IMG/VR virus record: IMGVR_UViG_3300044846_003114
Location: 1-64,000 of that record
Length of the DNA stretch: 64,000 bases
Source: a virus
Strand: one strand, 5' to 3'
This document shows positions 1 through 64,000 of the stretch, in pieces. The notes beneath the pieces were generated by a model that saw only the letters and a list, made by a program, of their open reading frames with translations, did no database searches and had not been told where the DNA came from. Numbering within the stretch: position 1 is the stretch's first letter; every line of letters starts with the position of its first letter. The translations under genes were made by a program, and so were the position numbers.

Positions 1-2
1 GT

Positions 3-374
3 ACGGGTTCTAGTGGTACATCAGGTTCTTCTGGTACAAGTGGAACATCAGGTTCTAGTGGTAGTGCGGGTACTTCAGGAAGTAGTGGTAGTGCAGGTAC
101 GTCAGGTTCTAGTGGTACAACTGGTACGTCAGGTTCTAGTGGTACAACTGGTACTTCAGGTTCTAGTGGAACTGCTGGTACATCAGGTTCTAGTGGTACT
201 AGTGGTTCATCAGGAACATCGGGTTCTAGTGGAACATCAGGTTCTAGTGGTGGTACGGGTTCTAGTGGTACATCAGGTTCTTCTGGTACAAGAGGAACAT
301 CAGGTACATCAGGTTCTAGCGGAAGTGCCGGTACATCAGGTTCTTCAGGGACTAGTGGAACGTCAGGTACATCA
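3..374 (+). repeat. Collagen-like repeat block A in the tail fibre gene
   Basis: Degenerate tandem repeat encoding GSSGTSG/GTSGSSG units. Codon variants (tct/agt/tca/tcg for Ser) alternate, so the protein repeat is better conserved than the DNA repeat. Confidence 0.9.
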
Positions 375-2912
375 GTTTCAGTTTCGGGTAATTCTGGCAC
401 AATAGTTAAATTTACTTCAGCATCTACAGTTGGTAATTCAAATATAGTTGATACTGGTAATGATATTACATTTAATACATCTTTAACAACAGTAAAAGGT
501 AATTTGGTTGTAACGGGTAGTTTAACTGCTCAACAATTTATTGTCAGCTCATCAGTTAGTTTTATTACAACATCATTCGCTTCAGGGTCAACAAAATTCG
601 GTGACGACACTGGAGATAATCATAATTTTACAGGTAGTGTTTTTGTTACGGGATCTTTAAGAATACCTACAGCAAGTGGTACAGGTAATATAATAGGTAA
701 CGCTGCTGGTCAGTTATTCTATAACACAACCGATAATAACATTTATAGATATAACGGAACAACTTGGTTAGCTGCGGCCGGTACTTCAGGTACAAGTGGA
801 AGTTCAGGTAGTTCTGGTGCCGGTGGTAGTTCAGGTTCTAGTGGAAGTGCGGGTACAAGTGGTAGTTCAGGTTCTAGCGGTTCAAGTGGGTCATCAGGAA
901 CAGCAGGTTCTAGTGGTACATCTGGAACAACAGGAACTAGTGGCACATCAGGTTCTAGCGGTACAACAGGAACTTCAGGTAGCTCTGGAACGTCAGGAGC
1001 AGCAGGTTCTAGTGGTTCTAGTGGATCATCAGGAACTAGAGGTACATCAGGTTCTAGCGGTAGTGCTGGAACAAGTGGAACATCGGGAACTGCAGGTAGT
1101 TCAGGATCTTCAGGTAGTTCAGGAACCTCAGGAAATTCAGGTTCTTCAGGTAGTTCGGGTTCTTCGGGATCAAGTGGTTCAGCGGGTACATCAGGTGCTG
1201 CGATAATTAACAATAATACCGCTAACTACGTTTTAACCGCAACAGGTACCGCAGGAACAATTCAAGGTAATGCTGGTTTAACATTTAGTTCAGGTACTTT
1301 AACAGCAACAACATTTAGTGGAGCGTTAAGTGGTAATGCATCAACAGCAACACAAGTTACACAAACATTAACAGGAACAAACGCCGCGAATTTACTATAC
1401 TCACAAATTGCAGATAATGACTACGCAAGAATTCGTGTTGGTGGTGATGCGGGAAATAGTGGTTGGATGGAATTGGCAACTGCTGATGATGGTAATGAAC
1501 CAATTTATGTTCGTCAATATACGGGTGTATTTACAACAGTTACAAGAACTGCAACATTATTAGATGGTAGTGGTAACACAACATTCCCTGGAACATTCTC
1601 AGCGTCAAACTATAGTGGTACATCATCAGGAACAAATACAGGAGACCAAACAAATATTTCAGGATACGCAACTTCATTAAACGGATATGCTAACCAAACT
1701 GTATACACAATTTTAGATGGACCAGCAAATGGTCCGGTTATTAAAGTTAGATATGATAGTGCAACAGCAAATAGATATATTGATATTGGGAGTAAAGATG
1801 GTAATGGTGTTTATAGTGAAGGTTTAAAATTATATAATAATTCCACCATAACTTGGTTAGGTCAAACCGTTTATCACTCTGGTAACATACCAACTTGGAA
1901 TCAGAACACAACAGGTACCGCTAGTAATATTACCGCATATACAATCAACCAAAGTGTTGGCACGGGTAACTCACCAACGTTTGTTGATACTACATTAACA
2001 GGTGGTTTAACTATTGGTGGGTCATTATCAAGAGGTACATATGTAAGTTTATCAAACTATGTAACAGGTGCGGATAACATTGTATTAAAAGGTAATTCAT
2101 CCGGTGTTAGTGGTATATTCTTTGAATCAGAAAAAGATGGTACAAACATTAATCATCCTTCCGATTTTGGATTTATACAATTTCATTCTTACGGTATTGG
2201 TGGTTCATCAGGTGAAGCAAACAGATTAGTTATTGGTACGTCTAACGATGCTGATGATATTCTTGTGTTGAATCCTGCGGATATTAACGGACTTAAACTA
2301 AGAGCTGGAGTTGGTACAACAGAATATACAATATATCACGCGGGTAACATACCAACATGGAATCAAAACACAACTGGTACTGCTAGTAACATTACTGCCT
2401 ATACAATTAATCAAAGTGTTGGTACAAGTAATTCACCAACATTCGCAGGTATAACAGTTAACGGTACGGTGGTTGCCAGTCAAAGTGGTTTCCAAAGTGC
2501 AACATATGCTTCAGGTCGAAATCGTATTTGGAGTTTTGGTAATGCGGATGCTTATGGTATTTCCTATTTTCAAGGATCGGGTGGTTATGGTGGTTCTCAG
2601 GATATGATTGGATTTCATTTTGGTACCGCTAGCGTTGCTGAGTCTAAATTTACATTCGTTGCCGATGGTAGATTTTTCATAACTGGAGGGATATTCCCAT
2701 CTGCAAATGGTACATATAATTTAGGTTCATCATCATTAAGATGGAACACAGTCTTTACTTCCGATTTATCTTTAAGTAATGGTATTGGTGACTATACAAT
2801 TGTTGAGGGTGAGAATGATTTATTCTTATATAATAATAAACAAAATAAGGTTTATAAATTTATGTTGCAAGAGGTTAACCCTAATGACGCAACACCAAAA
2901 CGACCTGAATAA
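3..2912 (+). CDS. Tail fibre protein with collagen-like repeats (5' end missing)
   Basis: The reading frame is open from the window edge to the stop, so at least 969 residues of a longer protein are present. It has two blocks of GSSGTSG-type repeats separated by about 135 residues. A shaft with TFSGALSGNAST and YHSGN/YHAGN elements follows, and the C-terminal domain runs from LRWNTVFTSDLSLSNG to GDYTIVEGENDLFLYNNK. That C-terminal module is one I know from tail fibres of T4-like marine phages, where it probably supports folding or trimerisation. Role: distal or accessory fibre for host recognition. The fibre-like genes that follow at 2961-6144 fit an adhesion locus. The N-terminal baseplate-attachment part is outside the window. 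Confident as a fibre; receptor unknown. Confidence 0.9.
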   Translation, partial: TGSSGTSGSSGTSGTSGSSGSAGTSGSSGSAGTSGSSGTTGTSGSSGTTGTSGSSGTAGTSGSSGTSGSSGTSGSSGTSGSSGGTGSSGTSGSSGTRGTSGTSGSSGSAGTSGSSGTSGTSGTSVSVSGNSGTIVKFTSASTVGNSNIVDTGNDITFNTSLTTVKGNLVVTGSLTAQQFIVSSSVSFITTSFASGSTKFGDDTGDNHNFTGSVFVTGSLRIPTASGTGNIIGNAAGQLFYNTTDNNIYRYNGTTWLAAAGTSGTSGSSGSSGAGGSSGSSGSAGTSGSSGSSGSSGSSGTAGSSGTSGTTGTSGTSGSSGTTGTSGSSGTSGAAGSSGSSGSSGTRGTSGSSGSAGTSGTSGTAGSSGSSGSSGTSGNSGSSGSSGSSGSSGSAGTSGAAIINNNTANYVLTATGTAGTIQGNAGLTFSSGTLTATTFSGALSGNASTATQVTQTLTGTNAANLLYSQIADNDYARIRVGGDAGNSGWMELATADDGNEPIYVRQYTGVFTTVTRTATLLDGSGNTTFPGTFSASNYSGTSSGTNTGDQTNISGYATSLNGYANQTVYTILDGPANGPVIKVRYDSATANRYIDIGSKDGNGVYSEGLKLYNNSTITWLGQTVYHSGNIPTWNQNTTGTASNITAYTINQSVGTGNSPTFVDTTLTGGLTIGGSLSRGTYVSLSNYVTGADNIVLKGNSSGVSGIFFESEKDGTNINHPSDFGFIQFHSYGIGGSSGEANRLVIGTSNDADDILVLNPADINGLKLRAGVGTTEYTIYHAGNIPTWNQNTTGTASNITAYTINQSVGTSNSPTFAGITVNGTVVASQSGFQSATYASGRNRIWSFGNADAYGISYFQGSGGYGGSQDMIGFHFGTASVAESKFTFVADGRFFITGGIFPSANGTYNLGSSSLRWNTVFTSDLSLSNGIGDYTIVEGENDLFLYNNKQNKVYKFMLQEVNPNDATPKRPE
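780..1196 (+). repeat. Collagen-like repeat block B in the tail fibre gene
   Basis: Second tandem block of GSSGTSG, GSAGTSG and GAAGSSG units, about 139 residues, in the same frame as block A. Gly-X-Y arrays like this form triple-helical rods in phage fibres. Confidence 0.9.
1872..1982 (+). repeat. Internal fibre repeat, copy 1
   Basis: A 37-residue unit starting YHSGNIPTWNQNTTGTASN. A second copy lies at 2334-2444 with mostly synonymous differences, an old intragenic duplication under protein-level selection. Confidence 0.85.
2334..2444 (+). repeat. Internal fibre repeat, copy 2
   Basis: Second copy of the unit at 1872-1982, here starting YHAGNIPTWNQNTTGTASN. It has the same length with no indels. 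Confidence 0.85.
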
Positions 2913-2960
2913 TATTGATTAACTAAAAAAATATCATTATATTTTAATAAACATAAACTA

Positions 2961-3656
2961 ATGCCTTTAGACGTTAATAGTAAAGTAATCAGTTCATCGG
3001 ATATAACAAGTACGGGTATTTTTAAAACAAGAATTACTCGAGATAGTCTTATTTGTTATTTAGATGCTGCAGATATAAATTCATATCCCGGTAGTGGAAC
3101 CGTTTGGTATGATTTAAGTGGTAATGGTGCAAATGGGACCTTAGTTAATGGTGTTTCATTCAATAGTGGAATAGCTGGTGGGGTATTAGTAACTAATGGT
3201 TCAAATCAATATATCACAGTTCCTTGTGGAAATTTATCTGGAACAAACTATACTGTAATAGGTGCTGCAAAATATGCAACAGTTGGAGGTAGAATTTTTT
3301 CCGCAGAAAGCAATAACTGGTTATTAGGTTGGTGGAGTTCATCAACTGAAAATTATTATGCAGAAGGTTGGGTAACTCCTGTTCAAAATGGTCCACAGGA
3401 TACTAGTTTTAAAATTATGGCTGGTACTGGTAATATATCAGATGATCAGTATGTTGTTTATGTAAACTCAGTTGCAACGTATTCAAATCAAAGTGGTAGC
3501 CAGGGTCCATATAATCTTAGTTTAGGTAGATATGCACCAGGTAATAGTGAATATTCAAACGCGTATATTGGGTATCTTTTAGTTTATAATAGAGTTTTAA
3601 ATCCTTATGAAATTTCTGAGGTGTATCAAGCAACAAGAGGTCGTTTTGGTATTTAA
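2961..3656 (+). CDS. LamG-like (concanavalin A fold) virion protein
   Basis: 231 residues. After a short N-terminal segment, the core from about residue 30 carries the LamG signature LICYLDAADINSYPGSG followed by WYDLSGNGANGTL, typical of Laminin_G_3 beta-sandwich lectin domains. It ends NPYEISEVYQATRGRFG, the usual end of this domain in phage fibre-linked proteins. There is no signal peptide. It lies 48 bases after the tail fibre and is followed by a second LamG protein. Likely a carbohydrate-binding tip or decoration protein; target unknown. Confidence 0.75.
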   Translation: MPLDVNSKVISSSDITSTGIFKTRITRDSLICYLDAADINSYPGSGTVWYDLSGNGANGTLVNGVSFNSGIAGGVLVTNGSNQYITVPCGNLSGTNYTVIGAAKYATVGGRIFSAESNNWLLGWWSSSTENYYAEGWVTPVQNGPQDTSFKIMAGTGNISDDQYVVYVNSVATYSNQSGSQGPYNLSLGRYAPGNSEYSNAYIGYLLVYNRVLNPYEISEVYQATRGRFGI

Positions 3657-3667
3657 TAAATGTAATT

Positions 3668-4486
3668 ATGGGAATAGATATTGGCGGAAACGTATTTGAT
3701 GCAACTGATTTTAACCCAAGCGGCGAGGCTGCAAGTCCTACGGTTGTAACCAGAGGATTGGTGTTATGGTTAGATGCGGGTAACAATTCGTCATATATAA
3801 ACTCATCCAATTATTATGATTGTGGTTACGGATGTCAGTATTATTCATCAAATCCAGGCTGTACAAATTGTAACTCTCAATGGAAGGATATGAGCGGTAA
3901 CGGTAATGATGGATCGTTAACAAATGGAGCCGCAATTAATTATACCACAGGAGGAGGTTCAATACTTTTTGATGGTGTAAATGATTTTATAATAATCCCA
4001 ACATTTACTAATGGTCCGACTAGTCAAATAACTACAGAAGCGTGGATTAGACCAAATAAATCATCGGTTGGTACAGGAACACAAAGAGGTGGAGCAGTTT
4101 CGTCAAGTAGTAGTATGTATTTGGGAATTATAGATTCTACCGATGGTGGAAGTACATTCTCATTACATTGGGCTAATCAAACTTCAAATAGTAGATTATA
4201 TAATTGGAATGGTAGTATTCCAAATAATGCTTGGACTCACATTGTAGGAACATATGATGGAGGTACAAGTAGGGCTTATGTTAATGGTGTACAAGTTGAT
4301 GCGTGGGCTCAAACAGGTACAGTGACTGCTGGAACGTATTATGTTGGGACATATGGTGGGGCAACGGCGGATGGGGTACATAATTTTAAGGGAGATATTA
4401 GTATTGCCCGTATATATAATGTAGCATTAACTGTAACAGAAATTGTCCAAAATTATAATAATGGTAGAGCGAGGTTTGGAGTTTAA
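3668..4486 (+). CDS. LamG-like (concanavalin A fold) virion protein
   Basis: 272 residues, same architecture as the preceding gene: VLWLDAGNNSSYINS, then WKDMSGNGNDGSL, then FDGVNDFIIIPTF and TTEAWIRPNKS, then AWTHIVGTYDGGTSRAYVNG near residue 200, and a C-terminal NNGRARFGV. This is a textbook Laminin_G_3 pattern. The two LamG genes are tandem paralogues. A cysteine-rich insert (CGYGCQYYSSNPGCTNC) sits at about residues 49-65 and is absent from the neighbour. Probably binds a surface glycan; inferred from the fold and the fibre context. Confidence 0.8.
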   Translation: MGIDIGGNVFDATDFNPSGEAASPTVVTRGLVLWLDAGNNSSYINSSNYYDCGYGCQYYSSNPGCTNCNSQWKDMSGNGNDGSLTNGAAINYTTGGGSILFDGVNDFIIIPTFTNGPTSQITTEAWIRPNKSSVGTGTQRGGAVSSSSSMYLGIIDSTDGGSTFSLHWANQTSNSRLYNWNGSIPNNAWTHIVGTYDGGTSRAYVNGVQVDAWAQTGTVTAGTYYVGTYGGATADGVHNFKGDISIARIYNVALTVTEIVQNYNNGRARFGV

Positions 4487-4500
4487 AATATTTAATTTAT

Positions 4501-6144
4501 ATGCCAATATTATTTAGAAGAACAAACATTTTAGACCCATACTCTTGGGCGGTAGGTTCAGGGGGTACTGGCGCTTTTGGTCAAAATGGTAGTACTGACG
4601 AAAACGAAAGAGTAATCGGCACAGACCCTTTTGGTAATAGTTCAGTTGTCTGGGAATCTAGACCAAACGGTTCCGCTGCTGATGATGGTGGTTGGAATAA
4701 CGGATTTCATAATGTGGATGAATATTCATTATATAGATGGTCAGTTTGGGTCAAAAGAACAACATCAAGTGCTGGAGGAACATCATATTTGGGACTTTAC
4801 GGTAGTCCTAATGCTGTTATTAGAATAGATAACGGAGCACAAGAAGGTAACCCATATTTTGAATGTAGTGGTACTGGTGCATATACTCAAAACGTTTGGT
4901 ATCTACTTGTTGGACATTGTTTTCCATCTAATTACACTGGTGGTGCAACAACACACCCTGATTCTGGTAGATACATAACAAGTGGTAGAAATGGTAGTGT
5001 TAATTTTTGTAACATTGGCGGTGACGTAAAATGGTATCCGGGAACAACAGGTGGATATCATAGAGTATATCATTATTATTGTGGTGATAACACAACCAGA
5101 TTACAATGGTTTGACCCAAGATTAGATAAATGTGATGGCTCAGAACCAACAATATCTGACCTATTAAACAATAGACAAGCAAAGTTAGAATCTACAACCG
5201 TTACAGTTGAAGGTGCCGCACTTAAGCAACAAAAAGTAGTTGCAACAGGTGGTGTTATAACAACTGTTGGTGAGTATCGAGTTCATAGATTTAATAGTAG
5301 TGGAACATTTACCCTATCATCACTTAGATCGGGATCAATTGAGGTTGAATATCTAATAGCAGCTGGCGGTGGTGGCGGTGGTACTAATATGGGCGGTGGA
5401 GGTGGAGGTGGAGGTGTCCTTAATGGAACCACAATTCTAACTCCAACAACATATACCATAACTGTTGGTGGAGGTGGCGCAGGTGCGCCCGCGGGAACCA
5501 CAGGTGGACACCCAACCGTAACAGGTGCTAATGGTGGTAATTCTTCATTTAATGGTTTAACTGCTATAGGTGGTGGCTGGGGTGGCGTTTCATATAACAC
5601 ACAAGGATTAGGTATACATTTTGGTAATTCAGGTGGTTCAGGTGGTGGAGCTTCGGGTTATAATAATGATGGTGCAGCACCTGGAGCATATGGTTCAGGA
5701 GCGGGTATTTCAGGACAAGGATTTAGAGGTGGTTATCAAGGTAACTCATACTACTCAGGTGGTGGTGGAGGTGCAGGCGCCGCAGGTGCAGATGGAAACA
5801 ATAGACCCGATGGTGGTGCCGGTAAATTAACGGGAATTTTAGGTAAACCATTTTATTTCGGAGGCGGTGGTGGTGGCGGAAGTTACTCACTATCTACAGG
5901 TGGTTATGGTGGTGTTGGCGGAGGTGGTGGTGGTGCGTTAGGCACAGCACTTGGTGGAAGAAATGGTTTAGCGTGGGGTTCTGATGGTGGTGGAGGCGCA
6001 TGTTGTTCATGGGCTAACACACCTGGCGGAAATGGTGCAACAAACACTGGTGGTGGTGGCGGTGGTGGTGCTCACTATAACGCAACAAATAAGGGTGGAG
6101 ATGGTGGAAGTGGAATAGTTATAATAAGATACAAATATAGATAA
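4501..6144 (+). CDS. Glycine-rich adhesin / tail-fibre tip-like protein
   Basis: 547 residues. The N-terminal half is a beta-rich domain with carbohydrate-binding-module character (FHNVDEYSLYRWSVWVKR, YYCGDNTTRLQWFDPRLDK). A short linker follows at about residues 230-255, then a glycine-rich domain starting YRVHRFNSSGTFTLSS with long GGGGGG runs, ending GSGIVIIRYKYR. That C-terminal layout matches phage glycine-rich adhesin domains built of polyglycine II helices. Third fibre-like gene in the row. Likely receptor binding; receptor not predictable. Confidence 0.8.
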   Translation: MPILFRRTNILDPYSWAVGSGGTGAFGQNGSTDENERVIGTDPFGNSSVVWESRPNGSAADDGGWNNGFHNVDEYSLYRWSVWVKRTTSSAGGTSYLGLYGSPNAVIRIDNGAQEGNPYFECSGTGAYTQNVWYLLVGHCFPSNYTGGATTHPDSGRYITSGRNGSVNFCNIGGDVKWYPGTTGGYHRVYHYYCGDNTTRLQWFDPRLDKCDGSEPTISDLLNNRQAKLESTTVTVEGAALKQQKVVATGGVITTVGEYRVHRFNSSGTFTLSSLRSGSIEVEYLIAAGGGGGGTNMGGGGGGGGVLNGTTILTPTTYTITVGGGGAGAPAGTTGGHPTVTGANGGNSSFNGLTAIGGGWGGVSYNTQGLGIHFGNSGGSGGGASGYNNDGAAPGAYGSGAGISGQGFRGGYQGNSYYSGGGGGAGAAGADGNNRPDGGAGKLTGILGKPFYFGGGGGGGSYSLSTGGYGGVGGGGGGALGTALGGRNGLAWGSDGGGGACCSWANTPGGNGATNTGGGGGGGAHYNATNKGGDGGSGIVIIRYKYR

Positions 6145-6145
6145 T

Positions 6146-6535
6146 ATGGCACATTTTGCACGAATAGATTCTAACAACGTAGTTGTTGATATTTTAGTTG
6201 TTCCTGATGAACAACAACATAGAGGAAATGATTATTTATCCAGTGATTTACAATTGGGGGGAACATGGATTCAAACATCATATAATGGTAATATAAGAAA
6301 AATGTATGCCGGAATTGGGTATTGGTATTTACCTGAATTAGACATTTTTTTACCACCCAAACCATTTGAATCGTGGTCTTTAGATACAGTTAATCAAATT
6401 TGGAAAGCACCAATTGAATGCCCTGAACAAGAAGAAGGTAAAGTTCATATTTGGGACGAAGAAACCCAACAATGGAGAACCGAACTCTTGCCCATTGCTG
6501 ACGTTAATAATTTACCAGAACAAGCATTACCTTAA
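6146..6535 (+). CDS. Conserved fibre-locus protein (MAHFA family)
   Basis: 129 residues starting MAHFARIDSNNVVVDILVVP, with GGTWIQTSYNGNIRKMYAGI and PPKPFESWSLD followed by a Trp-rich tail. Proteins of this pattern are common next to fibre genes in T4-like marine phages. I know no assigned function. It starts 2 bases after the glycine-rich protein, so it is probably cotranscribed. May be a small structural or chaperone protein of the fibres. Confidence 0.75.
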   Translation: MAHFARIDSNNVVVDILVVPDEQQHRGNDYLSSDLQLGGTWIQTSYNGNIRKMYAGIGYWYLPELDIFLPPKPFESWSLDTVNQIWKAPIECPEQEEGKVHIWDEETQQWRTELLPIADVNNLPEQALP

Positions 6536-6548
6536 TTAGAAATTTAAA

Positions 6549-6692
6549 ATGGGAGAAGTAACAAACATAGAAATTTATTTAGAAAACCAATGTTGGTACG
6601 TAAAATACTTACAAGATGGTGAAACAATTATAAGTAATCCATTTATGGAAGAACAACACGCAATTAACTATTGTGTTAAGTATTTATATTAA
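6549..6692 (+). CDS. Small hypothetical protein, 47 aa
   Basis: Encodes MGEVTNIEIYLENQCWYVKY and continues to NYCVKYLY. It fits the gap between flanking genes exactly, on the same strand with no overlap. No recognised family. Acidic and aromatic-rich, no membrane segment. Confidence 0.55.
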   Translation: MGEVTNIEIYLENQCWYVKYLQDGETIISNPFMEEQHAINYCVKYLY

Positions 6693-6704
6693 ACAAACAT
6701 AACA

Positions 6705-6911
6705 ATGGCATATCAAATTTTAAAACAACAATTCCCAACTGACCCATCAAAAGGAGAACCATCATTTATGGTGGTTGAAATATGGGCTGCAAAATTGGAC
6801 GATAATGATGAAATCTTTACATTCGAAACAATTGAAGAAGCTGAAGCAAAAAAAGCTGAGTTAGAAGCTGCTGAAACCACAACAAGATTATATAAAATAA
6901 CGGAAATATAA
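6705..6911 (+). CDS. Small hypothetical protein, 68 aa
   Basis: Starts MAYQILKQQFPTDPS. The second half is an Ala/Glu-rich helix (IEEAEAKKAELEAAE) that reads as an amphipathic coiled coil. A TATTTATA box lies at 6681-6688 inside the end of the previous gene. No recognised function. Confidence 0.65.
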   Translation: MAYQILKQQFPTDPSKGEPSFMVVEIWAAKLDDNDEIFTFETIEEAEAKKAELEAAETTTRLYKITEI

Positions 6912-6965
6912 TCATTTACAATTCAGGTAAAAATATCTATATTGTAGTAAATTATAATTAAAATT

Positions 6966-7442
6966 ATGGAAAAAATCACGTTAAAGTTAGGAGACGTCCT
7001 ACAATTAGAAAGTGAAATCAATGGGTTTGTTAGCCCACAAGATGGTACAGAACTCTATAAAGGTTTTACAAAACAAAATTTATCAATAATCTTAAAGTAC
7101 GAACTAAAGGAATTAGGTGAAGTACTTAAAGCAGAAAGAGCTAAGGTAGAATCTTTAAGAGATGAACTTATTCTTAAGTATGGAGAAAAAGATGAGAAAA
7201 ATGGGATAATGGTTAAAATGTACAATGAAACCAAAGATGATGATGGTAATGTACTTACCAGAGTTGTTAATCCACAATATGTTAAATTCGATAAAGAATA
7301 TGGTATATTGTTAGATCAAGAAAAGGAAATAGAATACCCTGAAATCACAAAAGAAGATTTAAAAGAAGCAGGAAAATCAAGCGATAATTATATAGTTTTA
7401 TTTAAACTTGTTAAAAAGGAAGTAAAAAAAGAAGGAGCTTAA
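6966..7442 (+). CDS. Hypothetical phage protein, 158 aa
   Basis: Begins MEKITLKLGDVLQLESEING, mostly helical, with a charged middle (AERAKVESLRDELILKYGEK) and a lysine-rich tail. No domain I recognise with certainty. Its stop codon lies in a terminator shared with the convergent minus-strand cassette, so it ends the plus-strand fibre transcription unit. Confidence 0.75.
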   Translation: MEKITLKLGDVLQLESEINGFVSPQDGTELYKGFTKQNLSIILKYELKELGEVLKAERAKVESLRDELILKYGEKDEKNGIMVKMYNETKDDDGNVLTRVVNPQYVKFDKEYGILLDQEKEIEYPEITKEDLKEAGKSSDNYIVLFKLVKKEVKKEGA

Positions 7443-7457
7443 TTAGTTCCTTTTTTT
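7425..7457. terminator. Bidirectional terminator between convergent units
   Basis: Stem AAGGAGCT/AGTTCCTT (7432-7439 with 7445-7452, one G-U pair) with a 5-base loop. A run of A lies before it and seven T after it, so it can terminate both the plus-strand gene ending at 7442 and the minus-strand gene ending at 7443. Confidence 0.75.
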
Positions 7458-8288
7458 ATATTCATTAATATAATCTGATAAGTTAATGGACGGAGACCAA
7501 TCTAATACAAATCTAGCAACTCTACTTTCACATAAAGTTTCCTGAGCCTCACCTGGCTTGTCATCAAGATATAGTCTATCTTCTTTAAACATGTCGGCAA
7601 CTTCATTTAAAGAAAAGTTGTAACCCCTCCCCAATTCAAAGATGTGACCCCAAGCATTTATATTTTGTATTTTAATTAACGCATCAACAATATCATCAAC
7701 ATGTGTGAAATCTCTTCTTTTAAATCCATCACCATATATCGTTAAGGGTTCCCCATCATCATATTGCTTTTCCCATCTACCAATTACGGTACTGTATCCA
7801 CCATCTTTTAAATGATGTGGACCATACACATTATAAAAACGAGTTATGGACGCCTTTAAATTAAAATGTTCTTGATAAAGTTTAACTATCTCCTCACCAA
7901 TATCTTTACTAAAGGTATATGGATTTTTAAACTTACCGCTATGGTGTGAACTACTTCCTGCATAAACTAATGGTATATCGTTCTTAATACAATATTGTAC
8001 CATATTCAATGTACCATTTGTATTTGTTTCAAAATACTCAACCGGATGTTTAAATGATGGTTGTATTCTTGCAATTGCCGCTAAATGAAATACAATATCG
8101 TATTTCAGATTATCTAGTATTGTTAAATTTCTAACATCACCATATATGTAATTTGCTCCATCTTGGTGGTTAGAACTAAAACCACTTAAGTAGTTATCTA
8201 AGGATGTTACATCGTGACCATCTTTTAATAACCTTTTAATTAAATTGGTACCGACAAATCCAGCACCTCCAGTTACAAGTACATTCAT
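7443..8288 (-). CDS. NAD-dependent sugar epimerase/dehydratase
   Basis: 281 residues, extended short-chain dehydrogenase. The Rossmann motif GGAGFVGTN is at residues 7-15, the catalytic Ser lies in GSSSHH near 112, and the YxxxK pair is Y124/K128 in YTFSK. It also has RFYNVYGPHH and a C-terminal substrate lobe (GDGFKRRDFTHVDDIVDA). This is the UDP-glucose 4-epimerase / nucleotide-sugar dehydratase family; the exact substrate cannot be read from sequence. It is the last gene of the minus-strand glycan cassette and overlaps the upstream glycosyltransferase start by one base. Supplies an activated sugar to the neighbouring transferases (inference). Confidence 0.9.
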   Translation of the reverse strand: MNVLVTGGAGFVGTNLIKRLLKDGHDVTSLDNYLSGFSSNHQDGANYIYGDVRNLTILDNLKYDIVFHLAAIARIQPSFKHPVEYFETNTNGTLNMVQYCIKNDIPLVYAGSSSHHSGKFKNPYTFSKDIGEEIVKLYQEHFNLKASITRFYNVYGPHHLKDGGYSTVIGRWEKQYDDGEPLTIYGDGFKRRDFTHVDDIVDALIKIQNINAWGHIFELGRGYNFSLNEVADMFKEDRLYLDDKPGEAQETLCESRVARFVLDWSPSINLSDYINEYKKRN

Positions 8289-9394
8289 TAAATAATTTTT
8301 TTAATAACTATCTTCATATTTCCAACCTCGTATTCGTCCGGCTCATAATATGGTAACGATAATCTTATTTTATTCAATATATACATGTCTTCATCCGTGA
8401 ATGGATTCATCTCGTATACCATCACATCAACGGTGTCCTGTAGGGTAAATTTCGACCTTAAATCATAACGTGTATTCTTTTGTTCATTCTCTATGTAGTC
8501 CTCAGGAATCTCCCCTAAATCGATTTTATCGAAGTATGGTTCCACTTCACCCAATCTTGATTTGTTACGAGTTGTTAAACCCATTGAAAACGTTTTATAT
8601 TTAAAATCTTTATCTTCCCAATATCTTAATTCGTTGAATGAAGCAATTGATATACCCCACTTTCTTACAAAGTTTCTGTTTGAACAAATTTCTATTCTAA
8701 ATCTATCGGTCTTCATTTCATCACTAAATCTGGATGTCTGCGAAACAAAATGATAAGTTATTGCTGAATCACAAGTTTTTAATTCATACCCTTTTAGTTT
8801 CGCACGAATTAAGAAATCATCATCCTCACAGAAACACGGAACAAAACTAAACCCGTCAAATCCACCAACATCTTCAAACATTTTTTTATATCCACTCATG
8901 AAGAATACTGCACCATCATATAGGTTATCACTATCCTTCCATTGTTTAACGTAGTTGTTGAAGTGATAGTTATCAAAATTTAAAAATGACGAACCTAATT
9001 CTAGCAATACTTTACCCGGTCTTTTATGACCTTTGAATATTGGGGGTTCAATTGTTGTATATGATAACAACATATTAGGTGTTAATAATCTTTCGATTGC
9101 CTCTAAGAATCCTTCACCAATAACCATATCGTTATGTATCAATACTAATTTTTCAGTATCGACTAATTTAATACCAGCATTGTATGTGTCAGAGAATGTT
9201 AATCTATCATCATCGTGAAGATAAGATAGGTAGTCATCATCTTCTAATGATTCCAACCATTCCTTTGTACCATCACTTGAACCACCGCTACTAATTACTA
9301 ATGGGGCTTCGGGATATAAGTCGCGTAAGTAACGATAACATTCTTTTGTTAACTCTAGCTTATTATACACTGCCATTACAAATGTTATGTTCAT
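8288..9394 (-). CDS. Family 2-type glycosyltransferase (GT-A fold)
   Basis: 368 residues. N-terminal GT-A signature MNITFVMAVYNKLELT, nucleotide-binding SSGGSSDGT around 36-43, and a metal-binding HNDM motif at 87-90 standing where DxD usually is. Then SGYKKMFEDVGGFDG and FCEDDDFLIRAKLKGY, the typical acceptor-site block. The C-terminal 100 residues have no match I recognise. Its 3' end overlaps the epimerase gene by one base, which suggests coupled translation. Probably transfers a sugar in surface or virion glycan synthesis. Confidence 0.88.
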   Translation of the reverse strand: MNITFVMAVYNKLELTKECYRYLRDLYPEAPLVISSGGSSDGTKEWLESLEDDDYLSYLHDDDRLTFSDTYNAGIKLVDTEKLVLIHNDMVIGEGFLEAIERLLTPNMLLSYTTIEPPIFKGHKRPGKVLLELGSSFLNFDNYHFNNYVKQWKDSDNLYDGAVFFMSGYKKMFEDVGGFDGFSFVPCFCEDDDFLIRAKLKGYELKTCDSAITYHFVSQTSRFSDEMKTDRFRIEICSNRNFVRKWGISIASFNELRYWEDKDFKYKTFSMGLTTRNKSRLGEVEPYFDKIDLGEIPEDYIENEQKNTRYDLRSKFTLQDTVDVMVYEMNPFTDEDMYILNKIRLSLPYYEPDEYEVGNMKIVIKKII

Positions 9395-9933
9395 CTTAAT
9401 GAATTATATGTTGAGAGAACTTTGGGTATAAAAATGGTTGATGATGATTTAGAATAACATTCTTCAGCAAAATAACCATCGGCATTATAATCACCTACTA
9501 TAAAAGAAGTCTCACCTATTATTGACCTTTTAACTATAAAATTATGACTATCGATATTATATAATCTTATTACATTTCCCTTTAATCTTAAATTATGATT
9601 TTTATCCTCTTGTTCAAATGATATGAAATCATCATCCAAGTCTTTTATATTATCCCATAAATTTGGGTGTATAATTGTATCATCATCATTAGAATAGATG
9701 TGTCCATCATTTATTAAACTTAAGGCATAATTTCTTTGTGAATGCCCCGCAATACTTAATTTGTTACGATGTAGATGTGTTTCACAATTTAAAGGTATTA
9801 ATTCGGATGGTGGTAATGCATCCATATCAAAAACAACAATCCATCGATAGTTTTCTCTCGGTATGTTTATACTTTTAGAAATTTCTAGTAGATTTTTAGG
9901 TCGACTACAGGGAGTTATTATATTTAAAAACAT
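9391..9933 (-). CDS. Small GT-A type glycosyltransferase
   Basis: 180 residues, short for the family. Starts MFLNIITPCSRPKNLLEIS, has a central WIVVFDMDALP, and NDDD at 82-85 in the DxD metal-site position. It overlaps the next gene by 4 bases (ATGA-type junction). GT-A fold is likely but donor and acceptor are unknown. A compact protein like this may need a partner such as the neighbouring transferases. Confidence 0.7.
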   Translation of the reverse strand: MFLNIITPCSRPKNLLEISKSINIPRENYRWIVVFDMDALPPSELIPLNCETHLHRNKLSIAGHSQRNYALSLINDGHIYSNDDDTIIHPNLWDNIKDLDDDFISFEQEDKNHNLRLKGNVIRLYNIDSHNFIVKRSIIGETSFIVGDYNADGYFAEECYSKSSSTIFIPKVLSTYNSLR

Positions 9934-9934
9934 A

Positions 9935-10483
9935 TTATTTTATAAGTTTAATCCAACTAGTGTCAGAGAACGTTGTGTCTGGTTCACCTAACAATTCATT
10001 AACACCTTTTACTACACCACCCCAGTTTACGTGGTAATCATGACCACCAATTAAACAGTTAGGTTTAAGTAAAGGAAGATAATTCGTTATATCTTTTTTT
10101 ATTTGTTCATAGGTATGTAATCCATCAATATAAATAAAATCAACCGACATACCTATTAATGATTCTATTGCATCATCAGACGTCATTCTGATATGTTTGA
10201 TATTATTATTTCGGTCAACTACCTCTTTAAATGTATCATAAACTTTTTCTAATTTCATATAACTACAAGTTATATCATTTGGGTCATAATCATTAATGTA
10301 GGGGTCAATTGAAATAACTGTCTCAAATTCATTAGAGAACATTTGTGTAGATTCTCCAGCATATGAACCAATCTCAATCATAGTCATTTTTTTAGTATCT
10401 CCATGTTGTTTAACATATTGAATTAAATCCTCCAAACCTTTTGCGTATGTTTCATCACGCATTGTATATAATCTATCTACCAT
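9935..10483 (-). CDS. Class I SAM-dependent methyltransferase
   Basis: 182 residues. Motif I is MIEIGSYAGEST at about 35-46, followed by acidic ISIDPYINDYD. DFIYIDGLHTYEQIKKD is the Methyltransf_24-type motif in which Asp and His hold a metal, and IGGHDYH follows. Such enzymes methylate small hydroxyls and sugars. Located in the glycan cassette, so sugar O-methylation is the likely role (inference). It overlaps the upstream methyltransferase by 7 bases. Confidence 0.85.
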   Translation of the reverse strand: MVDRLYTMRDETYAKGLEDLIQYVKQHGDTKKMTMIEIGSYAGESTQMFSNEFETVISIDPYINDYDPNDITCSYMKLEKVYDTFKEVVDRNNNIKHIRMTSDDAIESLIGMSVDFIYIDGLHTYEQIKKDITNYLPLLKPNCLIGGHDYHVNWGGVVKGVNELLGEPDTTFSDTSWIKLIK

Positions 10484-11094
10484 AATTTCTTATTTAATAA
10501 TGTTTCGTGTGGAAATACCGAACCATTTGTATAATCATTAAAATTTGTTATTATTCTATTTGGGTAATTGTTAATCATATCTATATCTTTTATAAATATT
10601 GACACGTAATCGCACCATATGTCGGTACCCCCACCACTTGTATATTGTTCAAGTACTGCAGTATTCATTCCATTACGTCTTGACCAATTAGATAATGCAT
10701 TACCACTATCAGGAAAGAATCTCCAACAATCGACTGGAAATCTATGAAAATCACCATTTGATGGAGCGTTTAAATAAAACAGTCCAGAAGGTTTCAATAC
10801 TCTCATAACTTCCATATATGTTAACCAAAAAAATTCACTATGTTCAAAACAAGATGAACTAACAACAAAGTCAAATGAATTATCACCAAATGGCAAAACA
10901 TATGGGTCAGTTAAAACAATATCAACACCGGGGCCGGCACCTAAATCAACACCCACATAGTTAGAACCATTCGGTGCTAATGACCGTATGTTAAAACTAC
11001 TTAGATATGATCCTATTTCTAAAAAATTACCGTTTTTATTATTAACATAAGTGTTAAAAAATCTTCTTGCGTTTTGTTCTGCTGTAGCGTGCAT
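10477..11094 (-). CDS. SAM-dependent methyltransferase, type 11-like
   Basis: 205 residues. FLEIGSYLSSF at about 24-34 is motif I, then YVGVDLGAGPGVDIV, then PFGDNSFDFVVSSSCFEHSE and VMRVLKPSGLFYLNAPSNG, the standard Methyltransf_11 order. FHRFPVDCWRFFPD marks a subgroup often found in glycan clusters. Substrate unknown. Second of two adjacent methyltransferases in the cassette. Confidence 0.87.
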   Translation of the reverse strand: MHATAEQNARRFFNTYVNNKNGNFLEIGSYLSSFNIRSLAPNGSNYVGVDLGAGPGVDIVLTDPYVLPFGDNSFDFVVSSSCFEHSEFFWLTYMEVMRVLKPSGLFYLNAPSNGDFHRFPVDCWRFFPDSGNALSNWSRRNGMNTAVLEQYTSGGGTDIWCDYVSIFIKDIDMINNYPNRIITNFNDYTNGSVFPHETLLNKKLW

Positions 11095-11095
11095 A

Positions 11096-11677
11096 TTAAT
11101 TGTGTATATATAATACTTTATGTATTTTAATTATTTGTATATAAGGAAATTTTACCTTAAATTCTTCAACATAAACCCCATCTGCTTGTTCAATTGACGG
11201 ATTTAATCTCATTTGTTTAGCAAATTTTCTTTTAATCATAAAATTTCCAATATCGATTTTACCCCACGAAGGTTCACAATCTATACCAATATACTCAAAA
11301 TTTTTCCAATTATGAACCATATTACAAAATACAAATCCCACTTTTTCACTAACAACAGATAAAAAAGTATCAACGAATACTGGAACATAGTAATTATCTT
11401 CACCTGTCATAACAATCCAATCTTCCGTTGAATGTTCTACACCATAATTTCTAGGGGTGTGACCCCAATCATTATAACGTTCAGGTAAAATTGTAAATTT
11501 TATCTTTTCATTATCCTTAAAATAATCCATAACTTTATCCAATGAACCTTCAGGAGGACAATCGGCAATAACATGTGCACACCACTTGTCACTTCTTTGT
11601 GCACAAAGTGAATTAAGAAGACACATCAAATGGTGTGGTCTATTGTATGTTGGTATAATAAATTCTATTTTACTCAT
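11096..11677 (-). CDS. Family 2 glycosyltransferase
   Basis: 193 residues. Starts MSKIEFIIPTYNRPHHL, a classical GT2 opening. It has HTPRNYGVEHSTEDWIVMTG and EDN at 93-95 at the metal site, then IDIGNFMIKRKFAKQM. It ends after the catalytic domain, so it is a minimal single-domain enzyme. Donor and acceptor unknown. Confidence 0.88.
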   Translation of the reverse strand: MSKIEFIIPTYNRPHHLMCLLNSLCAQRSDKWCAHVIADCPPEGSLDKVMDYFKDNEKIKFTILPERYNDWGHTPRNYGVEHSTEDWIVMTGEDNYYVPVFVDTFLSVVSEKVGFVFCNMVHNWKNFEYIGIDCEPSWGKIDIGNFMIKRKFAKQMRLNPSIEQADGVYVEEFKVKFPYIQIIKIHKVLYIHN

Positions 11678-11685
11678 ATAATATC

Positions 11686-12309
11686 TTAAATTGATTGATA
11701 AAAATTATTTTGTTTTTCTTGACGTTCTATTGTTTTATGGTGTTGAATAAAATAATCATCGTCATCTGTTGGTAACGATGCGAATTTTTGACCGCCAATT
11801 ATTCTTTCATGTACACGACCATACCAAGTCATTCCCTTTTTGTAAATTCTTCCCTGAGCATCCGGAAAGTTAACCCACCCCTTATCGTTTACATGCCACC
11901 CCCATTTTCTAATATGATTATCGGTTAAACCCTCAACAGTGTTTATTCTTGGGACAAATATTAAATCCACATCAGGATTCATTCCTAATATATCGTGCAA
12001 ATTTTTAACCATATATTCACTAATCATTTCATCAGCATCAATTTGGTAAATGTAATCACCAGCACAATATTCGTTTAAAGTATTTTTCCAATCTGCGAAA
12101 TTGTTATTCCAATCAAAACCTCTCCATGTTTGAACGTTAGGTAATTTATTGTATGGTAATAAGAAATCTAATATTTCTTTGTTACCATTCTTGTCATCAT
12201 ATAGAATCACAATCTCGTCCTGAGACCTTTTGTGTTTCAATAAGAACGGAACTAATCTCTTGATTTCCTCCAACTCGTTGCAAACTGTTATGGCGAAACT
12301 TATCTTCAT
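11686..12309 (-). CDS. Family 2 glycosyltransferase
   Basis: 207 residues. Starts MKISFAITVCNELEEIKRLV; the DxD motif is D91-A-D93 in YQIDADEMIS. A Trp/His-rich stretch (KWGWHVNDKGWVNFPD, WYGRVHERI) resembles the acceptor lobe of GT2 enzymes acting on surface polysaccharides. The upstream small zinc-ribbon ORF overlaps its first 113 bases. Confidence 0.88.
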   Translation of the reverse strand: MKISFAITVCNELEEIKRLVPFLLKHKRSQDEIVILYDDKNGNKEILDFLLPYNKLPNVQTWRGFDWNNNFADWKNTLNEYCAGDYIYQIDADEMISEYMVKNLHDILGMNPDVDLIFVPRINTVEGLTDNHIRKWGWHVNDKGWVNFPDAQGRIYKKGMTWYGRVHERIIGGQKFASLPTDDDDYFIQHHKTIERQEKQNNFYQSI

Positions 12310-12400
12310 ATTTTTGTTTATTTTCTTTTAATGTTAATTCTTCACATTTCCAACACCACTCCCTATCTTCCGTGTCCCAATTATGTCTTTCACATCTCAT
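12197..12400 (-). CDS. Small putative zinc-ribbon protein overlapping the GT2 start
   Basis: The N-terminus MRCERHNWDTEDREWCWKCE has Cx2H...Cx2C spacing suited to bind zinc, and it fits between the FKFF gene at 12397 (4-base overlap) and the glycosyltransferase. The second half overlaps the GT2 coding region in another frame, so only the first 30 residues look constrained. It could be a real small protein with a run-on tail, or a truncated gene. Confidence 0.45.
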   Translation of the reverse strand: MRCERHNWDTEDREWCWKCEELTLKENKQKYEDKFRHNSLQRVGGNQEISSVLIETQKVSGRDCDSI

Positions 12401-12639
12401 GCTACATTATTGTTAAAACCGATAATCGGACCCCCAAATATCGATGGATTCCCACCATTAATTCTTCTTGTTAATTCCTCAATAATGTTATTGTCAATTT
12501 CTCTAGCAATTTCATTAGACATCAATCTTGTTAATTCTTCTTCTGCGTCGATACCAAACAACTCTCCCTCTTGATGAGTCCATGTCGCAGTTAAACTACT
12601 CCTAATTACCCCATGAAAAAATTTAAAATTTTTAACCAT
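12397..12639 (-). CDS. FKFF-tag small protein resembling a segment of T4-type major capsid protein
   Basis: 80 residues from MVKNFKFFHG; an upstream in-frame ATG at 12684 would add 15 residues but breaks the shared N-terminal tag. The body, ATWTHQEGELFGIDAEEELT then RLMSNEIAREIDNNIIEEL, follows the pattern I know from gp23-like capsid proteins: Trp/Tyr-T, then (G)hDAEaEL, then EI-x-x-EI-(D/N). TRRINGG follows, a string also present in the FKFF protein at 51622. The glycine-rich end is GNPSIFGGPIIGFNNN. A virion role is inferred. It overlaps the next FKFF gene by 8 bases. Confidence 0.6.
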   Translation of the reverse strand: MVKNFKFFHGVIRSSLTATWTHQEGELFGIDAEEELTRLMSNEIAREIDNNIIEELTRRINGGNPSIFGGPIIGFNNNVA

Positions 12640-12877
12640 TTTGTATTTCTCTTGCGAATAATTTAAAAACTTTATTATTATCATTGAACGTCATGTTGGT
12701 GTTGGTTGTTGGACTTAAATGAATACTACATTCATTAGGACCAGTTGCAAATACAATTGGTTCCTCATCACCAAATTGAAAACAAAACTCAACATTTTGT
12801 GGATTAAATCTTGTAGGTTCTAACACAATAAAATTATTATGTTTTAATTCCTCCTTTTGAAAAAATTTAAAGTTCAT
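12632..12877 (-). CDS. FKFF-tag small protein, paralogue of the next gene
   Basis: 81 residues. Starts MNFKFFQKEELKHNN. The body EFCFQFGDEEPIVFATGP aligns with VIQFDNDEPQLFTTADETVE of the gene at 12880-13155, and both end in FKLFAR. The two are therefore a tandem duplication with divergent N-termini. Beta-rich, no signal peptide, no transmembrane segment. Function unknown; a small virion or scaffold component is my guess from the shared tag. Confidence 0.65.
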   Translation of the reverse strand: MNFKFFQKEELKHNNFIVLEPTRFNPQNVEFCFQFGDEEPIVFATGPNECSIHLSPTTNTNMTFNDNNKVFKLFAREIQNG

Positions 12878-12879
12878 TA

Positions 12880-13155
12880 CTATTTTTTTGGTCTTGCAAA
12901 TAATTTAAATGTTTTACCCGATGTTGGGTCTGTAAACTTAATATAACCTTCGTTAGTATTTTGTATTCTAATAATAACTTCTGGTGATTCTACAGTTTCA
13001 TCTGCGGTTGTAAATAATTGTGGTTCATCATTATCAAATTGAATCACCCATTCACATGGCATGTATGTTTCAATTTTTGGTGTGTCGTCGATTGTTAATT
13101 TATCAATAACAGATTGTAATAATTCATCCTTTATTTTTTTTCTACCTCTTGCCAT
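12880..13155 (-). CDS. Small beta-rich protein ending in FKLFARPKK
   Basis: 91 residues. A basic N-terminus MARGRKKIKDELLQSVIDKL is followed by the domain shared with the neighbour at 12632 (WVIQFDNDEPQLFTTAD) and a C-terminal TSGKTFKLFARPKK. It lacks the N-terminal FKFF tag of its paralogue but keeps the C-terminal FKLFAR. It lies 2 bases from the upstream glycosyltransferase gene. Function unknown. Confidence 0.65.
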   Translation of the reverse strand: MARGRKKIKDELLQSVIDKLTIDDTPKIETYMPCEWVIQFDNDEPQLFTTADETVESPEVIIRIQNTNEGYIKFTDPTSGKTFKLFARPKK

Positions 13156-13156
13156 A

Positions 13157-14407
13157 TTATTTAGTTTTTGTTAATTTAGGTAGAACTAATTTTTGTTCCT
13201 GTGGTTTAGTTTGGAATAATTGAAACATATCTTTAAATGTTTCTCTCATTTTATCTAACGAAAACTTTTCTTTATTTTCAATCCTTAAAGTTTCTGATTT
13301 TTCTAAGAATTTATTATAATCTTCATGCACTAATTTCATCACCTCCGAAGCCTCATTATAATTTGCGGTAAACCACTTAGAACCTTTAATAATAAACGTA
13401 TCAACCGCACTATTATCAACTTCAGTTAATGACCCACCGACCATGATTGCCTTATCCATAGGTAAGAAATCTTTATGACCTGACCAATTAGATGCTATCA
13501 CAGGTTTACCTGACATAGTGAATTCTAATAGAGGTCTACCAAACCCTTCACCTTTAGTTAATGATATCATTGCTTTAATCTTTGGATGATTATATAATTG
13601 ATTCATTTCATCGTTAGTTAATTCACCAAACAACAAATAAATTGGAGGTGGATTTTTAATGTCTTTAACTAAATCACTAATACGTTTTCTGAAAGATTCT
13701 CTTTCCTTAACTGAAAATGTTGCTGAAGATGTTTTAAGAACTAAAGCCGGTGGATTTTCAACGTCCTCAAATGATTTACTAAAACATTTAATTAACATAC
13801 CGATGTCTTTTCTATCTTGACCAAGATTACCTTTTAACCAATGACCAACGAAAAGAAATGCGAACTCCTCTTTAATATCAATATCTAAACCTTTGTACTC
13901 GTTATTGTAAATTGACAAATCAACACCTTCAAACAAAACCTTAATTGGTTTTTCAATCTTATGTTGTTTAATTAATTTACCCGTGTTGTTTTCCGTTTCA
14001 TTGTAAACGGTAGATAACAATACATCTTTCGAAAATGTGGATGTTGTAACAATTAAATCCATTTTATTGCACCCATCAATCCATTCTTTAGGTGCAACGG
14101 TAGTTTCAATTCCAGCAGTTATCCCTACGTTGAATTTACCTAATGTTTGAAATTCATTTGGTACTGTAACTTGAACATAGATGTCTGGTCTATGTTCTAT
14201 TCTTGTTACAATTACGCTTTCAATCCATTTGTGAAATGTATTTTCTTCTTCTAATGCCGTTAATGGAGTTGATCCCCACATACAACTATCAACATTAATA
14301 TCGAATAGATTCATTTCATACAGTGCTTGTAATAAATCTCTTGAGTGTGCGCCGTACCCACTTCTTGTTTTTACCGGCCCTCTAAATAATAAACTTGGTT
14401 TGCTCAT
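13157..14407 (-). CDS. GT-B glycosyltransferase (family 4-like)
   Basis: 416 residues. The N-terminal domain opens LLFRGPVKTRSGYGAHSRDL with the GT-B glycine-rich loop. The C-terminal Rossmann domain has FAFLFVGHWLKGN and the Ex7E-type signature KGEGFGRPLLEFTMSGKPVI near residue 285. It ends with a lysine-rich tail. One base separates it from the second GT-B gene at 14409. Both are retaining-type, family 4 in pattern. Such large GT-B enzymes in phages may build glycan on virion protein or on the host surface; sequence does not decide. Confidence 0.88.
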   Translation of the reverse strand: MSKPSLLFRGPVKTRSGYGAHSRDLLQALYEMNLFDINVDSCMWGSTPLTALEEENTFHKWIESVIVTRIEHRPDIYVQVTVPNEFQTLGKFNVGITAGIETTVAPKEWIDGCNKMDLIVTTSTFSKDVLLSTVYNETENNTGKLIKQHKIEKPIKVLFEGVDLSIYNNEYKGLDIDIKEEFAFLFVGHWLKGNLGQDRKDIGMLIKCFSKSFEDVENPPALVLKTSSATFSVKERESFRKRISDLVKDIKNPPPIYLLFGELTNDEMNQLYNHPKIKAMISLTKGEGFGRPLLEFTMSGKPVIASNWSGHKDFLPMDKAIMVGGSLTEVDNSAVDTFIIKGSKWFTANYNEASEVMKLVHEDYNKFLEKSETLRIENKEKFSLDKMRETFKDMFQLFQTKPQEQKLVLPKLTKTK

Positions 14408-14408
14408 A

Positions 14409-15758
14409 TTATACTATCTTATATAAATCGAATCTTTTTCTCGGTTTAAAGTTATTTAATGTTTTTTCTATTCCCTCAATAAAAGTATCTGACATTACTT
14501 TAGAAGATAAGTTCTTCTTCATAAATTCTCTACCTTTCTTTCCTCTTTCTTTTCTTTCTTTACGTCCCCATTTATATACTGTCATAATTGCATCTGCAAC
14601 ATCATCGTCATTAACCCTATCATCAAAGATATAAGGTGTTGGTACCGATCCATTTAAATTAGTTGCTGCGGCCCAAACAGGTATAACCCAATCACCATGT
14701 GGTGTCCCTTTAGATTTGTGCAACGTCCCAACCTCAATATAATCATCAGCACTAAAATTAAATCCACATTGATCTTGTAGACCTCCTGTCACGCTAACAA
14801 TAATTGGTGTACCTGCCATTAATGATTCTGCGGTCGTTAATCCAAACCCCTCATTATTTGCAATGTTGATTGTACAATCAACAATGTTATATAAATCATT
14901 TAATTTGTCTTGTTCTAATTTAGCGTTGGTAAATTTAACATCGTAGTTAGGACATAACTCATTAATTACTGCATTTAAATCTGTACCATTCTCATCCACG
15001 GGATTGGTGTGCATCAATAACAAACATTTATCAGATTCTTTTTTAGGTAAACTGTCACAGAATAATTTAAATGAATAAATCACATCAGATGGTTGTTTTC
15101 TTCTAATGTTTCTATTGTTATAGAATAGAATGAAATCATATTTCTTATCACCATGAATAAGTTTAGATAATTCTTCATCCACTTTCTTAACTGGTTTAAA
15201 CACATCAGGATTGATTCCATGAGGAACGTAACTAATTTGCCAATCTTCCAATGGTTTATGTGTAACTTCCCTTGTGGTTTTACCAACACGATGAACGATA
15301 CCATAGGTTTGTTTAGAGATACAACCTAACCAATCACAACATTCATAGTAATCTCTATTGTAATATGGGTCAGGTAAGTTATCCCAAATATGATAAAATA
15401 AAATTGGGACTTGTTGTCTAATCTCATGTTCGTTATCATATAACCATTGCCAATAGTGCGGGTCCGTGAAATGTAAAATTGCATCTGGTTTCTCTTCAGC
15501 GATTAATTTTCTTAATATACCAATATCACCATAACCATTATATGGTATAATTTTTAAATTGGCATCTTTAATACCGGTTCTTTTTCTAACATCATCATTG
15601 ATGTCAACTATCTTACCAAGTTCTGGATGTTTAATTGCCGCACCTAATTGAATCCAATCATATTTGTGAATGGTTCCTAAAACGAATTCTTTGGACATAG
15701 TGGCAATACCACTTGTCATTCTTAAATCATCTGATAATAAAAGTATTTTTTTCTTCAT
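14409..15758 (-). CDS. GT-B glycosyltransferase (family 4-like)
   Basis: 449 residues. Opens KKKILLLSDDLRMTSGIATM with the GT-B loop, has HYWQWLYDNEHEIR and FYHIWDNLPDPYYNRDYYE, and carries the signature NNEGFGLTTAESLMAGTPII near residue 318. It differs from its neighbour in the acceptor domain, so this is probably not a recent duplication. First large gene of the minus cassette after the small RHH-like gene, with 1-base spacing on either side. Confidence 0.88.
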   Translation of the reverse strand: MKKKILLLSDDLRMTSGIATMSKEFVLGTIHKYDWIQLGAAIKHPELGKIVDINDDVRKRTGIKDANLKIIPYNGYGDIGILRKLIAEEKPDAILHFTDPHYWQWLYDNEHEIRQQVPILFYHIWDNLPDPYYNRDYYECCDWLGCISKQTYGIVHRVGKTTREVTHKPLEDWQISYVPHGINPDVFKPVKKVDEELSKLIHGDKKYDFILFYNNRNIRRKQPSDVIYSFKLFCDSLPKKESDKCLLLMHTNPVDENGTDLNAVINELCPNYDVKFTNAKLEQDKLNDLYNIVDCTINIANNEGFGLTTAESLMAGTPIIVSVTGGLQDQCGFNFSADDYIEVGTLHKSKGTPHGDWVIPVWAAATNLNGSVPTPYIFDDRVNDDDVADAIMTVYKWGRKERKERGKKGREFMKKNLSSKVMSDTFIEGIEKTLNNFKPRKRFDLYKIV

Positions 15759-15759
15759 A

Positions 15760-15957
15760 TTAAAATTTAGACCCTGTTGTTGCTAAACCATTGTGGTTGT
15801 TTATTAAATTTCTAAAGTTTTCATCTTTAGAATATAAATCTAAAGAACGATTTACTAATTTTTGTAGATTCATTGAACCTTCAATCGATTTAATTTTAAA
15901 CCTTTTGTAAACATCATCTAAAATGTTAACACTAGTTAATTTTGTATCTGCTTTCAT
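15760..15957 (-). CDS. Ribbon-helix-helix-like small protein
   Basis: 65 residues: MKADTKLTSVNILDDVYKRF, then KIKSIEGSMNLQKLVNRSLD. A short strand followed by two helices is the RHH DNA-binding pattern. It is the promoter-proximal gene of the 8.5 kb minus-strand glycan cassette and could be its regulator. No toxin-like partner is adjacent, so an antitoxin role is unlikely. Family call from pattern only. Confidence 0.6.
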   Translation of the reverse strand: MKADTKLTSVNILDDVYKRFKIKSIEGSMNLQKLVNRSLDLYSKDENFRNLINNHNGLATTGSKF

Positions 15958-15993
15958 ATTGTTTTATATATATTAGTATATACTTAAATGATT

Positions 15994-16020
15994 AAAAAAT
16001 ATCGTCAATTAAGACGATAC
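15994..16020 (-). terminator. Rho-independent terminator after the MGCGC gene
   Basis: On the minus strand TATCGTC-ttaatt-GACGATA is followed by TTTTTT. It separates the small gene at 16048-16212 from the glycan cassette promoter region. Confidence 0.7.
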
Positions 16021-16047
16021 TTCATTTAATCGTTAATATATACGATA

Positions 16048-16212
16048 TTATTGATTATTTAAACGGTCAATGATGTCATTAACTTCCGTTTGATTAGTTG
16101 TTGGTGCCGGTGCTGGTTGTGTAACCACAGGCGTTCCTGTTTCGGTTAATGTAATGTTCGTTGGTTGAACCGGTTGTGAGTTAGAATTGTTTTTTTTGCA
16201 TCCGCAGCCCAT
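16048..16212 (-). CDS. Small MGCGC-leader protein, 54 aa
   Basis: Encodes MGCGCKKNNSNSQPVQPTNI, then a Pro/Thr-rich linker and VNDIIDRLNNQ. Small proteins beginning MGCGCKK are frequent in large phages; function unknown. The Cys pair could bind metal. A TATTTATA box lies 14 bases upstream at 16227-16234, and a terminator follows, so it is an independent unit. Confidence 0.65.
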   Translation of the reverse strand: MGCGCKKNNSNSQPVQPTNITLTETGTPVVTQPAPAPTTNQTEVNDIIDRLNNQ

Positions 16213-16226
16213 AGTATTTCTTTTTT

Positions 16227-16234
16227 TATAAATA
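16227..16234 (-). promoter_or_regulatory. TATTTATA box upstream of the MGCGC gene
   Basis: Minus-strand TATTTATA, 14 bases before the ATG at 16212. Same box and spacing as before the gene at 40996. Confidence 0.45.
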
Positions 16235-16300
16235 TTTTGGTTTATTGTTTTTTATTTCTTATATTTTACTAAAGTATACAAAAAAAATATTAAAAAACAA

Positions 16301-17014
16301 ATGGAAAAAGATTTTAAACCCGTAAAAAGTGTCTACACCTCTAACTACGAGGCTATAAAGAGCATCATGTTTCTTTACAACATTGAAAGATTTGATTTAG
16401 ATTGTACCTATTCTAAAGGTGCTTTTTGGAAAGATTTACCAGAACCTACTAACAAATCAGATTTGTATCCTTATAATGATACAGTGGTTGAGTGTAGTTC
16501 CGAAAACTTATCATTTGAGGACGGTTCAATGAAAAGTATAATGTTTGATCCTCCATTTGTTATTGCTGGTAAGTCATATCGTGATAATAAAGAAGGGAGT
16601 TCTATTATTGCAAAGAGATTCGAGGGTTATGAGTCATATAACCACCTAAAAACCCATTATTATAACACATTGAAGGAATTGTACCGAGTTTGTGATAAAG
16701 GTGGTTACGTAGTCTTTAAATGTCAAGATACGGTATCTGGAGGTAAGAACCACTTCTCTCACGTTATGGTTATGAATATGGCCCAAGAGTTAGGGTTCTA
16801 TCCGAGAGATTTATTTATCCTAACATCAAACGTTCGTATCAATAGTTTTGGGACTAAATGGACTAAACAAGAACATGCTCGTAAGTACCATAGTTATTTT
16901 TGGGTATTTGAGAAGGTTAAACCAAGAGTGAAATATGATAGTCCTATCGAACAGGATTCTGAGGAGACCCTAGATACATTGCAACACGATCCCCTACTTT
17001 CCAACCCTCTGTAG
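16301..17014 (+). CDS. DNA adenine/N4-cytosine methyltransferase (DPPF type)
   Basis: 237 residues. Motif IV is DPPF at 83-86 in IMFDPPFVIAG. The early FDLDCTYSKG matches the DPCYSKG-like element of phage DNA methylases, and ELYRVCDKGGYVVFKCQD is the motif V/VI region. The small size and lack of a separate target-recognition domain are usual for phage modification enzymes. Likely protects phage DNA from restriction or marks it for regulation. Its last 71 bases overlap the convergent DUF192 gene. Confidence 0.85.
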   Translation: MEKDFKPVKSVYTSNYEAIKSIMFLYNIERFDLDCTYSKGAFWKDLPEPTNKSDLYPYNDTVVECSSENLSFEDGSMKSIMFDPPFVIAGKSYRDNKEGSSIIAKRFEGYESYNHLKTHYYNTLKELYRVCDKGGYVVFKCQDTVSGGKNHFSHVMVMNMAQELGFYPRDLFILTSNVRINSFGTKWTKQEHARKYHSYFWVFEKVKPRVKYDSPIEQDSEETLDTLQHDPLLSNPL

Positions 17015-17309
17015 TTCCTGCAGGAAACTCTATCACGTGGTCACCAATACCGGTGTAACGAGGTAGAGTCATTCTATGGGAATCTTCAACGGGACAATTG
17101 GGATGGATACGATTGATACGATTATTTAAAACAAATACGATGTCAAGTGGGATGAGGCAATTCTTCATCCAAAATGAATGATGACCCTTACCCATCTTGA
17201 ATACCATACAACCGTCCAATGAGTTTCTACCCATCATACCTCGACTAATGTCTTCTGGATTTGATAGGTATTCGGCTTGAAATGTTTTGTTGTTGATGTG
17301 TACTGACAT
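16944..17309 (-). CDS. DUF192 family protein
   Basis: 121 residues. It carries SRGMMGRNSLDGCMVFKMGK, then HHSFWMKNCLIPLDIVFVLN and HPNCPVED, the core of PF02643 (DUF192), a compact beta-barrel family widespread in bacteria. Usual members have a signal peptide; this one has none, so it is probably cytosolic. Function of the family is not established. It is antisense to the 3' end of the DNA methylase (71-base overlap) and divergent from the gene at 17357. Confidence 0.9.
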   Translation of the reverse strand: MSVHINNKTFQAEYLSNPEDISRGMMGRNSLDGCMVFKMGKGHHSFWMKNCLIPLDIVFVLNNRINRIHPNCPVEDSHRMTLPRYTGIGDHVIEFPAGTTEGWKVGDRVAMYLGSPQNPVR

Positions 17310-17320
17310 AACAATAATTA

Positions 17321-17352
17321 TTTGGAATTATCAAAAGAATTTTATATATTTG
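17321..17352 (+). promoter_or_regulatory. Bacteroidota-type promoter, leaderless
   Basis: TTTGGAATTATC upstream element and TATATTTG at 17345-17352. The ATG at 17357 follows after exactly 4 bases, so the transcript probably starts at or very near the start codon. Confidence 0.7.
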
Positions 17353-17356
17353 TTTT

Positions 17357-17623
17357 ATGGAAAAAATATTTGGTGGTCTAATCGAATTTGAAAACATAGA
17401 TGAATTCGACCAATTTGTATATGATATAGATAAAGAGTCCGCTTTAACAATAATCGGTAAGGCGTTGGACTTCTGTAATCAAAACAGAATGTTTAACTTA
17501 ATGGAGGCCAATACGTTATATAAATGTTTAATTAAATTAAAAGAAGATGCAAATCAGATTAAAAGAAATCATCTACATAATGATGATAGTGACGGGGATA
17601 TTAGTTCAGAAGTACGGTCTTAA
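17357..17623 (+). CDS. Hypothetical phage protein, 88 aa
   Basis: Begins MEKIFGGLIEFENIDEFDQF; acidic, helical. It ends in a charged low-complexity tail that overlaps the next small gene by 44 bases in another frame. First gene after a strong promoter. No family recognised. Confidence 0.7.
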   Translation: MEKIFGGLIEFENIDEFDQFVYDIDKESALTIIGKALDFCNQNRMFNLMEANTLYKCLIKLKEDANQIKRNHLHNDDSDGDISSEVRS

Positions 17624-17726
17624 AGGTGCTGACCCTGAATTAGTGAAGTATTTTGGATGGGGTAGTATATCATTAGGTTCATTTAACCTGGTGTTAGATT
17701 ATTTTAGAAAACCTAAAAAGAAATAA
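17580..17726 (+). CDS. Small membrane protein, 48 aa
   Basis: Encodes MMIVTGILVQKYGLKGADPE, then a hydrophobic segment (FGWGSISLGSFNLVLDYF) and a basic tail RKPKKK, a one-helix membrane protein layout. Starts 17580 or 17583. It overlaps the preceding gene and ends one base before the next. Unknown function. Confidence 0.55.
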   Translation: MMIVTGILVQKYGLKGADPELVKYFGWGSISLGSFNLVLDYFRKPKKK

Positions 17727-17727
17727 T

Positions 17728-18300
17728 ATGGCAAAATACACCAAAAAGTGGGACAAAGAGTTCACTAAAAAATATTCCGATTGCCTATCTCAATTGGAAT
17801 CAATGGAGAAAGAATTTAAAGAAATGGTCGAATCAAATCCTGATACATGGATTTCGATTTATCCCGAAACATCCAACATTGAGTTGGGGGAACAAAATGG
17901 TTTTATGGTTTATGATTTTGGTAATGATGAAACTCCACATGTGGATATTCAACTATCAAGTTCAAATGGAAGTTTCAATTTCACATTTAGTGATTTAAAA
18001 GATTTGATTAGATTCAGAGATGAGTTAATGAAATCAATTGATTCATTCAAAAGGGAACCAAAAGTTACTAAGGTTACAAGTAGTGACTTGGATGATTGTG
18101 ATGACGAAGAGGATGTAGAAGAAACCGAGTGGGAGATTAAAGCTGAGCAACCATTAACACAGTCATGGACCTATAGAGTTATGGCAAAAAGTGCATGTGC
18201 CGCAATTAAGAAAATCGAAGATGGTGAAGAAGATGGTGTGGAACATAATGACGACAATGAGTATTATGACTACGGTGACATTGAATATGAAGCAATCTAA
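17728..18300 (+). CDS. Acidic hypothetical protein, 190 aa
   Basis: Starts MAKYTKKWDKEFTKKYSDCL after AATAATATGG. A helical N-terminus is followed by a beta region and an Asp/Glu-rich linker (DLDDCDDEEDVEETEWE), then a tail rich in Asp and Tyr. The very acidic linker resembles DNA-mimic or scaffold-like phage proteins, but no family is recognised. Confidence 0.7.
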   Translation: MAKYTKKWDKEFTKKYSDCLSQLESMEKEFKEMVESNPDTWISIYPETSNIELGEQNGFMVYDFGNDETPHVDIQLSSSNGSFNFTFSDLKDLIRFRDELMKSIDSFKREPKVTKVTSSDLDDCDDEEDVEETEWEIKAEQPLTQSWTYRVMAKSACAAIKKIEDGEEDGVEHNDDNEYYDYGDIEYEAI

Positions 18301-18312
18301 AAAAGAAATAAT

Positions 18313-18603
18313 ATGGACTTAACAGTAGAAATGGAGAATTACAACAAGGTTAAAGACATTGTACTGAACAAATTAGTAAGTGAGGGTCTATTAGACAAAA
18401 CCGATTCGGAAGAATTTTCTGAAAGATGTCAGGTCTTAACTTACAAAGGTAAATGGTTTAGTAAATGGTTTGATAAAAATGTTAAATCAGAAGACACTAA
18501 TGCAAATCCTAATGGTTATTACATTCGTATAATTGAAATGAAAGAAAGAGAAGATGATGTTGATAAATTATTAAGAAGAACGACCGGCAACTACGATGAG
18601 TAA
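18313..18603 (+). CDS. Hypothetical protein, 96 aa
   Basis: MDLTVEMENYNKVKDIVLNK, then KGKWFSKWFDKNV and GYYIRIIEMKEREDDVD. Charged and soluble. The last 8 bases overlap the next gene, consistent with an operon. No family recognised. Confidence 0.65.
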   Translation: MDLTVEMENYNKVKDIVLNKLVSEGLLDKTDSEEFSERCQVLTYKGKWFSKWFDKNVKSEDTNANPNGYYIRIIEMKEREDDVDKLLRRTTGNYDE

Positions 18604-18898
18604 TTATTTATTAATTTTAGTGTTTCAAATTATGTTTAATATCTTCAAAGTCATGGAGATAAAATTTACATATGAGAATAATATTAAAAGTTTATTGGTT
18701 AATAGTTTTTGGATAAGTCTTGTCTCATTGGGGGCAACATACTACTCACTAGATGGATTATTCAAAGGAGATTACTTAGGGGTTGTATTTTATATTGCTG
18801 GAAGTATTATTGGGAAATGGTTCGCAATGGTTCATTACGAAAAAATAAAAGATAAATTTAAACCATTCTTTAAAAGAAATGAAAAAGAAATATTATAA
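18596..18898 (+). CDS. Small membrane protein, 100 aa
   Basis: Two or three hydrophobic segments: an N-terminal one (about 4-20), NSFWISLVSLGATYYSL (about 36-52) and YLGVVFYIAGSIIGKWFAM (about 60-78), then a basic cytosolic tail. An internal Met at residue 20 (MEIKFTYENN) is an alternative start. Unknown role; sits in a run of small membrane genes before thyA. Confidence 0.65.
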   Translation: MSNYLLILVFQIMFNIFKVMEIKFTYENNIKSLLVNSFWISLVSLGATYYSLDGLFKGDYLGVVFYIAGSIIGKWFAMVHYEKIKDKFKPFFKRNEKEIL

Positions 18899-19073
18899 AG
18901 ATTTTTTTATCTATAAAAAGAGACATCATTGGTTTTTAATACCAACAATTGTTTTTTTTTACAATAAAACTGAATTTCTCGAGTCGGGCGTAACATCACC
19001 ATCTTGGGGAATAACTGTTAGGTGGTTAACATATATGATGGGAATACAAATACAACAAGGATATGGAAAATAA
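18879..19073 (+). CDS. Small membrane-associated phage protein, 64 aa
   Basis: MKKKYYKDFFIYKKRHHWFL, then IPTIVFFYNK and a C-terminal SWGITVRWLTYMMGIQIQQG. The end pattern (I-x-hRWL) recurs in small phage proteins of unknown function. It overlaps both neighbours by 11-20 bases. Confidence 0.6.
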   Translation: MKKKYYKDFFIYKKRHHWFLIPTIVFFYNKTEFLESGVTSPSWGITVRWLTYMMGIQIQQGYGK

Positions 19074-19431
19074 AAAAGATTTTTTGATTAGAGTATTTGG
19101 TGGAGTGATTATCATTGTCTTGTTAACAATAATTGCTATTAGACAACCACATGATATGATACCTCCACCAATTGAAACATGTAAACAAGATTCGTTACAA
19201 AATGTAATCAATGAGTTACAAATGGATTTGAAAATGCAATCGGATGGTTTTGATTCTAAAGAAAGAAGATATGAAGATGTCATATTTGAATATGAATATG
19301 GAATTGACCACTTAAAAAATTATCAACCACAAGCATATAGAGAGTTTCATAGAATTTTGTCTCACAAAGAAAATTTCAATAGACAAGACGAACAAGAAAA
19401 TATAAAAAGATTGGAGACACCAAAATGGTAA
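19063..19431 (+). CDS. Single-pass membrane protein with coiled-coil ectodomain (spanin-like?)
   Basis: 122 residues. Basic N-terminus, one transmembrane helix (FGGVIIIVLLTIIAI, about 12-27), then a soluble helical domain (CKQDSLQNVINELQMDLKMQ). The layout is that of an inner-membrane spanin subunit, and the protein at 26487 has the same topology with a related DSL-helix. No lipoprotein partner is adjacent, so a lysis role is only a suggestion. Overlaps thyA by 7 bases. Confidence 0.6.
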   Translation: MENKKDFLIRVFGGVIIIVLLTIIAIRQPHDMIPPPIETCKQDSLQNVINELQMDLKMQSDGFDSKERRYEDVIFEYEYGIDHLKNYQPQAYREFHRILSHKENFNRQDEQENIKRLETPKW

Positions 19432-20588
19432 GTATGAATAGATTGGATTCAAAATATCAAGAATTATTACAAGACATTTTAGATAATGGAGTTATTAAAA
19501 CTGATAGGACTGGCACTGGTACCATATCGGTATTTGGTCGTCAGATTAGACATAAAATGTCACAGGGATTTCCATTGTTGACAACGAAGAAAATGGCATG
19601 GAAGACAATGGTAACTGAATTGTTATGGTTCCTCCGTGGTGACACTAACATCAAATACCTTGTTGATAATGATTGTCACATTTGGGATGGTGATGCTTAT
19701 AAAAGATATGAGAATAGTTATGCTGCTTGGGTAGGAAATTCATTATGGTCTAATAACGGAGAACCATGGGATAAAGAAAATTTTATTCGTTTAATTAAAA
19801 CGGATGAAAGATTTTGTAATATTTTTGGTGAGTTAGGACCAATCTACGGTGCACAATGGAGAGAGTGGCACACTAAAACATTAATTAAGACAACAATAAA
19901 AGACCCATTAACCGGACATGATACATACGTTGAAGGTGATAAATGGATTGATCAAATTCAAAACTTAATTGATGAGTTGAAAACAAATCCAGATAGTAGA
20001 CGATTACTTGTAAACGCTTGGAATGTTGGTCAATTGGATGAAATGGTCTTACCACCTTGTCATTATGGATTTCAAGTGTACACTAGAAAGTTAACAGGAG
20101 AAGAGATGTGGGAGCTATTAAAAAAGAAAGTTGGTGAGGAAAGATTTAAATCAATGGTAGATGATATTGTACCATTTGGTGGTGGTTTGAGCGAAGAGTT
20201 AGAATCATATAATATACCTAAACGAGCAATATCTCTAATGTGGAATCAACGAAGTGTAGATACATTCTTAGGGTTACCATTTAATATTGCATCATATGGT
20301 TTGTTATTAGAAATTCTAGCTATGGAAGTTAATATGATACCCGATGAATTAATTGGTAACTTAGGTGATGTTCATCTGTATTCGAATCACATCGAACAAG
20401 CTAAAGAACAAATCGGTAGAGAACCATTTAAAAATTTACCAACATTAAATTTTAGTCCCTTAGTGTTGGCACACTTTGAACACCATAAAGATACATTTGA
20501 TGGGTTTATAAACAATTTACAACCCCATCAATTCATAATCGATGGGTATGAATCACATCCATCTATAAAGGCAAAACTATCGAACTAG
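19425..20588 (+). CDS. thyA: Thymidylate synthase
   Basis: 387 residues. Converts dUMP to dTMP with methylene-tetrahydrofolate. DRTGTGTISVFGRQIRHKMS opens the family core; the catalytic Cys is in LPPCHYGFQVY near residue 206, with RRLLVNAWNVGQ, then WNQRSVDTFLGLPFNIASYG and DVHLYSNH. Longer than the usual 264 residues: one insertion after the N-terminal third (NSLWSNNGEPWDKENF) and one of about 55 residues right after the catalytic motif. The start may be the ATG at 19434 (MNRLDSKY). It boosts dTTP for phage replication. Confidence 0.96.
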   Translation: MVSMNRLDSKYQELLQDILDNGVIKTDRTGTGTISVFGRQIRHKMSQGFPLLTTKKMAWKTMVTELLWFLRGDTNIKYLVDNDCHIWDGDAYKRYENSYAAWVGNSLWSNNGEPWDKENFIRLIKTDERFCNIFGELGPIYGAQWREWHTKTLIKTTIKDPLTGHDTYVEGDKWIDQIQNLIDELKTNPDSRRLLVNAWNVGQLDEMVLPPCHYGFQVYTRKLTGEEMWELLKKKVGEERFKSMVDDIVPFGGGLSEELESYNIPKRAISLMWNQRSVDTFLGLPFNIASYGLLLEILAMEVNMIPDELIGNLGDVHLYSNHIEQAKEQIGREPFKNLPTLNFSPLVLAHFEHHKDTFDGFINNLQPHQFIIDGYESHPSIKAKLSN

Positions 20589-20589
20589 T

Positions 20590-20838
20590 ATGTTTATTCA
20601 TATTACCCCTGACGAATTAGAAGAAGAATTTATAGAGTCCTGGAAATTAGGACACATTATACACCCATCAATTGATTATGCGGATAATGCAATTTATGCC
20701 GTTTTTGAAGGTAAGTTGGTTACAATATTCAGATTTAAGAAGTATGGGTGGATAAATGATAATCGACATAACACATACAAAGTAAGTGCAGGTTCTGCAG
20801 GAATAACAATTAACATAATAAAAAATGAAAAAGATTAA
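20590..20838 (+). CDS. Hypothetical protein, 82 aa
   Basis: MFIHITPDELEEEFIESWKL, then a beta-rich half (GKLVTIFRFKKYGWIN). Starts 1 base after thyA and overlaps the next gene by 14 bases, so it belongs to the same operon. No family recognised. Confidence 0.65.
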   Translation: MFIHITPDELEEEFIESWKLGHIIHPSIDYADNAIYAVFEGKLVTIFRFKKYGWINDNRHNTYKVSAGSAGITINIIKNEKD

Positions 20839-21364
20839 AATTTTACTTATATTAATATTCATAACGAATATAACCTGTTTAGCTCAAAACCAAATTATAG
20901 ACCACGCAAATCAAAACAAATTATCGGCGGACGGTGATTATATGTATGTTTTGGTCGACAATAAACCATTGTTAATAAGGTTAAACGATAAACAACTAAC
21001 TCCATTATCAACATTTGTTATGGATTGGTATGGAGCCAAATATCAATTAGGTGGAAACACAAAAAACGGTATTGATTGTTCCCAATTTGCTAAAAAACTT
21101 TATTGGGATGTATATGGTAAGAAACTAAATAACACTTGTGCGGAACAATGGAAACAAACAACTAGAATTAAAAAAGATAGTTTAGCGGTCGGAGATATTG
21201 TATTCTTTAGGAGTACACAAAGTCCAAGTGGATGGCATTGTGGGGTGTATTTAGGTAAGGATACCTTTGTACATGCGGCAAATAAGAAGGAAGGGGTCAA
21301 GATAAGTAGCTTATCCGAACCCCGTTATCTTAGTTCATATAAAGGTGCTGGTCGTTTAGATTAA
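20825..21364 (+). CDS. Secreted NlpC/P60 endopeptidase
   Basis: 179 residues. An N-terminal signal peptide, about 20 residues ending CLAQ, is of the kind common in Bacteroidota. The NlpC/P60 papain-like domain has catalytic Cys85 (NGIDCSQFAK), His138 (WHCGVYLG) and His150 (FVHAANKKEGV). Such enzymes cut D-Glu-diaminopimelate bonds in peptidoglycan. The signal peptide suggests export by the host Sec system to the periplasm, either for lysis or for superinfection effects. Could be host-derived. Confidence 0.9.
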   Translation: MKKIKILLILIFITNITCLAQNQIIDHANQNKLSADGDYMYVLVDNKPLLIRLNDKQLTPLSTFVMDWYGAKYQLGGNTKNGIDCSQFAKKLYWDVYGKKLNNTCAEQWKQTTRIKKDSLAVGDIVFFRSTQSPSGWHCGVYLGKDTFVHAANKKEGVKISSLSEPRYLSSYKGAGRLD

Positions 21365-21489
21365 CGACCTTGACCCCTATATTTCTTCGGTTTTTGGTCC
21401 TTAGGACCGTAAGATTTACGAGCTTTACCCGTGGTCTTTTTACCAAATGACACCTTCATTGCTGAAGAACTTCCTTTCGCTTTTGCCAT
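21361..21489 (-). CDS. Small highly basic protein, 42 aa
   Basis: Minus strand. Encodes MAKAKGSSSAMKVSFGKKTT, then GKARKSYGPKDQKPKKYRGQ ending GR. About one third Lys/Arg. Its stop overlaps the stop of the NlpC/P60 gene (convergent). Small basic proteins with KA(K/R)KS near the C-terminus are recurrent in large phages; nucleic-acid binding is likely from composition only. Confidence 0.65.
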   Translation of the reverse strand: MAKAKGSSSAMKVSFGKKTTGKARKSYGPKDQKPKKYRGQGR

Positions 21490-21532
21490 AATATATATTT
21501 TATATTAATAAGTATTTCTTAAATATTTTTTG

Positions 21533-21540
21533 TATATTTG
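21533..21540 (+). promoter_or_regulatory. Promoter -7 box (TATATTTG)
   Basis: TATATTTG preceded by an AT-rich stretch. The ATG at 21560 is 19 bases downstream. Drives the two PcfJ-like genes. Confidence 0.6.
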
Positions 21541-21559
21541 TCCTATAAACTATTAAGCG

Positions 21560-23455
21560 ATGGAAGACGTAATAACCCAAAAATTCAACTATGCCACCAT
21601 TACCCTTTTTAAGGATTATTGTAAAATTGGGGACAAGAAAGAAGTCACCAATTTTAACGATGATTTAGATTTTTTTGACTTTGAGGAGGATTTAACTCAA
21701 GTAACCACCCCAACAAAGAAACTTACTATTCGTCTTGGGGAATTAAGAAGACCTAAAGTTGGTCGAATGGTTGACTTTCATAAACAGATAGATAAAAGAA
21801 AGACAAGATATTTTTATGGTGATTCTGATATTGGTGAAAGAGTCAGTATGAATTATGCAATCTACAATTTTGAAACAAGAAACGATAGACATATCAAAAG
21901 ACATTACGGTAATCCATTTAGTGAGATTACAGTAAATGCAATCGAACGTTCCATCAGACGACATGGTGATAAAGTTACAATTAAAATCTATCGTCAACAT
22001 AAACATAGACAATTTAATAGTATCTATTTTAAAAAATCAATGAGTGTTACTTCGGTTACCTTTAACCTGGTTACGGGTAATTTCACAACACTTAATATGA
22101 CTAAGGTTGGTAAAAAAACCACCAAAACTTTTAGGACCAACAACTTCAATTATTTAGAACAATCATTTAGGGATGGTGGAATTATTGAGATGCGTAAACC
22201 ATTGGATAAGAATTCGGTTCTTTTGGATGAACACAATCAAACGTTCGATAATAAAAAATTTGTGTCAGTTTTAAATGATGTTTTTAATTTAAATCAACAA
22301 AATATAACATTCAACGGAATATGGTTTGCACAATTAATGTTAGAACGTTTTGTTGAATTAAAAAAGATTAAAATTTGTAACGATTACAGTTATTGGATTA
22401 AGATATTTTACCCAACGGAAAAGTTTCTAAAGAAAAACGATAGAAAACTTATAGCGTCCATTTTAGATATGTTCGGGATTAAGTCTAAAATCACAATTAA
22501 AATAATGCATGAAAATAGTAAAATTGATATACAGTCATTGGCTAGATTATGTTATTATTTTGGTGACAACTATTCAAAATATATTGGTAGTATCGACCCT
22601 ATTCATTTTATGAATTCAAGATATGAGAATTCAAATAATTTTGGAGTTTCTAAATTTAACTTTGAGAAAGAATTTAAAAAAGAAAAATTTCTAATAACCA
22701 ATATTGAAAAAGAAAATATTGTGAAAATTATTAATAGTTTAAAAATAGAAAATAAAGGATATGTAAGATTAACTAGTGAAAAGGAAACAATTATTAATGA
22801 GAGATTTATTGGTGATTTACACGATCATTTTAGAATGATTGGGAAATTACGTGAGTATATACCTGATTTACATTTAAAATCAAAACACATTAATGAGTTT
22901 AACGATGAACATCATGAGGTATCTAAGATGATGAAATTGATTAAAAAGGGTTGGGAAGTTGAATATCAATTTTCAAATAAAATGATATCAGATATTGAAT
23001 TACCTATTGATTTAAAAATAAATTTAGGTGATGATGAATTTGGGGACATTACATTCTATCCATACATATTGAAACGTGAAGTGGATTATGATGAAGAAGG
23101 TAGGTTCATGCACCATTGTGTTGCGTCGTATTCTGATAAAGAAAAATCAATAATTATTTCCATAAGAACTGAAAATAAACAAGATAGAGTTACCTGTGAA
23201 TTTGATTGTCAAACAGGTAATCTAATCCAAGCTAGACATTTTTGTAATAACCAACCACCCGCAGATATTGAAATGGCGGTTAATAAGTTAAAGGAAAAAA
23301 CTAAAATCTATGCGAGGATGGGTATTCTACATTCATTAGATAAGAAAAAGGTACCAATTAAAATAAATGGTATTGAGGTGATGTCTGAACATAGGGAACC
23401 AAGAAGAATCGATGAATTGATTCAAGAAGAGGTGAGAAGACCACTTCCATTTTAA
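21560..23455 (+). CDS. PcfJ-like protein
   Basis: 631 residues. The C-terminal third has the PcfJ-like pattern: FYPYILKREVDYDEEGRFMH near 508, then HCVASYSDKEKSIIISIR, then CEFDCQTGNLIQARHFCNN. PcfJ-like proteins occur on conjugative elements and phages; no activity is established to my knowledge. The N-terminal 400 residues are basic and unannotated. A shorter paralogue follows immediately (23492). Confidence 0.7.
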   Translation: MEDVITQKFNYATITLFKDYCKIGDKKEVTNFNDDLDFFDFEEDLTQVTTPTKKLTIRLGELRRPKVGRMVDFHKQIDKRKTRYFYGDSDIGERVSMNYAIYNFETRNDRHIKRHYGNPFSEITVNAIERSIRRHGDKVTIKIYRQHKHRQFNSIYFKKSMSVTSVTFNLVTGNFTTLNMTKVGKKTTKTFRTNNFNYLEQSFRDGGIIEMRKPLDKNSVLLDEHNQTFDNKKFVSVLNDVFNLNQQNITFNGIWFAQLMLERFVELKKIKICNDYSYWIKIFYPTEKFLKKNDRKLIASILDMFGIKSKITIKIMHENSKIDIQSLARLCYYFGDNYSKYIGSIDPIHFMNSRYENSNNFGVSKFNFEKEFKKEKFLITNIEKENIVKIINSLKIENKGYVRLTSEKETIINERFIGDLHDHFRMIGKLREYIPDLHLKSKHINEFNDEHHEVSKMMKLIKKGWEVEYQFSNKMISDIELPIDLKINLGDDEFGDITFYPYILKREVDYDEEGRFMHHCVASYSDKEKSIIISIRTENKQDRVTCEFDCQTGNLIQARHFCNNQPPADIEMAVNKLKEKTKIYARMGILHSLDKKKVPIKINGIEVMSEHREPRRIDELIQEEVRRPLPF

Positions 23456-23470
23456 CTACACAATTCAAAT

Positions 23471-23499
23471 AAATCCATATATATTTTATATATGGATTT
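23471..23499 (+). promoter_or_regulatory. 13-bp inverted repeat covering a start codon
   Basis: AAATCCATATATA (23471-23483), 3-base loop, TATATATGGATTT (23487-23499). The ATG of the next gene (23492-23494) lies inside the right arm, so a folded mRNA would bury the start codon. Could equally be an operator palindrome. Confidence 0.6.
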
Positions 23500-24904
23500 A
23501 TTATTTACACACAATCAAGAAAAGAGAGACAAGAAAATTAAATCATTATCAACATGTGATTTAAAATTATACAATAATGATGACGATATTGTTTATAAAT
23601 CTGCATTTGATTTTGATTACCAGAGATATGGTAAAAATAAAAGAGTTCTATTTGAACATGAATTAGTTATAAATAAAAAAACGGGGGATATCTTTATAAC
23701 CTACAAAATCATAAATGATGGTTTAACAGATATGAAAATGTTTAGAACCACCACCAAACAAAAAAAGAATAATTTTAGTTTGTTATTGGATTTAACTGAA
23801 AATGGTTTTGAGAGAGGGGAAAAGAGAGTGGGGTTTTGGGGTGTGAAATATGCAAGGGCGACAGGTAAAATTATAGATTTAATATATAGTTTGATTAAAG
23901 ATAAATTAAAATCAGATTACATTGTTAATAAAATCAATAAAGGTGAATGTGAGGTCAATTATTTATATGATATGATAGTAGACTATCATTTAGAAATGAA
24001 GGGTATTAAGGGACATAACAGCGTCTATTATGACATCCAACACGACTATCCTAAAAAGAAATGGTTGGAGAAAAACGATTATAAATTTTTACCATCAGTG
24101 TTAGACCATTATGGGATAAAATCGAAATATCTTATTGGTGAATTGAATAAACAAAATACTAATAAGAGTGTTAAGTTAGATTCTCTAAACTACATCTGTA
24201 AATTATTTGGTGACAACTATATAGATTATCTAAAGAAGATAAAGTGGGAGAAGCATTGTTTTGATTATGCACCAAATAAAAAATTACACGTATTAAAAAA
24301 CGATACAGAAAAAAACTGTATGGTTAGTGTAATCAATAAATGGGAGAGTGATTCTTTAAAAACAGATTCTTTAGTTTATTTAGTTAATAAGTTATTATCA
24401 ATTAGAGAGTTACTTGAGGTTAGAAATGTGGAATTAAAATTTAAAGCCAAGAATGATAACGACTTTGATAATTTATTAGAAATGTGGTCGGGAATTAAAT
24501 TTCATTTTGCTCGAGGTTACAAAGTTAGATATGATTTACCAAAAGAATTTATAGATGAAATCGAGGAGGACATCATAGTTGGTGGGGAATCTTTTAAACC
24601 GAAAGTTTTAGTAACTGAAGAGGACTTTAGAATTGAAGGGTTTAATATGAAAAACTGTATGTCTAAGCAGTTTCCCCACGGATCAATATACATTTATGTT
24701 GGTTTACAGTGTAAACGAAAAAGAATTAATCTACAATATCGTAAAGGCGGTTTGGTACAATCATATGGTAAGGCTAACACCCCGACTTTGGAAATGTTCA
24801 ACGATGCGATTACCGTACTAACCCAAAGGTTTAAAAAATACACATATCTTGAATGGAAAAAGGAAAAATATGACTTCCTAACTAATTCATTTTCAATATC
24901 TTAA
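23492..24904 (+). CDS. PcfJ-like protein, paralogue of the preceding gene
   Basis: 470 residues. It shares KWLEKNDYKFLPSVLDHYGI with KFLKKNDRKLIASILDMFGI of the upstream gene, then LCKLFGDNY-type spacing. It carries a reduced C-terminal motif FNMKNCMSKQFPHGSIYIYV, then INLQYRKGGLVQSYGKANTP. The His preceding Cys in the larger copy (MHHC) is Asn here (MKNC). Function unknown. The start codon lies inside a perfect inverted repeat. Confidence 0.65.
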   Translation: MDLLFTHNQEKRDKKIKSLSTCDLKLYNNDDDIVYKSAFDFDYQRYGKNKRVLFEHELVINKKTGDIFITYKIINDGLTDMKMFRTTTKQKKNNFSLLLDLTENGFERGEKRVGFWGVKYARATGKIIDLIYSLIKDKLKSDYIVNKINKGECEVNYLYDMIVDYHLEMKGIKGHNSVYYDIQHDYPKKKWLEKNDYKFLPSVLDHYGIKSKYLIGELNKQNTNKSVKLDSLNYICKLFGDNYIDYLKKIKWEKHCFDYAPNKKLHVLKNDTEKNCMVSVINKWESDSLKTDSLVYLVNKLLSIRELLEVRNVELKFKAKNDNDFDNLLEMWSGIKFHFARGYKVRYDLPKEFIDEIEEDIIVGGESFKPKVLVTEEDFRIEGFNMKNCMSKQFPHGSIYIYVGLQCKRKRINLQYRKGGLVQSYGKANTPTLEMFNDAITVLTQRFKKYTYLEWKKEKYDFLTNSFSIS

Positions 24905-24956
24905 GAATAATTTAAAAAATATTCTAAATTTTTTTTTGTATTTCATAAAATATACA

Positions 24957-24964
24957 TAACTTTG
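24957..24964 (+). promoter_or_regulatory. Promoter -7 box (TAACTTTG)
   Basis: TAnnTTTG-type box after a strongly AT-rich tract that includes AATATTC at 24918-24924. The ATG at 24988 is 23 bases downstream. Confidence 0.5.
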
Positions 24965-24987
24965 TTTCATCATTAAACAAAACAGTT

Positions 24988-25962
24988 ATGAAATATTTCT
25001 CAGTATGTAGTGGAATCGAGGCCGCAACCGTGGCTTGGTCACCATTAGGTTGGGAGTGTGAAGGTTTATGTGACTTCGCCTCTTTCCCACAAAAAGTCTT
25101 ATCACATCACTACCCCAACGTTCCCTTATTTTCAGATTTAACTAAACTAAACGACTATGCAGTCTACAAAAACATCAACTTCGACGTATTGGTCGGAGGA
25201 ACGCCTTGTCAATCTTTTTCCGATGCAGGACTCAACGAAGGAATGGATGATATCCGTGGTCAACTCTCCCTTAAGTATGGAGAAATTCTTAAAGACAAAC
25301 GACCAAGATGGTTCGTTTGGGAAAATGTCGAAGGCGTTTTTAAGAAAAAACACAGAAGAGCGTTGTGTGAAATCATCTCCTCTTTCACCGGTACTAACTT
25401 CCAAGTCGAAAACCTCGACAAACAAGGAGTTGTCCAAGGAGAAGAATACTCAATCGCTTATCGGGTTTTCGACAGCCAATACTTCGGAGTTCCCCAACGA
25501 CGCAAAAGAATCTTCATTGTTGGATATCGTGGAAACAATTGGAAAGTCCCATTCTCCGTATTATTTGAAGAAGGATGTTTTGAAAGCGTTAAAGAAAAGA
25601 ATAGAATCAAGAGGGATGAGTACGCCAGAAATATTCTTGGAGAAATTAAACTCGCAGGTACAGTAACCAAATCATATGCACAAACATTAGTTGATGGATT
25701 TGGTAAAGTATCCACATCTAACTATTGGATTGATAATGATAGTATTAGAACCTTCACAGAAAGAGAATTGGAGAGACTCCAAGGATTTCCAGACGGTTAT
25801 TTAGACTTTGAAGTTGCTGGTAAGAAACCATCGTATTCAAGTGTTAAAGGTGCAATTGGTAACTCTATGACAGTCAATGTGATGTATTGGATTGGTCAAC
25901 GAATAAACTTTATTGACAATTATATTGAATCACAAAAAGTTTTGAAATCTCATAAAAATTAA
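24988..25962 (+). CDS. DNA (cytosine-5) methyltransferase
   Basis: 324 residues. Motif I is FSVCSGIEAATVAW; the catalytic Cys74 is in GGTPCQSFSDAG (motif IV); ENV is at 112-114 (motif VI); motif VIII is FGVPQRRKRIF; motifs IX/X are RELERLQGFPDGY and GAIGNSMTVNV. It has all motifs but a short target-recognition region. Likely protects phage DNA from host restriction. One of three DNA methylase genes in 12 kb. Confidence 0.93.
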   Translation: MKYFSVCSGIEAATVAWSPLGWECEGLCDFASFPQKVLSHHYPNVPLFSDLTKLNDYAVYKNINFDVLVGGTPCQSFSDAGLNEGMDDIRGQLSLKYGEILKDKRPRWFVWENVEGVFKKKHRRALCEIISSFTGTNFQVENLDKQGVVQGEEYSIAYRVFDSQYFGVPQRRKRIFIVGYRGNNWKVPFSVLFEEGCFESVKEKNRIKRDEYARNILGEIKLAGTVTKSYAQTLVDGFGKVSTSNYWIDNDSIRTFTERELERLQGFPDGYLDFEVAGKKPSYSSVKGAIGNSMTVNVMYWIGQRINFIDNYIESQKVLKSHKN

Positions 25963-25975
25963 CTATATTAGATAT

Positions 25976-26140
25976 ATGGAACCGAAAGAATCAAAATCAA
26001 ATAGTCATTTTTGGATAAGTATTGTAAAATCAGGCATCAGATTTGGTGCTTGTTTTTTCCTCTTCCAAGGTGATGTAAAAATTGCGGCAGTATTATTTGG
26101 ACTAGCAGAAGTCTTAGGTATTGCTGAAGAAATATTTTAA
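25976..26140 (+). CDS. Small membrane protein, 54 aa
   Basis: Encodes MEPKESKSNSHFWISIVKSG, then IRFGACFFLFQGD and AAVLFGLAEVLGIAEEIF. Two hydrophobic stretches. The S-(H)-x-WISIVKS and AEVLGI(A/V)EE elements recur in short phage and bacterial proteins. Lies 13 bases after the cytosine methylase. Role unknown. Confidence 0.6.
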   Translation: MEPKESKSNSHFWISIVKSGIRFGACFFLFQGDVKIAAVLFGLAEVLGIAEEIF

Positions 26141-26185
26141 CTATGAATTTTTATTTAACACGAGCATTCGTAAAAAAATTAAAAG

Positions 26186-26485
26186 ATGAAAACAAAAGAA
26201 AGACCAACAAACAATCTCAACACAGTAGTGTTCGAAGAACTGAACTTCCAACCACACCCAGCGGGAATGGGACAACAGTGTATAGTTCAATTCTCAAATG
26301 GATATGGGGCTAGTATTGTACAAGGACCACACACCTACGGTGGAAAAGATGGGTTGTATGAATTAGCAGTCTTCGGTAAAGATGGTCATATTACATATAG
26401 TACTCCAATTACAGACGATGTACTTGGGTACCTATCGGAACAAGAAGTTGAAAAAACATTATCGGATATTAAAAACTTAGACTAA
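26186..26485 (+). CDS. Hypothetical phage protein, 99 aa
   Basis: MKTKERPTNNLNTVVFEELN, then FQPHPAGMGQQCIVQFSNGY and GPHTYGGKDGLYELAVF. Small beta-rich domain seen in other phages (pattern memory only); no known function. One base before the next gene. Confidence 0.65.
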   Translation: MKTKERPTNNLNTVVFEELNFQPHPAGMGQQCIVQFSNGYGASIVQGPHTYGGKDGLYELAVFGKDGHITYSTPITDDVLGYLSEQEVEKTLSDIKNLD

Positions 26486-26486
26486 G

Positions 26487-26789
26487 ATGACAAGAGAAAC
26501 AAAATTTAGAGGAGGAATCGCAATGTCCTTGTTGGGTTTGGTAATTATGACGTTCTTTTATTTTCAACAACAAGATGAGTTGCAGAAATGTAAGGAAGGT
26601 AATGATTTCATACAAGGTGGTGACATTGAAAAACAAATGTTAATTGATGAAAGAGATAGTTTAAAATCGGAACTATTTGTTACTGCGGTTCAATTAGGTC
26701 GTTATGAAGTTGCCTTCGAAATGTTTAAAGAGAAAAATAAAAATGGAGCAGAAGAATTTGAATTAATATTAACCACACAAACAGAGTAA
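26487..26789 (+). CDS. Single-pass membrane protein (spanin-like topology)
   Basis: 100 residues. Transmembrane helix GIAMSLLGLVIMTFFYF at about 10-26, then a helical ectodomain (QKCKEGNDFIQ, DERDSLKSELFVTAVQLGRY). Topology and the DSL-helix resemble the protein at 19063. Unknown function; possible inner-membrane spanin. Confidence 0.55.
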   Translation: MTRETKFRGGIAMSLLGLVIMTFFYFQQQDELQKCKEGNDFIQGGDIEKQMLIDERDSLKSELFVTAVQLGRYEVAFEMFKEKNKNGAEEFELILTTQTE

Positions 26790-26790
26790 A

Positions 26791-27114
26791 ATGTCGGACG
26801 AGGATTTTAAAAAACATATTAGCGGTGACCTAAATTTAGGTGGAACAAAGTACTTGAATATTAAGGCTAGTACTATGATTAGTATGAATGAACAATTTAC
26901 AGTTTATACTGAAGATGGACCAAAGTATTTAAATGTTAACATAAGTGCGGATTTTGACGAAATACCAAAAAAATATCATGAAGTATTTTTAAATGTATTG
27001 ACATCAAAATACTCCAACTCAGTTTCATTTGGGAACAATCCATTTTCGGAATGTAAACCAGTTCAAAAAAAGAAATGGTGGCAGTTTTGGAAGACACAAT
27101 ATTTCACAATATAA
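26791..27114 (+). CDS. Hypothetical protein with aromatic C-terminal tail
   Basis: 107 residues. MSDEDFKKHISGDLNLGGTK, then a beta-rich body and the tail KKKWWQFWKTQYFTI. Lys-rich then Trp-rich tails like this often act as amphipathic membrane anchors. No family recognised. Confidence 0.6.
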   Translation: MSDEDFKKHISGDLNLGGTKYLNIKASTMISMNEQFTVYTEDGPKYLNVNISADFDEIPKKYHEVFLNVLTSKYSNSVSFGNNPFSECKPVQKKKWWQFWKTQYFTI

Positions 27115-27124
27115 AAATTAACAT

Positions 27125-27277
27125 ATGAAGTATTTTGCATTATTATTAATTGTTTCAGGTGTATGGATTGCATATGAGATTTGGAGAGCGCCACTTTTAG
27201 AAGAAATGGAAGATGGTGGATATAGAACTAAACGACCAACTAAAAAACTAAGTGACTTATGGCGAAAGCAACGTTAG
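27125..27277 (+). CDS. Small membrane protein, 50 aa
   Basis: Encodes MKYFALLLIVSGVWIAYEIW, one N-terminal hydrophobic helix, then a basic tail (RTKRPTKKLSDLWRKQR) ending in TAG. It overlaps the next gene by 19 bases. Too short to assign. Confidence 0.55.
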   Translation: MKYFALLLIVSGVWIAYEIWRAPLLEEMEDGGYRTKRPTKKLSDLWRKQR

Positions 27278-27504
27278 AATACGATTTGAGTGATCCGGAT
27301 GATGTTATGGCACACAAAAGAGCCGTTAAATCTTTAGATATGGCAATGGCTTTATGGGACATTGTGCATAACACTAAAAAAGGTTTAGAATGGTCAATGG
27401 AGGGTAAAGAAATTGACAAATATGACGCTTTGGAATTGGTGTATGAAAAGATACACGAAATATTAGATGACCATAACATCAATACTGATGAACTAATTAA
27501 CTGA
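27259..27504 (+). CDS. Conserved phage protein, 81 aa
   Basis: MAKATLEYDLSDPDDVMAHK, then MALWDIVHNTKKGLEW and a C-terminal helix. The order (K)ATLxF/YxL...(L)WD is shared with small conserved proteins of many T4-like and other large phages; no known activity. Overlaps its upstream neighbour; 23 bases before iscU. Confidence 0.7.
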   Translation: MAKATLEYDLSDPDDVMAHKRAVKSLDMAMALWDIVHNTKKGLEWSMEGKEIDKYDALELVYEKIHEILDDHNINTDELIN

Positions 27505-27527
27505 TATTTATCATATAAACAAATACT

Positions 27528-27938
27528 ATGGCATATTCAGATAAGGTCTTGGACCACTACTCAAACCCTAAAAACGTAGGAACATTAGACAAGTCTAAAT
27601 CAAACGTTGGTACTGGGTTAGTCGGTGCTCCTGAGTGTGGTGATGTAATGAGATTACAAATTGAAGTGGTTGACAATATTATAACCGACGCCAAATTCAA
27701 AACCTTTGGTTGTGGTTCAGCAATTGCATCTTCTTCCGTAGCAACAGAATGGTTAAAAGGTAAGAGTTTAGATGAGGCGGTAACCATTGATAATATGGAT
27801 TTGGTTGAAGAATTAAATTTACCACCGGTAAAAATACATTGTTCGGTATTGGCGGAAGATGCAATTAAATCAGCAATAAACGATTATAGACAAAAACAAG
27901 GATTAGAACAACTAATCTTTGGGGAAACTCACATTTAA
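27528..27938 (+). CDS. iscU: Fe-S cluster scaffold protein (IscU/NifU-N)
   Basis: 136 residues. Cluster ligands are Cys37 and Asp39 (GAPECGD), Cys62 (TFGCGSAIASSS) and Cys105 (KIHCSVLAED). The chaperone-binding motif LPPVK is intact at 98-102. All residues needed for [2Fe-2S] assembly are present, so it should be functional with host IscS and HscA. It overlaps the IscA gene by one base. A host-derived metabolic gene; it may support Fe-S enzymes during infection. Confidence 0.95.
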   Translation: MAYSDKVLDHYSNPKNVGTLDKSKSNVGTGLVGAPECGDVMRLQIEVVDNIITDAKFKTFGCGSAIASSSVATEWLKGKSLDEAVTIDNMDLVEELNLPPVKIHCSVLAEDAIKSAINDYRQKQGLEQLIFGETHI

Positions 27939-28261
27939 TGGTAACAGTATCAGAAACAGCGGCGAAGAAATTAAAGTCACTAATTGAAGAAAGTGGATTC
28001 CAAACCCCATTTGTAAGAGTGGCGGTTAAAGGAGGTGGATGTAGTGGGTTGTCATATGATCTTTCATTTGATACGGAACAACAACCATCGGACACACTTT
28101 CGGAAGATAAAGGGGTACAAATTTTAATAGACAATAAATCATTACTTTATCTTTTTGGTACCGAATTAGAATTTTCAGATGGATTAAACGGAAAGGGTTT
28201 TCAATTTATAAATCCTAACGCATCACGTACTTGTGGTTGTGGTGAGAGTTTCGCTCTTTAA
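27938..28261 (+). CDS. A-type Fe-S carrier (IscA/HesB/ErpA family)
   Basis: 107 residues. Three conserved cysteines: Cys35 (KGGGCSGLSY), and Cys99/Cys101 (SRTCGCGESF). Also GFQFINPNASRTC, the family signature. It delivers clusters received from IscU to apo-proteins. Start ATG overlaps the iscU stop (TAATG), a translationally coupled pair. Confidence 0.95.
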   Translation: MVTVSETAAKKLKSLIEESGFQTPFVRVAVKGGGCSGLSYDLSFDTEQQPSDTLSEDKGVQILIDNKSLLYLFGTELEFSDGLNGKGFQFINPNASRTCGCGESFAL

Positions 28262-28285
28262 TTTTTTTATTTCAAAAATTTTTCG

Positions 28286-28293
28286 TATATTTT
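28286..28293 (+). promoter_or_regulatory. Promoter -7 box (TATATTTT)
   Basis: CGTATATTTTTATT follows an AT-rich tract just after the IscA stop. It resembles TAnnTTTG, lacking the final G. The ATG at 28318 is 24 bases downstream. Confidence 0.4.
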
Positions 28294-28317
28294 TATTAAA
28301 CAATAAAACATAATATT

Positions 28318-28599
28318 ATGCCGGAATTTACAGCTGAGGTTGACATCGACCCAAGTGAGTTTATTGACTCATGTAATCAAAGAGAATTAAAAAGATTAGT
28401 TGAGATTTTAGAAGAAGATGGACATATTCAACCTTCAGAAGAAACCACAAGTAAGAACAACGGTGTTCGTCGACCAAACATCAATGATCAAATATTTTGG
28501 GAGAATTTAGAACGTCTTGCAAAGTGTAGAGATTTGTTATCAATTGAAGAAGAAAATTTCATCAACAACCTTGCGAACAAATTTAAACACTTACGTTAA
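28318..28599 (+). CDS. Conserved phage protein, 93 aa
   Basis: MPEFTAEVDIDPSEFIDSCN, then QRELKRLVEILEEDGHI, a charged linker, and a helical C-terminal half. The D-x-EFhDxC(S/N)xRE element is familiar from small phage proteins of unknown function. Overlaps the next gene by one base. Confidence 0.7.
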   Translation: MPEFTAEVDIDPSEFIDSCNQRELKRLVEILEEDGHIQPSEETTSKNNGVRRPNINDQIFWENLERLAKCRDLLSIEEENFINNLANKFKHLR

Positions 28600-29213
28600 T
28601 GAAAGTGTTAGAATTATTTGCTGGTAGTCGTTCTGTTGGAAAGATTGCTGAAAGTTTAGGGATGGAGGTATTCTCATCCGATTTAATTGAGTTTGAAGGT
28701 ATTCATTACCCAATTAGTATATTAGATTTTGATGTTACCAAAGTTCCGTTTCAACCAGATATAATTTGGGCATCACCGCCGTGTACCGGATTTAGTGTTG
28801 CCGCAATCGGACATCATTGGTCTGGTGGCAAAGGTGCTTACATACCTAAAACAGAAACTGCGAAGTTGGGTATTGAGTTAGTTAAGAAGACATTAGAAAT
28901 AATTAATCACTTCCAACCAACATTTTGGTTCATGGAAAATCCAAGAGGAGTTCTACGTAAATTGGATGTTGTTAAAGGGTTAAATAAACAATCGGTAACC
29001 TATTGTCAATATGGTGATGAAAGAATGAAACCAACTGACATATGGACGAACAGTATTATGTGGACACCAAAACCAATGTGTAAGAACGGTGATCCTTGTC
29101 ACGTTGCTGCACCAAGAGGTAGTAGAACAGGAACTCAGGGTCGAGCCAATGCTTACGAAAGAAGTAAGATACCGGCGGACTTATGTTTAGAAATATTAAA
29201 AAGTTGTATATGA
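28599..29213 (+). CDS. Short DNA cytosine methyltransferase-like protein
   Basis: 204 residues. Motif I is LELFAGSRSVGKIAESLG; motif IV is ASPPCTGFS with Cys62; motif VI is WFMENPRGVLR. Then QYGDERMKPTDIW, typical of the short phage C5-methylase-like family. It lacks the C-terminal motifs IX/X and a target domain, so it may act with partner proteins or on another pyrimidine substrate. Third DNA methylase-type gene. Confidence 0.82.
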   Translation: MKVLELFAGSRSVGKIAESLGMEVFSSDLIEFEGIHYPISILDFDVTKVPFQPDIIWASPPCTGFSVAAIGHHWSGGKGAYIPKTETAKLGIELVKKTLEIINHFQPTFWFMENPRGVLRKLDVVKGLNKQSVTYCQYGDERMKPTDIWTNSIMWTPKPMCKNGDPCHVAAPRGSRTGTQGRANAYERSKIPADLCLEILKSCI

Positions 29214-29305
29214 TAGTGATTTTAGGATTTGTGTTTCTTGCGGTTATATCCGTATTTGGAACAATCGATATGATTAGACAAATTAATAAAATTAAAGATG
29301 ATTGA
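29210..29305 (+). CDS. Very small membrane peptide, 31 aa
   Basis: Encodes MIVILGFVFLAVISVFGTID then MIRQINKIKDD. One hydrophobic helix and a basic tail. It overlaps the upstream stop (ATGA) and the downstream start, as expected for a coupled small gene; too short to be certain. Confidence 0.45.
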   Translation: MIVILGFVFLAVISVFGTIDMIRQINKIKDD

Positions 29306-29531
29306 ATTACTGGGTTGGGCATCGTCTGCGGTTGTGTTATTGTCAATGACATTTAAAACAATGTGGAAACTAAGATTGGTAAATGCAATCGCTTGTGTTA
29401 TGTGGTTATACTACGGATATCTAATACAAAATAACCCAACTATGTTTGTTAATTTGGCAATATTAATAACACATATGATTTGGTTTAGTAAAAACAAAAT
29501 TTATGAAAAAAATAAAGCACCCATTAGTTAA
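29298..29531 (+). CDS. Small multi-pass membrane protein (YgjV/CBU_0592-like)
   Basis: 77 residues, three predicted helices: MIELLGWASSAVVLLSMTF, then WKLRLVNAIACVMWLYYGYL, then NPTMFVNLAILITHMIWF. LGWxSSxxVLxSM and N-A-(I)-x-WxxYG fit small SWEET-like/YgjV triple-helix proteins. Transport role possible but unproven. Overlaps the next gene by 29 bases. Confidence 0.65.
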   Translation: MIELLGWASSAVVLLSMTFKTMWKLRLVNAIACVMWLYYGYLIQNNPTMFVNLAILITHMIWFSKNKIYEKNKAPIS

Positions 29532-30186
29532 AGGTGTAATTAAAGAAGTTAAACCAAGAATATATTGTGTAACTGTTGATGATGATTATGATAGAGCCAT
29601 GTTATTTTGTAGATATCAAGAATTCTACGAATCACCATATAAGAAGTTCAGAGGTAAACCATTCACATGGATGGAATACATGAGACATTATAAATTAGCA
29701 TGGAAGAAAAGAACGTTCACATATCCTGACGATTGGTCTGGTTATAATATCCCAAGTAATATTATGCAGAGAGCAAATCATATATTCTGTAAAGACACAG
29801 AGTACGATCAAATTATGAACGACATTTATTTTTATTGCGCAATTGATTCACAAAATAAAAATGATGGAACAAGATGTGATTGGTATTTGATTGGTGCGAG
29901 TTCTAAAGATTTGAAAACTATGGATCATGAAATTGCACATGGTTTATACTTTACCAATAAGGAATACAGAAAAATAGTTAATAGTTTAATTAACAATATT
30001 AAACCAACCCATTATGAGAAGTTAAAAAAGAAACTTATTAAAATGGGTTATGTTAATGATAAGAAGATTATTGATGATGAAATTAACGCTTTCATGTCAA
30101 CTGGTTTATATAATGGGTTAGACACAAAGGAACTCAAGAAGTACGAAAAAGAATTTATCAAAAACTTTAAAAAGTTTAATAAATGA
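29503..30186 (+). CDS. Putative zinc metallopeptidase-like protein (HEIAH)
   Basis: 227 residues. HExxH motif at 142-146 (MDHEIAHGLYF), with a candidate third ligand in DDEINAFMSTG about 55 residues later. No signal peptide. I recall similar HEIAHGLY(F/Y) proteins in other phages, all of unknown function. The peptidase activity is inferred from the motif alone. Start overlaps the membrane gene upstream. Confidence 0.65.
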   Translation: MKKIKHPLVKGVIKEVKPRIYCVTVDDDYDRAMLFCRYQEFYESPYKKFRGKPFTWMEYMRHYKLAWKKRTFTYPDDWSGYNIPSNIMQRANHIFCKDTEYDQIMNDIYFYCAIDSQNKNDGTRCDWYLIGASSKDLKTMDHEIAHGLYFTNKEYRKIVNSLINNIKPTHYEKLKKKLIKMGYVNDKKIIDDEINAFMSTGLYNGLDTKELKKYEKEFIKNFKKFNK

Positions 30187-30596
30187 AAATTGTGATTGTA
30201 AGTGGATACTTTAACCCTCTTCATAAAGGACACATTGATTATTTCAATAAGTCCAAAGAACTTGGTGATAAACTCTACGTCATTGTTAACAATGACAAGC
30301 AGAGAGAGTTAAAGGGTAGTAAAGAGTTTCAGGATGAAGACGAGAGAATGTTCATCATTCAAAATCTAAAAATGGTTGACAGGGTATTCTTATCTGTAGA
30401 TACGGATAGAACTGTTTCTCAAACAATCGGAATCATTCATTCTTTAGAAGATTCAACAAACGAACTAATGTTTGCAAATGGTGGGGACCAACTTAATGAT
30501 GCTATCCCTGAGAGACAAGTATGTGATTGGTTAGGTATAAAATTGATTGACGGTTTAGGGGATAAAATTCAATCATCATCTTGGTTAATTAAATAA
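30183..30596 (+). CDS. Cytidylyltransferase-like nucleotidyltransferase
   Basis: 137 residues. SGYFNPLHKGHIDYFN has the HxGH motif (His14, His17) of the nucleotidylyltransferase superfamily. Then YVIVNNDKQRELKGSKEFQD and FANGGDQ in place of the ISTT-type motif. The size matches glycerol-3-phosphate cytidylyltransferase or RfaE-C type enzymes that make activated sugars. It may feed the glycan genes elsewhere in the window. Substrate uncertain. Confidence 0.82.
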   Translation: MKIVIVSGYFNPLHKGHIDYFNKSKELGDKLYVIVNNDKQRELKGSKEFQDEDERMFIIQNLKMVDRVFLSVDTDRTVSQTIGIIHSLEDSTNELMFANGGDQLNDAIPERQVCDWLGIKLIDGLGDKIQSSSWLIK

Positions 30597-30654
30597 AATA
30601 GAACTTAGAAAAATACAATTTTCCTGATATATATGTGTAGTAAAAAATACATTA

Positions 30655-31080
30655 ATGCAGGAAGAATTCGTACCGTATCACCAACATCTTCTAATGAAGA
30701 TTTGGATTACAAACCCACCAAAAGAGGTGGATGTTCTCAATAAATGGTTCATTGATTTAGTTCATAAAGTTAAGATGGAAGTGGTTGGTGGACCGACGAG
30801 TGTCTACGTGGATTATCCGGGTAATGAAGGATTAACGGGAACTGTAACTCTCGCAACATCACACTCATCAATACATATTTGGGATCAAGGTCAACCGGCA
30901 ATGGCTCAATTTGACATTTATAGTTGTAAATGTTTCACATTGTCAGATGTTTTAGAACAATTTGAACCTTGGGGTATTGTTAATGTGGAGTGGGTAATGA
31001 TTGATAGGAACAGTAAACCAACGGTAATATCTGAAGGTACTTGGTCTCCACAATTGCAATATATTAACGAAAACTCTTAA
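30655..31080 (+). CDS. speD: S-adenosylmethionine decarboxylase proenzyme
   Basis: 141 residues. LATSHSSIHIWDQG (TSHSSIH at 68-74) holds the self-cleavage Ser that becomes the pyruvoyl group, the catalytic His, and an acceptor Cys91 (FDIYSCKCF). GGPTSVYVDYPGNEGLTGTV precedes it. This is the small bacterial/archaeal class. It makes decarboxylated SAM for spermidine synthesis; polyamines neutralise packaged DNA. speD is known from some marine phages. Confidence 0.88.
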   Translation: MQEEFVPYHQHLLMKIWITNPPKEVDVLNKWFIDLVHKVKMEVVGGPTSVYVDYPGNEGLTGTVTLATSHSSIHIWDQGQPAMAQFDIYSCKCFTLSDVLEQFEPWGIVNVEWVMIDRNSKPTVISEGTWSPQLQYINENS

Positions 31081-31099
31081 TATAATTAAAAATATTTCG

Positions 31100-31107
31100 T
31101 ATATTTG
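31100..31107 (+). promoter_or_regulatory. Promoter -7 box (TATATTTG)
   Basis: ATTTCGTATATTTG follows the speD stop. The ATG at 31127 is 19 bases downstream. Confidence 0.6.
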
Positions 31108-31126
31108 TATAGGTTAATAACATTAT

Positions 31127-31747
31127 ATGAAAGTAATATTTTTAGATCACGATGGGGTGATATGTTTATCCACCGAATGGGGAGGTAGACACAAGAAACA
31201 AAAAGAGTTTGGACGTAAGATGAGTCAAGGTATTTTAGAGATGCCTGTTGAGATGAGATTTGATAATTTTAATAAGAAAGCTATTAAGTTGTTAAATGAA
31301 ATATTGGAAAAAACTGATGCTGAAATTGTTGTCTCATCTGATTGGAAAAGATGGGCCACTGTTGAGGAGATGGGTGAGTATTATGAGTCACAAGGAATCA
31401 AAAAGAAACCTATAGCTCTCACCCCAAACTTAAGTCAATGTACTTGGTATATTGATGCATATCCTGCTGGTTTTATTTGGTCCCGATCTTGGGAGTTAGA
31501 ACAAACCAGAACTATTGAAATCAAACAGTATCTTGTTGACCATCCCGAAATAACTCATTGGGTATCTATCGATGATTTGAGAATGGGGAAATCTGGTTTG
31601 GACTATAGTGTACCATACGAACATGAATGGGGATTAGATAATTTTGTGGAGACTCCGTTAGATTCGGAGGGAATTAAGCAGAGTGGTATTAAAGAGAAAA
31701 TTTTAAAGTTTTTAACTGATGATATACAGGACACGAAAGTTGATTAA
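31127..31747 (+). CDS. HAD-fold hydrolase-like protein
   Basis: 206 residues. Motif I is IFLDHDGVICLS, motif II is IVVSSDWKRW, and THWVSIDDLRMG fits motif IV. The small all-in-one architecture with WxxW insert resembles the HAD family linked to nucleic-acid end repair and unknown phage HADs. Probably a phosphatase; substrate unknown. Overlaps the thioesterase gene by 29 bases. Confidence 0.75.
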   Translation: MKVIFLDHDGVICLSTEWGGRHKKQKEFGRKMSQGILEMPVEMRFDNFNKKAIKLLNEILEKTDAEIVVSSDWKRWATVEEMGEYYESQGIKKKPIALTPNLSQCTWYIDAYPAGFIWSRSWELEQTRTIEIKQYLVDHPEITHWVSIDDLRMGKSGLDYSVPYEHEWGLDNFVETPLDSEGIKQSGIKEKILKFLTDDIQDTKVD

Positions 31748-32081
31748 ACCAGGTGATTTAAACCCGAGGGGAACATTATTTGGTGGACAACTATTGAAAT
31801 GGATAGATGAAGAGGCAGCAATATTTGCAATCTGTCAATTGGGTAGTCCAAACATTGTTACCAAAGCAATGTCTGAGATTGATTTCGTAACAACTGCAAA
31901 GGTTGGTGATGTAATTGAATTTGGTATGGACTTGGTTAAATTTGGAACAACATCAGTAACGTTATGTTGTGACGTTAGAAATAAAAACACCAAACAGTCG
32001 ATAATTAAAATAGAAAAAATTATCTTTGTTTTGTTAGATGAAGATGGTAAACCTAAAGCACATAACAAAAAGAATAAATAA
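31719..32081 (+). CDS. YciA-like acyl-CoA thioesterase (hotdog fold)
   Basis: 120 residues. GDLNPRGTLFGGQLLKWIDE carries the catalytic Asp/Glu helix; then DFVTTAKVGDVIEFGMDLVK and GTTSVTLCCDVR. This matches the YciA/BFIT acyl-CoA thioesterases. It hydrolyses acyl-CoA to free acid and CoA. A lipid-metabolism gene is unusual for a phage and is probably host-derived. Starts within the last 29 bases of the HAD gene. Confidence 0.88.
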   Translation: MIYRTRKLIKPGDLNPRGTLFGGQLLKWIDEEAAIFAICQLGSPNIVTKAMSEIDFVTTAKVGDVIEFGMDLVKFGTTSVTLCCDVRNKNTKQSIIKIEKIIFVLLDEDGKPKAHNKKNK

Positions 32082-32082
32082 C

Positions 32083-32250
32083 ATGGAACACTTACCGATT
32101 TTTGGAATAATATTTTTTATTGTTGGGTTGATTTCTTGGAGATGGGTTGTTGGTATCGATTACATGAAAAATAACCATCCGGATTATAAGGGTGATGATT
32201 TTCTTAATTGGGGTGATGACCACGAAGATGATAAAAATCAAATCATGTAA
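32083..32250 (+). CDS. Small membrane protein, 55 aa
   Basis: From ATG 32083: MEHLPIFGIIFFIVGLISWR, one helix, then WVVGIDYMKNNHPDYKGDDF and an acidic tail. An upstream in-frame ATG at 32038 lies inside the thioesterase gene and is less likely. Overlaps the next gene by one base. Confidence 0.6.
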   Translation: MEHLPIFGIIFFIVGLISWRWVVGIDYMKNNHPDYKGDDFLNWGDDHEDDKNQIM

Positions 32251-32645
32251 TGGCTAAAAAGAAACCTGACTTAGTTGTATGGGATGAAGAGAAGGGGTAC
32301 TACCAAAGAGAATTAACTTATGGTAGTAATCAGGGTGCTCCTGCAATTAAATTAGAGGATGTTGGTGGTTGGAAACAAATGCAAGCAGGTGTGGCCAACA
32401 AACAATTTAAATCAAGGTACGATGAGTTAAAAGAGGAGTTCCAAAAGTTAATCGATGAGGTTAATTGGAACGAATTAGTCTATCAGTCCACATACTCATT
32501 TATACCAGTAATGGGGGAAATATATCACTTATATGTGAGAGAAAATGATAGTACATTTTTATCATTGATTAACCCCAATCAATGGAATAAAAAATATGTT
32601 GGGTCCTTTAAGTTAGATTCAACACAAAAATGGATAAAAGTATAG
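32250..32645 (+). CDS. DUF2452 family protein
   Basis: 131 residues. KPDLVVWDEEKGYYQRELTY, then KFRSRYDELKEEF-like helix and QSTYSFIPVMGEIYHLY, then TFLSLINPNQWNKKY. This is the pattern of PF10504 (DUF2452), known from bacteria and eukaryotes (C1orf50). No function is established. Last gene before the virion lysin. Confidence 0.78.
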   Translation: MAKKKPDLVVWDEEKGYYQRELTYGSNQGAPAIKLEDVGGWKQMQAGVANKQFKSRYDELKEEFQKLIDEVNWNELVYQSTYSFIPVMGEIYHLYVRENDSTFLSLINPNQWNKKYVGSFKLDSTQKWIKV

Positions 32646-32653
32646 TTTTGTTA

Positions 32654-32661
32654 TATTTATA
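32654..32661 (+). promoter_or_regulatory. TATTTATA box
   Basis: 5 bases before the ATG at 32667; same-strand copy of the box found before all leader-type genes. Confidence 0.4.
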
Positions 32662-32666
32662 ATGAT

Positions 32667-34133
32667 ATGAAGAAGTCGTTACAAGAAGATTTAAAAAGAA
32701 TTCATACCCTTACTTATGGTAAAACCTTAATTGAAGAGGGATTTTTAGATAATATATTAAAATCAGTTGGGTTAAATAAGGACGAAAAAAAGGTTGATGA
32801 CCCAAAGAAAGCCGATTTGGTTAGTACTGATGTGAATGATTTCTTTTTATCATTAGAAAAGGCATCACAAAATGGATTAAGTCAACAACAAAGTGGTGGA
32901 ATGTCATTCCAAAAAGAAGTTGAGTCTATGCAAATAGGTTTAATGTTATTAGGGTATGAATTACCAAGACATGGTGTTGATGGTTTATTTGGACCCGAAA
33001 CTGCAAATGCAGTTGGTAAGTTTATAAATGAAAAAGTAAGTGGTGGTACTAAAACCCCAATTTCTGAGGCGTTCGTTAGATTGGGAAATACTAATTATTC
33101 TAACGTAAAAATTGATAATGACGCAACTCAAAATGATCAAATAAATCAACCACTATTAGATGATTTACAGACAGCGGCATCCAATGCTGGTGTGGTTGTC
33201 ACAATAACAACTGCAAAATCCGGACATGGAAATCTAACCATAAATGGAAAACCGAGTAGACACGCTACAAATACTGCCGTTGATATTGCGATATTAGATG
33301 GTATCGGTGCGGGTGGTGCATCAAACAAATCTAATGGTAACCCAAGATTTAGGGAGTTAGGTGAAAGAGTGAAGAACGAGTTAGTTAAAATAGGTTATTC
33401 ATTAAATGCTGAGGGCGGTAATCAAAAAGCAGTATTATGGCAAACAGACACCGGAGGTAACCACTACAATCATTTACACGTATCTAATAAAGAAGGAGTT
33501 TCAGGTTCTGCACCATCTGAAACAATGGTTAAAGCAACCCCCGAAATGTTAACTAAACTAATTGAGTTGTTAAAAGAAAGGGGTGTTAAGTCAGAAGAAC
33601 TTAAAAAATATATCGACGCTGCGGTTCTTACTGGAGGTGGTGCATCGTTTACCGATTTAGATTTAAACACAGATGATGGTTATAGGAAATACGCTCAAAT
33701 ATCTCAAAAATTTATTGATAGTAGACAACCGAACCTTTTAAATATTACAGGTGAAATGATGGCGGAAGGGGCTAAGGGAGCCTTTGTTAAGTTTAGAAAG
33801 TATGTCCCACCCGAATTAGCATTAGCTCAATTAGCCGCTGAAGGTGGAATTGGTAATAAAGACCCACAGAGTAGACCTATTAGAACGAGAAACCCATTCA
33901 ACGTTGGAAATACCGACAGTGGGGCAAATGTTCAACATAACGACGTACAAAGTGGTATTAACACTTATTACAATTTAATTGCTAAGAATTACCTAACTGG
34001 TGGTAAAACCGCAAATGACTTAGTTCAAAACTTTGTTAACAAGGACGGTAATAGATATGCAACTGCAAACTATGAACCTGTAATTAATAAAATTGCGGGT
34101 GAAGTTAATCGAATTGCGTCAACGGTTAGTTAA
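32667..34133 (+). CDS. Virion-associated multi-domain murein hydrolase with capsid-type leader
   Basis: 488 residues. Leader MKKSLQEDLKRIHTLTYGKT then LIEEG, matching a (L/I)xE prohead-protease site near residue 24. Peptidoglycan-binding domain at about 85-125 (IGLMLLGYELPRHGVDGLFG). M15-like metallopeptidase region at about 190-275 with SRHATNTAVDIAI and HYNHLHVS, the H-D-H zinc layout. A C-terminal lysozyme/glucosaminidase-like domain from about 385 has LALAQLAAEGGIGNKD and RNPFNVGNTDSG. Two catalytic domains plus a binding domain fit cell-wall entry. Packaging through the leader is inferred. Confidence 0.8.
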   Translation: MKKSLQEDLKRIHTLTYGKTLIEEGFLDNILKSVGLNKDEKKVDDPKKADLVSTDVNDFFLSLEKASQNGLSQQQSGGMSFQKEVESMQIGLMLLGYELPRHGVDGLFGPETANAVGKFINEKVSGGTKTPISEAFVRLGNTNYSNVKIDNDATQNDQINQPLLDDLQTAASNAGVVVTITTAKSGHGNLTINGKPSRHATNTAVDIAILDGIGAGGASNKSNGNPRFRELGERVKNELVKIGYSLNAEGGNQKAVLWQTDTGGNHYNHLHVSNKEGVSGSAPSETMVKATPEMLTKLIELLKERGVKSEELKKYIDAAVLTGGGASFTDLDLNTDDGYRKYAQISQKFIDSRQPNLLNITGEMMAEGAKGAFVKFRKYVPPELALAQLAAEGGIGNKDPQSRPIRTRNPFNVGNTDSGANVQHNDVQSGINTYYNLIAKNYLTGGKTANDLVQNFVNKDGNRYATANYEPVINKIAGEVNRIASTVS

Positions 34134-34177
34134 TAAGATTATTCCATTATTTTCTTGGATTTATCAAATAAGTTTTA

Positions 34178-34185
34178 TATATTTA
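34178..34185 (+). promoter_or_regulatory. Promoter -7 box (TATATTTA)
   Basis: TTGGATTTATCAAA at 34155 and TATATTTAG at 34178 resemble the window's promoter consensus. The ATG at 34203 is 17 bases downstream. Confidence 0.5.
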
Positions 34186-34202
34186 GTATATAAAACTATT
34201 AT

Positions 34203-34436
34203 ATGCCAAACGAAATTTGTATATTGTGTGGTAAAGAAACCACGGTAGATATTAACACTCACGTTGATTACAGAACAGGTTATATTGAAGGTGCTGGACA
34301 ATTATGTGCCGAATGTTATTTAAAAGGTACTGACAGAGAACACATCACAATACCAAAACGTTTCATTAATGAATACCCCAACGATATGGAGTTAGGTTCA
34401 AAGGTTAGAAAATTCTTTCACGATACATACGAATAA
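34203..34436 (+). CDS. Zinc-ribbon protein, 77 aa
   Basis: MPNEICILCGKETTVDINTH with Cys6/Cys9 and a second pair in QLCAECYLKGTDRE: a CxxC...CxxC zinc ribbon. The C-terminal half is helical and charged. Likely a small nucleic-acid or protein-binding factor. Spaced 1 base from the next gene. Confidence 0.7.
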   Translation: MPNEICILCGKETTVDINTHVDYRTGYIEGAGQLCAECYLKGTDREHITIPKRFINEYPNDMELGSKVRKFFHDTYE

Positions 34437-34437
34437 T

Positions 34438-34905
34438 ATGAACATTTTCTTTTTAGATTGGAACCCCAAGTTATGTGCACAATATCATAACGATAAACAC
34501 GTTGTTAAAATGATATTGGAAACCGCCCAATTACTTTGTGGAGCACATTGGGCAACCAATGGAGAGGCACCATATAAACTATCACACAAGAATCACCCAT
34601 GTTCTAAATGGGTTAGAGAAGATTTACAAAACTATATTTGGTTAGTTGATTTAGGATTTAACCTATGTCAGGAATACACTTACCGTTATGGAAAACGTCA
34701 CAAAACCCAAGACATAATTGAATGGTGTGCTTATCATAGACCCAAAATAAAAGACTTAGAGTTTACACCACCCGCACTTGCAATGCCTGAAGAATTTAAG
34801 GTTTATGGAGACACAATCCAATCTTATCGCAATTATTACATTGGGGACAAAAAAGGATTCTGTGTATGGAAAGGTAGAAATACTCCAGAGTGGTTCCAAT
34901 TGTAA
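34438..34905 (+). CDS. Conserved phage protein (KHVVKM family), possible endonuclease V-like fold
   Basis: 155 residues. NPKLCAQYHNDKHVVKMILE, then TAQLLCGAHW, HPCSKWVREDLQNYIWLVDL and CQEYTYRYGKRHK. I know this as a family widespread in phages with strongly conserved His, Lys and Tyr residues. The opening helix is loosely like T4 pyrimidine-dimer glycosylase, but that link is weak. Function unassigned; DNA processing is possible. Confidence 0.7.
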   Translation: MNIFFLDWNPKLCAQYHNDKHVVKMILETAQLLCGAHWATNGEAPYKLSHKNHPCSKWVREDLQNYIWLVDLGFNLCQEYTYRYGKRHKTQDIIEWCAYHRPKIKDLEFTPPALAMPEEFKVYGDTIQSYRNYYIGDKKGFCVWKGRNTPEWFQL

Positions 34906-34914
34906 TAATCCGAG

Positions 34915-34922
34915 TATTTATA
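34915..34922 (+). promoter_or_regulatory. TATTTATA box
   Basis: CGAGTATTTATATA, 24 bases before the ATG at 34947; the same CGAGTATTTATATA lies before 40996. Confidence 0.45.
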
Positions 34923-34946
34923 TACATATAAGAAATCTACAATCAA

Positions 34947-36281
34947 ATGAAAGAAATATTAAAGAAAGATTTATTGGCTAAATTAAACGAATCATCCCTT
35001 GAAATGGATGAAATGTCAAAATATAATCCGGGTAGAGAGGAAAAGAATCCTTGGGACGAAACACCCGAAGAGAGAGCAGAAAGACAAAGATTTGAGAAAA
35101 GATCTGTTACAAAGTCTTATCGTTTCCAAAAACCCCCAATTGGTACACAACCTAAAGATATGCCACCGGTTGATGTTTGGATTTATAGTCCAACAAAGGA
35201 CCCACAAGGTGAAAGGACTGCGGTAATCCCAACAGGGTTAGTACCAATTACTGAAGAAGAACTAAGGGCGGCTAATCCTAAATTTTTTGAGTGGGCTCAA
35301 AAAGAAATGGGAGATAGGGTACATATTATTCAAATGAATAAAGTTCATCATGACCCTCTTGAACCAGGTAAAGCTAAACCTTCACCTAAAGCACTTAGTC
35401 TTAGACAAAAAACTAATTTAAGTTTTGAAACTAAAGATTCTGGACCAACGAGTGATAGAGAAAAGATATTAAGAAGTTTTAATCCAATAGTTAGTAAAAT
35501 TTTAATTAACCAAGAAGTAAATGATAAGTTAATTGAATCTGGATTTCCTCCACTAAAAATGCCTGACCAAATGTTTAAAGGACAAAAGGCGGCAATCGAT
35601 AGACACAGTACAGTCTCTAATAATATAATTCATTTTGGTGGTCACAACTATGATTTTTATTTGAACATTGCAGATTTTGCACAAGCAAATGAAGATAGAT
35701 TATATGGTGATGCACCAACTGTGGATATATTAACAACTCACATGCCTCGCCAATACAATCATGGTGCTAACTGGGACGCACTAAGACCGACAGAGAATAT
35801 GGATTTAAATTATAAAAATGATCCGTTAACACCATTACTAAAATTGGCAAAAAGAGGATATCGTCCTGAAGATAGAGATGTTGCGGTTTCAAGTAGTATT
35901 TCTATTAGAGGAGTTGAAAGAATATTAAATGATGGTAATTCAAAATATGAGTGGACAGTTGATTTCAGTACTTTAATTGGTAAGAAATTAAAAGACCAAA
36001 TGAGAATTTCTGGTAACGATAGACAAAAAGATAAGAATTTTACATGTACCGAAGCCTCCGAACCATTTTTATGTGCGGGTAATCCATTACAATATAGTGA
36101 ATGTGTGGAAGCATTGGTTAAATGTTTAAACAAAGTTAAGGGAGATATTTTATCAATGGATGTTACCGAAGAATTAGAATCAAGAAGTGTTGTGGATAGA
36201 AGTGATATCACACAAAGAATGAATGAAGATACAATAACTAAATTAGTATCAACCATCATGAAAGAAATAAAAAGAAAATAA
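34947..36281 (+). CDS. Large protein of unknown function with capsid-type leader (weak)
   Basis: 444 residues. Leader MKEILKKDLLAKLNESSLEM, weaker than in the other leader proteins. Then an Arg/Pro-rich segment and DMPPVDVWIYSPTKDPQG. Central NNIIHFGGHNYDFYLNIADF, then DRDVAVSSSISIRGVERIL and CTEASEPFLCAGNPLQYSEC. The C-terminal tail DTITKLVSTIMKEIKRK is amphipathic. No domain recognised. A virion role is inferred from the leader and the upstream TATTTATA box. Confidence 0.7.
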   Translation: MKEILKKDLLAKLNESSLEMDEMSKYNPGREEKNPWDETPEERAERQRFEKRSVTKSYRFQKPPIGTQPKDMPPVDVWIYSPTKDPQGERTAVIPTGLVPITEEELRAANPKFFEWAQKEMGDRVHIIQMNKVHHDPLEPGKAKPSPKALSLRQKTNLSFETKDSGPTSDREKILRSFNPIVSKILINQEVNDKLIESGFPPLKMPDQMFKGQKAAIDRHSTVSNNIIHFGGHNYDFYLNIADFAQANEDRLYGDAPTVDILTTHMPRQYNHGANWDALRPTENMDLNYKNDPLTPLLKLAKRGYRPEDRDVAVSSSISIRGVERILNDGNSKYEWTVDFSTLIGKKLKDQMRISGNDRQKDKNFTCTEASEPFLCAGNPLQYSECVEALVKCLNKVKGDILSMDVTEELESRSVVDRSDITQRMNEDTITKLVSTIMKEIKRK

Positions 36282-36304
36282 CCTCTCCTTGGTAATTTCC
36301 AAGG

Positions 36305-36360
36305 TCTGACCTACGTAGGGTTTCAGTTAGTCCCCCAAAGAAATTTGGGGGATTTTTTTT
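36305..36360 (+). terminator. Structured terminator with ACGT palindrome, copy 1
   Basis: CCTACGTAGG (36310-36319), a short spacer with GTTTCAGTTA, then CCCCCAAA-GAAA-TTTGGGGG (36332-36351) and a run of T. A second copy with compensatory changes lies at 37063-37113. Confidence 0.8.
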
Positions 36361-36390
36361 GTGGTACTTTACAATATCAAAACGAAAATT

Positions 36391-36400
36391 TATCTTTCTG
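36391..36400 (+). promoter_or_regulatory. Promoter -7 region (TATCTTTCTG)
   Basis: CTTTACAATATC upstream and TATCTTTCTG, a variant of TAnnTTTG. It lies between a terminator and the gene at 36419. Confidence 0.45.
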
Positions 36401-36418
36401 CATAAAATATAAATGATT

Positions 36419-37045
36419 ATGAAAAAATTATTAGTTTTATTGATGATATTATTGTCGCTTGTTTCTTACGCACAAGAGTATAAATTAAAAAAAATTAAAA
36501 CCGTTTCTTATGTTAAAGAGTATAACGATAACACATCAGAATATGAACGTTGGAATAGTATTAGTTTAGGAGTTTCTCCATATGGTAATGCTTATTATGA
36601 AAGAAGAAACGAACCAAAGGGAGATGGATTTGGAGTTGATATATATAGGGATAAAGTAATTTATCCAGATGATTTTCAGAATAAGTATTATAATGAAACG
36701 GATAGATTCATATTAAATTCAAATAAAAGATTTGGTATGGGTATGTATTATATAACACCTTTAAAATATGGGTTTGATTTTTCTGCTGGTGCTGGTTTTT
36801 TACGTTATTATTTACAAAAATCGTTAGTCGATTTAACTGATAATATCAATGTAAAGTCAAGTGCATCTTGGTATTTTATTTTTGGGTTTACAAAAGAAGT
36901 TCGCATTACAGAACGATTCCATTTAGAAACGAATGGTAAGTTTAGAAATGTGGTAAAATATTCAGTAATGCACGGAAATAGTCGAGTTACCAAGTTCGAA
37001 CCCGCATTGGGTATTAGATACGATATGAATTTTAAAAAAAATTGA
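36419..37045 (+). CDS. Secreted protein, possibly outer-membrane beta-barrel-like
   Basis: About 208 residues from ATG 36419 (MKKLLVLLMILLSLVSYAQE); an ATG two codons earlier is also possible. Signal peptide with cleavage near YAQ. The body has alternating Tyr/Phe/Gly strands (GMGMYYITPLKYGFDFSAGA, RFHLETNGKFRNVVKYSV) and ends LGIRYDMNFKKN, a barrel-like final strand. Exported to the host envelope if the signal works. May modify the surface or block superinfection; inference only. Its own promoter and terminator flank it. Confidence 0.7.
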   Translation: MKKLLVLLMILLSLVSYAQEYKLKKIKTVSYVKEYNDNTSEYERWNSISLGVSPYGNAYYERRNEPKGDGFGVDIYRDKVIYPDDFQNKYYNETDRFILNSNKRFGMGMYYITPLKYGFDFSAGAGFLRYYLQKSLVDLTDNINVKSSASWYFIFGFTKEVRITERFHLETNGKFRNVVKYSVMHGNSRVTKFEPALGIRYDMNFKKN

Positions 37046-37050
37046 GATTC

Positions 37051-37113
37051 TCCATTGACTAATCTACGTAGAGTTTCAGTTATCCCCTCAAAGAAATTTG
37101 AGGGATTTTTTTT
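37051..37113 (+). terminator. Structured terminator with ACGT palindrome, copy 2
   Basis: TCTACGTAGA (37063-37072), GTTTCAGTTA-like spacer, then CCCTCAAA-GAAA-TTTGAGGG (37085-37104) and eight T. Both stems keep pairing although bases differ from copy 1. Confidence 0.8.
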
Positions 37114-37120
37114 GCAATAT

Positions 37121-37151
37121 TTTGGAATATCAAAAAAAATTTATATTTTTG
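37121..37151 (+). promoter_or_regulatory. Bacteroidota-type promoter
   Basis: TTTGGAATATC at 37121 and TATTTTTG at 37144-37151, 19 bases before the ATG at 37170. Confidence 0.65.
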
Positions 37152-37169
37152 TGTATAAACTAACACACA

Positions 37170-37670
37170 ATGGGAACAAATTATTACAGAATTGCGTCGA
37201 ATGAAGAGATGTTGAAGAGACAACAGACTCTAATTCAACAAGTTACATCAATGGATATGAGTGTTGAAAACCTCGAAAGAGATATGAAGTACATTAGTCC
37301 AACCAAAGATTGGTCATGGTATTCACCTTGGGATATGTTCATTAAAGATTCGAATATACATTTGGGTAAAAGAAGTTCGGGTTGGAAGTTCTGTTGGAAT
37401 TTTCATGACAACAAATATTATTCAAATAAAGAGGAGTTACTTGAGTTTATTCGTTCGGGTAGGATTGTTGATGAATATGGTACTGAGTGGTTTTTGGAAG
37501 AATTCATTGACATGGCACTTAGTTGGGGTGAACCTGATGGATTAGTGGTTAACGAAGAGTATCGTAGAAAAGAAAGAACAAATGGTATGGGTTCATTTTT
37601 TGATAAACCAGAATATGATGATAAAATAATTGATGGGCTTCGTGTGAGTTCATCAACAGATTTTTGTTAA
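37170..37670 (+). CDS. MGTNYY-family protein, 166 aa
   Basis: Starts MGTNYYRIASNEEMLKRQQT, then IHLGKRSSGWKFCWNFHD, then IVDEYGTEWFLEEFIDM. The order MGTNYY / HhGKxSxGW / EYG marks a conserved family in phages and bacteria of unknown function. Cotranscribed with the phosphoesterase 1 base downstream. Confidence 0.75.
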   Translation: MGTNYYRIASNEEMLKRQQTLIQQVTSMDMSVENLERDMKYISPTKDWSWYSPWDMFIKDSNIHLGKRSSGWKFCWNFHDNKYYSNKEELLEFIRSGRIVDEYGTEWFLEEFIDMALSWGEPDGLVVNEEYRRKERTNGMGSFFDKPEYDDKIIDGLRVSSSTDFC

Positions 37671-37671
37671 T

Positions 37672-38325
37672 ATGATAAAGATAGATAACAATATAAAAGT
37701 TTGGATAACATCTGACACACATTATAGTCACACCAACATATGTAGAGGTGTGACCAATTGGAGAATGCCCGACGGATCAATACCCGAATCACAAACAAGA
37801 AATTTTGATACTCTTGATAAAATGAATTCTGCAATTGTTAATAATATCAATGAACTTGTTGGTCAAGATGATGTGTTGATACATTTGGGTGACTGGTCAT
37901 TCGGTGGGTTTGAAACTATTGAAGAATTTTATAATAGATTAATCTGTAAGAATATACATTTGGTATTAGGTAACCATGACCATCACATTGATAGGAATAG
38001 AGAAAACATTAGAAGTAAGTTTTTAAGTGTTAATTGGTTTGAGCAGTTCTCATACCAAGGAGAAACAATTGAGATGTGTCATTACCCAATTGCATCGTGG
38101 AATGGACTTCGTAAGGGACGTGTTCACCTTCATGGTCATTGTCACCTACCTAACCATAAAAAGTTCGGTAATGGACGTAGAATGGATGTAGGAATGGATG
38201 GTAACCCCGAGTTTGCACCATACGATTTAAAAAGATTATTAAACGATATGAAGAAACGACCAATTGGTTCTGAATTAGGTGTTGATGATCATCATATGGA
38301 TGAAATGTTAAATGTTGATAGATAA
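37672..38325 (+). CDS. Calcineurin-like metallophosphoesterase
   Basis: 217 residues. Metal-site motifs: ITSDTHYSHTNI (about 12-23), LIHLGDWSFGG (about 65-75), LVLGNHDHHID (about 98-108), CHYPIASWNG and HLHGHCHLPNH. This is the phage-type single-domain phosphoesterase often annotated as a phosphatase or 2',3'-cyclic phosphodiesterase. Substrate unknown; a nucleotide or RNA-end role is likely. Confidence 0.88.
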   Translation: MIKIDNNIKVWITSDTHYSHTNICRGVTNWRMPDGSIPESQTRNFDTLDKMNSAIVNNINELVGQDDVLIHLGDWSFGGFETIEEFYNRLICKNIHLVLGNHDHHIDRNRENIRSKFLSVNWFEQFSYQGETIEMCHYPIASWNGLRKGRVHLHGHCHLPNHKKFGNGRRMDVGMDGNPEFAPYDLKRLLNDMKKRPIGSELGVDDHHMDEMLNVDR

Positions 38326-38360
38326 TTTTTTATTTCGGATTATTTTAGTTATATTAGATT

Positions 38361-38465
38361 ATGAAATTAATAATTAACAAGGTTAAACAATTCTTTAACG
38401 AGATTTGGTTAGGTATTAAAATTGCCGAACAAAACCGAGATAAATCCCAATGGGGTAAATTTTAG
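38361..38465 (+). CDS. Very small protein, 34 aa
   Basis: Encodes MKLIINKVKQFFNEIWLGIK then IAEQNRDKSQWGKF, ending in TAG. An amphipathic helix with aromatic face. It stands alone in a 158-base gap after TTATATTAG, a weak promoter-like box. Confidence 0.45.
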   Translation: MKLIINKVKQFFNEIWLGIKIAEQNRDKSQWGKF

Positions 38466-38483
38466 AAAATGAAAAAATAAGTT

Positions 38484-38795
38484 ATGGAAAGAATATATTG
38501 TGCAGCAATTTGGTATAAGGATATACCAACTCCCAAATACAAACCTATAAACATTGAAACAGGTTTAGTTGTAGAAGGACATAGACATGCTGATATTATC
38601 CGTACTATGGTGATTTTATTAGGTAAAAGGACTTGTACAAATGGTGAAGATTGTTCCGGAGAATCGGTTCAGGGATTTGTTACAAATACCAATAGATTTG
38701 TGGATAGATATGAGGGTATGAAAATAGCAAGAGAGGCTAACCAAATTATATCAGACACAACATTTAAGGAATTATATTCTGAAGATTTATATTAA
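38484..38795 (+). CDS. Conserved phage protein (GHRH family), 103 aa
   Basis: MERIYCAAIWYKDIPTPKYK, then VVEGHRHADIIRTMVILLGK, QGFVTNTNRFVDRYEGMKIA and the end LYSEDLY. I know this motif order from many phage genomes, function unassigned. The C-terminal LYSEDLY is nearly invariant in those relatives. Confidence 0.78.
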   Translation: MERIYCAAIWYKDIPTPKYKPINIETGLVVEGHRHADIIRTMVILLGKRTCTNGEDCSGESVQGFVTNTNRFVDRYEGMKIAREANQIISDTTFKELYSEDLY

Positions 38796-38808
38796 AAAAA
38801 AATAAGTT

Positions 38809-39177
38809 ATGAAAAAGATAAAAACATTTTTTAATTCTGGCATGTTAGATCTTGTTGGAATGGTTATTGGGATTGTATTAGTATTTGAATTCATTGTGTT
38901 TCCTGGATTAACGGAACCAAATACAATATTAAATATAATTTCAGCGTTAATCGGTATTGTAACAACGTTGCTATTCATTTATTTAGCTCCAGGTTATTTT
39001 GCCCACTTTAAAAACATTTTTGAATCATCTCTTGATGAAATTAAGTTGGGCGAAACCGAATTAGATTACATTCCAAAAGAAGAGATTCTTAAAAAGAAAA
39101 GAAACACTAAACAATTTTCTGAAATTAAAAGTGAAGAACCATTTGTAAAAACAAGAAAAAAAATTAATAAGAAATAA
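38809..39177 (+). CDS. Membrane protein, 122 aa
   Basis: Two helices: MLDLVGMVIGIVLVFEFIVF (about 12-31) and LNIISALIGIVTTLLFIYLA (about 41-60), then a charged cytosolic tail ending KTRKKINKK. No family recognised. Starts an operon with the next two genes. Confidence 0.65.
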   Translation: MKKIKTFFNSGMLDLVGMVIGIVLVFEFIVFPGLTEPNTILNIISALIGIVTTLLFIYLAPGYFAHFKNIFESSLDEIKLGETELDYIPKEEILKKKRNTKQFSEIKSEEPFVKTRKKINKK

Positions 39178-39178
39178 T

Positions 39179-39445
39179 ATGGCAAGATTTAGAAAGAAAC
39201 CCGTAGTGATAACTGCGGTACAGTACGATGGTAATTTTAGATGTTTAGATTGCTTCTCAATTAGTGAAGTGTCACATTTTATTGTTTCAAAAGATTCAGA
39301 AGGTAATCAATGCATTAAGATACCAACATTGGAAGGTGAGATGATTGCTTCAATTGGTGATTATATCATTAGAGGTGTACAAGGTGAGTACTATCCATGT
39401 AAACCTGATATTTTTGAAATGACATATGAAATGGTAGAAAATTAA
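39179..39445 (+). CDS. Conserved phage protein (FRKKPVVI/PCKPDIFE family), 88 aa
   Basis: MARFRKKPVVITAVQYDGNF, then IPTLEGEMIASIGDYIIRGV and GEYYPCKPDIFEMTYE. A very common phage family with the order KP(V)VI-A-Q / TLEG / GDYIIRGV / PCKPDIF; no assigned function. Confidence 0.85.
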   Translation: MARFRKKPVVITAVQYDGNFRCLDCFSISEVSHFIVSKDSEGNQCIKIPTLEGEMIASIGDYIIRGVQGEYYPCKPDIFEMTYEMVEN

Positions 39446-39458
39446 TAACAAAAATAAT

Positions 39459-40403
39459 ATGAAAGCATTTAATAGGTACGATAACCGATGGGACAGTTAT
39501 GGTAGACAAAGGTCAAATGAAGAATTAGACCGAATGGAATCAGAATTTTATCAAGAACAAAAAATAAAACAAAAACAAATTATGAGAAACATTTTAATTG
39601 GGGTAGCAACATTTTTTACATTAACCTTTTTATTCTTCTCATGTGAGAGAATCGACGCAGGACATGTGGGAGTTAAAGTAAATCAATATGGAGATAATAA
39701 AGGTGTGGATGATGTAGTGGCAGTCACTGGTATGGTATTCTATAACCCATTTACAACTGCCATTTATGAGTTCCCAACATTCATCCAACACAAAGAATAT
39801 AAAGGAGAAAATTCATTCGTGGTAAATAGTAAAGATGGATCTGAGTTTAGTGTGTCACCTATTATGAATTACTCGGTTCAAAGAGATAAAGTACCTTCGA
39901 TTTTTAGTAAGTATCGTAGACCATTGGAGGACATCGAAGAAGGTTTCTTAAAGACTGCGGTGTACGATGCGTTCAGATTGGCAACTAACAAATACACAGC
40001 GGATGAGTTGATTTCAAATAGAGCAGTGTTTGAGGTGGAGGTTCGTAGATTGTTAGATGGACAACTATTGAAAGAGGGATTTATTATCAATCAGTTCACA
40101 TCTAATTTGATTTATCCTGAGACGTTTAAGAAGTCTATTGAGGCTAAGAACAACGCGGTTCAGGCAGCATTGAGAGCTGAGAATGAGGTTAAAACTGCAG
40201 AGGCTCAAGCTAAAATTAAAGTGGCAACTGCGGAAGGTAACGCCCAAGCAATGTTAACATCAGCAAAAGCTGAGGCTGAATCAAATAGAATGAAACAAGT
40301 AACATTGACACCATTGTTATTACAATTAGAGTACATTAATAAATGGGATGGTAAGTTACCAGTATATGGTCAAGTGCCTCAAATGTTTAAGAATATACAA
40401 TAA
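39459..40403 (+). CDS. SPFH/prohibitin-like membrane protein
   Basis: 314 residues. A transmembrane helix at about 43-60 (RNILIGVATFFTLTFLFFSC) follows a cytosolic N-terminus. Then the SPFH domain (ERIDAGHVGVKVNQYGDNKG, EFSVSPIMNYSVQ, RRPLEDIEEGFLKTAVYDA) and a C-terminal Ala/Glu-rich coiled coil (AEAQAKIKVATAEGNAQAML). Prohibitin-like proteins form membrane rings and regulate proteases. Phage copies occur in some large phages and may protect membrane or lysis proteins. One base overlap with the RmlC gene. Confidence 0.9.
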   Translation: MKAFNRYDNRWDSYGRQRSNEELDRMESEFYQEQKIKQKQIMRNILIGVATFFTLTFLFFSCERIDAGHVGVKVNQYGDNKGVDDVVAVTGMVFYNPFTTAIYEFPTFIQHKEYKGENSFVVNSKDGSEFSVSPIMNYSVQRDKVPSIFSKYRRPLEDIEEGFLKTAVYDAFRLATNKYTADELISNRAVFEVEVRRLLDGQLLKEGFIINQFTSNLIYPETFKKSIEAKNNAVQAALRAENEVKTAEAQAKIKVATAEGNAQAMLTSAKAEAESNRMKQVTLTPLLLQLEYINKWDGKLPVYGQVPQMFKNIQ

Positions 40404-40942
40404 TGAAATTTACCAAAACAGACATTGGTGGTTGTTATATAATAAATTACGATACGTTTGTAGATAGTAGGGGATACTTCGCGGTACCATATAACAAAGA
40501 AGTTTTCAATAGTAACGTGGGTTATGATGTGGAGTTCGTTCAGGATAATATGTCATATTCTCATTTAGGGACCATTAGAGGACTTCATTTCCAAACAGGT
40601 AAGTATGAACAGGCTAAACTTGTTACATGTACCAGTGGACGTGTATTGGACGTTATTGTTGATATTAGAAAGGATTCCCCAAGCTACGGTAAGGTTGTCG
40701 AGGTGGAATTAGGTCAGACACTAAACAAACAAGTGTTCATACCAAGGGGATGTGCTCACGGATTCTCAGCGTTAAGTGATAATGCAATATTTCAATATAA
40801 GGTTGATAATCCATATAATAAGGAAAGTGAAGGTGGGATTATTTATAATGACCCAACCTTGAACATAGATTGGGGGGTAAGTGATTACTTCATAAGAGTC
40901 TCAGAAAAGGACCTAGAACTCCCAACTTTCCTATCTTTATAA
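40403..40942 (+). CDS. rfbC: dTDP-4-dehydrorhamnose 3,5-epimerase
   Basis: 179 residues. Catalytic His62 in IRGLHFQ, VDIRKDSPSYG, GCAHGFSAL with His119, and QYKVDNPYNKESEGGI with the active-site Tyr. Full-length cupin enzyme of the RmlC family. It acts on dTDP-sugars in rhamnose synthesis. RmlA, RmlB and RmlD are not in the window, so it may use host intermediates or a modified sugar. Links to the glycan cassette at 7.4-16 kb by function. Confidence 0.92.
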   Translation: MKFTKTDIGGCYIINYDTFVDSRGYFAVPYNKEVFNSNVGYDVEFVQDNMSYSHLGTIRGLHFQTGKYEQAKLVTCTSGRVLDVIVDIRKDSPSYGKVVEVELGQTLNKQVFIPRGCAHGFSALSDNAIFQYKVDNPYNKESEGGIIYNDPTLNIDWGVSDYFIRVSEKDLELPTFLSL

Positions 40943-40973
40943 TGTATTTATAAAAAGAAAACCTAATAACGAG

Positions 40974-40981
40974 TATTTATA
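40974..40981 (+). promoter_or_regulatory. TATTTATA box
   Basis: CGAGTATTTATATATA, 14 bases before the ATG at 40996. Another TATTTATA lies at 40945-40952. Confidence 0.5.
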
Positions 40982-40995
40982 TATAAAATAGAATT

Positions 40996-41220
40996 ATGTC
41001 AAAAGTTATTAAATTAAAACAATCCGATATTGAAAGAATTGTTTCAAATATAGTTAACGAGCAAGAAACAGAGGATATGAATCCCGATAGTATTGCTCAC
41101 GAAGAAGAGGTGGATGAGCAAATGGACGGTGGTGACATCGACGTTTATCCCGCTAAAGATGCAAAAGGTAACTTATTTTTAGTCAACGCAAGAACTGGTC
41201 AGATTGTGGCTAAAGATTAA
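40996..41220 (+). CDS. Short leader-type protein, 74 aa
   Basis: Leader MSKVIKLKQSDIERIVSNIV ending NEQE, then an acidic middle and a small beta end (GNLFLVNARTGQIVAKD). The leader matches the pattern of the other putative capsid-targeted proteins. Own TATTTATA box and own terminator, so a monocistronic unit. Function unknown; a small internal virion protein is possible. Confidence 0.65.
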   Translation: MSKVIKLKQSDIERIVSNIVNEQETEDMNPDSIAHEEEVDEQMDGGDIDVYPAKDAKGNLFLVNARTGQIVAKD

Positions 41221-41228
41221 TATATTCT

Positions 41229-41257
41229 AACCCTCACAAAAAATGTGAGGGTTTTTT
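41229..41257 (+). terminator. Rho-independent terminator
   Basis: AACCCTCAC-loop-GTGAGGGTT followed by TTTTTT. Confidence 0.85.
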
Positions 41258-41263
41258 ATGCTA

Positions 41264-41299
41264 TTTTTTGGAATATTCAAAAATTTTATATATCTTTGT
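41264..41299 (+). promoter_or_regulatory. Bacteroidota-type promoter, leaderless
   Basis: TTTTTTGGAATATTC and TATCTTTG at 41292-41299. ATG at 41304 follows after exactly 4 bases. Confidence 0.75.
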
Positions 41300-41303
41300 T
41301 ATA

Positions 41304-41779
41304 TGAAAAACACAGAGTACAAGATATATTGTGACATGGACGGAGTCCTGGTTGACTTTGACAAAGGTTACAAAGAATTAACTGGTGAAGACTTAATTGC
41401 TGGTGTACATAGAAATGATACAGATTTTTGGGACCCCATCAACAAAGCTGGTTACGATTTTTGGATTAAGTTAGAATGGACGGGAGATGGTAAAAGATTA
41501 TGGAAGTACATTGAAAAATATACACCAGAAATACTATCAGCACCATCAAGACAAAACGACTCAATAGTTGCAAAACACGATTGGGTTGAGAGGGAATTAC
41601 CTGGTACACATTTAATTCTTAGAAGTGCAAAACACAAGAAAGATTTTGCAACACCAACCTCAATATTAATTGACGATAGATTGGATAACATTCAAGGATG
41701 GAGAGATGCTGGAGGTATCGGTATTCATCATGTAAGTGCAAAGCACACTATCGATCAACTAAAAGTTTTAGGATTATAA
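41304..41779 (+). CDS. 5'-nucleotidase-like HAD phosphatase
   Basis: 158 residues from ATG 41304 (MKNTEYKIYCDMDGVLVDFD); the upstream in-frame ATG at 41258 would run through the promoter. Motif I is CDMDGVLVDF, LILRSAKHKKDF is the lysine motif, and ILIDDRLDNIQGW is motif IV. It resembles deoxyribonucleotidase-type HADs that dephosphorylate (d)NMPs. May adjust nucleotide pools with thymidylate synthase. Substrate not proven. Confidence 0.82.
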
Positions 41780-41789
41780 AACAATTATT

Positions 41790-42032
41790 ATGTTATTCAA
41801 ATATACAATTAGTTTGGAAGTTGAGGTTGAATTTGAGGCACCGTTGTTAGGTGCAGACAACACCAAACACAAAAGAAAGTATGGTGGATTAATTGCAAAG
41901 AAGGCACTTCAAGAAATGATAAGTCTTAATAGTACATCATTGATTATTGATAGAAATATTGAAGAGGATAACTTTAATGGAACAATTAAAGGTCGTGCAC
42001 ATTTAGGTAAATCAGATAAAAACAAATACTAA
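41790..42032 (+). CDS. Hypothetical protein, 80 aa
   Basis: MLFKYTISLEVEVEFEAPLL, then a Lys-rich middle and beta end (GTIKGRAHLGKSDKNKY). Overlaps the next gene by one base. No family recognised. Confidence 0.65.
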   Translation: MLFKYTISLEVEVEFEAPLLGADNTKHKRKYGGLIAKKALQEMISLNSTSLIIDRNIEEDNFNGTIKGRAHLGKSDKNKY

Positions 42033-42301
42033 TGACAGCAAATGAATTCAACGAAAAGTATAAACCGTACATACCCAAAGGTTGGTATGGATTGGAATTT
42101 GATATTACAGATGTAACCGATTACTTGGATAAAGTAATGGAAGAATTAATTTTAATACCGGGGTTCGAACTTCACCAGATTAAGTTGAAATTTAATATGG
42201 CAAGATTCTATTTCGAAACTAATTGGAAAGATAAAGGGTTAGAAGCTGCTTTGATGTTTAAAATTGAGTCTGAGATAAATAATTTAATTAACATTAAATA
42301 A
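42032..42301 (+). CDS. Hypothetical protein, 89 aa
   Basis: MTANEFNEKYKPYIPKGWYG, then LEFDITDVTDYLDKVMEELI and MARFYFETNWKDKGLEAAL. The (Y)KxYIPKGWYGLEFD opening recurs in phage proteins, function unknown. Cotranscribed with the exonuclease. Confidence 0.68.
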   Translation: MTANEFNEKYKPYIPKGWYGLEFDITDVTDYLDKVMEELILIPGFELHQIKLKFNMARFYFETNWKDKGLEAALMFKIESEINNLINIK

Positions 42302-42308
42302 AAAAATT

Positions 42309-42965
42309 ATGGTGTACGTCAGCATTGATATTGAAACCAGTGGTCTTGACCACGAGAAACACAAAACATTATCTATCGGTGCAATCATTGAAGATACTGA
42401 AAAGAAATTACCATACGAAGAATGTCCTAAGTTCAACGCAATCATTCTTCAAAATGAAATCACGGGTTCACCTCGAGCACTCACAATGAATAAAGAAATC
42501 ATTGAAATGATTGGTGATTATCTTGAAGGTACTGATTTCGAGAGAAATATAATGAATACACATTCTGATTATAGTTTCCATGAGAAAGATGATATCATTA
42601 AAGAGTTCTATAAGTTTCTTTGGTGTAACGGATTTTCACATTTAGATTCACCATCAACTCATGTGAATGGAAAATTAACACCTGTTATTGATAGCAAGAC
42701 TAAAGCAATTACATTGAATGTTGCAGGTAAAAACTTTGGAACATTCGATAAGTTATTCTTACAAGAACTTCCTTGGTGGCAAAAGTTAATTCGTACCCGT
42801 CAAAGAGTATTGGACCCATCAATTTTAGTGGTTGATTGGAAGAATGATAAGTCATTACCAAACTTAACACAATGTAAAGAACGTGCAGGGGTTAACGGTA
42901 TCGTTACCCACAATGCACTTGAAGATGCTTGGGACGTTATTGAGGTGTTAAGAAAATTTTATTAG
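42309..42965 (+). CDS. DEDDh-type 3'-5' exonuclease
   Basis: 218 residues. Exo I is SIDIETSGL (Asp7, Glu9); a central AGKNFGTFDKLFLQEL provides the Exo II region; Exo III is VTHNALEDAWDVIEV (His201, Asp206). RNase-H fold of DnaQ or oligoribonuclease type. It could degrade DNA ends or short RNA. A helical insert separates Exo I and II. Confidence 0.87.
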   Translation: MVYVSIDIETSGLDHEKHKTLSIGAIIEDTEKKLPYEECPKFNAIILQNEITGSPRALTMNKEIIEMIGDYLEGTDFERNIMNTHSDYSFHEKDDIIKEFYKFLWCNGFSHLDSPSTHVNGKLTPVIDSKTKAITLNVAGKNFGTFDKLFLQELPWWQKLIRTRQRVLDPSILVVDWKNDKSLPNLTQCKERAGVNGIVTHNALEDAWDVIEVLRKFY

Positions 42966-42966
42966 T

Positions 42967-43251
42967 ATGAAAAAGTTAACTATATTTTTAATGTTATTGG
43001 GAGTGGTGACATTAGAAGCAAAACCAAAGTATCGAATTGAAACTTATGTTATAAATGGTACCAAAATGTATCAACCACAGCAAAAAGTTTGGTTTAGGAC
43101 GAGTATGGGTACATTACCCTTTAAAGTGTGGGTATCAGGTGATTATCCGTTTCAACAAAAAGAATTAGCGGAACAAATTATTGAAAATTGGGAATATGAT
43201 TACCAATTGAAAAAAAAATATAAAAAATCAGAATTTATTTATATAAATTAA
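42967..43251 (+). CDS. Small secreted protein, 94 aa
   Basis: Signal peptide MKKLTIFLMLLGVVTLEAKP, then a compact beta/helix body (YQPQQKVWFRTSMGTLPFKV) and a Lys-rich end. Likely periplasmic. No family recognised. Confidence 0.65.
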   Translation: MKKLTIFLMLLGVVTLEAKPKYRIETYVINGTKMYQPQQKVWFRTSMGTLPFKVWVSGDYPFQQKELAEQIIENWEYDYQLKKKYKKSEFIYIN

Positions 43252-43264
43252 AAAATAAAAAAAA

Positions 43265-44392
43265 ATGTCGAAAATTAAGGAATTAAAAACCAATCCTGAC
43301 AACAGTTTAAATTTGGTTACTGTACTTGAATTGTTTAGTCCAGAAGGAAAATCTAAGTATACCGATTTGTTACTTAAACTAATGAAAGGTACACCAAATA
43401 TAAAAGAACATATTAAAGAAATTAAGGATACATTAACTACTGAATTTACATTCATTAGCGTGGAAAAACTAAATCAATTTAGTGAAATCCAATTAATGTT
43501 GTTGTATAAATTTGTTGATGGTTTTTTTAATGTTCAAGATTTAATAAACTTTAAGAAATTTTGCGATTACAATGAGAGAAATCTTATTGAACAAAATGAT
43601 TTAAGTAGATATAAGAATTTTGAAGATGTTGTTAATTCCGTTAGTGTTGCCGACATGAAGGTAGAAACTAAGGACATGGAGAACCAAATCATTAAAGTTT
43701 ATGAAGATGATGAATGGTTATTAGTTAGACCATTAACATATTTGGCATCTAAAAAATATGGTTCTAACACTAAATGGTGTACAACTCAATCAAACAATCC
43801 TGAATACTTTATTAAGTATAGTTCTAAAGGTGTTTTAATTTATTGTATTAATAAAAAGACAGGTTATAAAGTTGCAAGTTTTTATTCATTAGATAAAAAC
43901 GACCAAGAGTTTTCATTTTGGAATCAAAAAGATACTCGTGTTGATTCATTACAAACTGAATTAAACGATGAGTTAAGAAAAGTAATTGGTGAAACATCGA
44001 TGGCTAAAAATGCCAAAACAAATAGATATCTGTTAGACGATGACCAAAGAACTAAAGAGGATATTCTTTTAAAACATAGTGGGTTATTTAAGAGTGGTGG
44101 ACTATACGAACCAACACCAGTTGAGCAACCAGTTGAAAGACGATTAAGTAATAGAATCGGTGCAGCCATTAGAAGAGAAAATGACCCTACGGAAGAGATG
44201 TTAGAGGAAAGATCCGAAGAAAGGGAATACGAAGACAGCGAAAATGCTGCGGACCCTCAATCAGATACAATAATAGATAGAATGATGTGGAATTCAGGTG
44301 AAATCAACTCAATTCCAGAAACTATCGAACATAATAGAGAAAGTTATTATATTAGAAACGGAGGTCCAAGTGCAGAAACGCCAAGAGGGTAA
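43265..44392 (+). CDS. Phage KWCT-motif protein
   Basis: 375 residues. N-terminal helical domain (VLELFSPEGKSKYTDLLLKL). Central DDEWLLVRPLTYLASKKYGS, then NTKWCTTQSNNPEYFIKY and VLIYCINKKTGYKVASFYSL. The K(Y)G-x-(N)TKWCT block with a following YxxINK strand is a motif I know from many large-phage proteins of unknown function. The disordered acidic C-terminus is unlike typical enzymes. Neighbour of a leader-type protein. Confidence 0.72.
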   Translation: MSKIKELKTNPDNSLNLVTVLELFSPEGKSKYTDLLLKLMKGTPNIKEHIKEIKDTLTTEFTFISVEKLNQFSEIQLMLLYKFVDGFFNVQDLINFKKFCDYNERNLIEQNDLSRYKNFEDVVNSVSVADMKVETKDMENQIIKVYEDDEWLLVRPLTYLASKKYGSNTKWCTTQSNNPEYFIKYSSKGVLIYCINKKTGYKVASFYSLDKNDQEFSFWNQKDTRVDSLQTELNDELRKVIGETSMAKNAKTNRYLLDDDQRTKEDILLKHSGLFKSGGLYEPTPVEQPVERRLSNRIGAAIRRENDPTEEMLEERSEEREYEDSENAADPQSDTIIDRMMWNSGEINSIPETIEHNRESYYIRNGGPSAETPRG

Positions 44393-44400
44393 TATTTATA
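44393..44400 (+). promoter_or_regulatory. TATTTATA box
   Basis: 3 bases before the ATG at 44404 and directly after the stop of the previous gene. Confidence 0.4.
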
Positions 44401-44403
44401 GGT

Positions 44404-44640
44404 ATGAAAGTAATTGTAAGTGAGTCTCAGTACCAAAGAGTTATATCAGAAGGATTTTATGAAGCTGATAAACTATACCCAAGAGACTATATTGTTGGTA
44501 GATTAAACAGAGCTCCAAAATATATGAGGGGTTATATTAAGAATTTACCACATATTGAATGTACTGACAATCAGGGTGCACAATCAATCTGTACCCAAAT
44601 ACCCGAGGTGGTTTACCAATTTTTATTTGGGAATTTCTAA
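44404..44640 (+). CDS. Short leader-type protein, 78 aa
   Basis: Leader MKVIVSESQYQRVISEGFYE, very similar to those at 49101 and 56505. ISE-G fits an (I/L)xE prohead-protease site. The remainder (YIVGRLNRAPKYMRGYIKNL) is basic with two Cys near the end. Function unknown. Confidence 0.68.
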   Translation: MKVIVSESQYQRVISEGFYEADKLYPRDYIVGRLNRAPKYMRGYIKNLPHIECTDNQGAQSICTQIPEVVYQFLFGNF

Positions 44641-44644
44641 AATA

Positions 44645-44678
44645 TTTTTGGAATATTCTAAAAAACCATATATATTTG
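44645..44678 (+). promoter_or_regulatory. Bacteroidota-type promoter
   Basis: TTTTTGGAATATTC and TATATTTG at 44671-44678; ATG at 44698. Confidence 0.75.
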
Positions 44679-44697
44679 TACTCTAAAACAATAAAAC

Positions 44698-45075
44698 ATG
44701 ATAGAGAACATCAGTCCCTATGTTTACCCCGGTATGAAAAATACCGATGAATATAAAAAATTAAAAAGGTTTAAAAGAGATAGAATAACAAAAGACGAAA
44801 TACTCGATATAGTTGCTAAGAACTGCTGTGTCACCGCTTCCCAAATATTATCAAGAGTTAGAGATAGAGAAGTAATCGATGCTAGATTTATTTTCGTTGC
44901 GGTTATGAAAAGAGAGTTTGGTCACACTTTAAAACACATCGGTAAAATTTTAAATAGAGACCATACAACTATTATCCACTCATTGGAAACATTTCAAGAT
45001 AGGTACCAACAGTATGATGAATATAGAGAGGTGGCTGATGGAGTATTCCAAGAAATCAAATCAAAAATAGAATAA
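44698..45075 (+). CDS. Free-standing DnaA domain IV-like DNA-binding protein
   Basis: 125 residues. From about 29, ITKDEILDIVAKNCCVTASQ, then ARFIFVAVMKREFGHTLKHI and NRDHTTIIHSLETF. The DHTT signature helix at 88-91 is that of DnaA domain IV, which binds DnaA boxes. No AAA+ domain is present. It may bind host or phage origins, either recruiting or blocking replication. A strong promoter precedes it, and the caspase-like gene overlaps it by one base. Confidence 0.9.
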   Translation: MIENISPYVYPGMKNTDEYKKLKRFKRDRITKDEILDIVAKNCCVTASQILSRVRDREVIDARFIFVAVMKREFGHTLKHIGKILNRDHTTIIHSLETFQDRYQQYDEYREVADGVFQEIKSKIE

Positions 45076-45632
45076 TGAAAACTTTAATAATACATCCGGC
45101 GGATGAGTCGACTACGTTTCTTGATATAGTTTATAAAAACATTCCAAATAAAACCGTTGTCAAAGGTGGTTGTAGTAAGATGGATGTTATGAACTTAATT
45201 AAAGAACACGACCGTGTAATGATGATGGGTCATGGCAGTCCAGGTGGTCTATTCTCAATAGGTCAATTTGATAATTGTGGTGCAAAATACGGAGGTTATA
45301 TCATCGACCAATCAATGGTACCACTTTTAAAAGAAAAGGACAACAGTGTCTTTATTTGGTGTAATGCTGATAAGTTTGTTGATGTCTTTGGACTACTTGG
45401 GTTCTATTCTGGGATGTTCATCAGCGAGGTTGGGGAGGCATTGTACTGTGGATTACCAGGAACTCAACAAGGTGAAGTTGATGAGTCAAACTATGGGTTT
45501 GTTAACATTATTGGTAAGTACATTAATGAAGATAAAAACGTCATATATGAAAATGTGATGAAAGAATACGGAATTATTGCGGAGGAAAATCCTGTCGCAT
45601 TGTACAATCACAATAGACTTTATAAATCATGA
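45075..45632 (+). CDS. Caspase-like (His/Cys dyad) protein of unknown function
   Basis: 185 residues. VMMMGHGSPGGLFSIGQF (His53) and SVFIWCNADKFVDVFG (Cys96), in the order and spacing of the caspase/gingipain His-Cys dyad: a strand, then hGHGSpGG, then a strand, then hhxCxA. Then GFYSGMFISEVGEALY. I remember this family as uncharacterised and present in bacteria and phages. The peptidase call is inference from two motifs. Confidence 0.65.
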   Translation: MKTLIIHPADESTTFLDIVYKNIPNKTVVKGGCSKMDVMNLIKEHDRVMMMGHGSPGGLFSIGQFDNCGAKYGGYIIDQSMVPLLKEKDNSVFIWCNADKFVDVFGLLGFYSGMFISEVGEALYCGLPGTQQGEVDESNYGFVNIIGKYINEDKNVIYENVMKEYGIIAEENPVALYNHNRLYKS

Positions 45633-46141
45633 TAGTAAACAAACAATACAAAGTAGAACTCTTAGATGGTAGAATACCTGATAAGATATTCGAAACAAGA
45701 CAAGAGGCGGTTAGAGAATACCGTGGAAACATTAGTAAATTAATTGAGTACCTCCCAAGGGAAACTAAAAAGGTAATCGACACAACCGGTGATCAACTTG
45801 CAATATTGATTAGTGCAAGAAGTAATGAAGACTTAGATATATCTTTAGATTGTAGTTATGCTGTAATGTATAATTGTCCAAAAAGAGATAAGATATATCC
45901 TGGTATGAGATACTTGGAGGTGTCGGATGATTATGTGTTAGAAGCGGTAATCGATAAGTTAGAGAAGTACGAAAAAGGTGCACATCCACATTGGAAAGGA
46001 CCTGGATATAAACCAACCAAAGAATGGAAGTGGGCTATCTATCATAAGAATGGTAAGTTAGTTAAAAGAGAAAACGCAGAACAAAGATATAGTAACTCTT
46101 TGAAGGGGACCCAAGGTGGGATTAGTTATATTAAAATCTAA
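45629..46141 (+). CDS. Hypothetical protein, 170 aa
   Basis: MIVNKQYKVELLDGRIPDKI, a helical middle and a Trp/Pro/Lys-rich end (HPHWKGPGYKPTKEWKWAIY). Overlaps the caspase-like gene by 4 bases (ATGA), so probably coexpressed and a possible partner of it. No family recognised. Confidence 0.65.
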   Translation: MIVNKQYKVELLDGRIPDKIFETRQEAVREYRGNISKLIEYLPRETKKVIDTTGDQLAILISARSNEDLDISLDCSYAVMYNCPKRDKIYPGMRYLEVSDDYVLEAVIDKLEKYEKGAHPHWKGPGYKPTKEWKWAIYHKNGKLVKRENAEQRYSNSLKGTQGGISYIKI

Positions 46142-46145
46142 TCTT

Positions 46146-46319
46146 ATGAAAAATTTCCCAAAAGGTTTATCAAGGTTACTTTCGATATTATCAGCGTTTA
46201 TTTTAGGGGCATATGTTACCCAAGAATATAAATTCGACCAACCAGTTGATTTTTATCGATATTGTTCAACGTTTTTGTTCGGTGCTATGTTTTATATTCA
46301 CGGAAATTCAAAAGATTAA
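46146..46319 (+). CDS. Small membrane protein, 57 aa
   Basis: From ATG 46146: MKNFPKGLSRLLSILSAFIL with one helix and a second hydrophobic segment (YRYCSTFLFGAMFYIHG). One base before the next gene. Unknown. Confidence 0.55.
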   Translation: MKNFPKGLSRLLSILSAFILGAYVTQEYKFDQPVDFYRYCSTFLFGAMFYIHGNSKD

Positions 46320-46320
46320 T

Positions 46321-46542
46321 ATGAAAAGATATAATTGTTTTTTAATTGTTGGTAGTGAACTAAGGGAAGTAACAATCGATGCTGACACCGTACATCCCGA
46401 CTCAGTATGTGCAACTAGATTTCATAAGAAAGTTAAGGTAATCGGTGAGTATGGTTCATATGAAACCCATTTTGAATTGACTGCACAATACCCATCGGAC
46501 AGATTGGTTATTGAATCTATTGAAGATTTACCTAATGAGTAA
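46321..46542 (+). CDS. Hypothetical protein, 73 aa
   Basis: From ATG 46321: MKRYNCFLIVGSELREVTID, then beta-rich sequence ending VIESIEDLPNE. Upstream in-frame starts fall inside the membrane gene. No family recognised. Confidence 0.6.
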   Translation: MKRYNCFLIVGSELREVTIDADTVHPDSVCATRFHKKVKVIGEYGSYETHFELTAQYPSDRLVIESIEDLPNE

Positions 46543-46550
46543 TATTTATG
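46543..46550 (+). promoter_or_regulatory. TATTTATG box
   Basis: One mismatch from TATTTATA; 3 bases before the ATG at 46554, same layout as at 44393. Confidence 0.35.
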
Positions 46551-46553
46551 GAT

Positions 46554-47072
46554 ATGAAAAAGGTTATTTTAACAGAAGTACAGTTCAATAAATTGGTTGA
46601 ACAAACCGTATTTTACGCTTTGAGTGAACTACCATCTCATCTTGAGTCTATAACGAAAGATGTTATTGAGGGCAAAAAAGCAATGGGTAAATTACTTACC
46701 TATTTAAAATCAATTAATATTGGTAATGTTCTTGAAGAACCTGTTAAGTACTCTAAAATTGTTCAAGATTGTTCCAAACTACATGAAGTTTATAGAACTA
46801 AATTTAACAAATATTATGATATTAGAGATTCATATGAACAACAAGAATATAACAATGATGGACGTTATAGTGATGAATTTAACAAGTTTGACCACTTAGT
46901 AAGTGATATGGATAATTTACAAACAGATTTAGATAACCTACATGACATGTATAATGACATTATTGAACCATTTGTTGAATATGGGAAAGTGTCCGAAAGA
47001 ATGTCATATTTTGAAAAAGAATATCCGCCAGAAACAATTAACATCACACCAATAGACAACAACCCTGAATAA
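46554..47072 (+). CDS. Leader-type helical protein, 172 aa
   Basis: Start taken at ATG 46554 (MKKVILTEVQFNKLVEQTVF) because it matches the leader family; an ATG two codons earlier exists. The body is nearly all helix (CSKLHEVYRTKFNKYYDIRD, VSDMDNLQTDLDNLHDMYND), a long coiled coil. Scaffold or internal virion role is possible. Its stop codon is the loop of a terminator. Confidence 0.65.
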   Translation: MKKVILTEVQFNKLVEQTVFYALSELPSHLESITKDVIEGKKAMGKLLTYLKSINIGNVLEEPVKYSKIVQDCSKLHEVYRTKFNKYYDIRDSYEQQEYNNDGRYSDEFNKFDHLVSDMDNLQTDLDNLHDMYNDIIEPFVEYGKVSERMSYFEKEYPPETINITPIDNNPE

Positions 47073-47090
47073 ATTTCAGGGTTTTTTTTT
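47063..47090 (+). terminator. Rho-independent terminator overlapping a stop codon
   Basis: CCCTGAA-taaat-TTCAGGG followed by a run of T; the TAA stop of the preceding gene is in the loop. Confidence 0.85.
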
Positions 47091-47120
47091 TGGTATATAC
47101 AAAATATAATTGTATATTTG
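47089..47120 (+). promoter_or_regulatory. Bacteroidota-type promoter
   Basis: TTTGGTATATAC directly after the terminator T-run, and TATATTTG at 47113-47120; ATG at 47142. Confidence 0.7.
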
Positions 47121-47141
47121 CATGTAAACAAATAATAAAAG

Positions 47142-47615
47142 ATGAACAAAAATTTCGAATTTAGTGATGAGGATTTTAACGACCCTAAAAAGTTCATGAA
47201 GAAGTTTAGGGCTATGTTAAAAGATATGAAAGAAGGGTTGAGTGACGATAGAAAAAAAGATTTAGATAATTTTATGAGGAAAAGTAAATTTAAAACTGAG
47301 ATGTTTGAAATTAACAGTACTCGTGGAACAAGAACGTTTGGTTTATTTGAGGAGGTAATGAACATTACTGAATTCATGATAAAAAATGGAATCCAAAGTT
47401 TCTTTTCAATTCCTAGAAGACCAGGTAAAACTTATCATGAGAATATTGACGAGGTCTACGAACACTATGTTAATGTTGAACAATTGGAATTTGATGAAAC
47501 ATTTATCAATAACGTTAATTATCTTCTTGAGTATTATGTTGAGGATGAACAATATGAAAAATGTATTTACCTCCAATGGTTGAGGGAACAATACGAAGAG
47601 CATATCTCAAAGTAA
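47142..47615 (+). CDS. Hypothetical protein, 157 aa, with UVR-like C-terminal helix pair
   Basis: MNKNFEFSDEDFNDPKKFMK, a charged helical body, then EYYVEDEQYEKCIYLQWLRE and QYEEHISK. The final part matches the EEx(Y/E)xxAxxLRDxI pattern of UVR helices that mediate protein contacts. First gene after a strong promoter. Overall function unknown. Confidence 0.65.
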   Translation: MNKNFEFSDEDFNDPKKFMKKFRAMLKDMKEGLSDDRKKDLDNFMRKSKFKTEMFEINSTRGTRTFGLFEEVMNITEFMIKNGIQSFFSIPRRPGKTYHENIDEVYEHYVNVEQLEFDETFINNVNYLLEYYVEDEQYEKCIYLQWLREQYEEHISK

Positions 47616-47620
47616 TTTAA

Positions 47621-47845
47621 ATGGAACAGTGTCAAAAAGTAAAATTTGGAAAAAAGGAAGTAAAGACTGTCTTAAACTACATTCGTTTTAAACAAAGTAA
47701 ACGATGGAGAAAAGAGGTGCGCTACTACCATTGTTCAGATTGTAACCATTGGCATTTAACATCTTGGGACAATTACGATGAGGAACCAATTGACATCCAA
47801 ATAGACTATTCTAAATGGGAGAAATTAATAAAACAAACATTATAA
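47621..47845 (+). CDS. Zinc-ribbon phage protein, 74 aa
   Basis: MEQCQKVKFGKKEVKTVLNY, then RYYHCSDCNHWHLTSWD. The order C-x-K...(A)...YxCxxCxxWHLTS is typical of a family of tiny phage zinc proteins, which I know by pattern only. Function unknown. Confidence 0.75.
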   Translation: MEQCQKVKFGKKEVKTVLNYIRFKQSKRWRKEVRYYHCSDCNHWHLTSWDNYDEEPIDIQIDYSKWEKLIKQTL

Positions 47846-47848
47846 AAA

Positions 47849-48031
47849 ATGGAAATCAAAATTAAAATAAAGTACCACATCGAAGTTGGTGAAGAAATTA
47901 TTGAGTGTGAAACTTTGGAACAAGCGGAGAAAAAGATGAAAAATTTAAGATCATCTGAATCCGAATGTTATCTTTACCGTACAGAGTTAAAAGGTAAATC
48001 TATAAAAGAAATTTATTTAATTGGTAGTTAA
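47849..48031 (+). CDS. Hypothetical protein, 60 aa
   Basis: MEIKIKIKYHIEVGEEIIEC, then ETLEQAEKKMKNLRSS and KGKSIKEIYLIGS. Beta-helix-beta small domain. No family recognised. Confidence 0.55.
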   Translation: MEIKIKIKYHIEVGEEIIECETLEQAEKKMKNLRSSESECYLYRTELKGKSIKEIYLIGS

Positions 48032-48090
48032 TCTATTTGATAATTAAAAATTATTGTTTATATTTTAACAATTAAACATTATATATTTTT

Positions 48091-48768
48091 ATGAATCAAA
48101 ATGAAACTAATGAATTAGATTTAACTAAACAATTTATCATCAAAGAAGAAAACTTAGAAGAGTTAGAAAAAGAAATAAATAAAAAATTTTACAGACACAA
48201 AAAAGACCACTATAGTGGAGTATCAGAAAAAAGAGATTTTGAAAAGGGATGCATCCCAACACCAAGAGACAGTGAATTTTTTAGAAATGATATTCTAACA
48301 TTTCTATATGTTGCAACGTATGTTGATAAACATGATAACAAAAGACCTGAAAATTTTAAATGGGTTTTTCCTGATAAAAAAATAGGAATTGCATTTGATG
48401 TTGAGGATAGAATGAAGCAACTACAAAGAGAAATTAGTTCAGGAAGAAAAGGAACCAAGACTCACACACCAATCAGAATCGTAGCACAAAGATGTTGGAA
48501 AATATCACAATCGGATTGCTTTAGATTTGAAAGATACATGCATAGTTTATTAGAAGAAAGATGGGTTGAGGGTGAATGGTACAGTGATTATAACGAAGAC
48601 TTAATTAATATTATTGTAAAAGAAATTGATAAGTTTGTTAATAATGGAGGTGAGGTTATTGATATTGATATCGATGACGATATGAAAGAACACATACATA
48701 GATTTGAAAAAGAAGTTGAAACAAAAAACGAAAAAGATTTTTCAGATACTATTGTTTATAGATTATAA
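48091..48768 (+). CDS. T5orf172/MUG113-type GIY-YIG-like nuclease domain protein
   Basis: 225 residues. Central FLYVATYVDKHDNKRPENFK, then KIGIAFDVEDRMKQLQREIS (about 96-115), RIVAQRCWKISQ, RFERYMHSLLEERWVEGEWY. The order KIGxxxDxxxRxxxLQ ... E..hH...e..R..GEW(F/Y) is that of T5orf172 domains, a degenerate GIY-YIG nuclease. Possibly acts on DNA; catalytic competence unknown. Confidence 0.75.
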   Translation: MNQNETNELDLTKQFIIKEENLEELEKEINKKFYRHKKDHYSGVSEKRDFEKGCIPTPRDSEFFRNDILTFLYVATYVDKHDNKRPENFKWVFPDKKIGIAFDVEDRMKQLQREISSGRKGTKTHTPIRIVAQRCWKISQSDCFRFERYMHSLLEERWVEGEWYSDYNEDLINIIVKEIDKFVNNGGEVIDIDIDDDMKEHIHRFEKEVETKNEKDFSDTIVYRL

Positions 48769-48774
48769 AATAAT

Positions 48775-49104
48775 ATGGTAAAATCATTTAAATTTTTTTC
48801 TGGTAACGAAGATGAAGATGAGGTTGAAGAACATTTAATCGAAGCGTTGGACGATGATAGTGCTTCTTGGTCATGGACAAGTCTATTACCATTAACTAAT
48901 TACACATACGATATTGTTGAAACTCAAAGTGACGGTATACACGAATTCTTATATAGATTCCCCAATAGATTTATTGTTCCCGTATTATCAATAACAGGAC
49001 CAAACGGAAGATTTCATGATGCCAATACACAATATGAAGATGGTTGGGGATTCGACATTACATCCGATTTACTAACAATAAGGTTTTTGAGATTTGAGCC
49101 TTAG
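48775..49104 (+). CDS. FKFF-tag protein, 109 aa
   Basis: Starts MVKSFKFFSGNEDEDEVEEH. After the tag comes an acidic segment, then SWTSLLPLTNYTYDIVETQS and a beta-rich end (FIVPVLSITGPNGRFHD). Ends at its overlap with the opposite-strand metallopeptidase. Function unknown. Confidence 0.65.
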   Translation: MVKSFKFFSGNEDEDEVEEHLIEALDDDSASWSWTSLLPLTNYTYDIVETQSDGIHEFLYRFPNRFIVPVLSITGPNGRFHDANTQYEDGWGFDITSDLLTIRFLRFEP

Positions 49105-50246
49105 TCTTCTGCTAAACTATATAACTTACCTAGTTTTTTAAGTGTGTTTGTTGTTGAAATTTTAATATCTGATAATTCTTTTTGATAAAAATCAATATAA
49201 TCATTATAACTATTAATGTGTTTGTTGATTTTTTTCATTGCTTTAATTTTCGCCTCATTGTCACCCATCTTGACAATATTATCAGCAATACCAAGTGCAG
49301 ATGCTAACAACAACATTAAATCTGATTGTGAATCCATCATCACATCGTTAAGAAAATCTTTACGTCTTCTTGAAACTATTTCATAAAACTTTTTCAGTGC
49401 GGCGTTTACTTTTTCTTCATCAGTCATATTATCATAATCAATTTTAACATAACTTAAAAAAGATTCGATACCCTGAATACTATTGTACATCTCCTTAATG
49501 AATTTTTCATAATCATAATCCATCATATATTTTAAGAAATCGTATGTAGTTGTTTTAGTTAAGAAACTTTTAAATTGTTTTTTAGTGATTCCTTTTAGTC
49601 TCATTAGTGTATATATTTCACTGTTTCTAACACTCTCCTCAACAACGTGTGAATAATATAACATACTTTTAAATTTCATCAACGGACGAACACTAACCAT
49701 AAGACTCTCGATAGAATGATACTTAACTTTTTCACCCGCATTCCTTGTTGGTTTCTTATCAAAATCATATGCATGTTTCAACTCGTGAGCAATGGCCGAT
49801 ATTGTTTTAGTTTGAAATTTTAAAATACTATTAATTAAATCTTCTTCAGATGTATCTTCAGGTACTTGATATGTTGCACCCATAGCAAGACGACCACCAG
49901 TTTTTTTGTATGTTAGTTTGTAATCGTTTGTTAATTTATCACCAACACCAATACTCATTTGTTCAATTTCAACATTTCTATATTTGTCAAAATCAAATGT
50001 AACCATAAAATCAACACTATTAAAAGATAAATCACCAACATGATAATCACCCATAATTGAAAAACCAACATCGGTAGATCCACCCAATTTCATATTACCG
50101 AATTGTAGACCCACTTCTTCAACTAAACTATCAATATACTTTCTGTATATGGATTTTGCAGTATCGTAAATTCCTTCTGGAACCCCAACAACCTCATTTG
50201 CTTGGATTAGTTTCTCATATTGTGCTTCCGTAATCGATATCCTCAT
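49101..50246 (-). CDS. Leader-type zinc metallopeptidase (HELKH)
   Basis: 381 residues on the minus strand amid plus-strand genes. Leader MRISITEAQYEKLIQANEVV, then a beta-rich domain. The zinc motif HELKH is at 154-158 (AIAHELKHAYDF), with a possible third ligand in VEESVRNSEIYTLMR. A long helical C-terminus follows. Zincin family by motif. With the leader it could be delivered in the virion, or process virion proteins. It has a TATTTATA box 4 bases upstream. Confidence 0.75.
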   Translation of the reverse strand: MRISITEAQYEKLIQANEVVGVPEGIYDTAKSIYRKYIDSLVEEVGLQFGNMKLGGSTDVGFSIMGDYHVGDLSFNSVDFMVTFDFDKYRNVEIEQMSIGVGDKLTNDYKLTYKKTGGRLAMGATYQVPEDTSEEDLINSILKFQTKTISAIAHELKHAYDFDKKPTRNAGEKVKYHSIESLMVSVRPLMKFKSMLYYSHVVEESVRNSEIYTLMRLKGITKKQFKSFLTKTTTYDFLKYMMDYDYEKFIKEMYNSIQGIESFLSYVKIDYDNMTDEEKVNAALKKFYEIVSRRRKDFLNDVMMDSQSDLMLLLASALGIADNIVKMGDNEAKIKAMKKINKHINSYNDYIDFYQKELSDIKISTTNTLKKLGKLYSLAED

Positions 50247-50250
50247 AGTA

Positions 50251-50258
50251 TATAAATA
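50251..50258 (-). promoter_or_regulatory. TATTTATA box (minus strand)
   Basis: Reads TATTTATA on the minus strand, 4 bases before the ATG of the metallopeptidase; orientation follows the gene. Confidence 0.45.
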
Positions 50259-50280
50259 CTTTCTAAAAATAATAATAATA

Positions 50281-50314
50281 TTTTTGGATATTCAAAATAC
50301 TATTCGTATATTTG
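50281..50314 (+). promoter_or_regulatory. Bacteroidota-type promoter, leaderless
   Basis: TTTTTGGATATTC and TATATTTG at 50307-50314; ATG at 50319 exactly 4 bases later. Confidence 0.75.
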
Positions 50315-50318
50315 TGAT

Positions 50319-50759
50319 ATGAATACATCAATATTAACCATATTATTGTCATTACTAATAACCATTTTATTGTCATTATTCCCACTGTCAATCAACATCG
50401 GGAATGTACCGAATTCATACATAGAAGTAAGAAAACCAATTAGTTATGAGACAGTTACCCTTACAACCTACTCACCAACGGAAGGGGAAACAGATTCAAC
50501 CCCACATTTGACAGCCTCAGGGTTCAAAATAGATAAGGACAACCCCGAAAGACACAGAATCATTGCCGTTTCGAGAGATTTAAAGAAAAAGTGGCCATTT
50601 GGTACCAAGGTTAGAATTAAAATGGCTGGAAAATATAACGGAGTTTATACCGTTAAAGATGTAATGAACAAAAGATATAAAAATAGAATCGATATCTTAA
50701 TTGGTGAGGATGATAAACAAACCACCATAAAAAACGTAAAAATCACTAAAATTAAATAA
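50319..50759 (+). CDS. 3D-domain (double-psi barrel) secreted protein
   Basis: 146 residues. N-terminal membrane/signal helix (TILLSLLITILLSLFPL). Then the 3D domain: TLTTYSPTEGETD, LTASGFKID, RIIAVSRDLKKKWPFG, and VKDVMNKRYKNRIDIL with the conserved Asp residues. This is the fold of MltA and RlpA-like lytic transglycosylases, so a peptidoglycan-active or lysis-related role is likely. Confidence 0.85.
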   Translation: MNTSILTILLSLLITILLSLFPLSINIGNVPNSYIEVRKPISYETVTLTTYSPTEGETDSTPHLTASGFKIDKDNPERHRIIAVSRDLKKKWPFGTKVRIKMAGKYNGVYTVKDVMNKRYKNRIDILIGEDDKQTTIKNVKITKIK

Positions 50760-50760
50760 C

Positions 50761-51207
50761 ATGACTCCCGATTTCACAGTTAAACCATCCCAACTAATAA
50801 ACATTCTTTGGGTATTCATTGGTGGATTTGCACTATCCGCAGCAATGTCAACAGAATTTTACTGGATTGCACTTGTAGTTTTAATACCAATCTATAAGAT
50901 TTTAGATTATGCATGTTGGACCTACGATATCTATGACGACCGTATTGTAGAAAGTCGTGGTGTGTTTTCCGTAACAACAAGAGAAATATATTTCCATAGA
51001 ATTAAATCCGTAATGATGGAAAGACCGTTTTGGATGAGAATTCTTGGTGTAGGTAGTATTATGGTTAGAAGTTCAGACCAATTTACTAGTTACTTTGTAA
51101 TCTATGGTATTGATGACGTTGAAGAATTCTTAGAAGACTTCCAAGATGTTATTGAAGATAAAAGAAAAGAAAATGGAATGAAAGAATACGAAGTATTCCA
51201 AATGTAA
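50761..51207 (+). CDS. Membrane protein with bacterial PH (bPH2) domain
   Basis: 148 residues. Two helices at about 12-48 (INILWVFIGGFALSAAM, FYWIALVVLIPIYKIL). Then CWTYDIYDDRIVESRGVFSV, EIYFHRIKSVMMERPFWMRI and LGVGSIMVRSSDQ, the YdbT/bPH2 pattern. It starts 1 base after the 3D-domain gene. Host-like; role in phage unknown, perhaps envelope stress or lysis control. Confidence 0.85.
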   Translation: MTPDFTVKPSQLINILWVFIGGFALSAAMSTEFYWIALVVLIPIYKILDYACWTYDIYDDRIVESRGVFSVTTREIYFHRIKSVMMERPFWMRILGVGSIMVRSSDQFTSYFVIYGIDDVEEFLEDFQDVIEDKRKENGMKEYEVFQM

Positions 51208-51229
51208 AATATATATAGTAAAAGAAATT

Positions 51230-51622
51230 ATGGTACGCGAATTCAAATTTTTCAGAGGGTATAAACAAAATACATTAACAGAACAATGGGAGGATATTTT
51301 TAGAACTTATCCACCAACGCCAGGAACTGGAATAATAAATTGGGGCACAACAACCACCAACCCAGCTTGGATAGTTAATCCAGGGTTAGTTCAATACGCA
51401 ACATCCACCTATACTATACCTGATTATACTATAACAACAACACCGGGTACTGGTACTTACACAATTCCATTTAGTGGAACAATCAATACCGCAACAACAG
51501 GGTTTAGTTTAACAACATCAAATACAACCGGAACGGTAACAACTACGGGAGGTATTGGTGGAGCGTTTACAACAACAGGAACAATATCTACAAATACATT
51601 CTATACTTCAAATATTAAGTAA
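51230..51622 (+). CDS. FKFF-tag Thr-rich protein, 130 aa
   Basis: Starts MVREFKFFRGYKQNTLTEQW. From about residue 60 almost only Thr, Gly, Ser and Ile (TITTTPGTGTYTIPFSGTIN), a low-complexity beta-rich fibre-like region. Overlaps the next gene by one base. Probably extracellular or virion-exposed by composition; unknown. Confidence 0.65.
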   Translation: MVREFKFFRGYKQNTLTEQWEDIFRTYPPTPGTGIINWGTTTTNPAWIVNPGLVQYATSTYTIPDYTITTTPGTGTYTIPFSGTINTATTGFSLTTSNTTGTVTTTGGIGGAFTTTGTISTNTFYTSNIK

Positions 51623-52104
51623 TGCAGGACTTCAAATTTTTTCAAAAGGGGACATTAGATATAATGGATGGTGATGTGCGAGCAACTGCTTCATTCAATG
51701 CCGACACACCTGAAGGTTATTATACCAGAAGACGTTTATATCACACTGCACAAAGTGAATTATATAATAGACTTCGTAATCCATTTAATAATAATGAGAT
51801 GGAAAGGTACTATTATGATAGACAGTTAGGACGTTTTGAAACATTTAGACCAACATTAAATCAAGAGGAAGTTACAAGAAGAATAAACGGTGGAGGAACT
51901 GATAATCAAATTAAATTGTATCAAGCAACAAGAGTAACAACCGTTAATCCAAAGTGGTGGATGAAGATTAAGATGTTCCTTCAAAAGATAAAGATTAATG
52001 CAGTTATCGAAACACATAGCGAAGCGATAGGTATATTTTTTATTGCTGTCACCGTAACATTTATTTTTGGTTTAATGATTGCAAAAGTATTAAATGTATG
52101 GTAA
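51622..52104 (+). CDS. FKFF-tag protein with C-terminal membrane helix
   Basis: 160 residues. Starts MQDFKFFQKGTLDIMDGDVR. Helical RRRLYHTAQSELYNRLRNPF, then NQEEVTRRINGGGTDNQ sharing TRRINGG with the gp23-like protein at 12397. The C-terminal transmembrane helix is AIGIFFIAVTVTFIFGLMIA. Tag at one end and membrane anchor at the other. Overlaps the next FKFF gene by 7 bases. Confidence 0.65.
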   Translation: MQDFKFFQKGTLDIMDGDVRATASFNADTPEGYYTRRRLYHTAQSELYNRLRNPFNNNEMERYYYDRQLGRFETFRPTLNQEEVTRRINGGGTDNQIKLYQATRVTTVNPKWWMKIKMFLQKIKINAVIETHSEAIGIFFIAVTVTFIFGLMIAKVLNVW

Positions 52105-52322
52105 GTAAGTTCAAGTTCTTTCAACGGAACAAATATAAAGATAGATGTCGATTACAAATAGGTTCTTCGTTTATTTTGCGTGGATACTATTGTAGTGTAA
52201 CAAGAATGCTTCCAAACCATTTTGAATATTGGGTGCAAGAAACAGAATTCACTATTGCAATGAGTTATAAAGATTATTTAAACACACCATCTGCCGCAGG
52301 TAGACAATTAAATCGAATATAA
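52098..52322 (+). CDS. FKFF-tag basic protein, 74 aa
   Basis: Starts MVSKFKFFQRNKYKDRCRLQ, then IGSSFILRGYYCSVTRMLPN and a beta-rich middle. Basic. No family recognised. Confidence 0.6.
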   Translation: MVSKFKFFQRNKYKDRCRLQIGSSFILRGYYCSVTRMLPNHFEYWVQETEFTIAMSYKDYLNTPSAAGRQLNRI

Positions 52323-52323
52323 T

Positions 52324-52587
52324 ATGACAAAAGCAAGAAAGATTTTATCTAATACAATAAATGAATTGTTAAAAGAAACTTCATTAGAAACAAGAATTAA
52401 GATGTCATGTTGGTTTGTGTTAAATAATATGATTCACGATTCAGGTGCAAGAGAAGAGTCGGCATGGAATGAATCAAACCCTAGAGATATCGAATTAATG
52501 AGAATACTTGATGACAAAACAAAGGAATTAACAGATAAGATTTTGAAAGATATTAAAGAATGGGAAGAAGACGGTAAACCAGAATAG
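52324..52587 (+). CDS. Hypothetical protein, 87 aa
   Basis: MTKARKILSNTINELLKETS, then MSCWFVLNNMIHDSGAREES and a helical end. No tag. Lies between two tagged genes with 1-base spacing. Confidence 0.6.
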   Translation: MTKARKILSNTINELLKETSLETRIKMSCWFVLNNMIHDSGAREESAWNESNPRDIELMRILDDKTKELTDKILKDIKEWEEDGKPE

Positions 52588-52588
52588 T

Positions 52589-53083
52589 ATGATAAAACCA
52601 TTTAAACTACTCAACGGATACACATATAGTGATGAGTATACATTACCAACACAACAAAATCCACCATTCAATTTATCACATCGCCATTGGAATTTGTTAC
52701 CACAAGATTTAAGAGGTTCAACATTACAAGAAATGGAATGTTATATTCAAGGGTGGGAAAATGCTCGTAGTAATGTTGAAGCAAATCCATATCACGATAG
52801 AATAAGACGTAGTTTGTGGAATAGAGGGTTTTTAAGATGGCGTGGTAGAATAGAAATGAATTATGGTAATGTTAATCCCGACCCACCAATAGATGAAACA
52901 TATCCTGAGTTCTATAACACAGATGAATTAATATTCTTTGATGTAACGGAAGAAAGATTAGGTATGCTTGACGGTGAACCATATAAAGTTATGTTGTTCA
53001 GACATATTGAAGAGGGAAATACAATAGAAGGAGATACAATATATCCCGAACATCCAATGTATAATTTTCCTGATATAATATAA
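52589..53083 (+). CDS. FKLL-tag protein, 164 aa
   Basis: Starts MIKPFKLLNGYTYSDEYTLP, a diverged FKFF tag. The body is Asn/Pro/Trp/Tyr-rich (SHRHWNLLPQDLRGSTLQEM, RSLWNRGFLRWRGRIEMNYG) with a beta-rich end. No family recognised. Confidence 0.6.
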   Translation: MIKPFKLLNGYTYSDEYTLPTQQNPPFNLSHRHWNLLPQDLRGSTLQEMECYIQGWENARSNVEANPYHDRIRRSLWNRGFLRWRGRIEMNYGNVNPDPPIDETYPEFYNTDELIFFDVTEERLGMLDGEPYKVMLFRHIEEGNTIEGDTIYPEHPMYNFPDII

Positions 53084-53093
53084 AACAAATAAT

Positions 53094-53273
53094 ATGAAAT
53101 TTAGAAAAACACTCACAGACAAACGTCTTGAAGAATTGTCTGATAAGGTAAGAAGAGGAACCCCAATCTTAATGAGTGAGGCGATTGAAGTGGTGGAATA
53201 TCAAGAGATGTTAAAGAAGAATAAAGTACCTTTCACAGATAGAATAGTTAATTTCTTTAAAATAAAAATATGA
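53094..53273 (+). CDS. Small conserved phage protein, 59 aa
   Basis: Encodes MKFRKTLTDKRLEELSDKVR, then RGTPILMSEAIEVVEYQEML and a basic end RIVNFFKIKI. The (K/R)G-x-PI-x-x-x-EAI-x-V-x-x-Y(Q)E element is familiar from short phage proteins. The next gene starts in its stop (ATGA). Confidence 0.6.
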   Translation: MKFRKTLTDKRLEELSDKVRRGTPILMSEAIEVVEYQEMLKKNKVPFTDRIVNFFKIKI

Positions 53274-53719
53274 TAAAAGATTTCAAATTTTTTAGAGCTA
53301 ACGAAACAAGAATAAATTGGCAACTAACCGGTTTATTAGATGATGCAACAAATGTTCCATTATTGATTGGTGTATTGGACATCACGTGGAAATATATTGT
53401 AGATAATAATCTAATGGAAAATGATAGGGTTAAAAATATATTGATTATTGTTATGACCAAATTATACAGGGACAAATATAATTCTTATAGTGATTATGAT
53501 ATTAGAAGGAAGATTGATGAGGTCGCGGTTCATACGAATAGTGTAACAATAAGAAGATATATACAAGAACTTGCAGCGGGTGCTTGGATGAGTATTGATG
53601 TTGAAGCGGAAATTAATCATATTATTTATGAACAATGTAAATGGGAAGAAGATATGGTAGGTGAACTATTCCACACCAACGCTGACATAACTTTAACATT
53701 TAGAAATGATACCATTTAA
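53270..53719 (+). CDS. FKFF-tag helical protein, 149 aa
   Basis: Starts MIKDFKFFRANETRINWQLT. The rest is helical (LIGVLDITWKYIVDNNLMEN, IRRYIQELAAGAWMSIDVEA). No family recognised. Overlaps the next tagged gene by 14 bases. Confidence 0.62.
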   Translation: MIKDFKFFRANETRINWQLTGLLDDATNVPLLIGVLDITWKYIVDNNLMENDRVKNILIIVMTKLYRDKYNSYSDYDIRRKIDEVAVHTNSVTIRRYIQELAAGAWMSIDVEAEINHIIYEQCKWEEDMVGELFHTNADITLTFRNDTI

Positions 53720-53927
53720 ATTTTTTCAATCCGAACAAACAATTCGATGGAGAACGGCCAATGGGTTAACACATCCAATTCATACCATATCCATCGACCA
53801 TATTGTGAGTATCATTAGGTGTATGGATGGGGATGGTAATATGAGGATTCCAAATCCATATGAGGGAAGAACTCATGATGAATGGGTTAATATATTCCAC
53901 AACGAAATAGAAAGAAGAAGGATTTAA
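53706..53927 (+). CDS. FKFF-tag protein, 73 aa
   Basis: Starts MIPFKFFQSEQTIRWRTANG, then HTISIDHIVSIIRCMDGDGN and THDEWVNIFHNEIERRRI. Last gene of the tag cluster, followed by the direct repeats at 53931. Confidence 0.62.
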   Translation: MIPFKFFQSEQTIRWRTANGLTHPIHTISIDHIVSIIRCMDGDGNMRIPNPYEGRTHDEWVNIFHNEIERRRI

Positions 53928-53930
53928 ATG

Positions 53931-53991
53931 CCAAAGTCGGAAGTAAAACACGTCCAAACTCGGAAGTAAAAACGTGACAAAGTCGGAAGTT
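53931..53991 (+). repeat. Three tandem direct repeats (CAAAGTCGGAAGT)
   Basis: Units at about 53931, 53954 and 53978: CAAAGTCGGAAGTAAAACACG, CAAACTCGGAAGTAAAAACG, CAAAGTCGGAAGTTATAAAT. Spacing 23-24 bases, close to two helical turns, and TATAAATA follows the third unit directly (53990-53997 region). Confidence 0.7.
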
Positions 53992-54004
53992 ATAAATAAA
54001 ATAT

Positions 54005-54493
54005 ATGATAATAATTGACAATTTTTTGGAAGACCCTGATAGAATCAGGGAAGAAGGTTTAGAATTGGACTACACCAAAGCACAACCCAACTCACCTGGT
54101 TGGAAAGGATTTAGATGTTTATATACCAATATGGTTGACTTAGAGTTAAATGAATTGATACAAAACAAACTTAATGAATTGGACCCGAAGTTCGTTGGTT
54201 CAAATTTAAGATGTTTCTTTCATTATACTTTGAATGAAGATATGTCGAATACTGTACATACGGATGGTATATTCGATTACGCGGGTGTACTATACCTAAC
54301 ACCAAACCCACCACCAAACTCGGGGACCATCTTCTATAATGATAAGAATGAGGAAATCGACTACGTGGAGAATGTATATAATAGATTAACCATATACCCA
54401 TCAACCACGTTGCACAGAATAAAGGAATCATTCGGGGACAATATAAACAATGGAAGGTTAGTTTATACGGTGTTTTTAAGTGTTGTTAAATAA
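54005..54493 (+). CDS. 2-oxoglutarate/Fe(II)-dependent oxygenase-like protein
   Basis: 162 residues. Iron ligands His85 and Asp87 (VHTDGIFDYAGVLYLTP), His137 (STTLHRIKE) and cosubstrate Arg151 (GRLVYTVFLSV), separated by PNSGTIFYND. The double-stranded beta-helix pattern resembles DUF6445/PKHD-type oxygenases common in large phages. It probably hydroxylates a protein or nucleic-acid substrate; unknown. Confidence 0.82.
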   Translation: MIIIDNFLEDPDRIREEGLELDYTKAQPNSPGWKGFRCLYTNMVDLELNELIQNKLNELDPKFVGSNLRCFFHYTLNEDMSNTVHTDGIFDYAGVLYLTPNPPPNSGTIFYNDKNEEIDYVENVYNRLTIYPSTTLHRIKESFGDNINNGRLVYTVFLSVVK

Positions 54494-54538
54494 TAATTCC
54501 ATAATGTCAGTCCCAGTTTCGGAGTACTATTTATGTGA

Positions 54539-55222
54539 ATGAAGATAGAAGCATTATTCATTTCAGATGTTCACCTTGGTTCCAAGGGTTCAAATGCAAC
54601 ACAGGTCTTAGAGGTCCTTAAACAATTCCAACCCGAGTATCTATTCCTTGTGGGGGATATCATAGACGGATGGTTATTAAAGAGGAAGTTCCGTTGGCCA
54701 CAATCACACACCAATGTTATAAGGAAGATAATGTCCTATTCAAAGAACGGGACCAAGGTTATCTACATACCGGGTAATCATGACGAGTTCATGAGGGACT
54801 ACCTTGACCTTCACTTCGGGAACATAGAGATTCATAATGAATATATCTTCAAGAACACATACATCACCCATGGTGATTTATATGACGGTGTGGTAAAACT
54901 TAAATGGCTTGGTGTTCTTGGTTCAATTGGTTATGATATAGCCATATCCATCGACAGAACCCTTAAATCGTGGGGTTATAAGAGATCATTATCCAAGTAT
55001 CTAAAGGATAAGGTAAAGGAGGCGGTGAAGTTCATGACCAGTTTCGAGGAGGAAATTGTGAGACAAGGTATCAAACATAACTGTAACACCGTAATGTGTG
55101 GTCATATTCATCATCCTGATGACAAGAGCATCAATGGTGTTAGATATCTAAACTGTGGGGATTGGATTGAGAATAATAGTTATATCATATACAACGATGG
55201 AGAATACAAGGTCATTAAGTAA
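54539..55222 (+). CDS. LpxH-like metallophosphoesterase
   Basis: 227 residues. FISDVHLGSKG (Asp10, His12), FLVGDIIDGWLLKRKFRWP, VIYIPGNHDEFMRD, NTYITHGDLYDG and VMCGHIHHPDD. The order, and D-x-W-x-L-(K/R)RKFRW, is that of the UDP-2,3-diacylglucosamine hydrolase family (LpxH) that acts in lipid A synthesis. Followed within 26 bases by a glycosyltransferase, so this pair may change host lipid A or LPS. Exact substrate not proven. Confidence 0.85.
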   Translation: MKIEALFISDVHLGSKGSNATQVLEVLKQFQPEYLFLVGDIIDGWLLKRKFRWPQSHTNVIRKIMSYSKNGTKVIYIPGNHDEFMRDYLDLHFGNIEIHNEYIFKNTYITHGDLYDGVVKLKWLGVLGSIGYDIAISIDRTLKSWGYKRSLSKYLKDKVKEAVKFMTSFEEEIVRQGIKHNCNTVMCGHIHHPDDKSINGVRYLNCGDWIENNSYIIYNDGEYKVIK

Positions 55223-55916
55223 TCAACTTACAATTGTCATTCCATCCAAGAACGAGGGGGTAACACTATACACCTGCATAAAATATTTATCGAATCAAAA
55301 TAATATAAGGGGGGTAAGGGTTATTATTGCGGATGTTTCGGATAACATGAAATCGTTATTGTATATTATAAAGTTAAAGAAAGATTTTAAACATACATTA
55401 AAGATTGATGTAATTGAGGGTGGTTACCCAAGTGTCGGAAGATTAAACGGATCCAAATTGGTAACAACACCTTATATGTTATTCTTGGACTCGGATGTAT
55501 TTCTAACCAATCCGAATACGTTAGTTGAATGTGTAAGGTATAAGAAGGACTTGGTCACGGTACCATTCTATACAGATTATCCATACAGATGGGTATTCAG
55601 AATGTTCGACCTATTCCAAACCCTATCCACAATGATTGGAACTCCGTTCGCAGTAGGAGGATTTCAACTATGGAATACAGACACATACTGGTCAGTGGGA
55701 GGATATAATCCTGAGGAACTATTCGCCGAGGATTATTCTATATCTCAGAAGGTTAACCCAAAGGAATTTAAAGTACATAAGATTAAAGGTGCATATACAT
55801 CATCCAGACGCTTCAAGAACAAGGGTGTGTTATGGATGTTCCGTATAATGTTGAAATCTTACTTCAACCGAAACAATCCTGAATTTTTTAAGAAGTCTCA
55901 TGGATATTGGGATTGA
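55197..55916 (+). CDS. Family 2 glycosyltransferase
   Basis: 239 residues, start taken at ATG 55197 (MENTRSLSNQLTIVIPSKNE); an earlier ATG at 55155 overlaps the LpxH-like gene deeply. GT2 opening IVIPSKNEG, metal motif LFLDSDVFL, VGGFQLWNTDTYWSVGGYNP and AEDYSISQKV. Same strand and 26-base overlap with the phosphoesterase, so likely a unit acting on the envelope. Confidence 0.85.
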   Translation: MENTRSLSNQLTIVIPSKNEGVTLYTCIKYLSNQNNIRGVRVIIADVSDNMKSLLYIIKLKKDFKHTLKIDVIEGGYPSVGRLNGSKLVTTPYMLFLDSDVFLTNPNTLVECVRYKKDLVTVPFYTDYPYRWVFRMFDLFQTLSTMIGTPFAVGGFQLWNTDTYWSVGGYNPEELFAEDYSISQKVNPKEFKVHKIKGAYTSSRRFKNKGVLWMFRIMLKSYFNRNNPEFFKKSHGYWD

Positions 55917-55950
55917 CTTTGTCAATTATTATTAATATAATATATTCATT

Positions 55951-56259
55951 ATGGCAAAGAGACAATTTCAGAAAATAATTAAGGAATGGAATGAAGCAAC
56001 ACCCAAAGAGGTGTGGGAAGGTACAAGAGATAACTTTATCTTTGGATTTCTTGGTGCAACCATTGTGGTATTCATTAGTACCAAAACGGATTTAATGGTC
56101 ATTCTTGGTTACCTCACATACTATTTCTTTATGGGAAGGATTGTGAATCGACCAAAATATGTAACTGACTTGGGTAAACTTATTGTATTCCCAATTCCAT
56201 CGGCACTTGGTGCCTTCGCAGGGTACAAGTTATCTTATATACTACAGAGTTTCCTTTAA
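55951..56259 (+). CDS. Small membrane protein, 102 aa
   Basis: Basic N-terminus MAKRQFQKIIKEWNEATPKE, then three hydrophobic stretches (FIFGFLGATIVVFIST, MVILGYLTYYFFMGRIV, LIVFPIPSALGAFAGYK). Unknown function. Confidence 0.62.
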   Translation: MAKRQFQKIIKEWNEATPKEVWEGTRDNFIFGFLGATIVVFISTKTDLMVILGYLTYYFFMGRIVNRPKYVTDLGKLIVFPIPSALGAFAGYKLSYILQSFL

Positions 56260-56269
56260 CCACAAAAAC

Positions 56270-56482
56270 ATGACGGCAAAAGAATTTATTGAAAAAATGA
56301 CATCTGAAAATGAAAGTGTCACAACGGAAGTGTTGATGATTGAGTTCGCCAAGATGCACGCGAGTGAAGCCCTTAAATCTGCACACTACGCCGCGGTATC
56401 CACTTTGGATGGAAGAGCGTGGGATTGTGTATACAACAAAAGATTTCTACTATTGGCATATCCTGATAGTAAAATTATTTAA
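56270..56482 (+). CDS. Small phage protein, 70 aa
   Basis: From ATG 56270: MTAKEFIEKMTSENESVTTE, then MIEFAKMHASEALKSAHYAA. The opening TAKEFhE and FAKxHxxEALK fit a recurrent short phage protein; function unknown. Confidence 0.62.
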   Translation: MTAKEFIEKMTSENESVTTEVLMIEFAKMHASEALKSAHYAAVSTLDGRAWDCVYNKRFLLLAYPDSKII

Positions 56483-56492
56483 TATGGTTTAA

Positions 56493-56500
56493 TATTTATT
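56493..56500 (+). promoter_or_regulatory. TATTTATT box
   Basis: 4 bases before the ATG at 56505; one mismatch from TATTTATA. Confidence 0.35.
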
Positions 56501-56504
56501 TATG

Positions 56505-58259
56505 ATGAGAATATTAATATCCGAACATCAATACAAGTCATTAATTGATGAATCAAAAAATCTTCAGGAAGTACTTGCCGATGATATACCTGACTACATG
56601 AAGGATATTATACAGAAAAGATATAAAGGTGATTACTTAAACAGGGAAGTTCCAAAACACACCGACAAGATTCCAAATGTGAATATGGAGATAAAGAATG
56701 ATGAGGTTGTGGACTTTGCTTCAAATCTATTGATTAGATCGGTTACCGATAAGTTGGTGGAACAACTAAGAAAGTCCGAGATATGGAAGGAGTATAATAA
56801 CAATCCGACAGGTTATTCATTTGTTGATGGTCCTCTTAAAGTTATTATGAGGGCATCGATTCCAAGTTTGGAGAAACGATTACCGTATATGAGTGAAGAT
56901 ACTTCAAGTGTTGGTACATTGGTAAAGTATACTTGGTTTTATTCAAAGGCGTTTAGATTACCTGATAGCAGATTAAATAATGATTCCACATTGCAGGGTA
57001 ACCCTGAGGATGGTAAAGGATGGGATTATTCAATTAATGCGGATAAAATCAAATGGTCAAACAACACGACGGGTCTACCGGGATTTATTGCTGCAATTAA
57101 AAAGGTATTCCCAAAGACATTTGGTTATTTGGATGTGGATAAGATAACCAGGGATAAACACTACGTTGGGTTAAGGGAACCGATTATAAATTACCAACAA
57201 AACATTAATAAGATTGGTCAGTACCCATTATATCTATACATCACGGACAAACCTGACGATAAGTTAAGGATGTCGGTATCTCAGTTCTACGATTCATGTC
57301 AGAACATATACACTGGTGGTGAACCGGGTACACAATGGAATAAGAAGTTGTTATCGAATGTATTTGATAAGAACTCCAAGGTTGCCTATCTTATATATAA
57401 TAAACCGTATAAGGACACTAAGGGGAATGAACATCCGTACACTTCAATTGCGAGGTGTATATTAAGGGTTAATAAAGACGGTGGTGTAATGTTTGATAAG
57501 GTATATCCAACCAATCTACAAAACGTATTTTATAATATTATTACAGAGAGTACTGGAATAGAAAACGTGGGTAAGGATGATGACACATATGATTATGAGA
57601 ATGTGGATGGATTACCGACACCTTACATGGATAAGTATAAATTAAAGAGTACGGGTATAAATAATGAGGGTAAGATTAATGCATTAATGGCAGCATTAAA
57701 TGTTGACCGTAATAATATTGATGTGATTGATGATGAAAGAATCAATGTAAGGAACAGAAGATTCGATAATTCAAGGTATATTGTGGAGGACTATGTGGTT
57801 ATAACATTTGACGAGGCGGTTGAAAGATCATCAGATATAATGAGAGATGACTTTATTGAGATTTATGGTGGTCACGAAGTTATTGAAGTATTAAGTGGTA
57901 TTGTTGACGGGTGGGATTTCCTTCAAGTATTGGATATAGAGGAGGAGTACTATGATTATGTTAACAAAAAACACGAAGAGGAGGATGAATCCAATATTCC
58001 TGATTTCTTAAGTGAGGTATATGGTGTTGATACCGTATATGATATGGAAGATATCCTAAAGAAGAATAAGGTCAATGCACAACAATGGTTCTCAGGGAAC
58101 ATAGAAATGGATGAGATAGTTGAAAGACACGGGGGTGAGGAGGAGTTTTTAACAAGAGTATTAGAGTGGAGTCACGAAGAGGTTGGATTCACAAGTCAAA
58201 ATACATACGTTTATTACAGAACCGACCATACAATCGACAGGGATTACGTACCCCAATAA
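56505..58259 (+). CDS. Large leader-type protein of unknown function, 584 aa
   Basis: Leader MRILISEHQYKSLIDESKNL; start taken at ATG 56505, one codon after another ATG. The body has DKLRMSVSQFYDSCQNIYTG near 250, then IYNKPYKDTKG and SIARCILRVNKDGGVMFDKV, then a very acidic C-terminal third with many Tyr and Asp residues. The SCQN plus (A)R-x-I-(L)-R pattern recalls other large-phage proteins of unknown role. The largest leader protein in the window. Confidence 0.7.
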   Translation: MRILISEHQYKSLIDESKNLQEVLADDIPDYMKDIIQKRYKGDYLNREVPKHTDKIPNVNMEIKNDEVVDFASNLLIRSVTDKLVEQLRKSEIWKEYNNNPTGYSFVDGPLKVIMRASIPSLEKRLPYMSEDTSSVGTLVKYTWFYSKAFRLPDSRLNNDSTLQGNPEDGKGWDYSINADKIKWSNNTTGLPGFIAAIKKVFPKTFGYLDVDKITRDKHYVGLREPIINYQQNINKIGQYPLYLYITDKPDDKLRMSVSQFYDSCQNIYTGGEPGTQWNKKLLSNVFDKNSKVAYLIYNKPYKDTKGNEHPYTSIARCILRVNKDGGVMFDKVYPTNLQNVFYNIITESTGIENVGKDDDTYDYENVDGLPTPYMDKYKLKSTGINNEGKINALMAALNVDRNNIDVIDDERINVRNRRFDNSRYIVEDYVVITFDEAVERSSDIMRDDFIEIYGGHEVIEVLSGIVDGWDFLQVLDIEEEYYDYVNKKHEEEDESNIPDFLSEVYGVDTVYDMEDILKKNKVNAQQWFSGNIEMDEIVERHGGEEEFLTRVLEWSHEEVGFTSQNTYVYYRTDHTIDRDYVPQ

Positions 58260-58312
58260 ATCTGCGAACGGGGATTCCGGAGGACAGAAATAACATTTAC
58301 CCAACTAAGAGA

Positions 58313-58320
58313 TATTTATA
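58313..58320 (+). promoter_or_regulatory. TATTTATA box
   Basis: GATATTTATAAATAAATAA, 16 bases before the ATG at 58337; contains both TATTTATA and TATAAATA. Confidence 0.5.
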
Positions 58321-58336
58321 AATAAATAATATAAAA

Positions 58337-58711
58337 ATGAGACAGAAATTCACAATTACAGAATCCGATAGAAAACATATAAAGAAACTATATGAACAAG
58401 AGGAACCAAACAATAATGAATCAGGGAATATGGAACTGGAAATTGGCAGCTTAGCATTTGCCAGTATAAGTGAATATAAGATTTCGGTTGGAATAAAAGA
58501 TGATAACGTAGATGGCGTTGACGTGATTATTAAAATGGATGATGGTAAAGTGGTTGGTGTTGAATTAGATTATAATTACGACGAGGAGGATATATCTGAC
58601 GAACAAGCAATAAATTTTGTGACTCAGATGGCAAAAGAGGGTTATTTTAATAACCTACCAACCTTTATGTCATATGATATTCAGAAAAACGAACCGTTTG
58701 ATTTTAACTAA
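58337..58711 (+). CDS. Leader-type protein, 124 aa
   Basis: Leader MRQKFTITESDRKHIKKLYE then QEEPNNNESGN, then a small beta domain (VDVIIKMDDGKVVGVELDYN) and NLPTFMSYDIQKNEPFDFN. Own TATTTATA box and terminator. Function unknown. Confidence 0.65.
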   Translation: MRQKFTITESDRKHIKKLYEQEEPNNNESGNMELEIGSLAFASISEYKISVGIKDDNVDGVDVIIKMDDGKVVGVELDYNYDEEDISDEQAINFVTQMAKEGYFNNLPTFMSYDIQKNEPFDFN

Positions 58712-58720
58712 ACAAATTAC

Positions 58721-58745
58721 AAGGGACTTAACGGTCCCTTTTTTT
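58721..58745 (+). terminator. Rho-independent terminator
   Basis: AAGGGAC-ttaacg-GTCCCTT followed by TTTTT. Confidence 0.85.
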
Positions 58746-58756
58746 ATGCCCATATA

Positions 58757-58788
58757 TTTGGAATATACAAAAACATTTCGTATATTTG
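58757..58788 (+). promoter_or_regulatory. Bacteroidota-type promoter, leaderless
   Basis: TTTGGAATATAC and TATATTTG at 58781-58788; ATG at 58793 exactly 4 bases later. Confidence 0.75.
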
Positions 58789-58792
58789 TGGT

Positions 58793-59053
58793 ATGAGAAG
58801 AAAGAAACCCTACATGGATGATATCCATAAGACCACACCTGTGACAATCACCTATAAGTTCTACAATGATACGGTGATAATGAAGAGAGATGTATATGAT
58901 TTAACAATCAGGGACTTAATGGAACTAAATCGGTCCATGGTGGTGAATGTCTTTGATGAACAACTCTATCAGGACTACATTGTCCAATTAGCGGGGGAAA
59001 TCAATAGAAAAAAGAATCCAATCAAGAACTTCATAGATAGAATACTAAAATAA
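58793..59053 (+). CDS. Hypothetical protein, 86 aa
   Basis: MRRKKPYMDDIHKTTPVTIT, beta-rich then helical, ending KKNPIKNFIDRILK. Downstream of a strong leaderless promoter. No family recognised. Confidence 0.65.
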   Translation: MRRKKPYMDDIHKTTPVTITYKFYNDTVIMKRDVYDLTIRDLMELNRSMVVNVFDEQLYQDYIVQLAGEINRKKNPIKNFIDRILK

Positions 59054-59063
59054 CAATATACAT

Positions 59064-59282
59064 ATGGAGAAAATAATAGGGAACTATAAAGTAAGGATAG
59101 AAACTATCCTTGACTCAGAAGGAGAAATAATATACCATAAGGTAATCTCACCTATATTCAATGGTAAACCATTAAGGGTAATGAATGAGGGTGATATAAC
59201 AGAAGATATGATTAGAAACCACATACAAGTTACAGATAATAAACATCAATTGGACGATTGGTACCCAGATTCATTCTTTTAA
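59064..59282 (+). CDS. Hypothetical protein, 72 aa
   Basis: MEKIIGNYKVRIETILDSEG, then a beta-rich body ending QLDDWYPDSFF. Follows the preceding gene by 10 bases. No family recognised. Confidence 0.6.
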   Translation: MEKIIGNYKVRIETILDSEGEIIYHKVISPIFNGKPLRVMNEGDITEDMIRNHIQVTDNKHQLDDWYPDSFF

Positions 59283-59322
59283 TATCTTTACATTTCGGGG
59301 GTAATATTTTATATTATGTGTT

Positions 59323-59877
59323 ATGAATGTAACATGTAGAGGAGTATATCTCTCAAATTATACCATAGATGAATATGGAAATGTTTTCAATATAAATGAG
59401 AATATCTACATGATTCCCTATAAAACTAAATCAGGTTCAAAGATAAGGGAAAGATTTAAATTTAGATATGAGGGGAAATGGATAAGAGATTATAAACATA
59501 GATTGGTAGCAGAACACTTCCTACCAAAACCAACTCACCTTGAAGGTAAACTTATAGTAATAAATGTTGATGGTGACACAACTAATAATCATAAGGATAA
59601 TCTAATGTGGTCCACAATGAAAGGAAGAGTTAAAGGTAATAGTGAAGAATCATTAAGACAGAATCATAGGAAGATATTTGAGAGTTATTTTGGAAAGATA
59701 ACAAAAGGAAATGAAATTCACCACATAGATCATAATCATTATAATGATAGTATTAATAATCTAATGGAGGTTACAAGGAAAGAACATAAGTTTTTACATA
59801 GGAAGATTAACAGTTACCTAAAGGATAAAACAAGAGATGAAATAAGAATAGTATTAGATAAAGAAGTTAATAAGTAG
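59323..59877 (+). CDS. HNH endonuclease with two HNH-like units
   Basis: 184 residues. First unit: YKHRLVAEHFLPKPTHLEGK then DGDTTNNHKDNLMW. Second unit: GNEIHHIDHNHYNDSINNLM then EHKFLH, the complete HNH motif. Typical of free-standing phage homing nucleases. It stands at the edge of the hairpin-rich gap, where it may have inserted. Confidence 0.85.
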   Translation: MNVTCRGVYLSNYTIDEYGNVFNINENIYMIPYKTKSGSKIRERFKFRYEGKWIRDYKHRLVAEHFLPKPTHLEGKLIVINVDGDTTNNHKDNLMWSTMKGRVKGNSEESLRQNHRKIFESYFGKITKGNEIHHIDHNHYNDSINNLMEVTRKEHKFLHRKINSYLKDKTRDEIRIVLDKEVNK

Positions 59878-59962
59878 ATTATTCATGAAGGTCTCTGAAG
59901 GTCGTGGTCTCCGACAGGAGTCACGACCGTACAATTACCCCCTATAAAATTACCCCTAAGAA

Positions 59963-59990
59963 CCCCTCCATAGGGGTTTTATTTTACCCC
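59963..59990 (+). terminator. Terminator after the HNH gene
   Basis: AACCCCT-ccat-AGGGGTT followed by TTATTTT. Confidence 0.65.
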
Positions 59991-60520
59991 GAATTTTTTC
60001 CTGTTTATAACGGTAATATCCGTATATTTTTCGGTGTTTTTTACCGTTCGGTTATCGTGATCAATTAATATATCTAAAACTATCTTTTTTTATCCCATTT
60101 TTGGGTTCTGGTATATTTTATCCACAAAATAACACTTTTTCCCACTTACTAGGAATATCCCTGGGGATTGACCCGTGAGCGAATCACAGACCATTTTATT
60201 TTTTCTACCAGAATATACCCCTAATATCATTATATATTACGGTCGGACTCTTCGAGTCCTCCCTTCATCCCTGTCATACAAGTGTCTTAGTATAACCCTT
60301 TATATATTATATTAATGTGTCATACATCGGTCCCTAAGGTTCCCCCTGAAGGGGACACGAAGTGTCCCCGTATAATAGAATACTCGTAATACAGGATGAA
60401 GGGGACCGAAGGTCCCCGAGTATACTCATAATACTTTTATACGGTCCTAATGTGATACGTCTATAATCCCTGAACCGTAATACAAACATTACTGGGGTGA
60501 CCCACCTATGGGAAATAGTT

Positions 60521-60566
60521 TGCCAAACAACTTTAATATTACTGGGGTGATACATTTTGTTTGGCA
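60521..60566. repeat. 10-bp perfect inverted repeat with loop
   Basis: TGCCAAACAA (60521-60530) and TTGTTTGGCA (60557-60566) flank a 26-base loop that contains ATTACTGGGGTGA. Confidence 0.6.
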
Positions 60567-60657
60567 CTTTACATATTGTAAGGGATTTACTTTACAGATT
60601 ATTATACGGGGACCTTCGGTCCCCTTCAGGATAATCTTAGAATAATCCTATGGGAAT

Positions 60658-60689
60658 TAAAAAAACCCTTAGGGATTTTCCGAAGGGTT
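60658..60689 (-). terminator. Minus-strand terminator of the 60749-61639 gene
   Basis: On the minus strand AACCCTT...AAGGGTT is followed by TTTTTTT. Confidence 0.65.
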
Positions 60690-60748
60690 CTTAGTATAGT
60701 ACAATAAGTACGGGATGAAGGGGTTCCGTAGGAACCCCGTAATATAGT

Positions 60749-61639
60749 CTACCCTACCCATTTAAAACTAAAGTTGAAATAGGCTTTATCATAATGGGTT
60801 GAGTTACTCGAAAAGTTAACGGGGGTTAAATCGTTTGATTTAAGAATTTCTTTAATCTTATCTGATAAAACTGAACTAATGGTATCTCTCACGATTCTAC
60901 CTACTTCAGGTGATAAAGGAAATTCTACATAGATTGATTTCCAATCGAAGTCGAGCATCCCAGTAATCTTGTTGTGGTTCCCTGGAACACATACAAACTT
61001 AAGTTTAATATTCTCGGGGAGTTTATAGTAAATATTTTTAATAAAGTTGTTTGAAATATTGGTTCCATTGGAAATATCTAAATCAAAGGTTCCCTCTTCA
61101 ATGAAGTCAAGATGAACCTGAAGGTTATGTGGAACGTTCTTCTGAGACTGTAGTTGCTTCAGACTCCTATTAACCCTTTCCAAGGTGGTGTCGTCAAGTT
61201 CCATTACTGATCTAAATCCCACGGGGTCTTCAAGAAAAGTCATTATAGTTTTTACTTGACGAACTTCTTTAACCCATTGAAGTTTTTCCACGGGTAATAC
61301 ACTGTCCATAGAACTATTTAAATTAATTCCAATGAATTCATCTAATCCCCCAGTAAGTAATAGGTCCTTGATCCTCACCATGGTTCCACCCATCCCACTA
61401 CCATATTGATCCATGTACTCGTCATACATAGGCTTGAACTTCTCAGCAAGCTCGGTCATCAACTTAAATATTATATCAGGTTGGACCTGAGTCTCACGTA
61501 TTACAATATTCAAGAAACATCCAAAACTACTAAGAGTATCCGATGCAACATAATATATTTCACCATTTAATGACTTCAAAGGTCCCTTCAGACTCTTCAC
61601 GAATCTCTCGTAGTCTAGTTTGTTTACAAATTTTCCCAT
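60749..61639 (-). CDS. Hypothetical protein, 296 aa
   Basis: Start taken at ATG 61639 (MGKFVNKLDYERFVKSLKGP); upstream in-frame starts would cross a terminator and the next gene. Mixed alpha/beta: FKPMYDEYMDQYGSGMGGTM, FVCVPGNHNKITGMLDFDW, and a C-terminal FNFSFKWVG that could pair as a last strand. The lone GNHN is not enough for a phosphoesterase call. No family recognised. Last gene of the minus-strand block. Confidence 0.7.
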   Translation of the reverse strand: MGKFVNKLDYERFVKSLKGPLKSLNGEIYYVASDTLSSFGCFLNIVIRETQVQPDIIFKLMTELAEKFKPMYDEYMDQYGSGMGGTMVRIKDLLLTGGLDEFIGINLNSSMDSVLPVEKLQWVKEVRQVKTIMTFLEDPVGFRSVMELDDTTLERVNRSLKQLQSQKNVPHNLQVHLDFIEEGTFDLDISNGTNISNNFIKNIYYKLPENIKLKFVCVPGNHNKITGMLDFDWKSIYVEFPLSPEVGRIVRDTISSVLSDKIKEILKSNDLTPVNFSSNSTHYDKAYFNFSFKWVG

Positions 61640-61651
61640 ACAAATAAATAT

Positions 61652-61681
61652 AAAAAAAAAAGGTTCCATTGTGGTGGAACC
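61652..61681 (-). terminator. Strong rho-independent terminator (minus)
   Basis: Minus strand GGTTCCA-ccacaa-TGGAACC followed by a run of T, downstream of the AP2-like gene. Confidence 0.85.
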
Positions 61682-61706
61682 TCTTAATGCAAGTCTAAGT
61701 GTGGAA

Positions 61707-61892
61707 TTATCCTTGTTTAGAGAATAATTCGTTACGGAACTGTACTGCCTTTCTCTTGCTAGAGAAATTCTTAGAGTACTTAGTACCATTAACACTTACA
61801 CGTACACGGTAAGATGAACCATCATGATAGATGTTGTCAGACACAGGAACATATGTAGTAACTGTGGTGCGACGGGATGTTGTTTTTTTCAT
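61707..61892 (-). CDS. AP2/integrase-arm-like small DNA-binding protein
   Basis: 61 residues: MKKTTSRRTTVTTYVPVSDN, then YRVRVSVNGTKYSKNFSSKR and KAVQFRNELFSKQG. Three short strands followed by a helix is the AP2/Arm DNA-binding layout seen in integrase N-termini and small phage regulators. Basic (Arg/Lys-rich). Likely binds DNA, perhaps as a regulator or nucleoid protein. Strong own terminator suggests high expression. Confidence 0.75.
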   Translation of the reverse strand: MKKTTSRRTTVTTYVPVSDNIYHDGSSYRVRVSVNGTKYSKNFSSKRKAVQFRNELFSKQG

Positions 61893-61962
61893 TTGTGTTT
61901 AAATTTAAATGTTTATATAAAAATATAACAAAATAAATTCAAATAAAAAAATATTACACAAA

Positions 61963-62180
61963 CTATTTTACCCCAGTAAACATGTACCATCTTTGCCCGT
62001 CCTGAGGTGAATCACCCCAGTAATGTTCCGAGTCCTTGATCAGGTCCCACTGTTGGTATACCGTTCTCCCCACTTCTTGGTCATATACTCATGGTACCTA
62101 TAAACCTTATTCCCGTTGTAGAGGAATATTGCAAAGTAGTAATCCCACACCCAATCTAATTCTTTTAAGAACTTTTTCAT
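61963..62180 (-). pseudogene. Small gene apparently frameshifted before a WYMFTG C-terminus
   Basis: From ATG 62180 the frame gives MKKFLKELDWVWDYYFAIFL, then YNGNKVYRYHEYMTKKWGER and stops at 62040 (46 aa). The -1 frame from about 62085 on is open to 61963 and reads QQWDLIKDSEHYWGDSPQDG, then QRWYMFTGVK. Joined they make a sensible protein of about 72 residues. An indel, decay or recoding could explain this. The ending matches the neighbour at 62191. Confidence 0.55.
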
Positions 62181-62190
62181 ATGCTGTTGT

Positions 62191-62407
62191 TTATTCCCCA
62201 GTAAACTTGTACCACCTTCTACCTCCTGAGGATGTCGGATAGAAGATTTCTGTGATTTTGGATGAGTACGGCTTGCTGTTTCTTAAGAGCCTCCTCTAAG
62301 GACATTCGTCCGTGAGTAATCTTCCAATTGATTCTGTCGGTCGACTCCCATCGTTCCCAATACTTACCATTGGGTGAGAGCTGAATTCTACTGTGAATCT
62401 TTTTCAT
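62191..62407 (-). pseudogene. Small gene apparently frameshifted before a WYKFTG C-terminus
   Basis: From ATG 62407 the frame gives MKKIHSRIQLSPNGKYWERW, then MSLEEALKKQ and stops at 62219 (62 aa). The +1 frame continues KPYSSKITEIFYPTSSGGRR, then WYKFTGE, to a TAA at 62191. The joined protein would end in the same (R)WYxFTG motif as its neighbour at 61963. It may be expressed as the 62-residue form; status uncertain. Confidence 0.5.
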
Positions 62408-62465
62408 CTGTTTTTTATTTGTTAATTCCGCAAAGGTACGGTGTTTAAGGACTAATAACAAGCCC

Positions 62466-63032
62466 TTAAACAAATTCTTCAGTTTTAATCATATTGAAGT
62501 GAATGGATTTCAGGTTAAACATTAGGTAATCGATTGCGATTCCTACTATCTTTCCCTTATGTTTTGCTACTAAAAGTCGATAGGAACCATCTCCACAACC
62601 TGAAGATGATACCACCCCAGTATTGTATGATCCCCACTGTTGATCTGCTGAGGTTAATCTGCACATCTTCTCATACCACTTATCTCCCTCACTATCACAC
62701 GGTAACATAAAGCCCAACTCAGGAGCTGTTATCTCATCAGCAATGGTATCATTCCTGTAGGACTCCACATCGAATATCCCACATTGACCCGAGTCAACAC
62801 CAATTGTTGATGATGTAACGGTCCTCCAAGCTAATTCATCCTCAACATAATCTTTATGGACAGCAACGAGTGCTGCGCATCTCATACCCCAACCACCTGT
62901 GTCATCCGATTTGAATGCTGTGGAGGAGTACTCACCAGGTAATACATTTGTCAACTTATGCTGACACCAGGTAGGGACACTGTAATAAGGGTCCGATACC
63001 ATAACTTCTGATCCTAAATAAATCTTTTCCAT
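62466..63032 (-). CDS. DUF4241-like protein
   Basis: 188 residues. VDSGQCGIFDVESYRND, KWYEKMCRLT, then GVVSSSGCGDGSYRLLVAKH and KIVGIAIDYLMF. VDSGQxGIFD plus GVVSSSGxGDGxY is the mark of DUF4241 (PF14025), small bacterial proteins of unknown function. Lies 1 base after the next gene upstream. Base use is more GC-balanced than most of the window. Confidence 0.82.
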   Translation of the reverse strand: MEKIYLGSEVMVSDPYYSVPTWCQHKLTNVLPGEYSSTAFKSDDTGGWGMRCAALVAVHKDYVEDELAWRTVTSSTIGVDSGQCGIFDVESYRNDTIADEITAPELGFMLPCDSEGDKWYEKMCRLTSADQQWGSYNTGVVSSSGCGDGSYRLLVAKHKGKIVGIAIDYLMFNLKSIHFNMIKTEEFV

Positions 63033-63033
63033 T

Positions 63034-63357
63034 TTAAATTACTTTTATTGTGTATGATTCTGTTTCGATTTGTCTGTGGAGGAATACTAACTGTTCCATT
63101 GTAAGATCGTTATAGTATAGGTCACCATAACCATCCTCTGTAATACCTCGAGTGATTAACTCACCTGTGGTACCACATATTCCTATAACAGCAACTTTGA
63201 CTTGGTAGTCATCGTCGAAGTTTTGGGTAAACCACACCGAAAACGGGCTGGTTAATTCTAATTCAAAATCATCCCCTTGATTAAGCCTAACGGTTCTGTG
63301 GACGATATCTCGGTGAATGATATCACGGAGCTTTGATAACTCTTGAGAGTAATTCAT
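63034..63357 (-). CDS. Hypothetical protein, 107 aa
   Basis: MNYSQELSKLRDIIHRDIVH, then LNQGDDFELELTSPFSVWFT and YQVKVAVIGICGTTGELITR. Beta-rich centre with helical ends. Cotranscribed with the DUF4241 gene. No family recognised. Confidence 0.65.
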   Translation of the reverse strand: MNYSQELSKLRDIIHRDIVHRTVRLNQGDDFELELTSPFSVWFTQNFDDDYQVKVAVIGICGTTGELITRGITEDGYGDLYYNDLTMEQLVFLHRQIETESYTIKVI

Positions 63358-63373
63358 ATGATTAATAGTTTAA

Positions 63374-63413
63374 GTGTAATACGAAATTAATACTTATGTT
63401 CGAATATTCCAAA
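63374..63413 (-). promoter_or_regulatory. Putative promoter (minus strand)
   Basis: TTTGGAATATTC on the minus strand (63402-63413), the same upstream element as in the plus-strand promoters, followed by a poorer -7 (TATTACAC). It would drive 63034-63357 and the DUF4241 gene. Confidence 0.45.
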
Positions 63414-63896
63414 TTATGCTAGAATATTTTTTAGAACTTTAACATTCTCATCAATCTCAAGGTCCATAGCCTTTAACAACTTCTCCTTTGCTAAGTCCAT
63501 AAACTCCACACTGTTACCCAGTAAATCTATGTCCGTCCCGTGCACATCTGTCTTCCCGACGATAACTCGAATGTCCTTAGTACCTTTACCCTCTCTATAG
63601 AATAGAGCTCGAGCGTAGATGTACTCACGAACCAAAGACAGTTTGATTTCATCAGCCACTGATTCCTTAGAACGGAGTTGCATAATGATTTCTTCTAACT
63701 TGGCTAACATCTCGAAGTTGGTCTTCATCATACGGATGCTGTTCTTATACTGATTACAGTACTTCACCAGCTCATCGGTGTGAGGAATACTTAAATCGAT
63801 GTCCACATTAAGGAAACGATCATACGAACTGATTCTATCTCGGGTACCCACAATCTCAGTGAATACTCCCCCTGTTAAACGATTTTCTCTACCCAT
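63414..63896 (-). CDS. Hypothetical protein, 160 aa
   Basis: MGRENRLTGGVFTEIVGTRD, then RFLNVDIDLSIPHTDELVKY and a long helical region (MLAKLEEIIMQLRSKESVAD) ending VKVLKNILA. Mostly helical; no family recognised. It ends at the promoter-like TTTGGAATATTC element. Confidence 0.65.
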   Translation of the reverse strand: MGRENRLTGGVFTEIVGTRDRISSYDRFLNVDIDLSIPHTDELVKYCNQYKNSIRMMKTNFEMLAKLEEIIMQLRSKESVADEIKLSLVREYIYARALFYREGKGTKDIRVIVGKTDVHGTDIDLLGNSVEFMDLAKEKLLKAMDLEIDENVKVLKNILA

Positions 63897-63938
63897 TTTA
63901 TTTTTGTTTTTAATTTGTTTAAAATCCCAGTAAATTTG

Positions 63939-64000
63939 TTACCATCCCGTCTGTGGAAACTCGAATCGAATTCCATCTTGGTGTCCATAGTAATTCTTGG
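63939..64000 (-). CDS. C-terminal end of a gene that starts beyond the window
   Basis: Minus-strand frame ending KNYYGHQDGIRFEFPQTGW at a TAA (63939-63941). Just after the stop, the bases TGGTAACAAATTTACTGGG differ by one inserted A from a reading WYKFTG, the ending of two genes nearby. Partial, no function. Confidence 0.45.
   Translation of the reverse strand, partial: KNYYGHQDGIRFEFPQTGW

Follow-up and report, generated by a model that had tools for sequence, protein, structure and literature searches.

A short N-terminal FKFF tag on unrelated small proteins of a far-T4 phage lineage: a candidate docking or loading signal

The internal proteins of T-even phages are highly diverse, and only their capsid targeting sequence (CTS) is conserved (PMC3012670). 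In T4, IPI starts with MKTFKEF, and IPII and IPIII start with MKTYQEFIAE. In phage P1, the N-terminal residues of DarB are enough to load a reporter into the capsid (PMC9024508). The bactofilin peptide MFSKQAKS and the N-terminal helix of MreB bind membranes (PMC12448750, PMC3163269). The FKFF tag described here resembles the starts of IPI, IPII and IPIII in that small, diverse proteins have only a short N-terminal peptide in common, and its core resembles the FK-x-F of IPI. Unlike in T4, up to about 20 tagged genes are present per phage, compared with three internal proteins. The Dar proteins of P1 differ from the FKFF proteins in having no shared consensus, and their residues are dissimilar. 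Bactofilin and MreB, like the FKFF proteins, carry a very short hydrophobic and basic N-terminal peptide ahead of a folded body, whereas their peptides are each found on one filament-forming family and FKFF is found on 40 unrelated families.

The window is a stretch of 64,000 bases and part of a 131,212-base IMG/VR record (IMGVR_UViG_3300044846_003114). Its ATG genes were searched for the tag with the pattern M-x(0-5)-F-[KR]-[FL]-[FLIM]. All nine tagged genes named in a preliminary description were recovered at their positions. The tag had been placed at residues 3-8 and before H, Q, S, R or N; its first F is residue 3, 4 or 5, and it is followed, in gene order, by H, Q, S, R, Q, Q, N, R and Q. 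The FKLL variant is present in one of the nine genes (52589). The gene at 12397 encodes 80 residues because its start is the inner ATG at 12639 on the minus strand. The other 67 kb of the 131-kb record contained no convincing further tagged member. The tagged genes of the window and an untagged paralogue are given below.

12397..12639, minus strand: tagged gene, 80 aa, MVKNFKFFHG..., body homologous to a gp23 segment
12632..12877, minus strand: tagged gene, 81 aa, MNFKFFQKEE..., family with 5 members found
12880..13155, minus strand: untagged paralogue of the 12632 gene (body HMM E 2e-6)
48775..49104, plus strand: tagged gene, 109 aa, MVKSFKFFSG..., tag, variable acidic linker and folded beta-rich body
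51230..51622, plus strand: tagged gene, 130 aa, MVREFKFFRG..., Thr-rich body
51622..52104, plus strand: tagged gene, 160 aa, MQDFKFFQKG..., C-terminal hydrophobic segment, membrane-helix-like by eye
52098..52322, plus strand: tagged gene, 74 aa, MVSKFKFFQR...
52589..53083, plus strand: tagged gene, 164 aa, MIKPFKLLNG..., FKLL with its LL encoded CTACTC
53270..53719, plus strand: tagged gene, 149 aa, MIKDFKFFRA..., helical body, low-confidence model
53706..53927, plus strand: tagged gene, 73 aa, MIPFKFFQSE...

The tag was present in 9 of the 107 ATG genes of the window, and N-terminal shuffles gave a mean of 0.19-0.25 with a maximum of 4 (20,000 trials). Permuted control motifs were found 0-1 times per locus. 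Within 142 tagged proteins, the motif had 7 further occurrences in 14,567 internal positions. Hence, a chance AT-rich start motif was ruled out by the permuted controls, the rarity inside proteins and the N-terminal shuffles. The preliminary description had asked whether FKFF is any commoner at N-termini than expected; its frequency was far above the shuffles and the permuted controls, and the pattern within the lineage is much stronger than that description saw.

Relatives in IMG/VR were found via two tagged proteins, DNA patterns for the tag and one family alignment. About 20 contigs of one 'far-T4' lineage contained tagged genes, many of them as arrays. In the tandem arrays, a stretch of 20 kb held as many as 21 tagged ORFs (L009; 19 in L008), and the array ORFs often shared a few bases with a neighbour. 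A total of 182 distinct matching ORFs were collected, which became 176 once six that were spurious by eye were dropped. These formed 40 body families with mean lengths of 71-151 aa, and the turnover of families between contigs was high. One contig of 335,630 bases (G004) contained gp23, terminase and a head maturation protease as well as a tagged array. The genes of a T4-type head with maturation protease are thus found in G004 and are not visible in the partial record of the window. Among cultured phages, the G004 capsid protein was nearest to those of Microcystis phage Mel-JY01 and Flavobacterium phage immuto, and Rhodothermus phage RM378 was more distant. These capsid relatives and the promoter type described below suggest that the hosts of these large phages are probably Bacteroidota. 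The first 150 kb of immuto showed no tagged gene, and neither DNA-level searches of cultured phages nor tblastn with the 12632 protein gave a match. A scan for MIKPFKFF in bacterial and archaeal genomes yielded isolated, scattered matches, 16 in all, and no arrays, and a literature search for FKFF and phage found nothing.

The bodies behind the tag had been said to share little, and they were unrelated by blastp and by profile-profile comparison, both of which were used to look for full-length homology. When the tag was removed, hhalign placed 2 of 780 family pairs above 80% probability and one more near 50%. A single protein family with full-length homology was ruled out, as the bodies were not homologous to each other. 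Matches to the body profiles were almost all tagged ORFs; among the exceptions were two fragments at contig ends, tag variants, the untagged paralogue at 12880-13155 and the major capsid protein itself. The tag variants among body relatives were YKFF, FIFF and FQFL. No convincing Pfam or PHROGs match was obtained for most of the bodies scanned.

The resemblance of one tagged protein to a capsid protein segment proved to be real homology to gp23 (12397), and the segment in this family lies around 'LRAxW.PEL..D....IDAEAELT..LSE.I..EID..I'. A second tagged family (e.g., L053:1197-1685) contained a different gp23 segment, 'RR.AGRTIAQDLVPVQPL.PP' (Pfam E 4e-4, under the curated cut-off), which falls in the first quarter of gp23. 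The EF-Tu-binding Gol region is placed in the same quarter of gp23 (PMC3014915), and its overlap with the tagged segment is approximate. An untagged ORF of 64 aa with a gp23 piece was observed at L008 5804-5998 (HMM E 0.005). Moreover, a motif like that of ribosome modulation factor (RMF) was found in the tagged bodies at L064 2474-2761 (Pfam RMF E 2e-4, under the cut-off), at L009 12342-12557 (Pfam RMF E 0.16) and, by eye only, at window 52589-53083.

The consensus of the tag was M-(1-4 aa, often K/R)-F-K-F-[F/L]-[Q/R/S/K/T]-[G/K/N]. In a tally of 142 genes, the four core positions of which are biased by the search pattern, K/R and P/E/D stood ahead of the tag, and Q/R/S/K/T followed by G/K/N stood behind it. 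Residue -2 was K in 69/142 and R in 23/142, and T/S at -1 was rare. Within families, conservation was 0.955 in the tag, against 0.73 over the following 12 residues and 0.74 over the remainder, and the value of the tag is partly a selection effect because the tag defines the set. The tag was net positive and amphiphilic in 165 of the 176 ORFs, with acidic residues next, and alignment A2 contained an acidic linker of variable length between tag and body. In the AlphaFold2 model of the 48775 family, residues 1-25 had pLDDT <50, and blocks from residue 31 on reached 88-96; the tag is thus predicted to be disordered and outside the folded body in one confident model. A Foldseek search of this model against the PDB gave no match at E <= 0.001. 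The 53270-family model was of low confidence (mean pLDDT 60.6), and its low-confidence residues 1-7 count little because the whole model is weak. The general idea of a docking or sorting signal, proposed in the preliminary description, passed every available test and is well supported as a signal shared by unrelated proteins; the overall reading was supported in part.

The tag had not been recognised as a described signal, but a partial precedent exists: the core is like T4-type capsid targeting sequences, but the protease site is lacking. In the T4 core M-K-[TS]-[FY]-[KQ]-x-F, the F, the K and the final F/L agree with the tag, whereas E or F-I of T4 corresponds to F or L in FKFF. A prohead-protease site behind the signal would read [IL]-x-E. 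The pattern [ILVMF]xE followed the tag in 44% of cases compared with 46% in shuffles, whereas 7/7 genes of the MKLLDII class had it. A canonical processed CTS was ruled out by the absence of this site; despite the resemblance, FKFF was not filed as a CTS because the defining feature fails. The starts MKSFKFFIAE, MKSFKFFLNE and MKSFKFFMKE were found on larger proteins, of 303-490 aa, on six contigs (L222, L224, L228, L229, L232 and L238), which we read as T4-like; on L224, L232 and L238, they lie near other FK-x-[FYH]-[ILV]-x-E starts.

Two other N-terminal classes were found in the same phages. The MKLLDIIxE class, the genes of which adjoin the tagged arrays, appears to be their canonical, processed CTS; its [ILV]xE site was found in 7/7 genes, and its promoters were mostly late-type. 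The ESQ class, M-K-x-[IV]-x-[TS]-E-x-Q-[LYF], was observed on proteins that otherwise start differently. It is a candidate head-cargo signal, and a late-type element was the nearest upstream promoter in 22 of 40 loose matches. The median pI of the FKFF proteins was 6.5 compared with 8.95 for these two classes, which were located as follows.

Window 44404-44640: ESQ class
Window 46548-47072: ESQ class
Window 49101-50246, minus strand: ESQ class
Window 56502-58259: ESQ class
L003 5501-7829: ESQ class
L002 16339-16845, minus strand: MKLLDIIxE class
L003 3921-4744, plus strand: MKLLDIIxE class
G004 15550-48152: MKLLDIIxE class

Two motifs, GTATTTATA and TATnTTTG, were enriched upstream of genes. 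The former was found upstream of terminase, protease and tail genes and of many MKLLDIIxE- and ESQ-tagged genes, and was called late-type because of the genes that follow it. The latter is taken by us to resemble the Bacteroidota host element. The ratio of host-type to late-type among nearest elements was 17:2 for the tagged operons and 4:11 for the other tag classes (Fisher p 3e-4), and no difference in promoter type was found between tagged operons and other genes (p 0.36). Two host-type elements of the window, each a consensus match only, precede tagged genes.

47113..47120, plus strand: host-type (TATATTTG) promoter-like element, heading the gene run that ends with 48775
50307..50314, plus strand: host-type (TATATTTG) promoter-like element, upstream of 50319-52104

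In T4, the 120 bases ahead of ipI, ipII and ipIII lack TATAAATA and contain GTTTAC, the early -35 element. The tagged genes likewise have no late promoter directly upstream. Therefore, host-type promoters are no argument against packaging, and this objection was dropped. The GTATTTATA motif was often just 4-7 bases ahead of the ATG (G000 and G004; e.g., window 49101-50246, minus strand, and 40996), which would give leaderless late mRNAs if GTATTTATA is a promoter.

The best single mechanism for FKFF is that of an uncleaved signal which, like a CTS, loads small accessory cargo; we would give this a little less than an even chance. The tag M-x(1-4)-F-K-F-[F/L] may act as a short linear signal that a flexible linker joins to a large number of small accessory proteins with unrelated bodies. 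These proteins would be made from host-type promoters, a common receptor would recognise the tag, and the tag would recruit them into the assembling prohead, as does the T4 capsid targeting sequence, for delivery with the DNA at the next infection. The tag would stay on the protein because no prohead-protease site follows it. We infer the single receptor, the packaging and the delivery, as well as the destination of the tag and the timing. By analogy with the T-even internal proteins, the restriction of similarity among 40 families to the N-terminus points to loading. The IPI-like core, the MKSFKFF[ILM]xE starts elsewhere and selection at the peptide level are consistent with it. Furthermore, the tag is more conserved than the body, tag and linker are disordered and the body is folded, G004 contains head genes, the arrays adjoin MKLLDIIxE genes and two tagged families include gp23 segments; the host-type promoters upstream have their parallel in the T4 ip genes. 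Against loading, the protease site is absent, the two other classes with late-type promoters fit a cargo signal better, the pI is low (6.5 vs 8.95) and the similarity to the T4 core amounts to about four residues. If loading is true, these phages would deliver an arsenal of up to about 20 small, fast-changing proteins compared with the three internal proteins of T4, and cargo of this kind could be searched for by its tag.

The main rival is a docking motif that works inside the infected cell and brings the accessory proteins to one phage or host protein hub or to the inner membrane; we consider it credible but on balance doubtful. The absence of the protease site, the ratios of host-type elements (17:2 against 4:11) and the positive, amphiphilic tag before acidic residues all argue for docking, and the bactofilin and MreB peptides are membrane-binding examples. 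However, lipid-binding peptides are usually less specific than the strict F-K-F-[F/L] register, the K of the tag can give way to N, V, I or Q, and about a quarter of the genes have an acidic residue ahead of the F. It seems rather unlikely that FKF[F/L] has nothing to do with head packaging and is instead a new docking signal, left uncleaved, that gathers about 20 different proteins, including ones with capsid-derived and ribosome-modulation-factor-like segments, at one place inside the infected cell. If docking inside the cell is true, it would indicate a new hub in phage takeover. With either loading or docking, dozens of otherwise unannotatable families become one testable class.

The shared start could also be no signal and instead a duplication relic or a recombination handle, with the bodies replaced over time. 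The tandem overlapping arrays, the high family turnover between contigs and the gp23 fragments joined to the tag agree with such a history. However, the residues are kept although synonymous sites vary freely, which indicates selection on the peptide; with a handle for recombination, it is the DNA that would be conserved, and this explanation is improbable. An RNA or DNA element read as FKFF, such as a translation start context or a regulator site, is largely refuted and highly improbable: the codons are AT-rich and the overlapping genes are probably translationally coupled, but the element was rejected on the free synonymous sites, as 33 different 12-mers encode the tag at varying distances from the ATG. 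The share of TTT at the first F was 76% compared with 79% genome-wide, and that of AAA among lysine codons was 79% in the tag compared with 78% in the genome. This codon choice equals the genome average and thus places selection on the peptide rather than on DNA or RNA.
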